Source: Acidimicrobiia bacterium
GTDB lineage: Bacteria > Actinomycetota > Acidimicrobiia > Spongiisociales > JAHEDJ01
NCBI GenBank assembly: GCA_035471805.1
Contig: DATIPS010000058.1
Span: 65,533-118,075 of the forward strand
Direction of reading: 5' to 3'
DNA: 52,543 nt
Position numbers and translations under genes: made by a program
Notes under the pieces: generated by a model
What the model was told of the DNA's origin: nothing
Databases searched by the model: none
What the model saw: the letters and a program-made list of their open reading frames with translations, nothing else
Shown here: one piece after another, positions 1 to 52,543 of the stretch
Position numbering within the stretch: the first letter of the stretch is position 1
Layout of the letters: the number at the start of each line of letters is the position of its first letter

Positions 1-406
1 AGAGGGTGAGGAGCGAGGATCCCATCACGATCTCAGGGGTTGCCATCGGCAGGAAGAGCCCCAGGTTGGTCATCGATCGACCCCGGAACCGGTAGCGGAC
101 CAGCGCCAGCGCAATCAGCGTCCCGAGGAGTGTGGCAACGGCCGAAGCGAGGAAAGCGATCTGCAGACTCGTAACGAGAGAGTCGAAGAGTCTGGGGACG
201 CCAAATGCGTTCTGCCAATGGTCGAGCGTGAATCCCTGCCACGTGAAGTTGAACCGTCCCTGATGGTCGTTGAACGAGAACAGGATGACGATCGCCACCG
301 GCATGAACAGGTAGGTGAGGGCGATGATCATGTAGGCGGGCAGGATCCGGCGTTTGATCCAGGCCCAAACCGACGGCTTCCGGCGTGTGGTTGCAGACTG
401 GGCCAT
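1..406 (-). CDS. potC: Polyamine-type ABC transporter permease, PotC family (partial, 3' end beyond the window)
   Basis: Inner-membrane permease subunit of a spermidine/putrescine-type importer. The visible 135 residues start at ATG 406-404 and read an arginine/lysine-rich N-terminus, a first membrane helix (YMIIALTYLFMPVAIVILFS), the FSFND motif that follows helix 1 in PotC proteins, a periplasmic stretch containing WQNAF, a second helix, and the beginning of the conserved cytoplasmic part (RGRSMTNLGLFLPMATPEIV). The rest of the gene, including the EAA loop, lies beyond base 1. The start codon touches the potB stop directly (TAG then ATG, same frame), so translation is surely coupled. This is the last visible gene of the potD-potA-potB-potC operon. 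Family assignment is firm; the amine transported is inferred only. Confidence 0.88.
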   Translation of the reverse strand, partial: MAQSATTRRKPSVWAWIKRRILPAYMIIALTYLFMPVAIVILFSFNDHQGRFNFTWQGFTLDHWQNAFGVPRLFDSLVTSLQIAFLASAVATLLGTLIALALVRYRFRGRSMTNLGLFLPMATPEIVMGSSLLTL

Positions 407-1309
407 CTACGCCACCAGGTCCTCGGTGCCGGATGCGCGGACGTACGGGATGATGATGGCCAGGATCACCAGCATCAACGAGAACGAGAGGGCTGCCGCC
501 GTTGGATAGTCCACGATGCGCAGGAAACGGTTGTCGATGATGTTGCCGACCATCAACCTTTGCGGATTGCCGAGGAGGCTCGCGTTGACGAAGTCGCCTG
601 CCGCCGGGATCAGAGTCAGCAAGGTTCCCGCCACGACCCCGGGCAAGGACAGTGGCAGTGTGACCTTCCGAAAGGCCGTCACAGGTCTCGCGTAGAGGTC
701 GTTCGCCGCCTCGATCATGGACGGGTGGATCTTCTCGAGTGACACATAGATGGGCAGGGTCATGAAGGCCAGGAAGTTGTAGGTGATTCCGGCGATCACC
801 GCCCAGCCGGTGGCGAGGACCCGCCCGGTCGGAGAGATGATGTGAAGCGTCTTGAGTGCCTCAACGACGAATCCGCTATCGGCCAGGATGACCTTCCATG
901 CCAGTGTGCGGAGCAAGAAGGGGGTCAGGAAGGGCATCAGCACGAGAACCAGCAACAAATTCTTGTACCTGCCTCCGCGGAATGCGATGCCGTAGGCGAG
1001 GGGATAGGCGATCAGCAGCGCGAGTACCGTCGCTGCGCCGGCGTACAGGAAGGAGCGAAGGAAATGCTCGCCTGCCAGTGAGAAAGCATCTGCATAGTTC
1101 TCCCATCGCCAGGTCATCTGGTACCCGGTCTGGTAGCTCCCTTCCTGCAGCGAGATACCGACGAGCTGGACCATCGGGGCGATATAGAAGATCGCCAACC
1201 ACAGGCCGCCCGGCAGCAGCAGCAGATAGGGCACGGCCTTGCGTCGGCGGGCCGCCTTGCGGGCGCCGACGTTCACCAGCGAAGGAGCGTCGTCCGTCGT
1301 GCTAGTCAT
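407..1309 (-). CDS. potB: Polyamine-type ABC transporter permease, PotB family
   Basis: Permease partner of the downstream PotC-like protein. I start it at ATG 1309-1307, which overlaps the potA stop by 8 bp and gives 300 aa, the usual size for the family. An ATG at 1375 would add 22 residues lying inside potA and looks less likely. The protein has an N-terminal basic stretch (KAARRRKA), a first helix around PYLLLLPGGLWLAIFYIAP, and the binding-protein-dependent transport EAA loop in the C-terminal half ([29 protein letters not shown]), which docks on the ATPase. About six membrane segments are visible. The order potD-potA-potB-potC is typical of polyamine importers. Substrate is inferred from family and context. 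Confidence 0.9.
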   Translation of the reverse strand: MTSTTDDAPSLVNVGARKAARRRKAVPYLLLLPGGLWLAIFYIAPMVQLVGISLQEGSYQTGYQMTWRWENYADAFSLAGEHFLRSFLYAGAATVLALLIAYPLAYGIAFRGGRYKNLLLVLVLMPFLTPFLLRTLAWKVILADSGFVVEALKTLHIISPTGRVLATGWAVIAGITYNFLAFMTLPIYVSLEKIHPSMIEAANDLYARPVTAFRKVTLPLSLPGVVAGTLLTLIPAAGDFVNASLLGNPQRLMVGNIIDNRFLRIVDYPTAAALSFSLMLVILAIIIPYVRASGTEDLVA

Positions 1310-2432
1310 GGATGACGAAACTTCGTTCCGGGTGCCAGCCGACGGTGACCTCCTCGCCCGAGGCGAAGCGATCACCCGTGAGATTCTGAACGACGGCGGT
1401 CAGATCGCCGGCAGTTCCGGTCCGTATCACGTAGTGGGTGCTGACACCTATGAATGACGCGTCCAGGATCCTGCCGGTGAGAACATTCGGGGGGACATCA
1501 CCGCTTCCCGGCCGGTAGACGTTCAACTTCTCCGGTCTGACGCCCACACGCAGCGTGCTGGTTCCGGTACCGAGTGCCTCGGGCCTGACGAAGAGCGCCG
1601 TGCCGTCTGCCGTTGCCACCGACCCGGCCGCTCGATCGACGACCGATACCGACATCAGGTTCGAACCACCGAGGAAGTTGGCAACGAACGCGGTTCTCGG
1701 GTCCTCGTAGATCTCGGCCGGGTCGCCCATCCGCTCGATCTTTCCCTTGTTCATCACCGCGATGGTGTCGGCCATCGTCATGGCCTCCTCCTGATCGTGG
1801 GTCACGTGGATGAACGTGATGCCGACCTCCTGCTGGATGCGTTTCAGCTCGATCTGCATCTCCTTGCGAAGCTTGAGGTCGAGCGCGCCGAGCGGCTCGT
1901 CCAGGAGCAGCACCCGGGGATGGTTGATCAGAGCGCGCGCCAGCGCCACCCTTTGCTGCTGACCTCCCGACAGCTTGCCGGGATGCCGGTTCTCGAGGCC
2001 GGCCAGCTGAACGAGTTCGAGCATCTCGCCTACCCGCCGATCCAGTTCACTCTTCTCGACGTTGGTCCGGCGCAAACCGAAAGCAACATTCTCGAAAACC
2101 GACAGATGGGGAAAGAGCGCATAGCTCTGGAAGACCGTGTTGACGGGGCGGCGGTAGGCCTTCAGGCCGGTGACATCCTCGCCGTGCAGGTTGATCGTGC
2201 CTTCAGTTGGGTCCTCGAACCCGCCGATCATGCGCAGGGTCGTGGTCTTTCCGCAGCCCGACGGTCCGAGCAGGGCGAAGAACTTGTTCTCTCCGATGGC
2301 AAGCGTCAGGTCGTCGACGGCGAGTACGTCTCCGAACCGTTTGGTGATGTTGAACAGTTCGACGGCGGCGGGTTCGGGTGACCCGAACCCGCCTTCCGTC
2401 TCTACAGGCCGATCGGTCACCCGATTATCCAC
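1302..2432 (-). CDS. potA: Polyamine-type ABC transporter ATP-binding protein, PotA family
   Basis: Cytoplasmic ATPase that drives the PotBC permease. It shows Walker [10 protein letters not shown], the Q-loop [12 protein letters not shown], the signature [15 protein letters not shown], Walker [13 protein letters not shown] and the switch [10 protein letters not shown], followed by a C-terminal TOBE-like region (RVGVRPEKLNVY) as in PotA and related importers. Length is 376 aa, normal for PotA. The start is GTG 2432-2430 and overlaps the potD stop by 8 bp; the downstream potB start in turn overlaps its stop, so the operon is tightly coupled. The N-terminal ~25 residues before LFNITKRFGD are poorly conserved, and an internal GTG (residue 5) is an alternative start. 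Confidence 0.92.
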   Translation of the reverse strand: MDNRVTDRPVETEGGFGSPEPAAVELFNITKRFGDVLAVDDLTLAIGENKFFALLGPSGCGKTTTLRMIGGFEDPTEGTINLHGEDVTGLKAYRRPVNTVFQSYALFPHLSVFENVAFGLRRTNVEKSELDRRVGEMLELVQLAGLENRHPGKLSGGQQQRVALARALINHPRVLLLDEPLGALDLKLRKEMQIELKRIQQEVGITFIHVTHDQEEAMTMADTIAVMNKGKIERMGDPAEIYEDPRTAFVANFLGGSNLMSVSVVDRAAGSVATADGTALFVRPEALGTGTSTLRVGVRPEKLNVYRPGSGDVPPNVLTGRILDASFIGVSTHYVIRTGTAGDLTAVVQNLTGDRFASGEEVTVGWHPERSFVIHD

Positions 2433-3699
2433 CGGTTACAGCGGCGAACATCTCGTTGAGCTCCGTCTCCTCTTCCTCGGTCAGATCGCGGAAGATGTGC
2501 GTCTTGGCCAGGGTCGCCGCATCCGGGAAGATCAAAGGATCGTCTGCGATGGCGGCCAGTTCCTCGTCGCCCATCTCGGCGCCGAGCTCGCGCAGCGCCT
2601 CTTGCGCGCCGGCCACCGGTGAGATGAAGTTGATCCAGCTCTCGGCTTTGGCGGCCACGACCGGGTCGTAGAAGTAGTTCATGAACGCTTCTGCTTCAGC
2701 CTTGTTGGTGGCACCCTTGGGGATCAGCATGTTGTCCGACCACAGCATCAAGCCTTCTTCAGGAACCAGGAACTGGAGATCCGGGTTGTCGAGCTGAAGC
2801 TGAACGACGTCTCCGGACCAGGCGAACGCGGCAGCCAGGTTGCCTTGCGCGAGTTCCGGCCCGTAGTCGTTGCCGAGGAACTGGCGGATCTGGCCGTTGT
2901 CCACGTTTTCCTGGATCTTGTCCATGGCTTGCCTGGCCTCGTCCATCGTGAAGGTTGCCGGATCGATGCCCATTCCGAGCATGACGAGGCCCACGGTGTC
3001 ACGCATCTCGGTCAGCATGCTCACGCTGCCGCCGAAAGCCGGATCGAAGATGTCGTTCACCGAGGTGAGTTCCCGTCCGGTCAGCGCCGGGTTGTATCCG
3101 ATGGCGGTGAAGCCCGACTGCCAAGGCAGGGTGTACTTCCGATCGGGGTCGAATCCGGGGCTCTTCAGCGCGTCGACGAGATTGGCGGCATTGGGGATGT
3201 TGGCGTAGTTGAGTTCCTCGGTCCAGCCCAGTCGGATGAACCTGGCGGCCATCCAGTCGGTCAGAACCGCGATGTCCCGGTCGATGTTCTGCCCGGCGCT
3301 CAGCGGCGCCTGGTACTTGCCGAAGAAGCCGTCGTTGTCGTTCACCTCCTCGATGTACTCGAGTGCGATGCCGGTTTCCGCCATGAAGTCGTCGAGCGTC
3401 GATGTCTCGAAGTAACTGTCGTCGCCTCCCGGGTCGATGTAGAAGGGCCAGTTGGCAACCACCAGCTTCCTCGGCCCGGAGGCGGCCGTCGTTCCGGTGG
3501 TCCCTGCGGAAGCCGCGGTCGTCGTGGTCTCAGATCCATCGACACCGCACGCGGCCAGGAGCGCTGAACCGCCGAGTATGAAGAGGCCGGTTCCTCCGGC
3601 CCTCTTGAGAAACTCTCGTCTGTCTATCCCTTGTCGGGATAGCTCTCTCATGATGGCGTCCCGCCCGCCACGACGTCGTGATGTTCGCTCGTTGGTCAC
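2425..3699 (-). CDS. potD: Polyamine-type ABC transporter substrate-binding lipoprotein, PotD family
   Basis: Extracytoplasmic binding protein for the first amine importer. The N-terminus carries a twin-arginine-like motif (DRREFLKRAGG), a hydrophobic stretch and a lipobox LLAAC, so it is probably exported by Tat and anchored as a lipoprotein; a Thr/Ala/Ser linker follows. The mature part begins with KLVVANWPFYID, the start typical of PotD/PotF-like spermidine/putrescine binding proteins, and contains the family's PWQSGFTAIGYNP region. Length is 424 aa. The start is GTG 3699 with AGGAGG six bases upstream. It is the first gene of its operon and follows a recognisable promoter about 210 bp upstream. 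The actual ligand (polyamine, betaine or other cationic amine) cannot be read from sequence. Confidence 0.9.
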   Translation of the reverse strand: MTNERTSRRRGGRDAIMRELSRQGIDRREFLKRAGGTGLFILGGSALLAACGVDGSETTTTAASAGTTGTTAASGPRKLVVANWPFYIDPGGDDSYFETSTLDDFMAETGIALEYIEEVNDNDGFFGKYQAPLSAGQNIDRDIAVLTDWMAARFIRLGWTEELNYANIPNAANLVDALKSPGFDPDRKYTLPWQSGFTAIGYNPALTGRELTSVNDIFDPAFGGSVSMLTEMRDTVGLVMLGMGIDPATFTMDEARQAMDKIQENVDNGQIRQFLGNDYGPELAQGNLAAAFAWSGDVVQLQLDNPDLQFLVPEEGLMLWSDNMLIPKGATNKAEAEAFMNYFYDPVVAAKAESWINFISPVAGAQEALRELGAEMGDEELAAIADDPLIFPDAATLAKTHIFRDLTEEEETELNEMFAAVTGG

Positions 3700-3912
3700 G
3701 TGACCTCCTCAACGAATGGGATCCGGTTTCCCGTGATCCGCATAGCCGGTTTTGCTAGTGGCGCTCACCATTGTGCAGGTCCGCCGCCGATTCGAGGCTA
3801 CCTGGCGGACGTGAGCTTTGCCGGTCGGGTGGCATACGATTTCACAGTCCGTGTGCTTGGACCTCCCGTTTCTGCAGCGTTCATGCCCCGACCACGCTCG
3901 CCGGGTCGTTCC

Positions 3913-3938
3913 CCGACATTATCGATTGCAATTGTCGG
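3913..3938. promoter_or_regulatory. Inverted repeat overlapping the potD promoter, candidate Lrp/AsnC operator
   Basis: CCGACA (3913-3918) and TGTCGG (3933-3938) form a perfect 6-bp inverted repeat around an AT-rich 14-bp centre that also contains the palindromes ATCGAT and ATTGCAAT. It covers the -10 box and part of the spacer of the potD promoter and lies between potD and the divergent lrp-like gene, the usual place for an Lrp/AsnC operator. Binding is inferred. Nothing else was recognised in the 356-bp intergenic region (3700-4055). Confidence 0.35.
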
Positions 3939-3946
3939 CATGGCAA
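3918..3946 (-). promoter_or_regulatory. Putative sigma-70-type promoter of the potDABC operon
   Basis: On the minus strand TTGCCA (3946-3941) is followed after exactly 17 bases by GATAAT (3923-3918). This is close to TTGACA-N17-TATAAT. Transcription would begin near 3911 and leave a leader of about 210 bases before potD. The spacing is convincing but no experiment supports it. Confidence 0.5.
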
Positions 3947-4055
3947 GCGAAAATGTCGAAACAGGCGATATGTTCGAGTGTTAAGCTTGGATGTGTGATC
4001 CAGTGCGATTGAATCCGAATACGACCGTGCCCGGGCTGATCGAGGGTGGGTAACC

Positions 4056-4532
4056 ATGGCCGAAGAACCTGCCGTCAAACATCCTCGGTCCCGCCTCGAT
4101 GAAATCGACAAGAAGATCATCCGGATACTGCAGACCGACGGTCGAATGCAGTTCTCCAAGCTCGGCCCGCTCGTCGATCTATCACCTGCAGCCGCCCGGC
4201 AGCGGGTATTACAGCTGATCGAGGACGATGTGATCTCCTTTGTGGCGGTCACCGATCCGACGGCAACCGGCCAGCTGGCCCAGGCGATGGTCGGCATCAA
4301 GGTGCAGGGCGACATCGATCGTGTACTGGAGGGGGTCGAGGCCCATCCCGAGGTCGTCTATCTGGTGTTGACGGCCGGTCGGTTCGATCTTCTCGCCGAG
4401 ATCGTGTGTACGAACACGGACCGGTTGATGGAGGTCCTGCAGGGCATCCGGATGCAAACGGGAGTGCTGTACGCGGAAGTCTTCACGTACCTCCGCCTGG
4501 CCAAGCAAACCTACAACTGGGGTGTTTCTTGA
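4056..4532 (+). CDS. Lrp/AsnC family transcriptional regulator
   Basis: DNA-binding regulator, 158 aa, the normal Lrp/AsnC size. Residues ~14-60 (LDEIDKKIIRILQTDGR ... SPAAARQRVLQLIEDDVI) form the winged helix-turn-helix; residues ~70-150 form the RAM ligand-binding domain with the typical VYLVLTAGRFDLLAEI core. A GAGGGTGGG ribosome-binding site precedes ATG 4056. It is divergent from the potDABC operon and upstream of the aminotransferase and demethylation genes, so it is the likely local regulator sensing an amine, an amino acid or a breakdown product. Effector and targets are inferred. The carboxyl end LRLAKQTYNWGVS is retained, so the gene looks intact. Confidence 0.93.
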   Translation: MAEEPAVKHPRSRLDEIDKKIIRILQTDGRMQFSKLGPLVDLSPAAARQRVLQLIEDDVISFVAVTDPTATGQLAQAMVGIKVQGDIDRVLEGVEAHPEVVYLVLTAGRFDLLAEIVCTNTDRLMEVLQGIRMQTGVLYAEVFTYLRLAKQTYNWGVS

Positions 4533-4626
4533 TGCGACCGGAGCTACCCGACCATTTGAGCGAAGAGACAGACGCCGGCTCCGCCGTCACGTTGCTCGAG
4601 ATCGCCAGACACTCACGGAGGAAACC

Positions 4627-5988
4627 ATGACCGCAAACATCGACCGCGATCGTATCGCGTTGCTCACCCGGCAGATGGAGGAGCGATTGCTCGCGCAGAC
4701 CGTCCGATCCGGTGAGTTCGTCGAGGAGGCGAAGCGAGTCCTGCCGGCCGGCGTTGCCTCCTCATTCCAGGATCAGCCGCCCCATCCCGTCTACATCGTC
4801 GAAGGGCGGGGATCGCGGGTCATCGACCTGGACGGAAATGTCTACACGGACTACCACAACGGTTTCGGCGTCATGGTCGTCGGCCATGCTCATCCGGTGA
4901 TCGTCGAAGCCATCGCGAATGCGGCTTCCAAGGGCACCCATTTCGCGGCGCCCAATCAGGCCGCGGTCCGGGTGGCAACGGAGCTCTCGAGAAGGTTCCG
5001 GCTGCCGAAGGTCAGGTTCTCGAACTCGGGAACTGAGGCAACTCTCGACGCGGTGCGCCTGAGCCGGGCATTCACCGGCAAGGACGCACTCATAAAGGTC
5101 GAGGGGTCGTATCACGGGCACCACGATGCGGTGATGGTTTCGGTGGGTCCCGATCCCAAGCTGATAGGTCCGCGCGCCAGGCCGGTCTCCGTACCGCAGA
5201 CCGCAGGAATCCCCGCTGCGTTGCTCGACCTGACGGTCGTGGTCCCGTTCAATGATGCGGATGCGCTGGACAAGGCGTTGAGCGAGCGCGATGACATCGG
5301 GACGATGATCATCGAACCGATCATGCTCAACATCGGAGTCGTACCTCCGCTGGATGGATATCTCGAAGCCGTACGCGAGATCACCGCGAAGCACGGAGTC
5401 GTGCTCATCTTCGACGAGGTCAAGACAGGAGCGACGATCGCTCCCGGTGGGGTTGTGGAGCGATACGGGGTGGTCCCCGATCTCATCTCCCTGGCAAAGG
5501 CGACCGGTGGCGGTACCCCGATCGGTGCCGTCCTTGGAACCGAGGAGATCATGGGTCAGATCAGCAGCGGCAAAGTCACCCAGATCGGCACGTTCAACGG
5601 CAATCCGCTGACGATGGCCGCCGCCGAAGCGACCCTCACCAGGGTTCTGGATGGGAGCGCATATCAGAAGCTCGAAGACGCCGGGAGCCGGATCCTCGCA
5701 GGGTGCCAGGATGTGTGCGACCGCTACGGTTTGCCGGCCTATGCCGTCGGGATGTCCTCCAAAGGCTGTGTGATGTTCTCCAAGGAGCCTGTGATCGACT
5801 ACCGCTCGTACGTAGCCGGGTTCGACGAAGACCTCAACTACTTGGGTTGGCTGTATCACATGACCAACGGCGTCTACATGACGCCCGGGGCCGATGAGCA
5901 GTGGACCCTGTCCGTCTCCCATTCGGACGAGGAACTCGACCACTACGTCGCCGTCTTCGAGGAGTTTGCCAGAGATGTGACTTCCTGA
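4627..5988 (+). CDS. Class III PLP-dependent aminotransferase, glutamate-1-semialdehyde-aminomutase-like
   Basis: Cytosolic PLP enzyme of the HemL-like branch of class III aminotransferases, 453 aa. Visible landmarks are the N-terminal SPx-type entry (VLPAGVASSFQ), SNSGTEAT phosphate-binding segment, YHGHHD, the PLP aspartate in IFDEVKTG (D263) and the Schiff-base lysine in LAKATGGGTPIGA (K291). I start at ATG 4627, preceded by GGAGGA; a frame open from 4522 would overlap the regulator. It is unlikely to be the heme-pathway HemL because it sits among amine importers and demethylases and a second, different homologue lies at 20870. Probable role: transamination of an amine or amino acid released by this island. 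Substrate unknown. Confidence 0.85.
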   Translation: MTANIDRDRIALLTRQMEERLLAQTVRSGEFVEEAKRVLPAGVASSFQDQPPHPVYIVEGRGSRVIDLDGNVYTDYHNGFGVMVVGHAHPVIVEAIANAASKGTHFAAPNQAAVRVATELSRRFRLPKVRFSNSGTEATLDAVRLSRAFTGKDALIKVEGSYHGHHDAVMVSVGPDPKLIGPRARPVSVPQTAGIPAALLDLTVVVPFNDADALDKALSERDDIGTMIIEPIMLNIGVVPPLDGYLEAVREITAKHGVVLIFDEVKTGATIAPGGVVERYGVVPDLISLAKATGGGTPIGAVLGTEEIMGQISSGKVTQIGTFNGNPLTMAAAEATLTRVLDGSAYQKLEDAGSRILAGCQDVCDRYGLPAYAVGMSSKGCVMFSKEPVIDYRSYVAGFDEDLNYLGWLYHMTNGVYMTPGADEQWTLSVSHSDEELDHYVAVFEEFARDVTS

Positions 5989-6010
5989 CGGTGGCGCCGG
6001 GCCGGCAGGT

Positions 6011-7669
6011 TTGAAGAGAGGCGCAGCTTTGAGAAGCCATACGGAATCGCAACGGAGGGCCGACCTCATTGTGCACGGCGGCCCGGTTGTCACGATGGCA
6101 CCAGGGGTCCGGGAAGCAGATCACCTGGTCGTCCGCGGCGGGGCAGTAGTGGCGGTCGGGGGCGACGCGTCCGAGTGGGCGGGTCCGGGAACCGAGTTCC
6201 TCGATCTGGAAGGCCGGATGGTGGTGCCCGGCTTCCAGGATGCGCATGTTCATCCCTCGACCGGCGGGCTGAATCTGCTGCGCTGCGACCTGGCGGGCGA
6301 CGCGGATCGCCGGGACTACGTGGACACCATCCGCCGCTACGCAGACGCCCATCCCGATCGGATCTGGATTCTCGGAGGCGGCTGGGGAATGGACCGATTC
6401 CCGAGCGGGATCCCGACCAGGGAGGAACTCGATGCGGTGGTCGCCGATCGCCCGGTGTTTCTGGTCAATCGGGACGGGCACGGTGCCTGGGTCAACTCGA
6501 AGGCGCTCGAGCTGGCGGGCATTCATCGGAACACGGCCGATCCAGCCGACGGCCGTATCGAACGTGACGCCGGCGGCGAACCCATCGGTTGCTTACAGGA
6601 GGGCGCGATGGATCTGGTCGAGCGAGTGCTGCCGGAGACGACCGAAGACGAACTGCAGCGGGCGCTCGCGGAAGGGCAGAGACATCTGTTGTCCTTGGGA
6701 GTCACTGCCTGGCAGGACGCGTGGGTGACGCCGGTGGTGGAGAAGGCGTATAGAGCGCTTGCCTCCAACGGCACGCTGAAAGCCCGCGTGGTGGGAGCAC
6801 TGTGGTGGGAACGCGGCGAAGGCGAGGAGCAGATCGAAGACCTACTCGCCAGGCGAGCGAAGGGCCCTGCCGGCAGGTTCAGGCCCGGCGCAGTGAAGAT
6901 GATGCTCGACGGCGTTGCCGAGAACTTCACGGCTTCGATGCTCCATCCGTATCTCTGTGCCGACGGCCGGCCGACTGCGAATCGGGGCCTCGACTTCATC
7001 GATCCCTCCCTCCTCGGCGGATACGTCACAGCGCTGGACGCCTTCGGGTTCCAGGTTCACTTCCATGCCATCGGGGATGGCGCCGTCCGCAACGCCCTGG
7101 ATGCAATCGATGAGTCGAGGAGGGTGAACGGGGCGTCGCAAAACCGCCATCACATTGCCCACCTTCAGGTCGTTCACCCCGACGACATACCGCGATTCCG
7201 CCTGCTGAACGTGGTGGCCAACGCCCAGCCTTTTTGGGCGGTCCACGAGGACCAGCAGGATGTGCTCACCCTTCCCTTCCTGGGACCGGAGCGGGGCGGG
7301 TGGCAGTACCCATGGCATAGCCTGGTGAGCGCCGGTGCTCGACTCGCCTTCGGCAGCGACTGGTCCGTTTCCACTCCGAACCCCCTGGTGATCATCGAAA
7401 CCGCGCTGCGGCGTGTCTCGCCCTTCAACCGCGCGGGCGCGCCGTTCCATCCCGAGGAGAGGCTCGACTTGGAAACTGCCCTGCGTGCTGCGACCAAAGG
7501 AAGCGCCTACGTCAACCATCTGGACGACCGGACCGGGACTCTGGAGCCCGGCAAGCTGTCCGACTTCGTCGTCCTGGACCGGGATATCCGAAAGGTTCCA
7601 CATGATGAAATCGGCGACACGCGGGTCGAGATGACGTTCATCGAAGGCGAGTGCGTCCATGGGGGTTGA
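6011..7669 (+). CDS. YtcJ-like metal-dependent amidohydrolase
   Basis: Amidohydrolase superfamily protein (Amidohydrolase_3/YtcJ type, 552 aa). It shows the small beta-sandwich N-terminus (ADLIVHGGPVVTM), the metal motif DAHVHPS (H79, H81), downstream histidines in HFHAIGDGAV and HHIAHLQ, and the late metal aspartate in FGSDWSVSTPNPL, then the closing sandwich (GTLEPGKLSDFVVLDRD). It would hydrolyse a C-N bond in an amide, formamide or cyclic amine derivative. The start is uncertain: TTG 6011 or TTG 6029, the latter with AGAGAGG just upstream. It lies in line between the aminotransferase and the demethylase pair, suggesting a joint pathway. Substrates of this subgroup are poorly known. Confidence 0.85.
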   Translation: MKRGAALRSHTESQRRADLIVHGGPVVTMAPGVREADHLVVRGGAVVAVGGDASEWAGPGTEFLDLEGRMVVPGFQDAHVHPSTGGLNLLRCDLAGDADRRDYVDTIRRYADAHPDRIWILGGGWGMDRFPSGIPTREELDAVVADRPVFLVNRDGHGAWVNSKALELAGIHRNTADPADGRIERDAGGEPIGCLQEGAMDLVERVLPETTEDELQRALAEGQRHLLSLGVTAWQDAWVTPVVEKAYRALASNGTLKARVVGALWWERGEGEEQIEDLLARRAKGPAGRFRPGAVKMMLDGVAENFTASMLHPYLCADGRPTANRGLDFIDPSLLGGYVTALDAFGFQVHFHAIGDGAVRNALDAIDESRRVNGASQNRHHIAHLQVVHPDDIPRFRLLNVVANAQPFWAVHEDQQDVLTLPFLGPERGGWQYPWHSLVSAGARLAFGSDWSVSTPNPLVIIETALRRVSPFNRAGAPFHPEERLDLETALRAATKGSAYVNHLDDRTGTLEPGKLSDFVVLDRDIRKVPHDEIGDTRVEMTFIEGECVHGG

Positions 7670-7838
7670 CGGCAACCAGAAGACCATGCCGCCGACCGGT
7701 CCCGCTCCGGCAGATCGTCTGCCGGGGGATCTTGAGGAGGAGCGTGAGCGCACGGGGGACCCGTGGAAATCGAAGTCTTGACGTGTACCGAGGACGGGAA
7801 ACCGGCATTGGTCCGCGCTCAGAGAGAAAGGTCAGAAC

Positions 7839-10328
7839 GTGCAGGACTCAGCGACGACATCGGACACAACTCCGGGCAATGATCTTCCCACCCGGGCTCG
7901 AGTGGTGATCATAGGTGGTGGGGTCATCGGTGCCAGCGTCGCATATCACCTGACCAAACTCGGCTGGAGAGACGTGGTCATCCTGGAGCGCTCTCAGCTC
8001 ACCTCCGGGACTACCTGGCATGCGGCGGGCCTGATCGTCTCAGGTGGCATGACCACTGAGACACTGGCCTGGATGGCCAAGTACTCGCGTGACCTGTTCG
8101 AAGTCCTCGAGCAGGAAACCGGCCTCTCGACCGGTTTCCGTCCGGTCGGATACCTCCAAACGGGCAGTACGAAGGAACGAACCCACAAGCTTCGCCGGGA
8201 AGCTGACTTCATGCGGTTGATGGGAATCGAGCGCGAGGAGATCTCCCCCGCGGAGGTCGCCGCCCTGTGGCCCCAGGTCGACGCCTCCGACGTGATGGCA
8301 GGTTTCTTCACTGCCAACGAGGGTCGGGCGGACCCTGCGAATGTCACGATGTCCCTGGCCAAGGGGGCAAGGATGGGCGGGGCCCGGGTACTGGAGGGGA
8401 CCCGTGTGACGGGGATCACTCAGAAGGACGGGCGGGTCACCGGTGTCGTCACCGACCGTGGAACGATCGAGGCCGAGTACGTGGTCAACTGCGCCGGAAT
8501 GTGGGCCAGGGAAATCGGGGCCATGGCCGGCGTCTCGGTGCCACTCCAGGCTTGCGAGCACGCCTACCTGATCACGGAGCCGTTCGAAGGGGTTTCGCGC
8601 GACTTGCCGATCTTCGAGGATCCCGATCGTTTCGCCTACTACCGCGAGGAAGTCGGAGGTCTGATGGTCGGCTTGTTCGAACCCGTTGCGGCTCCCTGGT
8701 CGCTCGACGCGATTCCCGACGGCTTCAGCTTCGGCGAGATACCTTCCAACTGGGACCGGCTGGCGCCCTTTCTCGAGTATGCGATGGAGATCTTGCCCGA
8801 CCTCAAGAACGTCGGTATCCGTAAGCTGTTCACCGGCCCCGAGAGCTTCACGCCGGATAACGGCTTCCTGATGGGCGAGGCGCCCGAATTGATCAACTTC
8901 TTCGTGGCAGCCGGATTCAACTCGCTGGGAATCCTCACGGGCGGGGGAGCCGGATCGATCATCGCCGGCTGGATCGTCGACGGCCTGCCCCCGGTAGATG
9001 TCACCGATGTCGACATCGCCAGGATGTCTCCGTTCCAGACGAACCGCCCCTATCTGGAGGAACGGAGTGTCGAGCTGCTCGGCAGGCTCCACTCGACCGG
9101 CTCGTGGCCCCATTCACATCCGGCGACGGCGCGCAATGTGCGGCGCTCCGCCGTGCACGAGCGCCTGGAACGAGCCGGTGCTCACTTCGCAGACTCTTCC
9201 GGGTGGGAGAACGTCGCCTATTTCGCCACTCCCGGCATCGCGATCGAGAACAAGCTCACCTATGCCCGACAGGATTGGTTCGAGTTCCACGCCGCCGAGC
9301 ACCGCGCCGTTCGAGAAGATGTCGCCATGTTCGACCTCTCGTCGATGTCGAAGTTCTTGCTGCAGGGGCCCGATGCCGAGGAGGTTCTGAACTTCATTGC
9401 CGGCAACAATGTGGCCGTCCCGGTTGGACGATGCGTCTACACGCAGTTCATGAATGTCCGCGGTGGTGTCGAGGCCGACGTCACGGTTACCAGGATGGCC
9501 GAGGATCGGTTCCTGATCGTTGCGGCCGAGGCATTCCATCGACGGGTCGAGAGAATGCTGCGCAGGGGAGTGCCGGCGGACAAACGTGCCTATGTGACGG
9601 ACGTGACGTCCGGCTACACGCTCCTCAGCGTGCAAGGCCCCCGGTCGCGCGAGCTCTTGAGCGAGGTCACGGCCGCGGACCTCAGCAACGACGCCTTCCC
9701 CTATTTCACGGGAAGAGAGGTGGACCTGCACCATGCGAGAGGGTGGGCGCTGAGGATGAGCTTCGTAGGAGAGCTCGGATGGGAGCTCTACATCCCTACC
9801 GAGTTCGCCCTCGGCGTGTACGACCGGATCATCGAGGTCGGCACCGAGTTCGATCTCGCCCATGCCGGAATCGAGACTCTCGAGAGCACGCGCACGGAAG
9901 CGGGGAGGCGAGATTACGGTCTGGACATGGAGAACAGCGACACGGCCCTCGAGGCGGGGCTTGGATTCGCCGTCGCCTTCGACAAGCCGGGAGGATTCGT
10001 CGGTCGCGAAGCACTGCTGGCCCAAAAGGAATCCGGGCCGCTGCAATCTCGACTCGTTCAGTTCCTTCTCCGCGATCCTGAGCCGTTGCTGTACGGGGAA
10101 GAGCCGATACTGCGCGACGGAGTCGCGGTCGGGTATCTCCGGTCGGGTGCCTACGGCCACACACTCGGCGGTGCCATGGGGTTCGGCTACGTCGAGCACG
10201 AGGAGGGCGTAACGGCCGACTTCCTCAGGTCGGGAGACTTCGAGATTCTGGTCGCCGGAGAACGCTTCCCGGCCGCAGCTTCACTCCGGCCCATGTACGA
10301 CCCGGGCAACGAGCGGGTCCGCATGTGA
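7839..10328 (+). CDS. FAD-dependent dimethylglycine/sarcosine dehydrogenase-like protein with GcvT domain (copy 1)
   Basis: Two-part flavoprotein of 829 aa. The N-terminal oxidase domain (residues ~20-390) has the dinucleotide motif VVIIGGGVIGASVAYHL and the sequence SGTTWHAAGL, whose histidine (H61) is the one that carries covalent FAD in mitochondrial dimethylglycine and sarcosine dehydrogenases. A linking domain follows, and residues ~450-825 form the aminomethyltransferase (GcvT) folate domain, with GGVEADVTVTR and the late GLDMENSDTALEAGLGFAV block. Family chemistry is oxidative N-demethylation with transfer of the one-carbon unit to tetrahydrofolate. The start is GTG 7839 after GAAAGG. 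It is followed 97 bp later by a paralogue. Exact N-methyl substrate is not predictable. Confidence 0.9.
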   Translation: MQDSATTSDTTPGNDLPTRARVVIIGGGVIGASVAYHLTKLGWRDVVILERSQLTSGTTWHAAGLIVSGGMTTETLAWMAKYSRDLFEVLEQETGLSTGFRPVGYLQTGSTKERTHKLRREADFMRLMGIEREEISPAEVAALWPQVDASDVMAGFFTANEGRADPANVTMSLAKGARMGGARVLEGTRVTGITQKDGRVTGVVTDRGTIEAEYVVNCAGMWAREIGAMAGVSVPLQACEHAYLITEPFEGVSRDLPIFEDPDRFAYYREEVGGLMVGLFEPVAAPWSLDAIPDGFSFGEIPSNWDRLAPFLEYAMEILPDLKNVGIRKLFTGPESFTPDNGFLMGEAPELINFFVAAGFNSLGILTGGGAGSIIAGWIVDGLPPVDVTDVDIARMSPFQTNRPYLEERSVELLGRLHSTGSWPHSHPATARNVRRSAVHERLERAGAHFADSSGWENVAYFATPGIAIENKLTYARQDWFEFHAAEHRAVREDVAMFDLSSMSKFLLQGPDAEEVLNFIAGNNVAVPVGRCVYTQFMNVRGGVEADVTVTRMAEDRFLIVAAEAFHRRVERMLRRGVPADKRAYVTDVTSGYTLLSVQGPRSRELLSEVTAADLSNDAFPYFTGREVDLHHARGWALRMSFVGELGWELYIPTEFALGVYDRIIEVGTEFDLAHAGIETLESTRTEAGRRDYGLDMENSDTALEAGLGFAVAFDKPGGFVGREALLAQKESGPLQSRLVQFLLRDPEPLLYGEEPILRDGVAVGYLRSGAYGHTLGGAMGFGYVEHEEGVTADFLRSGDFEILVAGERFPAAASLRPMYDPGNERVRM

Positions 10329-10424
10329 AGTCGGGGCACCGCGCGGTGGAACCCCCGGGTAGGATCGCAATCCGGCGCACTCCGCGACGCGTCGGATTGA
10401 GAAGCCGGTCAGAGACGGGGTGAG

Positions 10425-12902
10425 GTGACCGTGAGTCGAGCATTCGAGCCGCCGGTTGGATCAACCGCCGAAGTGCCCGACCGGTCCCAGGTTCTCGTCA
10501 TAGGTGGTGGCATCGTCGGATGCAGCGTCGCCTACCACCTGACCCGGCGCGGGATCACCGACGTGACGATCATCGAGCAAGGGGCGCTGACCGGGGGAAC
10601 CACCTGGCACGCCGCCGGCCTGGTCTCCCAGCTCAAGTCCTCTCATAGCCTGACCAGGCTGGCCACCTACTCAGCACGACTCTTCGAGGAACTGGAGGAT
10701 GAGACCGGACAGGCAACCGGCTGGCGCACGCCGGGTTCGATCTCGGTTGCCGCCGATGAGGAACGGTGGGAAGAGATATTGCGCGGCGCAACCATGGCAA
10801 CCACCGTTGATGTCGAGACGGAGGTAATCGACCTCGATCGAGCCAAGGAACTCTGGCCTCTCCTCAACACCGACGACCTGGTCGGAGCGTTGTACATTCC
10901 ACACGACGGAGTGACCTCCCCGGTTGACACGACCATGGCCCTGGTCAAGGGGGCGAGGGCGCGAGGGGCACGCGTCGTCGAGGGGGTGGCGGTCACCCGT
11001 CTGGTAGGCAAGAACGGCAAGGTTGTAGGCGTTGAAACCGAGCAGGGCTACATCGAGGCCGAGACGGTCGTTCTCGCCGGCGGAATCTGGACCCGTCACC
11101 TCGCTGCCACGATAGGTGTGAACGTTCCGCTCCAGGCCTGCGAGCACTTCTACATCGTCACCGAGCCACTCGACGGAGTGGAGCCGGGTATGCCTACGTT
11201 GCGCGACCCGGGGGGCTACACCTATTTCAAGGAAGAAACCGGCAAGATAATGGCAGGTTTCTTCGAGCCCCGTGGAAAGGTCTGGAAGCTGGAGGGTATA
11301 CCGCGCGACTTCTCGTTCGGAACCCTGCCCGAGGACTGGGAGCATGTAGGCCCGATCTTCGAGCGTGCCGTTCACCGCGTTCCGGCGCTGGGTGAGTGCG
11401 GTCTCCAGCTGTTCTTCAACGGGCCGGAGGCGTTCACTCCGGACGGTGTGTACTACCTGGGCGAAGCGCCGGAGGTCGACGGCTGTTTCGTTGCCGCCGG
11501 GTTCAACTCCGTGGGCCTGCAGTCGGCCGGGGGTGTCGGCTGGGTCCTGGCCGACTGGATAGCCGACCGTCATCCCCCCATGGACCTGTCCTCCGTCGAT
11601 ATCCGTCGCGCCTTTCCATTCCAGGGCAACCCCGAGTACCTGCGGGAACGGATCTCGGAGAGCCTCGGGCTCCTATACGCCATGCACTGGCCGTTCCGCC
11701 AGTACGAGAGTGCTCGCGGGCAGCGTTTGTCTCCCCTCCATGACCGCCTCGAGGCGGCTGGCGCCGTTTTCGGCGAGGTGGCCGGCTGGGAGCGACCCAA
11801 CTGGTTCGCGTCCGATGGACAGGAGCGCATCTACGAGTACAGCTACGGCAAGCAGAACTGGTTCGGGGCGTCCGGGATCGAGTGCAACGCGGTTCGGACT
11901 GCTGTTGGACTGTTCGACCAGGCGTGCTTCGTCAAGTTGCGGGTGGAAGGTCCGGACTCTGCAACAGCTCTCAACGAGATCTGTGCGAACGAGGTGGATG
12001 TTCCGCCGGGTACGGTCGTGTACACCCAGTGGTGCAACGAGCGCGGCGGGATCGAGGCCGACCTCACCGTCACCAGAATCGACGAGAACGAATACCTGGT
12101 AGTGACCGCGGCCGCCGCCGGCACTCGCGATGGTGCCTGGCTCCGCCGTGGATGCCGTGACTACGACGTGACCGTGACCGACATCACCTCGGAGACTTCG
12201 ACACTCGGTGTGATGGGCCCGAAGTCGCGGGCACTGCTGGCGACCTTGACATCGAGCGGATTGACCAACGACGACTTCCCGTATGGAACCGCTCGGCATA
12301 TCGAGGTGGCCGGGCACGACGTGCTTGCGATGCGCATTAGCTATGAGGGCGAACTCGGGTGGGAGCTGTACGTCCCCTGGGATGAAACGCCGGCACTGTA
12401 CGACGCCCTGTTCGGGGTCGGCGACGATTTCGGGCTGAAGCACGCCGGATATCACGCGATGAACACCCTGCGTCTCGAGGCGGGGTACCGCCACTGGGGA
12501 CACGACATCACCGACCAGGACACACCACTCGAGGCCGGACTCGGTTTCGCGGTCGGATGGGAGAAAGCATCCTTCAAGGGCCGCGCCGCGCTGCTGGCAC
12601 AACGTGAGCTTCCGCCGACGAAGCGTCTGATTCAGTTCCGGCTGGAAGATCCCGAGAGGCTTCTCTACCACGATGAGCCAATCCACCGCGATGGACGGCT
12701 CGTCGGTCGGACCAGTTCGGGGATGTGGAGCTATGTCGAGAATCGGTGCCTGGCGATGGGATATCTCCACCATCCGGACGGTGTGACGAAAGAGTGGCTC
12801 GAGGCGGGTAGCTTCGAGATCAACGTGGCGGGAGACCGTATTCCCGCCACCGCGTCGATCCGCTCCTTTTACGACCCTATGAATCAGCGCGTGAGAATGT
12901 GA
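10425..12902 (+). CDS. FAD-dependent dimethylglycine/sarcosine dehydrogenase-like protein with GcvT domain (copy 2)
   Basis: Tandem paralogue of the preceding gene, 825 aa, with the same architecture: FAD motif VLVIGGGIVGCSVAYHL, covalent-FAD histidine motif GGTTWHAAGL, linker domain and C-terminal GcvT domain (GGIEADLTVTR, GHDITDQDTPLEAGLGFAVG). The two copies share domain order and motifs but differ widely elsewhere (for example SQLKSSHS against IVSGGMTT after the FAD histidine), so this is an old duplication. That suits two successive demethylations (dimethyl to monomethyl to free amine) or two substrates. The start is GTG 10425, with a possible second GTG at 10431. Transcription probably ends in the repeat-rich spacer after 12902. 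Confidence 0.9.
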   Translation: MTVSRAFEPPVGSTAEVPDRSQVLVIGGGIVGCSVAYHLTRRGITDVTIIEQGALTGGTTWHAAGLVSQLKSSHSLTRLATYSARLFEELEDETGQATGWRTPGSISVAADEERWEEILRGATMATTVDVETEVIDLDRAKELWPLLNTDDLVGALYIPHDGVTSPVDTTMALVKGARARGARVVEGVAVTRLVGKNGKVVGVETEQGYIEAETVVLAGGIWTRHLAATIGVNVPLQACEHFYIVTEPLDGVEPGMPTLRDPGGYTYFKEETGKIMAGFFEPRGKVWKLEGIPRDFSFGTLPEDWEHVGPIFERAVHRVPALGECGLQLFFNGPEAFTPDGVYYLGEAPEVDGCFVAAGFNSVGLQSAGGVGWVLADWIADRHPPMDLSSVDIRRAFPFQGNPEYLRERISESLGLLYAMHWPFRQYESARGQRLSPLHDRLEAAGAVFGEVAGWERPNWFASDGQERIYEYSYGKQNWFGASGIECNAVRTAVGLFDQACFVKLRVEGPDSATALNEICANEVDVPPGTVVYTQWCNERGGIEADLTVTRIDENEYLVVTAAAAGTRDGAWLRRGCRDYDVTVTDITSETSTLGVMGPKSRALLATLTSSGLTNDDFPYGTARHIEVAGHDVLAMRISYEGELGWELYVPWDETPALYDALFGVGDDFGLKHAGYHAMNTLRLEAGYRHWGHDITDQDTPLEAGLGFAVGWEKASFKGRAALLAQRELPPTKRLIQFRLEDPERLLYHDEPIHRDGRLVGRTSSGMWSYVENRCLAMGYLHHPDGVTKEWLEAGSFEINVAGDRIPATASIRSFYDPMNQRVRM

Positions 12903-13020
12903 GGTTCTCCAGGTTCTGGGTTCTGGGTTCTAGGTTCTAGGTTTTAGGTTTTAGGTTCCGGGTCCGGGGCGGTCGACAACAGCGGAACATCCACGGGGCG
13001 GAACCCATAACCCGTAACCC
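12902..13020. repeat. Heptanucleotide tandem repeats (AGGTTCT/GGGTTCT type) with an inverted counterpart
   Basis: Between the convergent ends at 12902 and 13070, one AGGTTCT unit (12902-12908) is followed, after CC, by eight head-to-tail 7-bp units from 12911 to 12966: AGGTTCT, GGGTTCT twice, AGGTTCT, AGGTTTT twice, AGGTTCC, GGGTCCG. At 13000-13020 the complementary strand reads GGGTTAC, GGGTTAT, GGGTTCC, so the same heptad occurs inverted and the two blocks could pair as an imperfect hairpin. It may act as a two-way terminator. Confidence 0.7.
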
Positions 13021-13069
13021 CTGGACCTCAACCGCGGTTCGGTGAAGACTTCTCGGCCGCGTCTGCTGC

Positions 13070-15079
13070 TCACTCCCGCCGGAACGGGACCGGGACCATC
13101 AACTGAGAGTCCATCTCACGTGCATATCGATGTCCTGAGTAGACCGACGTTGCGATAGTGCCGGGCGCCAGGCAGTCGCCGATCCGCTCGATGTCGAGAC
13201 GATCAACCAGCGAGTAGAAGAGAGCATCCTGGGGCCGTCGCGAGGTGACCATGACGGTGCTCTGCGCGGCGACCTCGCGGGTTTCCCCGGTGTAGATGCA
13301 CTCCAGCAGCACCGAGTCCCCGGTCACACCGGCCAGCGTCGTACCGGTCTCCAGCACGATTCCCAGCGCCAGGATCCGCTGCTGAATGCGGTGCTGTTCC
13401 TCGGTGTGAGTGGTCCAGGTCGAAGCCTCGTTGGCCGGCGTAACGAGGGTGACGGCGAGCCCGTCTCGCCGGAGCTTCTCCGCGATCACGCCGCCCATGT
13501 AGTAGTGGTCGTCGTCGTAGACGACCACCGGGCCGGCCGGCGTGACCCCTTCCATGATGTCGTCCGGGGTGATAACCGAGGGGGTCTCCCAGCCGGGCAC
13601 CGGTTCCTCGAGCCAGCGCCCGGTGCCGTCGCGGCGCCACTTGGCGCCGGTGGCGATCACGACCCGATCCGCACCGAACTCGAGGATCTGCGCCTCGTCG
13701 ACAACACTCTCCAGGTAGAAATCGACGTTGCCGAGCTTCTCGATCTGGGTGAGGCGCCAGTCACGGACCCGGGCCCATTGGGCCAGTCCAGGGAGAGCGG
13801 ACTCGAGCGTGACCCGGCCGCCCAGCGCTCTGCGTGCTTCTGTCAACGTGACGTCGTATCCCCTCTTCCCGAGGGCCACCGCCGCTTCGAGTCCTGCCGG
13901 ACCGCCCCCGACGATCAGTACCGATGAGTCGGAACCTCTGGCAGGGATGTATTCCGGGTGCCATCCCTTGCGCCACTCCTCTCCCATCGTTGGATTCTGG
14001 GTGCACCGGATCGGCGTCCCCGTCTGGTCGCCGGTGTAGCAGATGTTGCAGCCGATGCACTCGCGGATCTCATCGTCGCGACCCTCGGCGATCTTCAGCG
14101 GGATGAACGGATCGGCGATCGAGGGCCGCGCCGCGCCGACGAGGTCCATCACTCCTTGACGAACGAGGCGCAGCATCGTCTCGGGAGAAGTAAACCGCCC
14201 GACGCTGACCACCGGTTTGGTCGTCACGCTCTTCACCCAGGACATGGTCGCCTCGAGTCCTGCTTCGGGAACGAACCGCGAAGTGCCCATCTCGTATGTG
14301 TAGTCGTGCACCGTGATGTCCCACAGGTCGGGCATTTCCCCCAGGAGCTGGATCATCTCGCGCGGCTCGGATGTGTCCTGGTCGTGGTCGGGCCCGCCGA
14401 TGCTGGCTGAGAAGCGCACCGCGATGGCGCAGGTGTCACCCACGGCTTCCTTTGTCTCCTCGATGAGCTCGCGCAACAGGCGGGCGCGGTTCTCCAGCGA
14501 CCCGCCGTACTCGTCGTTCCTCTGGTTCGAAGGCAACAGGAACTGGCGAATGAGATACCAGTGGGCTGCATACACGTAGACGATGTCGAAGCCGGCACGC
14601 TGGGCCCTGCGGGCGGCTTCGAGGTGCCAGCGCTTCAAGTCGCGGATGTCCGACTTGTCCATGGCACGCGTTTGCACGGGATTCCACACTCCCGCCGGCC
14701 GGCTGCTCGGCCCGAGCGGCGCCTCACGGGAATAGTGGTTGGCGCTGGCTGCTCCGCCGTGCCACAGCTCTACGCCTGCGAGTGCGCCGTGGTCGTGAAT
14801 CTTCTCGACGGTCATCGCCAGCGCGCTCACGTCCTGGTCGTCCCACAGGGATGCCGAAGGGTAGGGTTCGTCGTCGGACGAAGGGTGGATCGAGCAGTAC
14901 TCCGTACAAACCGTGCCCCAGCCGCCCTCGGCTTTGACCCCGCGCAGCGCGGCAAGGGTCTGCGGTCGTCTGTACCCCATGCCGGTGCAGTGTGGAACCT
15001 GATAGAACCGGTTGGGCGCCGTGACGGGCCCGATGCGGACGGGCTCGAAAAGGACATCGAATCGGGGATCGCGTGGCAT
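13070..15079 (-). CDS. Trimethylamine-dehydrogenase-like iron-sulfur flavoprotein
   Basis: 669-aa enzyme that matches the trimethylamine/dimethylamine/histamine dehydrogenase family throughout, beginning with RDPRFDVLFEPVRIGP. Conserved: the cysteine that binds FMN covalently (NRFYQVPHC, C31), EYCSI with Y61, the YVYAAH tyrosine/histidine pair (Y170, H173), the 4Fe-4S cysteines C341, C344, C347 and C359 in CIGCNIC...IRCTQNP, and the ADP-binding GGGPAGLEAA. Missing: the two tryptophans that form the trimethylammonium bowl and the active-site aspartate of the Methylophilus enzyme. So the fold and cofactors fit oxidative N-demethylation, but the substrate is probably not trimethylamine; a DgcA- or StcD-like role on an N-methyl amino acid is plausible. 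Start ATG 15079 with GGAGAG upstream. Confidence 0.88.
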   Translation of the reverse strand: MPRDPRFDVLFEPVRIGPVTAPNRFYQVPHCTGMGYRRPQTLAALRGVKAEGGWGTVCTEYCSIHPSSDDEPYPSASLWDDQDVSALAMTVEKIHDHGALAGVELWHGGAASANHYSREAPLGPSSRPAGVWNPVQTRAMDKSDIRDLKRWHLEAARRAQRAGFDIVYVYAAHWYLIRQFLLPSNQRNDEYGGSLENRARLLRELIEETKEAVGDTCAIAVRFSASIGGPDHDQDTSEPREMIQLLGEMPDLWDITVHDYTYEMGTSRFVPEAGLEATMSWVKSVTTKPVVSVGRFTSPETMLRLVRQGVMDLVGAARPSIADPFIPLKIAEGRDDEIRECIGCNICYTGDQTGTPIRCTQNPTMGEEWRKGWHPEYIPARGSDSSVLIVGGGPAGLEAAVALGKRGYDVTLTEARRALGGRVTLESALPGLAQWARVRDWRLTQIEKLGNVDFYLESVVDEAQILEFGADRVVIATGAKWRRDGTGRWLEEPVPGWETPSVITPDDIMEGVTPAGPVVVYDDDHYYMGGVIAEKLRRDGLAVTLVTPANEASTWTTHTEEQHRIQQRILALGIVLETGTTLAGVTGDSVLLECIYTGETREVAAQSTVMVTSRRPQDALFYSLVDRLDIERIGDCLAPGTIATSVYSGHRYAREMDSQLMVPVPFRRE

Positions 15080-15207
15080 TGCTCTCTCCAGGTGTGGCTC
15101 GTCTACTGGCTCGTTGGACGCCCCCTCAGAGTGTTGCCCATGAGTCCTCAAGCCCACAGCTCCCGAGACTCGGTTGACCTCAGACCGATGACCGATGGCC
15201 GGTTGCA

Positions 15208-15229
15208 GGGGGCGGCCGAAGCCGCCCCC
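15208..15229 (-). terminator. UUCG-tetraloop hairpin downstream of the second pot operon
   Basis: A perfect 9-bp stem (GGGGGCGGC/GCCGCCCCC) closed by a four-base loop. In minus-strand RNA the loop is UUCG on a C-G pair, an exceptionally stable hairpin. It begins 10 bases after the potD stop and separates it from the downstream flavoprotein gene. No U-run follows, so efficiency is uncertain. Confidence 0.55.
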
Positions 15230-15238
15230 AGACAACTC

Positions 15239-16351
15239 CTAGCTCTTCACTTCGTTGAGGGCATCCGAGTAGTTGGTCTCGAAGTCGCCGGTGTCCGCCA
15301 GGAACTCGAGACGCTCGAAGACATCGTCGGGCGGGTAGATCGTCTCATCCTCGAGTATCTCGGGATCGATGAACGGCTCCGACGCCGCGTTCGGACTTGC
15401 GTAGAAGTTGAAGTTCGTCAGCGCTGCTCCGTTCTCCGCATCGAGGATGAAGTTGATGAACGTGTGTGCCGTGCACGGCGAATCGGCCGTAATCGGGATG
15501 GCCATGGTGTCGACCCAGGCCACCGCACCTTCCTTCGGGATTCCGTAGCCGAAGTCCTCGTAGGCGTCGTAGTCGTCGGTGGAAGCCTCGTCGAAGGCTG
15601 CGAAGAAGTCGCCGGACCAGCCGTGTGCGACCGTGGTCTCACCCGAAACGAGCAGGTCTTCGAACTGGTCGGAATCAAACAGCTTGATGCGGTCCTTGAT
15701 GCTGAGTATCAGCTCGACCGCCTCGTCGAGCTCTCCCTGGTCGGTGGTGTTGATCGAATAACCCAGGTACTTGAGCGCTATGCCCATCGTCTCCCGGGGA
15801 TCGTTGAGCAGGGAGATGCTTCCCGACACCTCGGGGGCGAACCCCGGATCGAAGATGATCTCCCAGCTGACCTCCCAGTCCTCCGGAACGACGTCGTAGG
15901 TGTAGCCGATTCCGCTGGTTCCCCACTGGTAGGGAACCGAGTATTCATCGTTCTCGTCGTAGGGCAGACCGGTGAAAGCCGGATCCAGGTTGCTCAGATT
16001 GGGAAGTGCGTCCTTGTTGAGCGGGATGATCAGTCCTTCCTCGGACATGATCGTCACGGTGTAGTCGGAAGGCACGACCAGGTCGTAGTCGTTCCCACCC
16101 GATTCGATCTGGGGAAGCATCGCCTCGTTGGAGTCGTAGAAGGACTCATTGATCGTTACGCCGTACTCTGCTTCGAAGGCGGAAATCAATTCCGGCTCGA
16201 TGTACTCGGACCAGTTGTACAGGTCCAGGTTGCCGTCGACCTCACCCGCCTCGCACGCTGCGGCCGCGTCAACCAGCTCGGAATTCCCATCCCCCCCGCA
16301 CGCGGCCGCCAACAGTGCTAGCACCAGCGCGATCATGAGTATGCGTCTCAT
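15239..16351 (-). CDS. potD: Polyamine-type ABC transporter substrate-binding lipoprotein, PotD family (second system)
   Basis: Binding protein of the second amine importer, 370 aa. It has a short signal peptide with lipobox LLAAAC, so it is a Sec lipoprotein, unlike the Tat-like first PotD. The mature part starts NLDLYNWSEYIEPELISAFEAEYG, the hallmark of spermidine/putrescine-binding proteins, and continues with DLVVPSDYTV and PYQWGTSGIGYTYD. The sequence is strikingly acidic. AAGGAGGAG lies 7 bases before ATG 16351. It is the last gene of the aldehyde dehydrogenase-potA-potB-potC-potD operon, and a strong hairpin follows it. Confidence 0.92.
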   Translation of the reverse strand: MRRILMIALVLALLAAACGGDGNSELVDAAAACEAGEVDGNLDLYNWSEYIEPELISAFEAEYGVTINESFYDSNEAMLPQIESGGNDYDLVVPSDYTVTIMSEEGLIIPLNKDALPNLSNLDPAFTGLPYDENDEYSVPYQWGTSGIGYTYDVVPEDWEVSWEIIFDPGFAPEVSGSISLLNDPRETMGIALKYLGYSINTTDQGELDEAVELILSIKDRIKLFDSDQFEDLLVSGETTVAHGWSGDFFAAFDEASTDDYDAYEDFGYGIPKEGAVAWVDTMAIPITADSPCTAHTFINFILDAENGAALTNFNFYASPNAASEPFIDPEILEDETIYPPDDVFERLEFLADTGDFETNYSDALNEVKS

Positions 16352-16364
16352 TGCCGACTCCTCC

Positions 16365-17156
16365 TTATTTCTTCCTCTGCAAGGCTAGTGAACTCAGCAC
16401 AAGCACCACAGATGCCGTCAGCATCAACGTCGATACGGCGTTGATCTCGGGCGTAACGCCTCTCTTGATCAGTCCGAAGACGAAGGTTGGCAGAGTGTCG
16501 GGTCCCTTGACGAACTGGGTGATCACCACATCGTCCAGGGAGAGAGTGAGGGCCAGCAACGCCCCGCCGAGCACGCCCGGCATGATCAGCGGAAGCGTCA
16601 CCCTGCGAAAAGCCTGCCACCGGCCGGCGTACAGGTCGGCCGCCGCCTCCTCCAGCGAAGGGTCGAGGTTGGCCAGCCGGGCACGCACGACGATCGAGAC
16701 GAAGGAGATGTTGAATGCGATGTGGCTGAGCACGATGGTGGTGATGCTGAGCTGCTGGCCCAATGAGGTGAAGAAGACGAGCAACATCGCAGCCATCGTC
16801 ACATCCGGAATGATGACCGGCAGGTACAGCAGTGCATCGAACGTGCGCTTCCCGAGCCAGCGTCTGTACCGCTCGAGGGCAAGCGCCGCAGTCGTCCCGA
16901 GCACGGTCGACACGATGGTCGCAACAATCGCCACCTGCAGGGACGCCAGGAGTGCAGCCATCAGGTTGTCGTTGGCGAACATCTGGCGGTACCAGCGGAG
17001 CGAGAAGGACTCCCATATGAAGAACCGGCTCTCGTTGAAGGAGAAGACGATCAGTACGAGGATCGGAAGGTAGAAGAACAGGTAGACCAGCCAGGCGTGA
17101 CCGGTGAGGAAACGGTCCAGCCGGCCCGTGAGTGCTGTGCTCTGGCGGACGGTCAT
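16365..17156 (-). CDS. potC: Polyamine-type ABC transporter permease, PotC family (second system)
   Basis: 263-aa permease with about six membrane helices. After helix 1 (HAWLVYLFFYLPILVLIVFS) comes the PotC-type FSFNESRFF...FSLRWYRQMF segment, and the C-terminal half holds the EAA loop (EEAAADLYAGRWQAFRRVTLPLIMPGVLGG). The start ATG overlaps the potB stop by 4 bp (ATGA), and only 13 bp separate its stop from potD. The domain order, size and neighbours leave little doubt about the family; the transported amine is inferred. Confidence 0.92.
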   Translation of the reverse strand: MTVRQSTALTGRLDRFLTGHAWLVYLFFYLPILVLIVFSFNESRFFIWESFSLRWYRQMFANDNLMAALLASLQVAIVATIVSTVLGTTAALALERYRRWLGKRTFDALLYLPVIIPDVTMAAMLLVFFTSLGQQLSITTIVLSHIAFNISFVSIVVRARLANLDPSLEEAAADLYAGRWQAFRRVTLPLIMPGVLGGALLALTLSLDDVVITQFVKGPDTLPTFVFGLIKRGVTPEINAVSTLMLTASVVLVLSSLALQRKK

Positions 17157-18040
17157 AACGTCTTAGCCCCGGAGCGGAAGTACCAGATCGTGGCGATCAA
17201 CATGACCACCATGATGGCCATCGAAACGGAGGACCCGAGCGGCCAGTTGCGGGCAGTCAGGAACTGGTTCACCACGTAGTTGCCGATGAGCGTCGTTTTG
17301 GCTCCACCCAGGATGTCCGGCGTGACGTATGCGCCGAGGCTGGGGATGAAGACGAGGATCGACCCGGCGATTATGCCCTGCTTCGTGAGCGGCAGGGTGA
17401 CCTTCCGGAAGGCTTCCCACCCCGACGCGTACAGGTCGCGGGCTGCTTCGATCAGCGACCAGTCGAGACGCTCGATCGCGGCATACAGCGGCAGCACCAT
17501 GAACGGCAGGAACCCGTATATCAATCCGATATACACGGCAGGCAACGTGAACAGCATCGAGTCCCAGAGTTTCAGGAACCTGCCCAGTTCGGTGATCAGG
17601 CCGTCCTCGCCGAGCAGGACCCTCCATGCGTAGGTGCGTACGAGGAAGTTCGTCCAGAAGGGAATCATCACGAAGACCAGTAGCAGGTTCCTGGCCTTCT
17701 CGGATCTCGTGGCGATGTAGTAGGCGAACGGATAGCCGATGAGCAGGCAGAAGGTAGTGGTGAGGACGGCCACGATCAGCGAGCGGGCAAAGATGGAGCG
17801 GATTAGATCGTCGGTGAACAGCTTGGTGATCGAGTCGAGATTCCATGCCTCGAGCTTGGGCATTCCGGTGCGGGACCGGCTCGCAAACGAATACATGCCG
17901 ATGATCACCAGCGGCAACGCGAACAGGAGCAGGAGATAGATGTACGACGGCAGGGCCAGGAAGAGTCCCCGCCGGGACTCCGCCTTCTCGGCCCTCGCCT
18001 CCAGTTCGGCGGTGACGGGTCCTTCGGCCGTGAAGGTCAT
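17153..18040 (-). CDS. potB: Polyamine-type ABC transporter permease, PotB family (second system)
   Basis: 295-aa permease. A basic cytoplasmic N-terminus (residues 1-25) is followed by helix 1 ([20 protein letters not shown]) and later by the EAA loop [29 protein letters not shown]. Starts and stops overlap by 4 bp with potA upstream and potC downstream, so the operon is translationally coupled. It pairs with the following PotC-like protein and is clearly diverged from the first PotB in this window, showing that the two importers are distinct systems rather than a recent duplication. Confidence 0.92.
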
Positions 18041-19104
18041 TCGGTCAGAGCCTCGGCCGCCTCCGGGTGGAAAGCGGCGATGATGGGCGCGCCTTCCTCA
18101 AAGCGCGGCCGGCCGGGTCGATTCTCCTCGCGAGCGTCCACGACCGTATGCCCGAAGTCGACCTCGTAGAAGAGCGAGTCGCCGAAATAGAGCCTGCGGG
18201 AGATCGTTCCCGATAGCTTGTTGAAGTGCTCCGGGATCTTCTCCTCTGCGTCGTGCAAGTCGATCTTCTCGGGCCGCAGGTTCAGGGTCACCGTGGACCC
18301 GGCAACCGAGTGGGTTCGAGCTCTCACCAGGCTGCCGTCCGCCAGTTTCACAACTCCGGGCTCTGAGACGGTTCCGGTGATCAGGTTTGTCTCCCCGATG
18401 AACTCGGCGACGAATCGGGTGTTCGGCCGCTCGTAGATCTCTTCAGAAGTTGCCACCTGGAGCAGCTGCCCCTCGTTCATCACCGCGATGCGGTCGGACA
18501 TGGTCAGGGCCTCTTCCTGATCGTGAGTCACGTAGACGAACGTGATGCCCACTTCGCGCTGAATCTCCTTGAGCTCGAGTTGCATGGCCTGTCGCAACTT
18601 GAGGTCCAGCGCTCCCAGTGGTTCGTCCAGCAGGAGGACTTCGGGTCGGTTGACCAGTGCTCTGGCGAGGGCAACCCGCTGTTGCTGGCCGCCCGAGAGC
18701 ATGCCGGGTCGGCGATTCTCCATTCCCGACAGTCGGACGAGATCGATGGCCTCACCGACCCTTCGGCTCGTTTCCTCTTCCGGGACCTTCTGCATCTGGA
18801 GTCCGAATCCGATGTTGCCGGCCACCGTCATGTGCGGAAAGAGCGCGTACGACTGAAAGACGGTGTTGACCGGCCGTTTGTTGGGAGGCCGCAGCCCCAT
18901 CTCTTCACCGTGAATGGTGATACTGCCCTCGGTCGGATATTCGAGTCCGGCGATCATGCGCAGAGTCGTAGTCTTCCCGCATCCAGAAGGGCCGAGCAGC
19001 GAGAAGAACTCGCCATCTGCGATATCGAGGTCGATGTTGTCGACCGCCACGACATCACCGAACCGCTTGGTCACCTCCCGGATGCCGACGGCCGGTGCCG
19101 CCAC
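18037..19104 (-). CDS. potA: Polyamine-type ABC transporter ATP-binding protein, PotA family (second system)
   Basis: ATPase of the second importer. Motifs: Walker [11 protein letters not shown]-loop [12 protein letters not shown], signature [15 protein letters not shown], Walker [13 protein letters not shown], switch [10 protein letters not shown], then a TOBE-like C-terminal part ([10 protein letters not shown]). I choose GTG 19104, which overlaps the last base of the aldehyde dehydrogenase stop and gives 355 aa; the open frame extends to 19173 but those 23 residues are arginine-rich and lie wholly inside the neighbouring gene. The 4-bp overlap with potB keeps stoichiometry coupled. Confidence 0.92.
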
Positions 19105-20540
19105 TATGCGGTCCCGATATCGAAGACGACGGTCTGCAGGTCGGTGAACTCGGCGATCCTGCCCCGGCCCCAACCTGTGTCGGTTCCGGCTGCGCCGCCG
19201 AACGGCTGGAAGGTCTCCCAGAAATCGGTTGAGTCGTTGACTACCACGGTGCCCGAGCGGATCCGGTCGGCATACCAGAAAGCCTTGGAAAGGCTTTGCG
19301 TGAATACGGCGGCCTGGAGCCCCAGTCGCGAACGGTTGGCGACCGCCACTGCTTCGGCGTCGTCGGCGGCACGCAGTATGGGGAGAACCGGGCCGAACGA
19401 TTCCTCCTGCGAAAGGGCGCTGTCTTCGGGGACGTTGTCGACGATCGTGAAGTCGTAGTAGAGATCGGTCGGGTATCCGGGCGCTCTCCCTCCGCCCACC
19501 AGCACCTCGGCCCCGCGTTGGCGGGCTTCGGCCAGGTGGCGGTCCATCTTGGATGCCGTCGGCTCGTTGTTCAGCGGTCCCATGGTCGTCTCTTCGTCGA
19601 ACGGGTCGCCGAGCCTGGCGGCGCCGGCGGCCGCGACGGCCAGCTCGGTGAACTCGTCGTGAACCTCGTCGAGGACGATGACGCGTTCTGTGGCGCAGCA
19701 GACCTGGCCTGCGTTGTAGTACGCACCGTAGACGGCCAGGGATGCCGCCCGTTCGAGATCGGCGTCGCCCGTCACGATGGTGGGCCCGTTGCCGGACATC
19801 TCCATGATCGACCGCTTGACACCCATCTGGGCGATGATTCGCTTCCCGGTTGCAGAAGACCCGGTGAATCCGATCGCGTCGATGCCGTCGTGTGTGACCA
19901 GCGCTTCCCCTACGCGGCCGTTGCCCGGCAGGACCGAGACGGCACCCTTCGGGACACCGGCCTCATCGAACGCCTCGGCCAGCTTCAGGAGGGCCCACGA
20001 GGTGAACTCGGGTGGTTTGACGATGACCGAGTTGCCGGTAGCGAGGCCGGGACCGATGTATTCCAGGGGAATCGTCACCGGGAAGTTCCAGGGTGTGATG
20101 GCGGCCCACACGCCGACGGGCCGGTGGAATGTGAACATGCGCTTGGCGCGATCAGAGGTGGGGATGACCTCCCCGAACAGTCTCTTGACGTCTTCCGCCG
20201 CGTTGTAGAAGTACTGGTTCGCTTCCTCTATGTCCGCCAGCGACTCCGCGTGATAGGGCTTGCCCTGCTCGAGGGTCTGAATCCTGGCGATCTCCGCTTC
20301 GAGCGGCTCGATGGCCGCTGCAATCCGGAGACACAGATCAGCTCGTTCGAACGCCGACCAGTGGCGCATCTCGTCCGCCGCGGCGCGTGCCGCACGTACA
20401 GCTCGATCGATGTCGGACTGCGATGGGAGCGGAACCGTCGCAATGTGCTCCCCGGTCACGGGAGAGATCAGTTCGTGAGTCTCATTTCCGGTCCCCTCGG
20501 TCCATTCACCGCCGAGATACATCTTCAGGTTTACAGCCAT
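19104..20540 (-). CDS. NAD(P)-dependent aldehyde dehydrogenase
   Basis: Soluble aldehyde dehydrogenase of 478 aa. It shows the NAD-site segment [22 protein letters not shown], the general-base glutamate in MEMSGNGP (E247) and the catalytic cysteine in GQVCCATER (C281), then the [10 protein letters not shown] block near the C-terminus. ATG 20540 has GGAGTG in front of it; an upstream ATG at 20567 is possible. As first gene of the operon with the second polyamine-type importer, it probably oxidises an amino-aldehyde formed by transamination or oxidative deamination of the imported amine. Identity as a specific family (aminobutyraldehyde, betaine aldehyde, aminoadipate semialdehyde) cannot be settled. 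Confidence 0.92.
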
Positions 20541-20633
20541 TGCACTCCAGAATCCGACTTTCGCCATTATGGCTCAGGATGGTGGCGCTTCGCTCCGCGG
20601 AGGCTTTTCGTCTAGCTTGGATGGTGGTGAAAT

Positions 20634-20870
20634 GTGATTCCCTGGGACTCTCCAATTGACGGCGCTCGGAGCTTTGGCGATCTCGTCGTAGTCGGTGTCC
20701 CCGCCCCCGTTACGGGTGATTTGCCGGTGCGCGACGCGGCCATCTCCGCGGAACGCGTCGAGCCGATCGGCGAACCCCCCCGGCAGGTCGGCCGGGGCGT
20801 GTTCACCGCCCGCATCGGGGCGGTCGGGAATCTGAACATCGAATCCAATCCCTACGAGGAGGCAAACTGA
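20634..20870 (+). CDS. Small conserved-looking protein translationally coupled to the aminotransferase
   Basis: 78-aa frame with a GTG start. Its TGA shares one base with the ATG of the next gene. Codon third positions become strongly G/C, as in real genes here, and GAGGAGG near its 3' end serves as the next gene's ribosome-binding site. The protein is soluble, with a hydrophobic FGDLVVVGVPAPV stretch and an acidic end (ESNPYEEAN). I do not recognise a family. It is divergent from the aldehyde dehydrogenase, only 93 bp away. It could be a leader-type or small accessory protein, or a spurious frame. Confidence 0.45.
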   Translation: MIPWDSPIDGARSFGDLVVVGVPAPVTGDLPVRDAAISAERVEPIGEPPRQVGRGVFTARIGAVGNLNIESNPYEEAN

Positions 20871-22180
20871 TGGGCCTGCAAGGAGAGCAGACCGCAGCCT
20901 GGTTCCGGCGCGCCAAGGCTGCGTTGGTCAACGGAGTATCGAGCCAGTTCAGGTACTGGGGCGATGACGACACGATGGTCATCGCCCGGGGTGAGGGCGG
21001 CCATGTGATCGACATGGACGGCAACCGCTATATCGACTACCAACTCGGCTTCGGTCCGGTGATCCTCGGGCACGGAGACCCGGATGTGGCGCGAGCAGTC
21101 GCAGAGGCCGCAGCCGACGGAACGACATTTGCAATGACGCAGCGTCGCGAGATCGAGGCGGCCGAACAGTTTCTTGCCGCCGTTCCCTGGGCAGATCAGC
21201 TTCGGTTCGGCAACACGGGTACGGAAGCGACGATGCACGCGATTCGCCTCGCCAGGGGAGTCACCGGACGTGACGTGATCCTCAAGTTCGAAGGTCAGTA
21301 CCACGGCGTCCACGACTACGTCATGTTCTCGACGGCCGGTGCGCCTCCAACCGCGCTGGGTTCACGCTCCCGTCCCGTTCCGTTGCAGAGTTCGTCGGGT
21401 ATTCCGGAGACGATTCGGTCGTACATTCGTGTGTTGCCCTTCAACGATCTGGAAGCCGTAGAGAGACTGTTCAAGGATCAGGGGCAACAGATCGCCGGCG
21501 TCATTGTCGAGCCGATGCTGGGTAACGCCTTCGGGATCATGCCCGAGGACGGATTCCTCCAAGGTCTTCGCACACTCTGCACCGAGTACGGATCTGTGTT
21601 GATATTCGACGAGGTCAAGACCGGGTTCCGCATCGGCCTGGGCGGCGCCGGGGAGTACTTCGGCGTCGACCCCGATCTGGGCACATTTGCCAAAGCGATG
21701 GGCAACGGATTCCCGGTGGCTGCGATCGCCGGACGAGGCGATGTGATCAAGGGTTGGGCCAGGGGTGGCATTGCCCAGGCCGGCACTTACTCGGCCAATG
21801 GGGTCGCCGTTGCCGCGGCCGCCGCCACCATTGCGAAGCTCGCAACCGGTGAGCCCTTCGCCCAGATAGAGAAGATCGGCCGCACCTTGATGGAGGGCGT
21901 CGCCGCCGTCTGTGCCGATCAGGGGGTGACGGTGCATGTGACCGGCGTGCCGGCGATGTTCGGTCTGGTCTTCTCCGAAGAGGCTCCACGCGACTTTCGC
22001 GATGCCGCCAACCACAACGAGGAACTCTACGGTGAGGTCGTCAGGAAGATGATCGGCAAGGGCGTATTCCCGGTCGACGACGCGCTGGAGCCGTGGTTCC
22101 TGTGTTCGGCTCACACCGAGGAAGACGCCGCCAAGACCTTGCAGGTGTTCGAGGAGTCGTTGAGAGAGGCCAAGGCCTGA
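20870..22180 (+). CDS. Class III PLP-dependent aminotransferase, glutamate-1-semialdehyde-aminomutase-like (second)
   Basis: 436-aa PLP enzyme related to, but clearly different from, the one at 4627. It has FGNTGTEATMHAIRLARG, YHGVHD, the PLP aspartate in IFDEVKTGFR and the Schiff-base lysine in FAKAMGNGFPVAAI (K275). ATG 20870 overlaps the preceding small frame by one base and has GAGGAGG upstream. Its partners (divergent aldehyde dehydrogenase and importer, downstream saccharopine-dehydrogenase-like gene) suggest that it removes or moves an amino group of a diamine or amino acid, giving an aldehyde for the dehydrogenase. The substrate is inferred, not seen. Confidence 0.88.
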   Translation: MGLQGEQTAAWFRRAKAALVNGVSSQFRYWGDDDTMVIARGEGGHVIDMDGNRYIDYQLGFGPVILGHGDPDVARAVAEAAADGTTFAMTQRREIEAAEQFLAAVPWADQLRFGNTGTEATMHAIRLARGVTGRDVILKFEGQYHGVHDYVMFSTAGAPPTALGSRSRPVPLQSSSGIPETIRSYIRVLPFNDLEAVERLFKDQGQQIAGVIVEPMLGNAFGIMPEDGFLQGLRTLCTEYGSVLIFDEVKTGFRIGLGGAGEYFGVDPDLGTFAKAMGNGFPVAAIAGRGDVIKGWARGGIAQAGTYSANGVAVAAAAATIAKLATGEPFAQIEKIGRTLMEGVAAVCADQGVTVHVTGVPAMFGLVFSEEAPRDFRDAANHNEELYGEVVRKMIGKGVFPVDDALEPWFLCSAHTEEDAAKTLQVFEESLREAKA

Positions 22181-22228
22181 ACTGACAATCCGCCCGCGAC
22201 AATCGGGCGCGACACGAAAGGTAGAGAG

Positions 22229-23392
22229 ATGAAAGTTGCGCTGCTCGGCGCGGGGATCATCGGTGAAGTAACGGCCCGCGACCTGAGTGTGTGGGACACC
22301 CCGGACGAGGTCGTCATCGGTGACCTCGATGGAGAGCGGGCCGCCCGGGTGGCCGCAGAGTTCGGGTTCGGCTCCGCGCAGGTCGACGTGCGCGACCCGG
22401 ACAGCCTCGACGCCTTCCTCGAGGGTGCCGGCGCCGTCGTCAACGCGGCGCAATATGAGATCAACCTGGACGTGATGGAGGGGGCGCTGCGCTCCGGCTG
22501 CAACTACGTCGACCTCGGTGGGCTGTTCTTCACCACCCGCAAACAGTTGAAGCTGTTCGATCGATTCGAGGCTGCAGGACTGACCGCCGTGCTGGGCATC
22601 GGGGCATGTCCCGGCATCGCCAACGTGCACGCCGGCGATCTCGGCTCCCGGCTGGACACGGTCGATTCGGTCGTCATCTACAACGGTGCGACCGTGGACC
22701 CGTCGGACACGCTCAAGTGGCCGTATTCGCTGTGGACGATCTTCGATGAGATCGTCGAACCATCGATGGTGTTTCGCGACGGTGAGTTCATGGCGGTCGA
22801 GGCGCTGAGCGAGGAAGAGATGTTCCCGTTCAAGGAGCCCATCGGCTACGCCAAGACGCACCTGTCCCTGCACTCCGAGGTGGCGACGATTCCGCTGAGC
22901 CTGGCAGACAAGGGAATCCAGAAGTGTGAGTTCAAGATTCGCTTCTTCGGATTCTCCGAAGCCGCATTGCGGAAGCTGCAGTTCCTTGCTTCGGTCGGTC
23001 TCGCCTCCACCGAGCCCAGGAAGGTCGGCGACGTCGAAGGGGTCGTTCCCCGCCGGCTGCTGATAGACCTGCTCGAGGAACTCCAGCCGGAGCCGCCGCA
23101 GCACGCCGGATACAAGGACATCGCCACCGTTGCCGTTGGGACGAGGGACGGACAGCCCGTCAAGCTGCGCATCGACACGACGGCCTGGCCGGTACCGGAG
23201 TTGAAGGTGTCGGGCGGTACCGCCGTCGTCGCCACTCCGGCCGCGATTCTCGGCCGGTGGCTCGCCTCAGGTCGGCTCGACAAGCCGGGCGTGTATCCAC
23301 CGGAGACATCGGTGGAACCCCAGCCGTTCTACGCCGACCTGGCCAAGCGAGGTATGGAGACAACGCTGTCGACCGAGGAGATCCTCGCCTAG
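22229..23392 (+). CDS. Saccharopine dehydrogenase-like NAD(P)-dependent oxidoreductase
   Basis: 387-aa protein with an N-terminal Rossmann fold (MKVALLGAGIIGEVTARDL, acidic residue after strand 2 in VVIGDLDGE) and the saccharopine-dehydrogenase family core (INAAQYEIN-like VVNAAQYEINLDVMEGALRSGCNYVDLGG, GIGACPGIANVHAGDL). Relatives form or cleave a secondary amine between an amino acid or polyamine and an oxo acid or semialdehyde (saccharopine, carboxynorspermidine). It follows the aminotransferase by 48 bp with GAAAGG as ribosome-binding site, so the two are probably co-transcribed. A role in lysine or polyamine breakdown fits the island; direction and substrate are unknown. It converges with the next gene, leaving four bases between stops. 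Confidence 0.85.
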   Translation: MKVALLGAGIIGEVTARDLSVWDTPDEVVIGDLDGERAARVAAEFGFGSAQVDVRDPDSLDAFLEGAGAVVNAAQYEINLDVMEGALRSGCNYVDLGGLFFTTRKQLKLFDRFEAAGLTAVLGIGACPGIANVHAGDLGSRLDTVDSVVIYNGATVDPSDTLKWPYSLWTIFDEIVEPSMVFRDGEFMAVEALSEEEMFPFKEPIGYAKTHLSLHSEVATIPLSLADKGIQKCEFKIRFFGFSEAALRKLQFLASVGLASTEPRKVGDVEGVVPRRLLIDLLEELQPEPPQHAGYKDIATVAVGTRDGQPVKLRIDTTAWPVPELKVSGGTAVVATPAAILGRWLASGRLDKPGVYPPETSVEPQPFYADLAKRGMETTLSTEEILA

Positions 23393-23396
23393 GCGG

Positions 23397-23798
23397 TCAC
23401 CACGCCCGCAGGCGTTTCGGTTGGATGAGGATGGGCACCGGGTAGTCGACGGAGAAGCTCTTCGCCGTCCAGCCGTAGTCGTCGAGGAAGGACTGGTACT
23501 TCTCGATGTATTCCGGCAGCGCCTCGGCGGGTGGGTGCTCGCGATTGATCCGGGCGCTTCCTTCTATGACCACGATCGCTCCGCCGCGTCCGTCACCGTC
23601 CAGGTTGAGCGAAACATACGGATTGGCGCCGATGTTGGTCAGGCGGGCCGTATCCGCCTTGCTGAACATGAGGATGTCGGCGCCGCTCCACAAGAACCAG
23701 ATCGGTGACGGCTGGGGCCGCCCGTCCGGGGTGACCGTGGTCATCCACATGATCGGCTCGGAGCGGAGGCGTTCTTCGACTTCGGGCGGGAAGTTCAT
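23397..23798 (-). CDS. PPOX-class flavin/F420-dependent oxidoreductase family protein
   Basis: 133-aa split-barrel protein. The pattern MWMTTVTPDGRPQPSPIWFLW, then LMFSKADTARLTNIGANPYVSLNLDGDGRGG and IEGSARI is typical of the actinobacterial F420-binding branch of the pyridoxamine-phosphate-oxidase fold. ATG 23798 is preceded by TTGGAGG; the frame extends further upstream but without a start signal. These proteins reduce or sequester deazaflavin/flavin with varied substrates, and the sequence does not tell which. It is not obviously part of the amine island. Confidence 0.8.
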   Translation of the reverse strand: MNFPPEVEERLRSEPIMWMTTVTPDGRPQPSPIWFLWSGADILMFSKADTARLTNIGANPYVSLNLDGDGRGGAIVVIEGSARINREHPPAEALPEYIEKYQSFLDDYGWTAKSFSVDYPVPILIQPKRLRAW

Positions 23799-23926
23799 CG
23801 GTCCTCCAAGGTAGATCGCCTGACAGGATACGGCGCCAGGCGGCGTTGGTGTCACCGGAAGGCGGAATCCGGGATTGAATGCCCGTTTGGGCGGCAACGC
23901 GGCCGGCCACGTGCGACGATGGAACT

Positions 23927-24772
23927 ATGGCAATCGAACGCGGCTGGTTTGCGGATCCAACCAAGCGCCATCAATACCGCTATTGGGACGGTTCGGCTTG
24001 GACCGAACACGTTGCGGACAACGGTGTGCAGGGGGTGGATGCGGCAGACGGACTCGACCGCTTGGAGGCGGCGATGACGCTCGACGATGCTTCGGCTCCT
24101 GAGAAGATCCGTGAACAGGTATCAGGCAGCGGCTACGCGGGCGCCGGGATCGAGTCGGCCCGATCCGGTGGCGGCGACATCTTCAGCGAGCCAGTCCTGG
24201 TCGTGAATCAGAAGGCCAAGCTGATCGAGCTGTCGAATCAGTACGGGGTGTTCGACAAAGACGGCAACCAGCTCGGCTCGGTCAATCAGATCGGCCAGTC
24301 GACGTTGAAGAAGGCGATGCGACTGATTTCATCCGTGGACCAGTTCATGACCCACCGTCTGGAGATAGTCGATCAGTCGGGCACCGTTCTGCTGCGGCTG
24401 ACGCGTCCGGCCAAGGTGTTCAAGTCAACGGTGGTCGTAGAGGATCCGATAGGGCGGGAGCTCGGGCGGATCGTCCAACGCAACATGATCGGGAAGATCA
24501 ACTTCGCCCTCGAATCGGGTGGGCAGGAGCTTGGAGCGATCAAGGCGGAGAACTGGCGGGCCTGGAACTTCCGGATCGAGGACGTGACGGGATCTGAAGT
24601 GGCCCGTATCACCAAGACCTGGGAGGGCCTGGCCAAGACGATCTTCACCACGGCGGACAACTACGTCGTGCAGATCCACGGCCGCCTCCCGCAGCCCCTC
24701 CTCTCGTTGGTCGTGGCCGCGGCATTGTCGGTCGATACGGCACTGAAACAGGATGACCGCGGCTGGAACTGA
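23927..24772 (+). CDS. DUF2510 plus LURP-one/scramblase-like protein
   Basis: 281-aa protein. Residues ~5-30 (GWFADPTKRHQYRYWDGSAWTEHV) form the short actinobacterial DUF2510 module, recognised by its tryptophans and DP/WDG pattern. A ~70-residue linker follows, and residues ~85-275 look like the beta-barrel of LURP-one/phospholipid-scramblase-like proteins (VNQKAKLIELSNQYGVFD...QFMTHRLEIVDQSGTVLLRLTRP...VEDPIGRELGRI). Function is unknown in bacteria; membrane-lipid association is a guess from the family. The start ATG 23927 is chosen because DUF2510 begins there. It converges with serB across a perfect inverted repeat. Confidence 0.7.
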   Translation: MAIERGWFADPTKRHQYRYWDGSAWTEHVADNGVQGVDAADGLDRLEAAMTLDDASAPEKIREQVSGSGYAGAGIESARSGGGDIFSEPVLVVNQKAKLIELSNQYGVFDKDGNQLGSVNQIGQSTLKKAMRLISSVDQFMTHRLEIVDQSGTVLLRLTRPAKVFKSTVVVEDPIGRELGRIVQRNMIGKINFALESGGQELGAIKAENWRAWNFRIEDVTGSEVARITKTWEGLAKTIFTTADNYVVQIHGRLPQPLLSLVVAAALSVDTALKQDDRGWN

Positions 24773-24780
24773 GTTCCCGG

Positions 24781-24835
24781 GATTTTCTCAGCAATACCGT
24801 GGCGCGTGGGGAACAACAGTATTGCTGAGAAAATC
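24781..24835. repeat. Perfect 17-bp inverted repeat between convergent genes
   Basis: Arms 24781-24797 and 24819-24835 are exact reverse complements (GATTTTCTCAGCAATAC) around a GC-rich 21-base centre. The arms are AT-rich, unlike the neighbourhood. It fills the 65-bp gap between two converging genes, so it may terminate transcription both ways, but the long loop and lack of a following U-run are unlike a classical terminator; a small mobile palindromic element is the alternative. Confidence 0.7.
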
Positions 24836-24837
24836 GA

Positions 24838-26055
24838 TCAAGCGGGGCCGGGACCGCGTCGTTGCTCGCCGTTGAACTTCGGGTCGGCCGCGTCGGCCTG
24901 TTCTACGTCCGTACGGCGGATTCCGAGCAGGAACAGCACGGCGTCGAGATAGGGGACCGTTACCGCAGTGTCTGCGGCCTCCCGGACGACCGGCTTGGCG
25001 TTGAAGGCGATACCCAAACCCGCCGCGGCGAGCATGTCCAGATCGTTGGCGCCGTCGCCGACCGCAACCGTTTGCTCGACCGGGATACCGAGGTCGGCGG
25101 CCACCCGGCGCAGTATTTCGGCCTTTCCGGCCCTGTCGATTATCGGGCCCTCCAGCTCACCGGTCAGAATGCCGTCTGCGATCTCGAGACGGTTGGCGAA
25201 GGTGAGGGCGATGTCGAGATCCCTGCCCAGCGCCGCCACGAAGAACTCGAATCCGCCGCTGACCAGCACGATCTCGTACCCCAGACGCTTCAGCGTGCGG
25301 ATGAACGTTCTCGCCCCGGCCGTCAGTGAGATCTTCTCGGCAACACGGCCCAACGCGGTCTCGGGGAGTCCCTTGAGTGTGCGGACGCGGGACCGCAGGG
25401 CGTCTTCGAACTCGAGTTCGCCCTGCATCGCCCGTTCGGTGATTTCTGCCACCGCCTGCGTCCGTCCGGCCTCCTCGGCCAGCAGGTCAATGACTTCGTT
25501 CTCGATGAGCGTCGAATCAACGTCGAGCACCACGAGTCGCTTGGCCCTGCGCTGAAGGCCCTCCGGCTGCACTGCGATGTCGAGTCTGAATGCCTGGGAG
25601 GCCATCAGCAATGACTCGCGGAGACGATCGAAGTCGGCGCCCGAGACGATGAACTCGTAACTCATGACCGGATAGTCGGAGAGCCTGTTGATCCGATCGA
25701 TGTTGCCTCCGGTGGCCGCGATTGCCGCAGTTGCTCCGGCCAGGGCCTCCGCCGAGAGATCCGGCGCGAGGAGCGTCACCGCGTACCTGGGGCCGGGCGA
25801 CGGAGTCGGCTGGTCCTCCACGATCTCGAACTCGATGTCGATCCCGCGTTGCCAGCCGAAGAACAAGAGGTCCTTCAGCGTCTGATGTTCCGTCGAGATT
25901 CCGATGAGCAGATCCAGTGTGAGGCGGCCCTTGACCACGACCTGTTCCATGTCGTAGACCTGCGCTCTGCCGAGCGAGAGCAGATCGAGCAGTCCGGCTG
26001 TGATGCCGGGGGCATCGCGCCCGTTGATCCGGACCAGAATCGTATCGTGTGCCAT
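24838..26055 (-). CDS. serB: Phosphoserine phosphatase with N-terminal ACT domains
   Basis: 405-aa SerB of the long actinobacterial type. Residues ~1-165 hold two ACT-like regulatory modules (ILVRINGRDAPGITAGLL and YAVTLLAPDLSAEALAG). The HAD phosphatase follows, with the nucleophile motif DVDST (D178, D180), the SGGF motif and the GDGANDLDM magnesium motif. It makes serine from O-phosphoserine, the last step of serine synthesis, and ACT domains allow serine feedback. A proline/charged tail of ~20 residues follows. ATG 26055 is the obvious start; the gene is divergent from a small membrane protein gene with 123 bp between. Confidence 0.93.
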   Translation of the reverse strand: MAHDTILVRINGRDAPGITAGLLDLLSLGRAQVYDMEQVVVKGRLTLDLLIGISTEHQTLKDLLFFGWQRGIDIEFEIVEDQPTPSPGPRYAVTLLAPDLSAEALAGATAAIAATGGNIDRINRLSDYPVMSYEFIVSGADFDRLRESLLMASQAFRLDIAVQPEGLQRRAKRLVVLDVDSTLIENEVIDLLAEEAGRTQAVAEITERAMQGELEFEDALRSRVRTLKGLPETALGRVAEKISLTAGARTFIRTLKRLGYEIVLVSGGFEFFVAALGRDLDIALTFANRLEIADGILTGELEGPIIDRAGKAEILRRVAADLGIPVEQTVAVGDGANDLDMLAAAGLGIAFNAKPVVREAADTAVTVPYLDAVLFLLGIRRTDVEQADAADPKFNGEQRRGPGPA

Positions 26056-26178
26056 CCGGCCAGAGGTTACCCGCCCGGCACCCCGTCCCTGTGTGGTCGT
26101 TCGCTGCCCCCGGCGAGATTCTCAGGCGAACCATCGATTCGAGTCGGCATTGCGGCTCCGGCGTGGCAATGTGGTGCC

Positions 26179-26415
26179 ATGCAAAGTCGGTCACAGCGTC
26201 CCCTGTTCATCCGCATCGCCCTCTTCGTGATCGGCGGTGTGGTTTTGGTCATCGGTGTTCTCGGCTGGTTCCTCCCGCTTCTGCCGGGCTGGCTGCTCGT
26301 TGTTGCAGGCTTGGCGATCCTGGCCAGGGAGTTCCCGTGGGCTCGCCGCCTCCTCGACCGCGCCCGGTCACAACTCAATCGTGTCAGGCGCCGGTCGCCG
26401 GCAGAGGGTGACTGA
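26179..26415 (+). CDS. PGPGW-type small membrane protein
   Basis: 78-aa protein with two predicted membrane helices (IRIALFVIGGVVLVIGVLGW and WLLVVAGLAILAREFPWA) joined by a LPLLPGW turn, and a basic tail. The turn and the EFPWARRLLDRAR segment match the PGPGW family of putative transmembrane proteins. The ATG at 26179 is chosen because upstream codons in this frame are not membrane-like. Function unknown. Confidence 0.75.
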   Translation: MQSRSQRPLFIRIALFVIGGVVLVIGVLGWFLPLLPGWLLVVAGLAILAREFPWARRLLDRARSQLNRVRRRSPAEGD

Positions 26416-26545
26416 GGCGGCCGTCGATCCCGGGGCGGGCCTGGTGCTGGTGCGGCTCGCTTCTGCGTGGAGGCAGGGAACCCGGGCGGGTTGGTACGGC
26501 TGAGGGAAGATTTCGTTTCGACATACTGTTGGAACCTCAGCCGAT

Positions 26546-26959
26546 ATGCTGCCCGCCATGGCTCAGCAGGCAAGGCGCAAACCAACGCGCATAATTCTGG
26601 CGGGACTCGGCTTTCTGAGTCTCGGGGTCGCCATCGTCGGCCTCGTGTTGCCCGGCATTCCGACAACGGGGCCGGTCCTCTTGTCCGGCTACTTCTTCTC
26701 GCGTTCGTCCGAACGTTTCGACAGCTGGTTGCTCGGCCATCGGGTATTCGGGCCGATTCTGCGTGATTGGCGTGCAGGCCTCGGTTTCACCGCGCGGGCC
26801 AAGACCGCTTCGATAGTCGCCATCGCCGCCACCTTCTCGATGACCGTGTCCTTCGCCGTCTCAAACCTGGGCGTACGGATCGGCCTCGTCCTCCTGGCGG
26901 TGGCCATCAGCGCCTATATCCTCTCCCTGCCCACCAAGCTGCTCGAGACGACCGGCTAG
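26546..26959 (+). CDS. DUF454 (YbaN-like) inner-membrane protein
   Basis: 137-aa membrane protein. It has an N-terminal helix ending in the DUF454 motif GLVLPGIPTTGPVLLSGYFFSRSSERFDSWLLGH, then two more helices after FGPILRDWRAG. All family landmarks are present. The start may be ATG 26546 or ATG 26558. The family is widespread but uncharacterised. It converges with nrdJ across a strong terminator. Confidence 0.82.
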   Translation: MLPAMAQQARRKPTRIILAGLGFLSLGVAIVGLVLPGIPTTGPVLLSGYFFSRSSERFDSWLLGHRVFGPILRDWRAGLGFTARAKTASIVAIAATFSMTVSFAVSNLGVRIGLVLLAVAISAYILSLPTKLLETTG

Positions 26960-26974
26960 AGGCCCCAAACGACA

Positions 26975-27000
26975 GGAGAGGCGCCGGCCGGCGCCTCTCC
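26975..27000. terminator. Bidirectional hairpin terminator
   Basis: A perfect 26-bp palindrome with 13-bp GC-rich arms (GGAGAGGCGCCGG and its complement) centred between the convergent DUF454 gene and nrdJ. On the plus strand it is followed by CGTTCTCG. It is well placed to stop transcription from both sides. Confidence 0.7.
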
Positions 27001-27022
27001 CGTTCTCGATTACGTCACCGGT

Positions 27023-30424
<3,402 letters not shown>

Positions 30425-30542
30425 GTTTGTCTCCCTCTCCAACGTCCCCGATGCGAAGCCCCAGGGGACCGAATACCCCGCGCTCGACGGGGCCGCTTGG
30501 GCAGGCACGAAGCGTCGTGTCCTGCAATTTATTGCCACCACC

Positions 30543-30560
30543 ACCACTACATGTTGTGGT
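30543..30560. promoter_or_regulatory. NrdR box, proximal
   Basis: ACCACTACATGTTGTGGT is an 18-bp near-perfect palindrome (16 of 18 positions symmetrical) that resembles the actinobacterial NrdR box (CACAACATcTaGTG type). It lies in the nrdJ leader, with its centre exactly 32 bp from that of a second box, the three-turn spacing known for NrdR pairs. Confidence 0.75.
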
Positions 30561-30574
30561 CGGGGCTTGCCTCT

Positions 30575-30592
30575 ACCACGAGATCTGGTGGT
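30575..30592. promoter_or_regulatory. NrdR box, distal
   Basis: ACCACGAGATCTGGTGGT, an 18-bp near-palindrome around AGATCT, pairs with the proximal box at 32-bp centre spacing. It starts a few bases downstream of the predicted nrdJ transcription start, so a bound NrdR-nucleotide repressor would block or roadblock RNA polymerase. Confidence 0.7.
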
Positions 30593-30602
30593 GTGTTACG
30601 CG

Positions 30603-30631
30603 AATGTAGTTACACGTGTGAAAGTCGTCAA
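30603..30631 (-). promoter_or_regulatory. Putative nrdJ promoter
   Basis: Minus strand TTGACG (30631-30626), 17-base spacer, TACATT (30608-30603). This matches the vegetative sigma consensus at 9 of 12 positions with ideal spacing; transcription would start near 30596, leaving a leader of about 170 bases carrying both NrdR boxes. The spacer includes the palindrome ACACGTGT. The rest of the 456-bp gap up to 30880 holds only the short imperfect inverted repeat CACAAACCG/CGGTTGTG at 30695-30713. Confidence 0.6.
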
Positions 30632-30880
30632 CCTTCGGCGCGTGCTATTTCGCGCATAGTGCGCGGTTCTTTGTCAACCCAGGGAAGGCGGCATCACAAA
30701 CCGAACGGTTGTGGGTGCCGGGGGAAGCAAGTGAGACTGTATCGCACCGCGGTCGGGCGCGAAAACCGGAAACCTTTCGAGATTTCGCGTACCGACCCCG
30801 TTCGGAGGGGACTCGCCCGCCCGGATTTGATAGGCTCAACCTGGGAGGTAGCGGCGCGGCCTGAGGATATTGGTGTACCC

Positions 30881-31318
30881 GTGAGTCGTAGAATCGGACA
30901 GCTGTCGAACTTGGACTGGGGATGGTTGACGGTCCTGTTCGCCCTGGCGCTGGGCGCCGCGGTCTTCCTGATATCGCGCGTTCGCTCCAGGCGGCGACCT
31001 CGAATAGCGGCCATGCCGGCGAGCTTCTTCACCCGCAGACGAGCATCAGGTGCGGAAGGCAAAGCCACCTCACAAGGGCCTGGCACCGGACCGGTGGTTC
31101 TTCCGGGCGGCGCCCCGCCTGAGCCTCCGGTCGGTCCGGTCGCCCTCGCGGACGAGCATCCGCTTCCTCCTTTTGCTCCGATCGGCCCCCTCCGGCCACC
31201 GCCCCCGCCGCTGCGCGACGATCTGGTCGTGACCATCGACCTGACCGAACTCGAGAAGGAATACGAACCGGCGCTCGACCAGGAGCTGGCTCGATTGCCG
31301 GCCGACCCGTGGGCTTGA
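30881..31318 (+). CDS. Single-pass membrane protein with proline-rich region and C-terminal DPWA
   Basis: 145-aa protein from GTG 30881. A short N-terminus is followed by one membrane helix (WGWLTVLFALALGAAVFLIS), a basic patch (RVRSRRRPR), a glycine/proline-rich linker and a conserved-looking acidic end: VTIDLTELEKEYEPALDQELARLPADPWA. No family recognised. The next gene encodes a protein of the same plan with related IDLT and DPW motifs, so the two are probably functionally linked. The start is weakly supported (GAGGA 13 bases upstream). Confidence 0.6.
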   Translation: MSRRIGQLSNLDWGWLTVLFALALGAAVFLISRVRSRRRPRIAAMPASFFTRRRASGAEGKATSQGPGTGPVVLPGGAPPEPPVGPVALADEHPLPPFAPIGPLRPPPPPLRDDLVVTIDLTELEKEYEPALDQELARLPADPWA

Positions 31319-31448
31319 TCCGGGGCGATCGGCGGCCGGGACTCTGGGCCGGCCGGGTCGGGCATTGCGGTTTCTCCGGCTTGCATGATTGCTCCGCTCC
31401 ACGGAGACCGACTCGGTAGTCTGGCGAACGATCGAGGGGGTCATTGTG

Positions 31449-31961
31449 ATGTCGCAGAAGCAGAACCGTCTGCAATCGATGATCGTGCCGATCCTGCTCG
31501 CACAGGCAGTCGAACAGGACTCGTTCTCGAGGTGGCTGATCCTCGGTGGTGCGTGCGCGGTTGTTGGAACCGGCCTCGTGATCGCGGTGCTGGCCCGGCA
31601 GCGCAGTCGACGACTGGATTTCGAAGACCGTATCGCGGCGCGGGCCGAGGCGTCTTCCCTTGCGCAGTCACCGCCCAACCTGCATCCTCCTGCTGCCCGG
31701 CGGCCGTCCGGGCCGACGTTCATCGACCTCCCGCGGAATGAACCGGAACCCGTCGACCTTCGCAACCACCCGGCGCCGGCGTCAGAACCCCGGCGCAGCC
31801 CACTCTCGTCCCACCACAACGAAGTCGATCAGAGGCAAACGTTCGTGGATCTCCCCGGCTCGGCGGCGGAGCGGGATCCAGTCATTGATTTGACCGACGG
31901 TTCGATCGACCTGACCGAAGAGCGCGAGGACGCCTCCCCAAAGGGAGATCCCTGGGGCTGA
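31449..31961 (+). CDS. Single-pass membrane protein with repeated (I/V)DL(T/P) motifs and C-terminal DPWG
   Basis: 170-aa protein from ATG 31449 with GAGGGGG upstream. One membrane helix (WLILGGACAVVGTGLVIAVLA) at ~residues 29-49 is followed by a long disordered, proline-rich tail holding TFIDLP, TFVDLP, VIDLTD and SIDLTE and ending KGDPWG. The spacing and identity of these short motifs look like repeated peptide-binding motifs for a partner domain. It shares helix position, IDLT and the DPW end with the preceding gene. Not a family I know. Confidence 0.6.
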   Translation: MSQKQNRLQSMIVPILLAQAVEQDSFSRWLILGGACAVVGTGLVIAVLARQRSRRLDFEDRIAARAEASSLAQSPPNLHPPAARRPSGPTFIDLPRNEPEPVDLRNHPAPASEPRRSPLSSHHNEVDQRQTFVDLPGSAAERDPVIDLTDGSIDLTEEREDASPKGDPWG

Positions 31962-32101
31962 GTGCGCCCGCCCGCCGACGGCACAGATGAAGCCTCCCCC
32001 GAATCGGGTCCGGGACGGTTCGGGTCATTCGGCCCGGGAAACCGACCCCGCCGCTGCGGTAAGTTGAACAGGGCGGCAGCCTGCATGAGCGAGGGATACG
32101 A

Positions 32102-33004
32102 GTGAAGGTTCTCCGGACACCGGACCAGCGTTTCGAGTCGCTTCCCGACTATCCGTTCGAGCCGCACTATCTGGAGATCCGGAACGCCTGGGGCCCCGAT
32201 CTGCGGATGCACTACGTCGACGAAGGACCGGCCGACGCACCCAGCGTCGTCATGCTGCACGGTGAGCCCACCTGGTCGTATTTCTACCGGCACCTGATCC
32301 CGCCGATGGTCCGAGCCGGGCACAGGGTCCTGGCGCCTGATCTGATCGGGTTCGGCAGATCGGACAAACCGGCCGCTACCGACGATTACACCTACGAACG
32401 GATGGTTGAGTGGACCTCAGCCTGGTTCCGGTCGGTCAAACCCAGGAGAGTGTCGCTGATCCTTCACGACTGGGGCGGCTTGATAGGTCTGCGCGTCGTT
32501 GCCGGGAGTTCAAGAGCATTCGAGAGGATCATCGCCATGAACACCGGGTTACCTACGGGCGCGCAGGTGATGTCGCCCGAGTCCTCGATGTGGAAGCTCA
32601 TGGCCCACAACATGCCGGTGCTTCCGGTCGGTCAGGTAGTGAACGGAGGGTGCTTCGTCGAGCTTTCCCGGGGTGTGATCGACGCCTACGACGCTCCCTT
32701 TCCGGATGAGTCGTTCAAGTCCGGAGCGCGAGCCCTTCCCGGTCTCGTCCCGGTCCGTCCGGATGATCCCTCGGCTGCGGAGAACCGTACCGCCTGGCGT
32801 TCCCTGCGCCGCTTCAGCAAGCCGTTCCTGACGGTCTTCAGCGACCTCGACCCGATGAACAGTGGTGGTGAGGAGGAGTTCAAATCTGGTATTCCCGGTG
32901 CGGCGGGCCGGCCGCACACGCGACTCCGCCGTGCAGGACATTTCATAACCGAGGATCGCACCGACCGTCTGATCAAGGTGCTCTGCAAGTTCATCAGGTC
33001 CTGA
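32102..33004 (+). CDS. Haloalkane dehalogenase-like alpha/beta hydrolase (HLD-I type)
   Basis: 300-aa alpha/beta hydrolase. The oxyanion/halide segment HGEPTWSYFYR (53-63), PDLIGFGRSDKP, the nucleophile elbow HDWGG with D123 and the halide-binding W124, the cap-domain NAPFP-like YDAPFPDESFKSG, the acid in FSDLDPMNSG (D250) and the base in AGHFITED (H280) all match DhlA-type haloalkane dehalogenases, which turn halogenated alkanes into alcohols and halide. The start is GTG 32102 (GAGCGAGGG upstream). Homologues with other substrates exist, so activity on halides is probable but not certain. It stands apart from its neighbours in function. Confidence 0.82.
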   Translation: MKVLRTPDQRFESLPDYPFEPHYLEIRNAWGPDLRMHYVDEGPADAPSVVMLHGEPTWSYFYRHLIPPMVRAGHRVLAPDLIGFGRSDKPAATDDYTYERMVEWTSAWFRSVKPRRVSLILHDWGGLIGLRVVAGSSRAFERIIAMNTGLPTGAQVMSPESSMWKLMAHNMPVLPVGQVVNGGCFVELSRGVIDAYDAPFPDESFKSGARALPGLVPVRPDDPSAAENRTAWRSLRRFSKPFLTVFSDLDPMNSGGEEEFKSGIPGAAGRPHTRLRRAGHFITEDRTDRLIKVLCKFIRS

Positions 33005-33041
33005 AGCGCAGCCCGGCTTTCGATCTGGCACTCTATGTGCG

Positions 33042-33632
33042 ATGACCGTTTCCCGATCGTTCAGACCACCCGCGGCGCGGCCCCTCGCCGTCGCGATCCT
33101 GTGGGCATTCGCGATAGCTCTCACCGGGGGCGCAGTTGTCGGTCTCGCGGCGCTCATCGCGGGTGGTGTGGCAGCAGTTGTGGGGTTCTTCGGCGGCGAG
33201 GCCCCGGTCGCGGGTTCAATGGGCGCAACGCTGAGGATCGGTGCCTGGGTCGTCGCTCCTCTCGGGTTGGCGGCCTCCGTATGGGCTGCCGCCTACGGTG
33301 CCACACGGCGAGGGTCGGTACCCCGCGCTTTGGTGGCTGCTCCCACGGCGATCGGCGTGTCCGTTGCACTCTTGTTCCTCGGTTCTTCCGGCCTCCTGGC
33401 CGCCGGCCTCGCCATGGGCTGGGCTCTGGCCGTGCCGGGCGATTCACCGTCGCACGTTGCGGCTCGCTCCATGCCTCTGCTGCTGGCCGCGCTGCTTGCT
33501 CCGCGTATGGGCGACGTGTCCGGATGGACAACCGTGGGGCTACTGATCGCTTCGCCGGTCGTCGCAGCCGTCGGCGTTCTCGCGGCGGATCTCATCTGGG
33601 GTCTGCGGGGCAAAGCTCCCGAGATGTCTTGA
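33042..33632 (+). CDS. Hypothetical multi-pass membrane protein
   Basis: 196-aa alanine/glycine/valine-rich protein with about five membrane helices (for example LAVAILWAFAIALTGGAVVGLAAL and IGAWVVAPLGLAASVWAAAY) and a C-terminal basic end. Start ATG 33042. No family recognised. It follows the dehalogenase by 37 bp and precedes the NfeD-like gene by 76 bp, so it may be co-transcribed with either. Confidence 0.6.
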   Translation: MTVSRSFRPPAARPLAVAILWAFAIALTGGAVVGLAALIAGGVAAVVGFFGGEAPVAGSMGATLRIGAWVVAPLGLAASVWAAAYGATRRGSVPRALVAAPTAIGVSVALLFLGSSGLLAAGLAMGWALAVPGDSPSHVAARSMPLLLAALLAPRMGDVSGWTTVGLLIASPVVAAVGVLAADLIWGLRGKAPEMS

Positions 33633-33708
33633 CCGGGGGCCACCGGGTCGCGCCGGTGGGGCCCGGTGGTAGGTTGGGCTTGAGGCACCAGAGGTCGAGA
33701 GGTCCGTC

Positions 33709-34293
33709 ATGTTCAGCGTGTATCTGTTCGCTACGCTCGTCGGCTGGCCTTTCGTCTTGTTCTTCCTCTTCTTCTCGGCTGATGTCGATGCGGACGCGGA
33801 TCTCGATGCAGGTGTCGACGGTGATGCGGATGTCGATGCCGGTGTGAGCATCGTCGGATCCGCGGGTGCCGGCGTGGCCGATGCCGTTCTGTCGATATTC
33901 TCGTTTCGAGCCATCGTGTTCCTGTTCGCCTTCTTCGGTATCACCGGGCTCGTCTTGCGAGGGCTGGGCGTCGGCGACTTCCTCACCCTCGTACTGGCGG
34001 TGGCCATGGGACTGTTCGCCGGCTACCTGCACGCTCGCCTGTTCGCCTACTTGAAGAGGTCATCTTCCGGTGGCACAACGACCAACTCCGATCTGCGAGG
34101 TTCCCGGGCGAAGGTGGTCGTTCCGATTGTTGCGAATGGAAGAGGACGTATCGAGGTGGATGTGGACGGTCAACCGGTCTACCTCACGGCCCGGGCCTTT
34201 GGGGGTGGGACTCATGAAGAGGGAGAGAGCGTGGTGGTCGTCGAGATCGACGACGGGATCGCGCTCGTTGGCCATCTGAACCTGGACGAATAG
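33709..34293 (+). CDS. NfeD/YqiJ-like membrane protein with Asp-Ala repeat loop
   Basis: 194-aa protein paired with a flotillin. Helix 1 (residues ~5-23) is followed by a 22-residue stretch of DVDADADL-type repeats (~25-46), then three helices and, from ~120, a soluble beta-rich OB-fold-like domain (GSRAKVVVPIVANGRGRIEVDVDGQPVYLTARAFGG). NfeD-type partners bind flotillins and help organise membrane microdomains. The aspartate-rich loop should face outward and could bind divalent cations. Ten bases separate its stop from the flotillin ATG. Confidence 0.75.
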   Translation: MFSVYLFATLVGWPFVLFFLFFSADVDADADLDAGVDGDADVDAGVSIVGSAGAGVADAVLSIFSFRAIVFLFAFFGITGLVLRGLGVGDFLTLVLAVAMGLFAGYLHARLFAYLKRSSSGGTTTNSDLRGSRAKVVVPIVANGRGRIEVDVDGQPVYLTARAFGGGTHEEGESVVVVEIDDGIALVGHLNLDE

Positions 34294-34303
34294 GAGCATT
34301 CGC

Positions 34304-35596
34304 ATGGAAGTTGCAATCACGCTGGCAGGCATAGTCGTTGCTGCGGTGGTAATCGTGCTGCTGGCCGTGCGCAGCCTCATCGTCATCTGCCCCCCAAACC
34401 GCATAGCGGTGATCTCAGGCCGATCCCGTCAGGATGGCGAAGGCACGGCACGTGGATACCGGATCATCCGCGGCGGACGCACCGTCCGGATTCCCCTGCT
34501 CGAGAAGGTCGACTGGATGGATCTGAACACCATTGCCATCGAGCTCTCGGTGCTCAACGCGTATTCCAAAGGTTCGATTCCATTGAACGTGCAGGCGGTG
34601 GGGGATGTGAAGATTTCGAGCCGGCAAGGCGTCCTCGACAACGCGATTGAGAGATTCCTCAGCCGGCCGACCGGGTACGTACAGCAGATAGCCAAGGAAA
34701 CGCTCGAGGCCAACTTGCGCGGAGTGCTGGCCACTCTCACTCCCGAGGAAGTCAACGAGGATCGTCTCAAGTTCGCGTCCGTCCTCATTGAAGAAGCAGA
34801 CGACGACATGCGGATACTCGGATTGGATCTCGATGTTCTGAAGATCCAGAACGTCACCGACGAGGCCGGATATCTCGATTCCGTCGGGCGGCGGCGGACG
34901 GCGCAGGTCGTCAAGGAAGCGCGCGTGGCGGAAGCCGAGAGGCAGGCGGAGGCTCAGGAGAGCGAAGCCGATTCGCGCCGCAGAGCCGAGGTGGCGCGGG
35001 CAGAAGCGGACCTTTTGATCGTCGAGCGTGAGAACGCATTGCGGGTTCGCACGGCCGAACTCGAGGCGGATGCCCTGGTCAAGGAAGAGCAGGCAAAGGT
35101 GGCCGGAGACAAGGCCAGGGCCATCGCGGAGCAGGAGCTGCAGCAAGAGCGGATCAAGCTCGAGCAAAGGAGGCTGGAAGCCGACATCGTGGCTCCTGCC
35201 CGTGCCGATAAAGAGGCGAAAGAGCTCAAGGCCAAGGGTGATGCGGCCTCGATCATCGAGGACGGCTCAGCCCAGATCGAGGTCTTCAAACGGCTCGTCG
35301 ACCAATATCAGGCGGCCGGGGCCGATGCGCAGCAGATCTTCGTCCTCAACATGCTCCCCGATCTCGTCGACAAGATCGTGGGAACCGTTGCAGGCGTTTC
35401 GATCGATCGGGTCTCGGTCATCGATGCGGGCAATGGACAACCGGGTATCCCCGGTGTTCTGTCGCAGTTGCCGGCTGCTGTGATCAGGATCACCGAACAG
35501 ATCGAGAATGCAACCGGAATCAACATCCTCTCGAATCTCGGCAAGGCACAAGAGTCCGACGAGAGCGTCGAGACGGCTCCGGCCGGCGGCGGATGA
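34304..35596 (+). CDS. Flotillin family (SPFH/band 7) protein
   Basis: 430-aa membrane-anchored scaffold. Residues ~5-27 are a hydrophobic hairpin/helix, ~30-190 the SPFH domain (VICPPNRIAVISGRSR...LEKVDWMDLNTIAIELSVLNAYSKGSIPLNVQAVGDVKI), ~200-310 the Glu/Ala-rich flotillin coiled coil (EARVAEAERQAEAQESEADSRRR...), and the C-terminus an oligomerisation end. YqiK/FloT-type proteins assemble with NfeD-like proteins, exactly the arrangement here. Likely role: large ring-shaped membrane assemblies influencing membrane fluidity and complex assembly. Confidence 0.9.
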   Translation: MEVAITLAGIVVAAVVIVLLAVRSLIVICPPNRIAVISGRSRQDGEGTARGYRIIRGGRTVRIPLLEKVDWMDLNTIAIELSVLNAYSKGSIPLNVQAVGDVKISSRQGVLDNAIERFLSRPTGYVQQIAKETLEANLRGVLATLTPEEVNEDRLKFASVLIEEADDDMRILGLDLDVLKIQNVTDEAGYLDSVGRRRTAQVVKEARVAEAERQAEAQESEADSRRRAEVARAEADLLIVERENALRVRTAELEADALVKEEQAKVAGDKARAIAEQELQQERIKLEQRRLEADIVAPARADKEAKELKAKGDAASIIEDGSAQIEVFKRLVDQYQAAGADAQQIFVLNMLPDLVDKIVGTVAGVSIDRVSVIDAGNGQPGIPGVLSQLPAAVIRITEQIENATGINILSNLGKAQESDESVETAPAGGG

Positions 35597-35655
35597 TGCG
35601 TGATGGCGCCGGTCAAGCGTTAGCCTGAGGCTCGACAGAAGAGATGGAGACATCG

Positions 35656-36666
35656 ATGGCGCGACTGCGCCTGTTTGCCAACCTACGAGAGCTCGCAGGA
35701 TCCGCCCTGGTGGAATTCGAGGCAGACACCGTCGGTGGGCTGCTCGAGAAGGCTTCCGCCGAGTACGGGAGTGCGTTTGCCAAGAGCATGCGGCGGGCGC
35801 GTGTCTGGGTCAACGGACAGCCGGCCGCACCGGACGACGTGATCGGCGACAACGATGAAGTCGCTTTGATCCCACCGGTATCCGGTGGAGCCGAGACGAA
35901 TGTCACGGCTCTCATGGATATGCACGTTTGGGCGCCGATCGTCACGGTTGCGGTGCTGGTGTTCGCCAATCTGCCTTCCTCCCCGGAGTGGTTCGTGACC
36001 GCACTGGTCGCAGTGGCGGCGGTGTGGGCCGTTGATCTGGTCGACGCCGCCAGGATGGCCGGGGTTCCGCTGCAACTCCCTCCGCTTCTCGCCACGATCC
36101 TCGTCGGCGCGGTGGCTCCCTACGGCATGGCCGACAACACATCGGGTGTCGTCGGTCTCGGCCTCGTCGTTGCGTTCGCCCTCGTGGCCGCTTTCGTGTG
36201 GGGGATTGCCGCGCAGCAGAGCAGGGATGCCATTGCGATCGCCACAACTGCGCTCGCCCAGGTCATTGCGGGAACCGGGATCGGATCACTGGTGCTGACC
36301 AGACTGTCGCCGGATGGGCGCGGCCGTACGGGCGCATTCCTGGTGATCATCATCGTCTCTGCTGCAGCCTGGTGGCTGGCCGGCCGGGGAAGGGGCATCG
36401 GTCTGCTCGATCCGTTCGCCGCCGGGGCGCTCGCTGCGGTTGCCGGTGCCGTCGCAGCGGCATGGCTGTGGGATCTCGGGGTCTTGACGTTCTTGTTTGT
36501 CGGCGTTGTGATGGCTCTCGCCCTGATCGCCGGCAGAGGATTCGGTGCCATGGTGAGGACGGGCGAGGTCTATTTGGTCGACCATCCGCCCGGGTTCCTG
36601 ACCCTGATCGATGGTCCTGCTCTGGCCTCTGCGGCGTTCTACCCGATCTTGCAGCTGGTCATCTAG
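35656..36666 (+). CDS. MoaD/ThiS-like domain fused to a degenerate CdsA-like membrane domain
   Basis: 336-aa fusion. Residues 1-78 are a ubiquitin-like MoaD domain (RLRLFANLRELAGS...VNGQPAAPDDVIGDNDEVALIPPVSGG) with the family Gly-Gly at 77-78, but the protein continues instead of ending there. Residues ~90-336 form about eight membrane helices that follow the plan of phosphatidate cytidylyltransferase: AWWLAGRGRG in place of DxGAYxxGR and HPPGFLTLIDGPALASAAF in place of PGHGGxLDRxDSL. Most catalytic acids are replaced, so it is probably not an active CDP-diacylglycerol synthase. ATG 35656 has GGAG seven bases upstream; ATG 35644 is an alternative. Function unknown. Confidence 0.65.
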   Translation: MARLRLFANLRELAGSALVEFEADTVGGLLEKASAEYGSAFAKSMRRARVWVNGQPAAPDDVIGDNDEVALIPPVSGGAETNVTALMDMHVWAPIVTVAVLVFANLPSSPEWFVTALVAVAAVWAVDLVDAARMAGVPLQLPPLLATILVGAVAPYGMADNTSGVVGLGLVVAFALVAAFVWGIAAQQSRDAIAIATTALAQVIAGTGIGSLVLTRLSPDGRGRTGAFLVIIIVSAAAWWLAGRGRGIGLLDPFAAGALAAVAGAVAAAWLWDLGVLTFLFVGVVMALALIAGRGFGAMVRTGEVYLVDHPPGFLTLIDGPALASAAFYPILQLVI

Positions 36667-36721
36667 GCCTGGACCCGTGCCGTCACCCGTCACTGCACGA
36701 GTGCGTGCCGACTTCGGCCGG

Positions 36722-36736
36722 CCCGACCGGGTCGGG
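36722..36736. terminator. Small GC-rich hairpin between convergent genes
   Basis: CCCGAC/GTCGGG with a three-base loop, in the 71-bp gap between the MoaD-CdsA fusion and fluC. It is symmetrical, so it could terminate both transcripts; no U-run is present. Confidence 0.35.
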
Positions 36737-36737
36737 T

Positions 36738-37118
36738 CTAAACGGCCAGTGCCCTCCCGATCGCCAGTCCGCCGATCGCGGCCATGAGGCCCACAGTCGC
36801 GGCCGCCAGCACATTGAACAGCCCCGCTCCAACGTGCCCCTTGCCGACGAGTTCGACCGATTCCACCATCCACGTGCTGAAGGTCGTGTACCCACCGAGC
36901 AACCCGACCGTGAGGCCGGTGCGCAGCGCCGGATCGTCGGTGACGTGGTCGCCGAATAGTCCCACGAGTATGCCGAGGGCGAGCGCGCCGGAGATGTTCA
37001 CCGCCATCGTCGCCATCCAGAACTCCCAGCCCGCTCGCCTCCCGAGTAAGGAACCAACGGCGTAGCGGGCCATCGAGCCGACGGCCCCGCCCAAACCGAC
37101 GGCGAAGAGGGTGCGCAT
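36738..37118 (-). CDS. crcB: Fluoride exporter FluC/CrcB
   Basis: 126-aa fluoride channel. Family landmarks are all visible: GLGGAVGSMARY at the N-terminus, the pore asparagine in MAVNISGALALG (N41) and GGYTTFSTW (78-82 region) that lines the ion path, in four helices. Fluc channels work as antiparallel dimers and expel fluoride. The start is ATG 37118; the frame is open far upstream but that sequence is antisense to the next gene. It is a single copy here, so it would be a homodimer. No fluoride riboswitch was seen in the 73-bp divergent gap. Confidence 0.9.
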   Translation of the reverse strand: MRTLFAVGLGGAVGSMARYAVGSLLGRRAGWEFWMATMAVNISGALALGILVGLFGDHVTDDPALRTGLTVGLLGGYTTFSTWMVESVELVGKGHVGAGLFNVLAAATVGLMAAIGGLAIGRALAV

Positions 37119-37191
37119 TGCGGCGGCGAGACTAGCGGGTGGCCGGACGTGTCCCTTGGTCGGCGACCCGGCGGCCGCTACTTTGGGCTCT

Positions 37192-38172
37192 GTGCACCGG
37201 ATGGCCCTGCTGCTCATCGGAACTGTTCTGACCGTGTCGTGCTCGGGGGCGGCGTCCGGTGACGACGGGCCCCCGCTTCCGGCGCGGCCGGCGGTCGCGA
37301 CCTCCACGACGCACCCGGAACCGGAGCTCCCGGCGTCGAGCAGCGTCACTGCAACCGGGTCGACGTCGGCGCCGTCCACAACGGCGACTTCGGTGCTCGA
37401 TCGCGAAGCGGCAGGTGAGCGAATGCAGCGTGATCTCCGCTCCCTGGTTGGGTTGGGAGTACGAGAAGCCGGTTCGGACGCAGAGGCGCAAGCTTCGCAG
37501 TTCCTGCTGCAATCCCTCCGGGCCTCCGGTGTCGGCGTCGAGGTCCGTGAGGTTCCGCTGCCGACCGGCGGGACTTCTCTCAACCTTCTTGCCCGGTTCG
37601 GGGACGGCGGCACCCATGTTCTCTTCGGAGCCCACTACGACTCGAAACCGCCCTCGCCCGGCGCCGATGACAACGGAAGCGGCACGGTCGTCCTGCTCGA
37701 GCTCGCCCGGCGCCTCGTCGAAGCGCCTCCCCGCTCCGGCAGGGTCACCGTCGCGTTCTTCGGCGCCGAGGAAATCCTGGTCGGGTACGACGGGGACTCG
37801 CATCACTTCGGTTCCCGCCTGCTCGCCGCGCAGATGGCGGAAGACGGCGATCTCCCCGACCTGATGATCTCCGCCGACATGGTGGGAGTCGGTGAGCAGA
37901 TAGTCGCGGCGACCTACCTCGATACGGATCCGGGCGCTGCGGAGCTGATCGCCCAGGCGGCTGCCGAACTGGGGCTGAAGGTTCAGGTCGTCCGGCGAGG
38001 TGATATCTCGGATCACGAAGCCTTTGCCAGATCGGGAGTGCCGTCTGCCTTCCTCTGGCGTCCCGACAACCCGGACTATCACCGGGCGACCGATCTGGTG
38101 GTCCGGACGGAGGCTCTGCTGGAGAACCTGGCGATTCTGGAAGCGTTCCTGAGGCTGACGGTCGACGGCTGA
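37192..38172 (+). CDS. M28-family zinc aminopeptidase lipoprotein
   Basis: 326-aa secreted peptidase. A very short signal with lipobox LTVSC (C17) and a Thr/Ser/Pro-rich tether precede the catalytic domain from ~residue 75. The co-catalytic zinc ligands of family M28 appear in order: GAHYDS, GADDNGSG, GAEEI (general base and ligand), SADMVG and the final histidine in PDYHRATD. It should trim N-terminal residues from peptides at the cell surface. GTG 37192 or ATG 37201 is the start; the region upstream overlaps the fluC promoter. Confidence 0.85.
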   Translation: MHRMALLLIGTVLTVSCSGAASGDDGPPLPARPAVATSTTHPEPELPASSSVTATGSTSAPSTTATSVLDREAAGERMQRDLRSLVGLGVREAGSDAEAQASQFLLQSLRASGVGVEVREVPLPTGGTSLNLLARFGDGGTHVLFGAHYDSKPPSPGADDNGSGTVVLLELARRLVEAPPRSGRVTVAFFGAEEILVGYDGDSHHFGSRLLAAQMAEDGDLPDLMISADMVGVGEQIVAATYLDTDPGAAELIAQAAAELGLKVQVVRRGDISDHEAFARSGVPSAFLWRPDNPDYHRATDLVVRTEALLENLAILEAFLRLTVDG

Positions 38173-38289
38173 ATCCCGTCGGGGGGAGCCTCCGCGTCTG
38201 GTCGAGAGTGTCGAATAGTGGCCGGAGAGAGCCGTCGTCGCTCATTCTGTGCTTCCCGATCAACCGCTTGGAAGGTACGCTGAGAGCAC

Positions 38290-39393
38290 ATGTTGCGCTC
38301 CGTGGCAGCGCGAACGCTGCTCGCCCTGATTCTGGTCACCTCGCTGGTTCTCAGCGCGGCTCCTGCCGCGTCCATCACCAAGGGCGAGGTCGACGAGGCG
38401 TGCGCCAATTCCCAGGCGGCCAAGGCCGTCCTCGACGAGGCCCAAGCTCAGCTCGACTCCGCCACGGCCGCCCATCAAGATGCCTACTGGAAGCGCGACG
38501 AGGTCTCCTACAAGCAGCTTGGTTTGCGGGCCACCATCGAATCTCATATCGAAGAGATCGATGAGATCCGGGACCGGGTGGTGGAGCGGGCGGTCGACAT
38601 GTACATGGCGGGTGGGGCGGTTCAGCCGGGAATGCTCTTCAGCGCGGGCTCCGTCGAGGATGTGATCACAGGTCAGGCATACCTCGATGCGGCCACCAAA
38701 GATGACGTCCTGGCACTCGAGAGGCTCGAGGCGTTGAAAGTGACCCTCGATGAGTTGCAGGTCGAGTTCGCTGCGCAGAAAGCAGAGTTGGACGTCATCG
38801 AAGCGGAGCTGGCTTCCATAGCCCAGGATCAGCTTCGTCTGGTCGAACAGGTGAGTGCCGCGTTCAACGAACTGGATGCCGATTGTCGAGTCGCACGAGA
38901 AGCCTATCGAAGGCAACTCGCCCGTGAAGCGGCGCTGAAGGCGGCCCGCGCCTCCGGGGGCGCAGGCGGAGTCGGCGCCGAGGCCACTCCGGGGTTCATC
39001 TGTCCAATGCCGGCTCCGGTCTCGTTCATCAACGACTGGGGTTTCCCGCGCTCCGGCGGTCGGAGTCACAAGGGCACCGACATCTTCGCGGCCTACGGGC
39101 ATTCGGTCGTGGCGGTCGCCAACGGCACCGTCCGCCTCCGGGCTGGTGGCCTTGGCGGAACCTCCGTCTGGTTGCATGCCGACTACGGAGTGAGCTTCTA
39201 CTACGCTCATTTGAGCGGATATGCGGCCGGTATCAGCGACGGAGTTTCGGTGACAATCGGCCAGCTGATCGGCTACAACGGTGACACAGGGAATGCCCGC
39301 GGCGGTGCACCTCATGTGCACTTTCAGATTCATCCGGGCGGTAGTTCACGCCCGGCAGTGAACCCATATCAGACCCTGTCCCGGAATTGTTGA
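38290..39393 (+). CDS. Secreted M23-family peptidoglycan endopeptidase with coiled coil
   Basis: 367-aa cell-wall protein. A Sec signal (residues 1-27, cutting near AAPAAS) is followed by a coiled coil (~30-225, EnvC/FtsX-partner-like) and an M23 LytM domain from ~245 with SHKGTDIFA (zinc His and Asp) and HVHFQIHP (catalytic and zinc His). All zinc ligands are present, so it is likely active. The plan resembles divisome-regulated hydrolases such as RipC/EnvC whose coiled coil keeps the enzyme in check. It is followed 10 bp later by the RsiG-like gene, so both may share a transcript. Confidence 0.88.
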   Translation: MLRSVAARTLLALILVTSLVLSAAPAASITKGEVDEACANSQAAKAVLDEAQAQLDSATAAHQDAYWKRDEVSYKQLGLRATIESHIEEIDEIRDRVVERAVDMYMAGGAVQPGMLFSAGSVEDVITGQAYLDAATKDDVLALERLEALKVTLDELQVEFAAQKAELDVIEAELASIAQDQLRLVEQVSAAFNELDADCRVAREAYRRQLAREAALKAARASGGAGGVGAEATPGFICPMPAPVSFINDWGFPRSGGRSHKGTDIFAAYGHSVVAVANGTVRLRAGGLGGTSVWLHADYGVSFYYAHLSGYAAGISDGVSVTIGQLIGYNGDTGNARGGAPHVHFQIHPGGSSRPAVNPYQTLSRNC

Positions 39394-39403
39394 GAGGAGT
39401 GAG

Positions 39404-39937
39404 GTGAACGGAGAGCATCGCAGACGGATCGATCAAATCCTCGAAGAGGGTTTTCTGACAGGCCTCGAGAGCACCGACCTCGACGAACTCCGGGAGTTGC
39501 GCCGGATGACCGACGAGGTCGAGACGGAGCTCTCGTACTACCGCCGGCTTCTGCACGGTCGAATGGATCTGCTTTCGTTCGAGTTGCGCAGGCGTGCCGG
39601 TGAAGAGACTCGATCACTCATCGAGGCGCTGCCCGAGATCCTCGGATCGGGGGAACGGACCGGGCCTCTCGGCCGCGTGCCTGCCATCTTCTCGCCCGAT
39701 CTTCCCGAAGAGCGACATCGACCGGTCGACAAGGTGCTCGGAGACGACTTCCTCACCCGGATGCCGGAGCTGAGCGAAGACGAGCTCACCGGGATGCAGG
39801 AACTCCTCGCCGAAACCGAAGAGCGGATCTCGGACCAGCGGCGAGCCGTGCAGAAAGTCTTCGACGATATTCAGGGCGAGATCACCCGCCGCTACAAGGA
39901 CGGTGTCGCCGACAGCGTCGATCTCCTCTCCGACTGA
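39404..39937 (+). CDS. RsiG-like anti-sigma factor with two c-di-GMP-binding motifs
   Basis: 177-aa helical protein made of two clearly homologous halves (residues ~6-64 and ~105-163; each runs VDxxLxxxFL ... DEL ... E...S..R...x...D ... RR). Both contain the signature described for RsiG of Streptomyces, E-x3-S-x2-R-x3-Q-x3-D: E40-S44-R47-H51-D55 (Q replaced by H) and E139-S143-R146-Q150-D154 (exact). RsiG proteins bind c-di-GMP through these helices and hold a WhiG/FliA-type sigma factor inactive. GTG 39404 has GAGAGGAG upstream. No sigma factor gene is in the window, so the partner is unknown; earlier annotations of such proteins use the name AmfC. Confidence 0.78.
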   Translation: MNGEHRRRIDQILEEGFLTGLESTDLDELRELRRMTDEVETELSYYRRLLHGRMDLLSFELRRRAGEETRSLIEALPEILGSGERTGPLGRVPAIFSPDLPEERHRPVDKVLGDDFLTRMPELSEDELTGMQELLAETEERISDQRRAVQKVFDDIQGEITRRYKDGVADSVDLLSD

Positions 39938-39944
39938 TCGATAC

Positions 39945-40883
39945 ATGATCGCCCGGGTCGTTCGATCGGGTGTCGTTGAGGCCACCCACGATGGTGCCGT
40001 TGCCGCCGTGGATACAGCGGGGCGGCTCGTTGCCTCATCGGGTGATATCGAGCGACGTTTCTTCGCCCGGTCCGCAGTGAAACCCTTCCAGGCATACAAC
40101 TCGCTCCTATTCGGCGGAGAGATGGCTCCGGAGCGGGTGGCGGTTGTCGCAGCCAGCCACGGTGGCGACCCCGTGCATGTTGCGTATGTGGCCGGGATCC
40201 TCGCCGAGGTCGGCCTCGATGAGACTGCACTCCGCTGCCCGCCCGCCTGGCCGTCGTCTTCGGCTGCAGCTCGCAGGGTCGCCGCCGCGCCGGGACCCCG
40301 TCGCATCTGGCACAACTGCTCCGGAAAGCACGCGGCGATGCTCCGTGCTTGCTCTGTGCAGGGTTGGCCGCTCGAGTCATATGTCGATCCCGAACACCCA
40401 TTGCAGCAGGCGAACTACACATTGATCGCGGAGGTGACCGGGGAGGACCCCGGGCCGGTTGGCATCGACGGATGTGGCGTGCCGGTCTTCCAGGTTTCGA
40501 CTCTCGGGCTTGCTCGTGGCTTTGCCCGGTTCGCCGCGGAGCCGCGCTTGCGCGCCATCTGGTGGGCGATGCATCGCTTTCCGATGCTCGCTTCCGGGGT
40601 AGATGAGGCAGACGCCGGCATCGCCCGGACCATCGACGCTGCTGCGAAGCGGGGAGCGGAAGGGCTACTCGGCGTCGCAGTCAGGAATCGGATGGGTCTG
40701 GCAGTGAAGGTGTTCGACGGTGCCGGCCGCGCGGCCGGAGTGGGAATGACGGCTGCGCTGGATCAGCTGGGTATGTTGACACGGGCGGCCGGGGCGCAAC
40801 TCCAGGCTATTGCCCGTCCCGTCGTCCTTGGTGGGGGAGTTCCGGTTGGTCGCATTGAATCGACACTGGAACTCGATCGATGA
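39945..40883 (+). CDS. Asparaginase, Rhizobium etli AnsA (class II-like, PF06089) type
   Basis: 312-aa amidase related to the rhizobial asparaginase rather than the E. coli type. Conserved active-site segments: RSAVKPFQA (S43 and K46), ASHGG (S71), NCSGKHAAM (C125 and K128) and DGCGVPVF (C177), corresponding to the Ser-Lys pair, the second serine and the two zinc-site cysteines of that enzyme. It should release ammonia from asparagine. ATG 39945 lies 8 bp after the RsiG-like gene, and its stop overlaps the next gene by 4 bp. Confidence 0.88.
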   Translation: MIARVVRSGVVEATHDGAVAAVDTAGRLVASSGDIERRFFARSAVKPFQAYNSLLFGGEMAPERVAVVAASHGGDPVHVAYVAGILAEVGLDETALRCPPAWPSSSAAARRVAAAPGPRRIWHNCSGKHAAMLRACSVQGWPLESYVDPEHPLQQANYTLIAEVTGEDPGPVGIDGCGVPVFQVSTLGLARGFARFAAEPRLRAIWWAMHRFPMLASGVDEADAGIARTIDAAAKRGAEGLLGVAVRNRMGLAVKVFDGAGRAAGVGMTAALDQLGMLTRAAGAQLQAIARPVVLGGGVPVGRIESTLELDR

Positions 40884-41794
40884 ACTCACACCGGGATTGG
40901 ACGAGCGCAGGGTTCTCTTTGCCTCCGGTGGCTCCGGTGATCGGGCCCTTCGGCTTGCCCGGGTTTCTGTCGACGCTGTGGGAGAACCTGGCATCCGAGG
41001 AAGCCGAGCTCTGCATCTTCGAGTCGGACGATGCGCTGGCGGCCCTGACTATCGGTCACGGGCGGCTCGAGTTCGTCGGACATCGCGATCTCGTCGACTA
41101 TCGCAGCCCGCTCGGCGGCGGCGCGGCGGACCTGTTCCGAGAGGTGGTGGATTCCGTGCCGCCCGGGACCCGCATTCTGTTCGACTCGCTCCCGGAGGAA
41201 GCGGTTGAGCCGATCGGCTCAGGACTTGGCGAGCTGGGCCTCGATCATGTTGTCACCGTGCACACGACGGCCGCGGTGTTGTCTCTTCCAGACTCGTTCG
41301 ATGACTACCTGACGTCGATCGGCAAGAAGGAGAGGCACGAGCTGCGCCGCAAGCGGAGGCGCTTCGAAGCCTCGGGCGGGTCGCTGGATCTGCAGCGGGC
41401 GACGACGGACGGAGAGGCGTTTCGCCGGTTCGTGGACCTTCATCGGAGATCTGACGGTGAGAAGGGCTCCTTCATGACGGACCGCATGGAGCGTTTCTTC
41501 GCCGCCCTGTATGCCCTCCCCGGGTGGGAGATCGACTCGCTGGTCACGGAGGCAGGAGAGGTCACGGCCGCTGCTTTCGGATACGTCGACGAGTCGGGTT
41601 ATTACCTGTACAACTCGGCGTTCTCACCAGACCTGCGCCATCTCTCGCCCGGACAGGTGATGCTCGGTGCTCTGATCGAGAGAGCGATCGGGGAACGCCG
41701 CAGGATCTTCGACTTCTTGAAAGGCGAGGAGCCCTACAAGTATCGGCTGGGGGCTACGGAGCGACCGTTGTATGAGATCCTTGCGGTCAGATGA
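40880..41794 (+). CDS. GNAT-family acyltransferase (CelD/BcsL, acetyltransf_6 type)
   Basis: 304-aa protein. The second half (KKERHELRRKRRRFEASGG, then FRRFVDLHRRS...MERFFAALYALPGWEIDSLV...AAFGYVDESGYYLYNSAFSPDLRHLSPGQVMLGALI...FDFLKGEEPYKYRLGATERPLYEI) matches the CelD/BcsL branch of GNAT proteins, FemAB-like in shape and common in polysaccharide loci. Likely acts on a surface sugar or lipid; acyl donor unknown. Starts and stops overlap by 4 bp with its neighbours, tying it to the glycosyltransferase gene. Confidence 0.82.
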   Translation: MNSHRDWTSAGFSLPPVAPVIGPFGLPGFLSTLWENLASEEAELCIFESDDALAALTIGHGRLEFVGHRDLVDYRSPLGGGAADLFREVVDSVPPGTRILFDSLPEEAVEPIGSGLGELGLDHVVTVHTTAAVLSLPDSFDDYLTSIGKKERHELRRKRRRFEASGGSLDLQRATTDGEAFRRFVDLHRRSDGEKGSFMTDRMERFFAALYALPGWEIDSLVTEAGEVTAAAFGYVDESGYYLYNSAFSPDLRHLSPGQVMLGALIERAIGERRRIFDFLKGEEPYKYRLGATERPLYEILAVR

Positions 41795-42999
41795 TTTCCA
41801 GAGTCGCCTTCTTGAGTTATCACACGTGTCCGCTCGTTCCTCCCGGCTCGGGAGATGCCGGAGGCATGAACGTCTACATCAACGAGCTCGCCTCGATGAT
41901 GGTCACCCTGGGGGTGGGGGTGGATGTGTTCACCAGGAGAACGGGAGCCGAGGATCTCGGCGTGGTGGAGGCGCCGGGCGGATATCGAGTTGTGCACGTG
42001 ACGGCGGGCCCGTACGAGAGGCTTCCGAAGGTGGCCAGCGCCCCTTTCCTCGCTCCCTTTGCGGAGTCCGTGGCCGAGTTCAACGGTGGATATGATCTGC
42101 TGCACTCCCACTACTGGCTGTCGGGTTGGGCAGGACTCCTGCTCAAGCGCCGCCTGGGCCTTCCACTGGCCAACTCGTTTCACACACTCGGGCGGGTGAA
42201 GGACGCGACACGGCGAAGTGACGAGCCACCGGAGAGCTTGTTGCGAATCGCCGCCGAGCACGATGTCCTGGCCGGCTCGGATTGTGTCGTTGCCTCGACC
42301 CCCAGCGAGGCCGAGGATCTTCTCGGGCATTACGGAGCGGATCCGACCCGGCTGTGCATATCGCCGCCGGGTGTCAATCACGACGTCTTCACTCCGGGAG
42401 ACAAGGAACGCCGGCGGGGCGAACTCGGGATTCCATCCGGTTCACCTGTTGTTCTGTTTGTGGGGAGGGTGCAACCGCTCAAAGGGATTGATGTCGCGGT
42501 GGATGCGTTCGCGTTGGTCAAACAGCAGCATCCTGCGGCGCGTCTGGTGATCATCGGAGGCCCGAGCGGTCCGCAGGGTGCAGCCGAACTGGATCAGGTC
42601 AAGGACCTCGTGACCGGGGCCGGGCTGGCGGGGAGCGTTGAGTTCCATCAGCCGGTGGTGCATAGAACGCTGGTCGGTTATTACCAGGCGGCGGACGTTC
42701 TGCTCGTTCCGTCGCGCAGCGAGTCGTTTGGACTGGTTGCCGTCGAGGCACAGGCGTGCGGTCTCCCCGTGGTGGCCGCCGACGTGGGTGGCCTCGCGCA
42801 CGCAGTTGCAGATGGTGCTTCCGGATACCTGATCGATGGATGGGATCCGGCAGACTTCGCCTCAGCCGTGTGTGCCATCCTGGGTGACTCTGAACTGGCG
42901 GCACGACTCTCAAAAGGTGGAATCGAGCATTCCGGCCTGTTCTCCTGGAGGTCCACCGCCAACCGTTTCCTGGAGCTCTACGACGGGATCAGCCTCTAG
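41791..42999 (+). CDS. GT4 glycosyltransferase, MshA-like
   Basis: 402-aa retaining glycosyltransferase of the GT-B fold. It shows PGSGDAGGMNVYI at the nucleotide-sugar pocket (the motif of D-inositol-3-phosphate GlcNAc transferase MshA), SHYWLSGW, SFHTLGRVK, FVGRVQPLKGIDV and the E-x7-E motif in SRSESFGLVAVEAQACGLPVVA. If it is MshA it begins mycothiol synthesis, but the operon partner (GNAT protein) is also compatible with mycothiol-like (MshD is a GNAT) or polysaccharide work. ATG 41791 overlaps the preceding stop by 4 bp. Confidence 0.82.
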   Translation: MISRVAFLSYHTCPLVPPGSGDAGGMNVYINELASMMVTLGVGVDVFTRRTGAEDLGVVEAPGGYRVVHVTAGPYERLPKVASAPFLAPFAESVAEFNGGYDLLHSHYWLSGWAGLLLKRRLGLPLANSFHTLGRVKDATRRSDEPPESLLRIAAEHDVLAGSDCVVASTPSEAEDLLGHYGADPTRLCISPPGVNHDVFTPGDKERRRGELGIPSGSPVVLFVGRVQPLKGIDVAVDAFALVKQQHPAARLVIIGGPSGPQGAAELDQVKDLVTGAGLAGSVEFHQPVVHRTLVGYYQAADVLLVPSRSESFGLVAVEAQACGLPVVAADVGGLAHAVADGASGYLIDGWDPADFASAVCAILGDSELAARLSKGGIEHSGLFSWRSTANRFLELYDGISL

Positions 43000-43054
43000 C
43001 CGCCCAGCTCGCTCCGGTCGCCGGCCACAAACGCGAAAAAAGGCCTTCAGAAAC

Positions 43055-43111
43055 TTGTCGACAGGGCCTTGTGCACAAGCCCCTGTGGAAACCTGTGGAT
43101 TCTGTGGACAA
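43055..43111. other. Cluster of DnaA-box-like 9-mers beside an AT-rich tract
   Basis: TGTGGACAA at 43103-43111 is a perfect actinobacterial DnaA box (TTGTCCACA) on the minus strand. One-mismatch relatives are TTGTCGACA (43055-43063) and the palindromic TTGTGCACA (43069-43077); two-mismatch TGTGGAAAC (43084) and TGTGGATTC (43094) are phased about 10 bp apart. An AT-rich tract (43117-43180, several TAG triplets) follows. The same bases also form a hairpin: 43064-43077 pairs with 43103-43116 with one mismatch, so an mshA-like terminator is the alternative. Confidence 0.4.
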
Positions 43112-43238
43112 GGCCCTTCTTGTTAGCTAGTTAGTATCATTTACTAAGGATTAGCAATAGTTGCATGGCTAAATAGTGCGAAAAACACCCCTGCAAGCCG
43201 GGTTGACTGATCGGCTTTTCCTCCTTAGTTTCGAAGGT

Positions 43239-43319
43239 GCAAAGCCCAAGGTGCTGAGGCCGGTGCAACCTGTCAGGGGAAGTGCGGGGAGCGTTCGGTC
43301 GAGGTTCCTTGGGCTTTGC
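43239..43319. repeat. 13-bp inverted repeat in the 395-bp convergent spacer
   Basis: GCAAAGCCCAAGG (43239-43251) and its exact complement (43307-43319) enclose 55 bases. It lies downstream of both flanking genes (glycosyltransferase plus, CAP protein minus), so it could be a terminator or a structured RNA. A smaller hairpin, AAGCCG/CGGCTT followed by TTCC, lies at about 43195-43217. I recognise no RNA family in it. Confidence 0.45.
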
Positions 43320-43394
43320 TAATTCGAGTCGCCCGGCGGGTCGCCAGTGGGAGTCGACGACCGGCTGCTCGCGACGAGGCACCCGGGTCTCGAC

Positions 43395-44111
43395 TCACTC
43401 CACGCAGAACAACCGCGCAGCCGACCGGCTCGTCATGCCTTGGTCGCATGGGTGGACGACGCGGTACTCCAGGGAGACGTGTCCTGCGGCGACGGTGGGT
43501 GTCGGATCGAAGAACAGGGGGGTCGTAGCCGCGCTGGCCGTCTTCGGCTGGGTGGTCGAGGTAGTGGGTGTGGTCGCGGCGGCTGGAGCGGTCGTGGTTG
43601 TGGTCGTCGCCCCGGCGGAAGGAGCGATCGTCGTTGTCGGAGGCGTCGTGGTCGTGCTGGGTGAGCCCACCAGACCGCTGGGTCCGAGCATGAACACGAC
43701 GGTTATGTAGAGGTTTCCATCCGGCGCCCGATCGGCGCCGATTCCTATGTAGTTGTAGTTGCCGAGGATGTTGTCCCGGTGGCCGGGAGAGTCCATGAAA
43801 GCCCGGTGAAGGCGGTCGACGTTGGGTCCTACACCGACGTTCTCGCCGAGCGTCGACCAGCCGGTCGTCGCATTCGCCAGGTTCGGGCTGTGCGAGATGT
43901 ACCCGTCGGAGATCATCGACGCGGTCCATACCCTGGCATCGTCGACCAGATCCCAGTAGACCTCGAGGCTGTTCATACCGCGTGCCGTCCGCTCGGCGTT
44001 GATCAGTGCGACCATCGAGGATTCGTCGGTCGAAGAGGCGCTTGCGAGGCCCGCAAACCCCACAGAAGCTACCGCCAGCAGCAGCCATGATATGAATATC
44101 CGCCGAATCAT
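43395..44111 (-). CDS. Secreted CAP/SCP-domain protein
   Basis: 238-aa exported protein: signal peptide (residues 1-25), CAP domain (~30-140) and a threonine-rich tail. The CAP cavity residues are visible in YISHSPN (His), LGENVGVG (Glu), and SPGHRDNIL (His), as in bacterial YkwD-type proteins. The linker (PSTTTTPPTTT... and ATTTTTT...) is low-complexity and probably spans the cell wall; the last ~40 residues include two cysteines (HPC and LFC) that could pair. Function of bacterial CAP proteins is not settled. Confidence 0.85.
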   Translation of the reverse strand: MIRRIFISWLLLAVASVGFAGLASASSTDESSMVALINAERTARGMNSLEVYWDLVDDARVWTASMISDGYISHSPNLANATTGWSTLGENVGVGPNVDRLHRAFMDSPGHRDNILGNYNYIGIGADRAPDGNLYITVVFMLGPSGLVGSPSTTTTPPTTTIAPSAGATTTTTTAPAAATTPTTSTTQPKTASAATTPLFFDPTPTVAAGHVSLEYRVVHPCDQGMTSRSAARLFCVE

Positions 44112-44175
44112 GGGTTTGACCTATCCGCCCTTGCTCCTGTTGGTATCGGCAGGAACCGGGAGGACTTGAATCGAT

Positions 44176-45132
44176 TCAGCGGTCGAAGCCGAACATCACC
44201 TCGCGCAGATTCACTCTCTGAACCCGGTGGTCTTTGAGATCGATCCTCAGGGACCCCAATCGGAGCCCTTGCATTCCTTCACCGCAGTTGGTTATGACAC
44301 GCAGGACCCCATCGGCGTACTCGAGCGCCCCGAGGCCGAGACACCGACCGCTGCCGTCTTGGACTCCGACCAACATGCCGTCGAGTCTTGCGAAATCGAG
44401 TCCCGCAGAAATGGTCGGCGCGAAAACGGTCGGCCGAACCCGCCACCTCTCCAGCGGTTCCGCGAAGGCGAGAGCGAAGCCCGCTTGGCGCCTGGCCGAT
44501 CTCTCGTCGGGTGACACTGCCGAGACGTCCGGATGAACCGGAACCGTCTCGACCCGACCGGCGAAGAACCTGCGGAGCATACCGATTATCGGCTCCATTT
44601 CGGCGCCCCGCTGCAGGGCGACGACGAGCTCCGGCCGGCACAGCTCCATCTTGTGGTATTTCAAGGTCTGTCCGACAACTCCGGACACCGCTCCGGTTGT
44701 GTCTATGACCACGAGATCGGCGGAGCGACGTCCGACGTCGACCAGTGTGGCCGTGGCAAGCACCTGCTGGAGCACGAGTCGCTCGGGGCTGGTGGATCCG
44801 ACGAATCGAAGATCGTCGGCCCTGGTGAGATCGTCGAGATCTTCCGCCTTGTTTATCCAGTGCAACCCGACGCAAGTCGGAGGGCCGACGGTGCTCTGCC
44901 CGACATCGGCGTCCACGTAGGCGATAGACCGTCCGGCCTTCACTCCCAGGGTCATTATCTGGTGTGCCAGAGTCGTTTTGCCGGTGTCCGGGGCACCCAC
45001 GAGCATCACAACCCCGACCGTGGAGGCTATGTCCGCAGCGAGTTGGGCATGGATCGTCTCGGGCACGAGGCAATGGTAACGGCGTTCGGGATGATCGAAA
45101 CCGAGCGCGGCTGCGGCCGGCTTCCGGCCCAT
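44176..45132 (-). CDS. Clp1/Grc3-family polynucleotide 5'-kinase-like P-loop protein
   Basis: 318-aa P-loop protein. Walker A is GAPDTGKTTL, and the following DADVGQSTVGPPTCVGL matches the D-x-D-x-GQ-S...PP motif of the Clp1/Grc3/NOL9 RNA 5'-kinase family. A Walker-B-like LVVIDTTGAVSG and a C-terminal beta-rich part (ALEYADGVLRVITN) follow. The family phosphorylates RNA 5'-hydroxyl ends in eukaryotes and archaea; bacterial members are little studied. ATG 45132 or GTG 45066 may be the start, as neither has a good ribosome-binding site. It is divergent from the SAM hydrolase gene. Confidence 0.75.
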   Translation of the reverse strand: MGRKPAAAALGFDHPERRYHCLVPETIHAQLAADIASTVGVVMLVGAPDTGKTTLAHQIMTLGVKAGRSIAYVDADVGQSTVGPPTCVGLHWINKAEDLDDLTRADDLRFVGSTSPERLVLQQVLATATLVDVGRRSADLVVIDTTGAVSGVVGQTLKYHKMELCRPELVVALQRGAEMEPIIGMLRRFFAGRVETVPVHPDVSAVSPDERSARRQAGFALAFAEPLERWRVRPTVFAPTISAGLDFARLDGMLVGVQDGSGRCLGLGALEYADGVLRVITNCGEGMQGLRLGSLRIDLKDHRVQRVNLREVMFGFDR

Positions 45133-45257
45133 GGCCGTTACTCGCGGCGGCTGCGGCCGCCGGAACCGGTCGAGGGGTGCCGATGGCCGATCCGAATACG
45201 GCCACGGTGGCCGCGTGGCGGCTGCCTGCAGCCTACGTGGCCTCTAGGCTTCCGGAC

Positions 45258-46070
45258 ATGTCCGACCCGCTTCCCATCTCTTTTCTCTCCGACTTCGGCC
45301 TCGATGATGAGTTCGTCGGCGTCGTGCACGGTGTCATAGCCCGGATAGCGCCCGACGTGCGGGTCATCGACGTGACCCATGGGATTGCGCGCGGAGATGT
45401 CCGAGCCGGTGCCCTGGCGCTGATGAGAGCGATTCAATACCTTCCGGAAGGTGTGGCGCTGGCCGTCGTGGACCCCGGCGTCGGTACCGACAGGAGGGCC
45501 ATCGCCGCAGAGACCCCGTGGGGATACTTCGTCGGACCCGACAACGGTTTGCTCTCTCCGGCCGCCGCGATCGTCGGGGGGTCCGTGCGCGCCGTGAAAC
45601 TCGACAACCCGGATTTGGTCCTTCCCTCGGCAGGAGCGACCTTTGAGGGTCGCGATCGGTTCGCCCCGGCGGCTGCCGTCCTGGCGTCGGGCCAGGCTAC
45701 GCTCGACGAGTTGGGTCCGGTCATTGCACCCGATGAACTGACTCCCATGGTCCTTCCGCTGCCGGCAGTCGGGGAGGCTTCGGTGGAAGGCGAAGCATGG
45801 TGGGTCGACGCCTTTGGAAACGTGCAACTCAACGTTGGACCGGACGACTTGCGCGAACTCGGCGTGTCGGAGGGTCAGTCCGTCGATGTGATCGTCGGCC
45901 CGCTCAAACGAACCGCGACCTGGGTCCGCTCATACGGTGATGTCGAACCGGGAACACCGTTGCTCCATGTCGACTCTGCAGGAATGCTCGCGTTGGCCGT
46001 GAGAGAGGGGAGTGGCGCCGACTTCTTCGTTCTGCGTGCCGGAGGTCAGGTCGTGCTCAGGAAGCCATGA
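45258..46070 (+). CDS. SAM hydroxide adenosyltransferase (DUF62 family)
   Basis: 270-aa enzyme that splits S-adenosylmethionine to adenosine and methionine with water. Motifs: LSDFGLDDEFVGVVHG, DVTHGIARGDVRAGA, VVDPGVGTDRRAI, FVGPDNGLLSP and, in the C-terminal domain, WWVDAFGNVQLNV. All catalytic family segments (Asp, Arg, His) are present and halide-enzyme (chlorinase/fluorinase) insertions are absent. I start at ATG 45258, where the domain begins. Possible physiological roles are SAM balance or methyl turnover, of interest beside a demethylation island, but there is no physical link. Confidence 0.88.
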   Translation: MSDPLPISFLSDFGLDDEFVGVVHGVIARIAPDVRVIDVTHGIARGDVRAGALALMRAIQYLPEGVALAVVDPGVGTDRRAIAAETPWGYFVGPDNGLLSPAAAIVGGSVRAVKLDNPDLVLPSAGATFEGRDRFAPAAAVLASGQATLDELGPVIAPDELTPMVLPLPAVGEASVEGEAWWVDAFGNVQLNVGPDDLRELGVSEGQSVDVIVGPLKRTATWVRSYGDVEPGTPLLHVDSAGMLALAVREGSGADFFVLRAGGQVVLRKP

Positions 46071-46149
46071 TCTGGGCGATCTGGATCACGGCTGCAATCA
46101 AGATCACGGCCAGCAGGACAATGATGGAGATGGTGGTTCCCGGGCGCAT
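46057..46149 (-). CDS. Very small single-helix membrane protein
   Basis: A 30-residue frame, Met-Arg-Pro-Gly-Thr-Thr then about 20 hydrophobic residues (SIIVLLAVILIAAVIQIA) and QIMAS, on the strand opposite the SAM hydrolase end and overlapping it by 14 bp. Its length, single perfect helix and positive-inside N-terminus resemble genuine small membrane proteins. No ribosome-binding site is visible, so confidence is limited. The rest of the 305-bp gap to 46375 contains only a strong hairpin. Confidence 0.4.
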   Translation of the reverse strand: MRPGTTISIIVLLAVILIAAVIQIAQIMAS

Positions 46150-46175
46150 CGGGGCTGCAGCATACTCTGGACGCG

Positions 46176-46203
46176 CTGAGACCTCCCCGAAGGGAGGTCT
46201 CAG
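46176..46203 (-). terminator. UUCG-tetraloop hairpin
   Basis: A perfect 12-bp stem (CTGAGACCTCCC and its complement) with a four-base loop; in minus-strand RNA the loop is UUCG closed by C-G. It resembles the hairpin at 15208. It could end transcription from the cytochrome operon upstream on this strand or act in the leader of the small frame at 46149. No U-run. Confidence 0.5.
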
Positions 46204-46375
46204 CCAGAAGGGCCACTCCAACGTCCGCCGCAGGGGCGGGCTGGGAGGCTTTCCTCTTACAACTTCGGACGTGAACGTGCCCTTGGTTGTAGGGTACGGC
46301 GGTCGCCGTCGTAGCCCCTCAATCGAGCACCAGAGATGCTCGACGTCTCAAATATCGGCAAGGTAGGTTTGGAAC

Positions 46376-46654
46376 TTGAGATCTTTTTCCCTCGATTTTC
46401 TGACCAGACCACAGTGTGGTCTGTGCGATGCTGCCGCGTCAATCATTTCGCGCGTGGCCGCAATAGCACGTGCCGGGATCAGGATACGGGATGTCACTCA
46501 GGATCCGGCGCTTTTCGATGAGTACGAGCATCGAATCCCGGTGGTCCTCGGCCCCGGCGAACGGGTCCTGGCGGAAGGACGGGTTGACTTCTGGGCGCTG
46601 CTGGCCGCCGTGCTCAAGGCACGAGCAAGATGGGCGGTAGGCAGTAGGCGGTAG
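46376..46654 (+). CDS. Glutaredoxin-like protein (DUF836 type)
   Basis: 92-aa thioredoxin-fold protein. LDFLTRPQCGLCDAAASII carries the CxxC redox motif after strand 1, and RIPVVLGPGERVLAEGRVD gives the cis-proline segment (IPVV). This matches the small glutaredoxin-like family often found near redox regulators. The start is TTG 46376 with AAGGTAGG upstream. Its last codons and stop lie in a heptad repeat, so the C-terminal GSRR is probably a by-product of the repeat. It probably exchanges electrons with mycothiol or a thioredoxin reductase. Confidence 0.75.
   Translation: MRSFSLDFLTRPQCGLCDAAASIISRVAAIARAGIRIRDVTQDPALFDEYEHRIPVVLGPGERVLAEGRVDFWALLAAVLKARARWAVGSRR
46633..46653. repeat. Heptanucleotide tandem repeat (GGCGGTA/GGCAGTA)
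   Basis: Three head-to-tail 7-bp units, GGCGGTA GGCAGTA GGCGGTA, then a degenerate GGCGGGC. It covers the end of the glutaredoxin-like gene and its stop codon and lies 30 bp from the cytochrome gene end. Same unit length as the array at 12902. Confidence 0.65.
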
Positions 46655-46683
46655 GCGGGCTCATTCGCCTGTCGATTCCGGCG

Positions 46684-47601
46684 TTACCCGCCTGCAGGCG
46701 GCGCCACGTCGGTCGGCTCTTCCTCGGCAATCAACCCGCACGCCGATAGTGTCTCTTCGACCGGCGCACCGCCGAACCTGATTCGCTCGAAAGCGGCAAC
46801 CGCCCGGATCTCTTCCTCGCTGAGGTCGGCCTGGAAGCCGGGCATGCCTCCCTGGACCGGCTTGTCCTGGGCGCCGTAGGTACCGCCGAAGTCGACCGAC
46901 CAGCCGTTCGAACCCAGCTCGATCCAGGTGATCTGATCTTCACAGGATGGCCAGGTTTCGAGAACCGCCCCTCCCGACATGGCCGGTCCCGTGCCTCCCT
47001 GGCCGTTCGAGCCGTGGCACGAACCGCACTGGGCGCCGACACCGTAGACCTCTTCGCCGATGGCAAGGAACGAGGCGGCTTCGGCCCCACCCCCTCCGCG
47101 ACCTTCGAACGGTGATCCGTCACAGTTGACGAGTGATCCATCGAAGGCGACCTGAAGTCGGCCGCCTTCGCCGCAGGCGACGCCGTTCGAGTTCACGACC
47201 AGATAGAGCAACCCGAACAGCGGGATGATCAGGAAGGCCGCCACGATCCAGGAAGAGAAGCCGGAGCTCGCGCCGGCCTTTTGCACGGATTCCGCCGGTC
47301 GAACGGCGGCCGCTTCCTTCGGCTCGAAAGCTGTCACGGCCGGCGGCTCGGTCGGGGCAGTCTCGGGTTGGGATTCGACCTCGTCCACGGTTGCGGCGAC
47401 CTCGACGGGTGGTGCGGCTTCAGTGGTGCTGCTCGCCGCCGGTGGGGGCGCCGCAGGTGTCGACCCTCCGCCGGTCCACGCCGCCAGGATGTCGTCGGGT
47501 GTGACACCGGCGGCCGTCGCTCGAGCTTCCGCAGATCTCCGGATCAGAGCCTCGGAAGCTCCGAATTGGCCGGCGAGTGTGGCTAGATGTTCGCTGGTCA
47601 C
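46684..47601 (-). CDS. Membrane-anchored cytochrome c with N-terminal RRSAEARA motif
   Basis: 305-aa protein in three parts. Residues ~14-43 (GASEALIRRSAEARATAAG...DDILAAWTGG) are a helical motif shared with the next gene and with the last gene of the window. A ~65-residue Pro/Ala/Glu linker leads to one membrane helix (~117-137). The C-terminal cytochrome c has CGSCH (C192, C195, H196) and the probable axial methionine in GGMPGF (M253), plus extra cysteines (C143, C160, C220). It occupies the CcoP position after a CcoO-like gene. Start GTG 47601, overlapping the previous stop by 4 bp. Probable role: electron exit from a membrane complex. Confidence 0.85.
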   Translation of the reverse strand: MTSEHLATLAGQFGASEALIRRSAEARATAAGVTPDDILAAWTGGGSTPAAPPPAASSTTEAAPPVEVAATVDEVESQPETAPTEPPAVTAFEPKEAAAVRPAESVQKAGASSGFSSWIVAAFLIIPLFGLLYLVVNSNGVACGEGGRLQVAFDGSLVNCDGSPFEGRGGGGAEAASFLAIGEEVYGVGAQCGSCHGSNGQGGTGPAMSGGAVLETWPSCEDQITWIELGSNGWSVDFGGTYGAQDKPVQGGMPGFQADLSEEEIRAVAAFERIRFGGAPVEETLSACGLIAEEEPTDVAPPAGG

Positions 47602-48380
47602 TTTGATTCCAGGAGGTAGGCAACAATGGATTCGATGTCCCGGCTCGACAGATAGTCAAACGACGGGTGGCTGCTCTCGGGGAAGGCCGCCGGGTCTGTC
47701 AGATAGCCGGTCAGCCGGCTGCCGCTGTCGGTCGGTGCACGTGAGCCGACGTGAGCCAGATCAGGGCCGAGACGTTGAAAACCGGGAACCAGCGGGCTGT
47801 CCGAGAGCGTGACGACGCCCAGATCGGCGTCTGTGACGATCGGCCGGACCTGCTGGGTGTGACAGTAGGCACAACCCTCGGCAAGATAGACCTCGCGGCC
47901 CTGCAGAGCGTCTGCGGACAGCTCGATCCTCTCGACCGCATCGAGCGTCTGGGCGTTGGGAGAGGACGAAGGGGCGACAACCGTCGCGATCAGCATGATC
48001 GCGAAGATGACCAGAGAGCCCAGCACCAGGCTGCCGAGTGATCCGGAGGAGACCGGCTCTGGTTCGCGCAAGGGGGCGGGTGCCTCTTCCTGCCGGGTTG
48101 CGGCCGGTGCGGATGCCTGCTCCTCTGCGGGAGCAGGTGACACCACTGCCTGTTCGGTGACCGCCTCCGGTTTGGGCTCCGGCAGCACCGGTTCCGGTTC
48201 GGGTGGCGCAGCCGGCTCCGGCCGTACCGGCGCGGGCGGCGCCGCGGCACCGGACCAGGCCGCCAGCACCGCGTCCGGAGTTGTTCCCAGCGCGGCAGCA
48301 CGGGCGTCGGCAGAGCGCCGTACGAGGGCCTCCGAAGCGGCGAGCTGTTCGGCCAGGGCGGCGGTCAGTTCGTTACTCAC
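47598..48380 (-). CDS. CcoO-like cytochrome c subunit with N-terminal RRSADARA motif
   Basis: 260-aa protein. Residues ~14-44 (AASEALVRRSADARAAALGTTPDAVLAAWSG) repeat the motif seen in the neighbour, then a long Pro/Glu linker and one membrane helix (~115-135). The heme domain reads GREVYLAEGCAYCHTQQVRPIVTDADLG...RLGPDLAHVGSRAP with C170, C173 and H174, the sequence pattern of the cbb3 oxidase monoheme subunit CcoO/FixO. Ordinary CcoO has no such N-terminal extension. GTG 48380 overlaps the upstream stop by 8 bp. It pairs with the CcoN-like protein. Confidence 0.85.
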   Translation of the reverse strand: MSNELTAALAEQLAASEALVRRSADARAAALGTTPDAVLAAWSGAAAPPAPVRPEPAAPPEPEPVLPEPKPEAVTEQAVVSPAPAEEQASAPAATRQEEAPAPLREPEPVSSGSLGSLVLGSLVIFAIMLIATVVAPSSSPNAQTLDAVERIELSADALQGREVYLAEGCAYCHTQQVRPIVTDADLGVVTLSDSPLVPGFQRLGPDLAHVGSRAPTDSGSRLTGYLTDPAAFPESSHPSFDYLSSRDIESIVAYLLESK

Positions 48381-49806
48381 CGTCGGCCTCCTTGGGAACC
48401 AGGACTTCCTGTGCGACGGGTGAACCGGACGTGACGGTCCGGTATATCAAGTAGCCGTGGGCGAGCTGCCCGCAGAACGTGACCATCACACCGATCAGAA
48501 CCAGGATCTGGAGTATCGAGACGGCACTGAGAGTATGGACGAACCCCTCACCCGTGTTCACATAGGCGCCGCTGTAGTTGCCGCCGGCCCAGGTGAAGCC
48601 GGCCGCCAGCCCCTCGAGCCACAGGGCAATCGAGGCGACCGACACTCCCACGAGCGTGAGGCGCAGATGCCAGGCGGCCGTACCGGTGTCGAAGAGGTCC
48701 CGACCCAGGATGCGGGGCAGCACGGCATATACGAAACCGGCGGTGATCCAGCCACCGATGCCGAACAGAATGAAGTAGGAGGTCCCGTCCCACCATGAGG
48801 TGAGCCCGACGACGGCTGCAACAGACCGGAATCCCGCCAGCGCCGACAGCACGATCGGAACCGGTATGAGCAGAGCGCCGGCCAGGGCGAAGCGAAGGGC
48901 TATTGACCCGCGTATCTCCTCCCGGTGGTCACGGAGGGTGCCTGCAACGTTGATGAAGCTCGTAATGGCCACGACGACCAGCAGAAGACCGAGGACTATT
49001 GCCGTGGTCTCCAGCCATTCGGGGCCCGGGCCGTGGGTGAATCGGGCATATCCGGATGCCCCTCCGGCGAGAGCGAGCGTCCAGAACCCGATCCTGGCCA
49101 GCTGGTCGCTGAAGAGAGCACCCCGACCCGTCAGCTTGGGAGCAAGGTAGAAGACGATGCCGAGTCCGCTTGCCATGACCCACAGGTAGTGGACTGCTGA
49201 AGTCGTGAAGGCGGAGAGAATCGAAACGCCGACCGGTTCGAGCCCGGGAAGACTCGCCGCGGCGGCGATGGCTGGGAGCCAGACCAGGGCGGCCACCACA
49301 TATAGGAGAGCCGACGGCGGTGCATCCGATCGGCGTCTCATCGACGCGGCAACCACGAAAGCAGGAACCGCCAGCGCCACGACCAGCAGGAGATCCGCCC
49401 AGATCGGGAACTCGAAGAGCTCGAAGCCGTCGCCCATTCCGAGGCCAACGGAGAGAGCGCCGACCACTACCACCGCCGCCGTGAACCAGAGGTTCAATCC
49501 GGCCAGCCGGACGTACCGAAGCGGGGCGCCGCTCAGCCGCGGCATGAGGTAGTAGGCGGCACCTATCAGAGTGATGGTCAGCCAGCCGAACACCGCGATG
49601 GCCGTCGCCATCGGCCGGAGTCGGCCGTACGTCCAGAACCCGAAGCCATCCAGCACTCCGGGAAACACCGCTTTGAGAACCTGCACAGTCGTCAGGAAGC
49701 CTGCGACGAGAAGGAATGCGGTTCCAAGGAGCAAGTGCTGGCGGGCGACCGTGTCGCTCGTAGCCGCCGCTCTAGAGGTTGTGCTGTGCTGGGCCTCAGC
49801 AACCAA
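48373..49806 (-). CDS. CcoN-like (heme-copper oxidase subunit I) protein lacking the metal ligands
   Basis: 477-aa membrane protein with twelve or more helices, the length and helix pattern of cbb3 subunit CcoN, and clear motif matches (YGRLRP, FGW, YYLMPRLSG, LGIVFYLAPKLTG, GPGPEWLETTAIV, VLPRILGRD, HLRLTLVGV). At the ligand positions of CcoN it has other residues: low-spin heme His becomes A67, CuB histidines become S203, A254 and R255, and the heme b3/b pair becomes T342 and Y344. So it cannot hold the normal hemes or copper and should not reduce oxygen. Start TTG 49806 (AGAAGGGA upstream). It heads an operon with CcoO-like and cytochrome c genes. A structural scaffold role is my inference. 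Confidence 0.85.
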   Translation of the reverse strand: MVAEAQHSTTSRAAATSDTVARQHLLLGTAFLLVAGFLTTVQVLKAVFPGVLDGFGFWTYGRLRPMATAIAVFGWLTITLIGAAYYLMPRLSGAPLRYVRLAGLNLWFTAAVVVVGALSVGLGMGDGFELFEFPIWADLLLVVALAVPAFVVAASMRRRSDAPPSALLYVVAALVWLPAIAAAASLPGLEPVGVSILSAFTTSAVHYLWVMASGLGIVFYLAPKLTGRGALFSDQLARIGFWTLALAGGASGYARFTHGPGPEWLETTAIVLGLLLVVVAITSFINVAGTLRDHREEIRGSIALRFALAGALLIPVPIVLSALAGFRSVAAVVGLTSWWDGTSYFILFGIGGWITAGFVYAVLPRILGRDLFDTGTAAWHLRLTLVGVSVASIALWLEGLAAGFTWAGGNYSGAYVNTGEGFVHTLSAVSILQILVLIGVMVTFCGQLAHGYLIYRTVTSGSPVAQEVLVPKEADGE

Positions 49807-49947
49807 CGTGGGTCCCTTCTGGTCGTTTGGGCGACAAGAGACTAATGGATGAGAGGCACCGTCGCCCGCCGCGCTCCGATCTGCGTCCGGAAACCGGCAG
49901 CCGGGCCGGGACACGAATCGAATCTTGGGGTTCATTGCCACCGTAAT

Positions 49948-50013
49948 TGTCAAGCGCGACTCGCGACTCTTCCCCGCCGACTCACGTCACGCCGCTCATG
50001 CGACTAAAGTCGC
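49948..50013. promoter_or_regulatory. Divergent control region with repeated GCGACT sites and a TTGACA box
   Basis: Between the two respiratory operons. TTGACA stands on the minus strand at 49953-49948. Directly upstream of it (49956-49969) is a tandem GCGACTC pair, and at 50000-50013 the inverted pair GCGACT-AA-AGTCGC. The shared half-site suggests binding by one regulator. A matching -10 box at normal distance is not evident. Elsewhere in the 280-bp gap (49807-50086) I see nothing else. Confidence 0.4.
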
Positions 50014-50086
50014 CGCTGCCTGAGGGAAGTGCGCGGCGGGGTCCGACCTGCCTCGGAAACGAAACGAACGTGAAGGCATTTGAGCA

Positions 50087-50713
50087 GTGCACCGTCTGAG
50101 CCAACTAGACGATAAGCAAAGGATGCGGCTGGGTTCCGCCTTGTTCTCCGTCGGTCTGTTTCTCCTCGCGTTCGGCGTCTTGTTCGCTCATTACTCCGGA
50201 TTCCCGGAAGGCGAGAAGGTCGACTACTTCGGATGGTTTCCGCGCGGCTGCATGATTGGCTCCGGACGCTGCATTCCGTGGTACTCCGCCGGCCAGCTAA
50301 TTGCGACGGGCGGATCGCAGCTGGGCATCGCAGGCGCCCTTCTCATGTGGGTGGCGAACCAGCGGATGACCTGGGCCCGCGCCGGACTTGCCGCCTTCCT
50401 GGTGTGGATCGAGTTCATCATCATCTTCGGAATCGTCCCGTCGGAGTGGCTCAACTTGAGTCAGGGTCCGCTCGAGATGACCCGTCAACGCATCGCATTC
50501 ACGATTCCCTCATGGCTGGTGCTCGGCAACGAAGTGTCCATCAGCTGGGCTGCAATCAAGGACGCGATCTCCGGTACCTACAACTTGGCCGTCCTGGGTG
50601 GAGTGATCGTGTTCGCCTACAAGATTCAGGGATGGGGCAAGACCGAACCCAAGGCCGCCCGGGCAGCCAAGAGTTCTACCTACGGGCGCCCTCTCACGCG
50701 GGGAGAGCGCTAG
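50087..50713 (+). CDS. Four-helix membrane protein of the respiratory locus
   Basis: 208-aa protein starting at GTG 50087 (ATG 50123 possible). Four membrane segments are visible: LGSALFSVGLFLLAFGVLFA, YSAGQLIATGGSQLGIAGALLMWVA, AGLAAFLVWIEFIIIFGIVP and YNLAVLGGVIVFAYKIQ. Between helices 1 and 2 lies a loop with two cysteines (FPRGCMIGSGRC), and after helix 3 the segment PSEWLNLSQGPLEMTRQRIAFTIPSWLVLG. No known family; no heme-binding pattern is obvious. Its stop touches the ATG of the ferredoxin gene (TAG ATG), so it is probably a subunit of the same complex. Confidence 0.75.
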   Translation: MHRLSQLDDKQRMRLGSALFSVGLFLLAFGVLFAHYSGFPEGEKVDYFGWFPRGCMIGSGRCIPWYSAGQLIATGGSQLGIAGALLMWVANQRMTWARAGLAAFLVWIEFIIIFGIVPSEWLNLSQGPLEMTRQRIAFTIPSWLVLGNEVSISWAAIKDAISGTYNLAVLGGVIVFAYKIQGWGKTEPKAARAAKSSTYGRPLTRGER

Positions 50714-51166
50714 ATGGCTCGTACTGATGCCTGGATCGAAGCCCCTCCGTTCCGCGAGGACTATCAACTGACCCTCGTTGAGACCGATACGCTGCAGAAC
50801 GCGGTCCGCCCCAAGCAGTTCCTGCACATTGACGAGGCCGAATGCATTCTGTGCGAGGGCTGCGTCGACATCTGCCCGTGGAAGTGCATCGTCTACCTCT
50901 CCCTCGCCGCGATCGACGAGGCGCACGGCGTGATGGACCCGTCCGACGAAGAGGGAGCATTCGGGTTCTTCGTGGTCGATGAGGAGGCCTGTACCCGGTG
51001 TGCCTTGTGCATCGACAGGTGTCCGACGAATGTGATCACCCTCGGCAAGTTCGCGGGGTCGGTATCGGCCACCGCCTCCGAGGCGGGCCTCCTCGAGGCG
51101 CCCTGGCAGGTCGACACGGGGCAAAGGGATTTCAAGAACGGTTATGTCTACGGCATCCGCAGGTAA
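50714..51166 (+). CDS. 2[4Fe-4S] ferredoxin-type protein
   Basis: 150-aa soluble protein with two cluster motifs: [11 protein letters not shown] at C44, C47, C50 and C54, and [11 protein letters not shown] at C93, C96, C99 and C103, each followed by proline. The spacer between the motifs is longer than in small ferredoxins (about 39 residues) and there are N- and C-terminal extensions ([12 protein letters not shown]), as in ferredoxin-like subunits of membrane complexes. GGGAGAG precedes ATG 50714. Placed between a membrane protein and cytochrome b6, it probably passes electrons to or from the quinone site of that complex. Confidence 0.9.
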
Positions 51167-51183
51167 CGGGAAGGTATAGCGAA

Positions 51184-51972
51184 GTGGCGAACGGCAACGG
51201 CAAGACTGGTTTGCTGAATACGGTGCAAGAGAAGGCATCGGAACTGGGCGATCGCGTGACGAGCAGTCAGGCCTGGGATTCGGTGTTCCGTCCGGGTTCG
51301 CCGTTCAAGAAGGGACATACCGACAGTCCTCGCAACCGGTCCTACGTTGTGATGAACAACGTGCTCTATCACCTGCACCCGGTGAAGGTGAAGCGGCACG
51401 GAGTGCGGCTCTCCTATACGCTCTGTTTGGGTGGCCTGAGCTTCTTTCTGTTCATCCTGCTGACGATCACGGGCATCTTCCTGATGTTCTACTACCGTCC
51501 CACGGCTGAAGCCGCCTATGCGGATGTCGCCGCGCTATCGACGAGTGTCGCCTTCGGGTCGCTGGTTCGGAACATGCACCGTTGGGGTGCGCACCTCATG
51601 GTCCTCACCGTTTTCCTGCACATGAGTCGCGTCTTCTATCACGGGGCCTACAAGCCGCCTCGCGAATTCAACTGGGTCGTCGGAGTAGTCCTTCTGCTGC
51701 TCACGCTTCTCTTGTCGTTCACCGGATACCTCCTGCCGTGGGATCAGTTGGCGCGGTGGGCCGTCACCGTTGGTACCAACATGGCGGGGTTTGTGCCGGT
51801 GTTCGGTGATCAAGTGCGGTTTGCCTTGCTTGGCGCAGCCGACGTCTCGGCCGACACTCTGCTGCGCTGGTATGTGCTTCACGTCCTGTTCCTGCCGTTC
51901 ATCATTGTCGTGTTCATGGCCGTTCATTTCTGGCGAGTCCGGAAAGATGGCGGCATCTCAGGTCCGCTGTAA
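51184..51972 (+). CDS. petB: Cytochrome b6-type subunit of a quinol:electron acceptor complex
   Basis: 262-aa cytochrome b, N-terminal-half type. Heme-b histidines are at H132 and H233, H146 and H248 (14- and 15-residue spacings, the latter the b6 spacing), in [23 protein letters not shown] and [10 protein letters not shown]81 in YTLCLGG matches the cysteine that binds the extra heme ci in b6f and in Firmicutes-type complexes. The end ISGPL and the loop [12 protein letters not shown]...GYLLPWDQ are typical. The ~60-residue hydrophilic N-terminus is unusual. GTG 51184 follows GAAGG. It should oxidise menaquinol with the ferredoxin and cytochromes c as partners. Confidence 0.92.
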
Positions 51973-51982
51973 GGAGCTCCAT

Positions 51983-52543
51983 TGGCCGAGATACCTGAAG
52001 AACTCCTACGGAGATCGGCGGAGGCCCGGGCGGCCGCCACGGGCCTGCCCTTCGACGAGGTGTACGCAGAGATGCTGGCCGCGGTCGGCGGGGCTACCGC
52101 CCTGCCGGTCGTCGAGACGGCGCCTCCCGATGCAGAACCGGAGCATCCGACGCGACTTCCCGAGGACCTCCTCGACCGGGAGGCCGAGGCGCGCGCCAAA
52201 GCGCTCGGAGTCTCCAAAGAAGACGCCGTGGCCGAGCTCAAGGGCGAGAAGAAGCTCGTCATCCCCGCGAGCGAACCTCAGGGGGTCACTCCGGCCGGCG
52301 GGCCGGAGCCGGAATCGGAACCCGGGCCGGCAGAGGAAGCGGCGCAAGCTCCCGTTGAAGCAGCCCCGGCCTCTGCTCCGGCACCGGTGCCGGAACCTGC
52401 TTCTTCCGGTGAACTCGATTACGCGGCGGCCGCCGGTGCTGCCGGTATGCCCGAGAAGTTGTTCAGGCGGAGTGTCGAGGCGAAGGCGAAGGCAAAGGGT
52501 GTGGATCCGGCGGTTGTGCTGGCCGAGATGACCGGCGCAGAGC
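51983..52543 (+). CDS. Protein with three RRSAEARA-type motifs (partial, continues past the window)
   Basis: Starts at TTG 51983 with AAGGAGC six bases upstream and runs 187 codons to the window end. Three motif copies are visible: residues ~4-34 (IPEELLRRSAEARAAATG...DEVYAEML), ~58-88 (LPEDLLDREAEARAKALG...EDAVAELKG) and ~155-185 (MPEKLFRRSVEAKAKAKG...AVVLAEMTG). They are separated by Pro/Ala/Glu linkers. The same motif opens both cytochromes c of the divergent operon. The remaining part may hold a membrane helix and a redox domain (for example cytochrome c or Rieske), by analogy with its relatives, but this cannot be seen here. Confidence 0.75.

Follow-up and report, generated by a model that had tools for sequence, protein, structure and literature searches.

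A CcoN homologue without heme or copper ligands, encoded opposite a b6f-type complex III operon in Acidimicrobiia, is a candidate structural subunit of a respiratory relay

Heme-copper oxidases are defined by six conserved histidines of subunit I, which hold two hemes and CuB (PMC8361435). What, then, is the role of a subunit I homologue whose clade has none of these residues, yet is conserved next to the genes of the principal complex III in actinobacteria not yet in culture? The question arises from a gene at 48373–49806 on the minus strand of a 52,543-nucleotide stretch of DNA from an Acidimicrobiia bacterium, the whole of which we call the window. A preliminary description had reported an intact gene for a CcoN homologue at this position, and the analysis bears this out: the frame is complete and encodes a membrane protein of 477 a.a., here termed pseudo-CcoN, from a TTG start codon preceded by the ribosome-binding-site-like AGAAGGGA. 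The protein matches Pfam COX1 (PF00115) with 100 bits against a cut-off of 34.8, and NCBIfam ccoN (TIGR00780) with 112.7 bits, far below the model cut-off of 583. Its nearest solved relatives by sequence are cbb3 CcoN subunits (E = 1e-19 for the CcoN of 3MK7), and a profile of 37 relatives matched solved CcoN (9G6B/3MK7) with E of about 1e-78, with weaker matches to NorB (1e-11) and to 7deg, an entry named "Cytochrome c oxidase subunit I" (4e-5). As judged from these sequence profiles the fold is CcoN-like, and by descent, through its homology to subunit I, pseudo-CcoN belongs to the heme-copper oxidase superfamily. To the preliminary description we add the strand, a second cytochrome, a divergent complex III operon and the family-wide extent of the ligand loss.

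All six ligand columns are substituted in pseudo-CcoN: the His of RPLH is A67, the CuB His of GHN is S203, the HH pair is A254/R255 and the HxH pair is T342/Y344, while the active-site Tyr column holds Gly. These replacements had been named before, and each was recovered at the named position in three alignments (the first alignment set, the family alignment and the profile alignment to solved CcoN), which agree on a register anchored by the flanking motifs YGRLRP, FYLAPK, PEW and LT. We considered the possibility that H206 or H258 occupies a metal site, and rejected both, as the alignments put each of them three columns away from the closest ligand column, and neither is conserved in the family. 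The six histidines of a functional heme-copper oxidase were found neither in the window protein (0 of 6) nor in its clade: among 42 aligned homologues, a subset of all matches in which the ligand loss was read, His filled 0/252 cells at the six sites, versus 54/54 in nine true CcoN, so that this protein is not a lone degenerate copy among homologues that keep their ligands. The combination of ligands and active-site Tyr that marks the CcoN of a cbb3 (C-type) oxidase is likewise absent from pseudo-CcoN, and no alternative conserved set of histidines was found in the other columns of the family alignment. The residues that are conserved (R62, R90, W242, W264, T336, G387 and G399) are structural ones common to true CcoN.

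The pseudo-CcoN sequences form a single clade (SH-aLRT 98), also after the ligand columns were removed, and a single origin of the ligand loss would be the simplest reading; true CcoN with all ligands occurs, outside the class, in families f69, f70 and f78. A contig-level search for close relatives found one, and the breadth given here comes from a genome-wide search across many genomes, with relatives drawn from within the phylum. A relative of pseudo-CcoN (E ≤ 1e-3) is encoded in 49 of the 59 genomes of the window's order and, in a wider draw of the class, in 98 of 247, a count that takes in weak matches from about 35 genomes of small size (~1 Mb). Ligand-free versions also occur beyond the class, in families f89, f63 and f59 of the same phylum. 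Compared with a congener, the gene differs at codon positions 1/2/3 by 0.24/0.14/0.52, a pattern that shows purifying selection. In addition, the frames of the homologues found are intact, except for contig-edge fragments and one split frame, and the gene is retained in genomes of ~1 Mb.

By its gene overlaps, pseudo-CcoN is translationally coupled to two cytochromes c encoded on the same strand. The gene at 47598–48380, which overlaps pseudo-CcoN by 8 bp, encodes a CcoO-like mono-heme cytochrome c (FixO, 53 bits); its CAYCH agrees with the earlier statement that the operon includes a CcoO-like cytochrome keeping its CxxCH, and corresponds to the mono-heme CcoO partner expected of a cbb3 oxidase. 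The next gene (46684–47601), overlapping the CcoO-like gene by 4 bp, encodes a CcoP-like cytochrome c (Cytochrom_C, 38.3 bits; Cytochrome_CBB3, 32.3 bits). This protein is mono-heme, with CGSCH as its one CxxCH and no significant match to ccoP (E 0.1), and so is not the diheme CcoP of a cbb3 oxidase. Both cytochromes carry a hydrophobic segment of their own and begin with a domain of ~45 a.a. having an RSAEARA core. In about half of the relatives pseudo-CcoN and CcoO are fused. In one genome (G068; L063:9089-11218) a cupredoxin-like domain (FCDVHPTMKG) at the C-terminus of pseudo-CcoN replaces the CcoO fusion, and the CtaC-F (aa3) genes of this genome lie inside the complex III/pseudo-CcoN cluster.

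The divergent plus-strand operon starts with a family-F8 membrane protein without a Pfam family (50087–50713), followed by a 2[4Fe-4S] ferredoxin-like protein (family F4; 50714–51166), a b6-type cytochrome b equivalent to the N-terminal half (51184–51972; NF040969, 308 bits; PF00033, 163 bits), whose GTG start was set by comparison with a congener, and the N-terminal part of a subunit-IV-like protein (family F7; 51982–52543), which starts with TTG after AAGGAG and runs off the end of the contig. Another contig of this genome, C38, holds the remainder of subunit IV, then the Rieske protein, a diheme cytochrome c and F10; its end overlaps the window by 138 bp, although this overlap is itself inside a repeat. 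The operon order is F8-F4-cytb-subunit IV-Rieske-diheme cytochrome c-F10, the last being a small membrane protein. The split cytochrome b, Rieske protein and c-type cytochrome of a b6f-type complex III are thus all encoded (PF00033, PF00032, PF00355 and two CxxCH). Several RSAEARA-type repeats lie in an Ala/Pro-rich extension of subunit IV, and the contig probably stops here because the assembly failed in this repeat.

The back-to-back pairing of the pseudo-CcoN and complex III operons is found at nearly all of ~38 loci of the class, including those of ~1-Mb genomes, and complex III genes are near pseudo-CcoN at three loci of other classes (L163, L164 and L165). In 7 of the 20 pseudo-CcoN genomes checked (G024, G054, G063, G068, G078, G196 and G062), the cytochrome b of this operon is the sole PF00033 protein, and all of these except G196 (70% complete) have a full-score A-type oxidase. 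Two members of the class have the complex III operon but not pseudo-CcoN. Opposite this operon, one carries a CcoP-like gene on its own; in the other, no cytochrome gene of that kind was recognized. Separately, the window's genome has two more cytochrome b operons (G000:C31:31068-36668, L117), one with an eight-CxxCH cytochrome (796 a.a.) and the other beside a 598-a.a. protein starting MEKLHFFDENIPCLAACPVNTNAG, which suggests other quinol or ferredoxin-linked electron routes.

The RSAEARA domain is a possible link between these operons and the aa3-type oxidase. In a search of nine whole genomes, all seven with pseudo-CcoN had the domain on both cytochromes and on subunit IV, and in six of the seven it was also present on a membrane protein whose gene lies no more than about 10 kb from those of aa3; in the seventh (G034), no match was found near the aa3 genes. 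In the two genomes without pseudo-CcoN, there was none in one and one weak match in the other. Genome-wide, the domain is almost confined to the two cytochromes, subunit IV and the aa3-adjacent membrane protein. As it had no match among the Pfam models, its role in docking is one that we infer. In one genome, a 624-a.a. frame (L198; G078:C12) also encodes a protein resembling the alpha subunit of 2-oxoacid:ferredoxin oxidoreductases, with RSAEARA near its C-terminus; perhaps it docks to the complex III cluster, which includes the 2[4Fe-4S] protein. Among genomes of the order that are at least 90% complete, an A-type oxidase is encoded in 38/38 with pseudo-CcoN versus 4/7 without (hypergeometric p = 0.0025, with phylogenetic relatedness ignored); this co-occurrence may mean no more than that each trait is a marker of aerobes. 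In most cases the aa3 operon and the pseudo-CcoN cluster are on separate contigs.

Taken together, we regard pseudo-CcoN as probably a catalytically dead, metal-free structural subunit of a relay from complex III to complex IV. In such a relay, the b6f-type complex III would oxidize menaquinol and pass the electrons through the Rieske protein to its diheme cytochrome. Pseudo-CcoN would fix the CcoO-like and CcoP-like cytochromes in place on the periplasmic side, from where they would deliver electrons to an aa3-type oxidase, encoded at another locus, by way of its cytochrome-c domain, and the RSAEARA domains on the cytochromes, subunit IV and the aa3-linked membrane protein would keep the parts assembled. 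The sequences show the ligand loss throughout the clade, the gene coupling, the fusions, the synteny with complex III, the common domain and the co-occurrence with an A-type oxidase; from these we infer that the parts assemble, that electrons take this route and that pseudo-CcoN acts as the anchor. Gene proximity and a common domain suggest, and do not prove, a complex. Since all of the metal-binding histidines are gone and the adjoining genes are those of complex III, the family is probably a scaffold, not a microaerobic oxidase. The preliminary description had suggested a scaffold, or an ancestral oxidase converted to a different machine. The former gains from the clade-wide loss, the purifying selection and the conserved gene order, although the scaffold role itself is still a prediction. 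The latter holds in outline, and the machine would most likely be the complex III-to-aa3 relay, because the gene is paired with the b6f operon and the domain of its partner cytochromes is also found on complex III and on the aa3-linked protein.

The main rival is that pseudo-CcoN is only a membrane anchor, which tethers the cytochromes as a membrane-bound carrier pool, like cytochrome cy, outside any fixed III-IV supercomplex. Such an anchor would fit the fusions of pseudo-CcoN, whether to CcoO or to a cupredoxin-like domain, as well as the operon coupling with the cytochromes and the mostly unlinked aa3 operon. However, the presence of RSAEARA on subunit IV of complex III and on the aa3-linked protein suggests a fixed assembly, and a protein of 12–13 helices would be a costly tether for cytochromes that each own a hydrophobic segment. 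We therefore consider the anchor on its own unlikely, though a serious contender.

It is less likely still that the old heme cavity now serves another purpose, for example to bind quinone or conduct ions, which would make pseudo-CcoN a new energy-converting module. Purifying selection on the clade and the small residues (A/S/G) that most members have in place of the first heme ligand are compatible with this, but no new conserved polar set occupies the former cavity, and the active-site Tyr column and most ligand columns vary freely: at four of the six ligand sites the variability exceeds that of the median column of the family alignment, and the active-site Tyr column holds G, S, A, W, L and others. 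The same columns bear on the idea that pseudo-CcoN is a reductase after all, with heme or copper held by residues other than His. The retained overall CcoN profile and the neighbouring c-hemes would agree with such an enzyme, but the ligand columns hold A, S, G, V, T, I, L and others with no consistent Met, Cys, Tyr or Lys substitute, and we regard it as highly improbable. A decaying pseudogene of a cbb3 oxidase, although every catalytic residue is lost, is scarcely credible given the near-uniformly intact frames, the divergence biased to third positions and the retention in ~1-Mb genomes, and is rejected for the family on its conservation across classes.

The proposed structural role of pseudo-CcoN may have a counterpart among A-type oxidases. 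A CtaD-like subunit I homologue that has lost most or all of its ligands occurs in G059 (L112:9456-11132) and its relatives, in families f9, f18, f27, f31, f29 and f28 (also loci L121-L135, L146 and L149), near the functional CtaC/CtaD genes in several families of the Acidimicrobiia. Where both were located, its gene lies 4 to 5 kb upstream of a functional CtaD, and the ligand-free CtaD-like protein and pseudo-CcoN were not seen in one genome of the sampled set. One further CtaD-like protein (L148; G118:C44) keeps three of the six histidines (sites H R A G H H), with the CuB ligands lost, and is a possible intermediate of decay. A bolder reading, which we offer tentatively and would sooner doubt than assert, is that a wide range of actinobacteria, genome-streamlined ones included, assemble a III-IV supercomplex on a heme-free protein of the oxidase family, with a dedicated docking domain of ~45 a.a., and that in further families of the class this role falls to the ligand-free CtaD. 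Respiratory scaffolds would then have arisen from dead oxidase subunits on at least two occasions.

Family-level annotation labels pseudo-CcoN genes as cbb3 subunits and hence predicts microaerobic respiration; metagenome claims of cbb3 in Acidimicrobiia (e.g. PMC8357290) therefore need a check of the ligands. In open-access PMC full text we found no description of a ligand-free CcoN. A study of UBA5794 genomes gives cytochrome c oxidase and bd oxidase as absent from 12% of them (PMC12008989), and its passages matching our keywords do not mention a CcoN-like protein. Should the proposed role be correct, an oxidase core would be reusable as a respiratory scaffold, and these organisms would offer a testable layout for electron transfer from complex III to aa3.

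Among the closest known systems is the cbb3 CcoN/FixN subunit (3MK7, 5DJQ): it shares with pseudo-CcoN full-length profile homology, CcoO-like and CcoP-like partners in equal order, and the motifs GRLxP, FW, PxW and T336. Unlike it, pseudo-CcoN lacks the six metal-binding histidines and the active-site Tyr, is only about 25–30% identical, and sits with complex III genes. The obligate bcc-aa3 III2IV2 supercomplex of Mycobacterium and Corynebacterium (PMC8361435) resembles the present system in its actinobacterial phylum, menaquinol chain and diheme cytochrome in complex III, as well as in the direct III-to-IV wiring, which is here proposed from gene-level evidence. It differs in that the complex III of the window is b6f-type, with a split cytochrome b and a 2[4Fe-4S] protein, and in that pseudo-CcoN and two mono-heme cytochromes are added. 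We know of no scaffold derived from a heme-copper oxidase in the mycobacterial supercomplex. CydB of cytochrome bd is a heme-free relative alongside functional respiratory subunits, which pairs with a heme-bearing subunit of the same family in one enzyme. It is an analogy only, as a heme-free relative is kept in both cases and the folds are unrelated. A further parallel is the ligand-free CtaD-like protein, also a heme-copper subunit I homologue with its ligands mostly or wholly lost and encoded beside a functional aa3 operon, which differs from pseudo-CcoN in being A-type instead of C-type and in belonging to separate families of the class.
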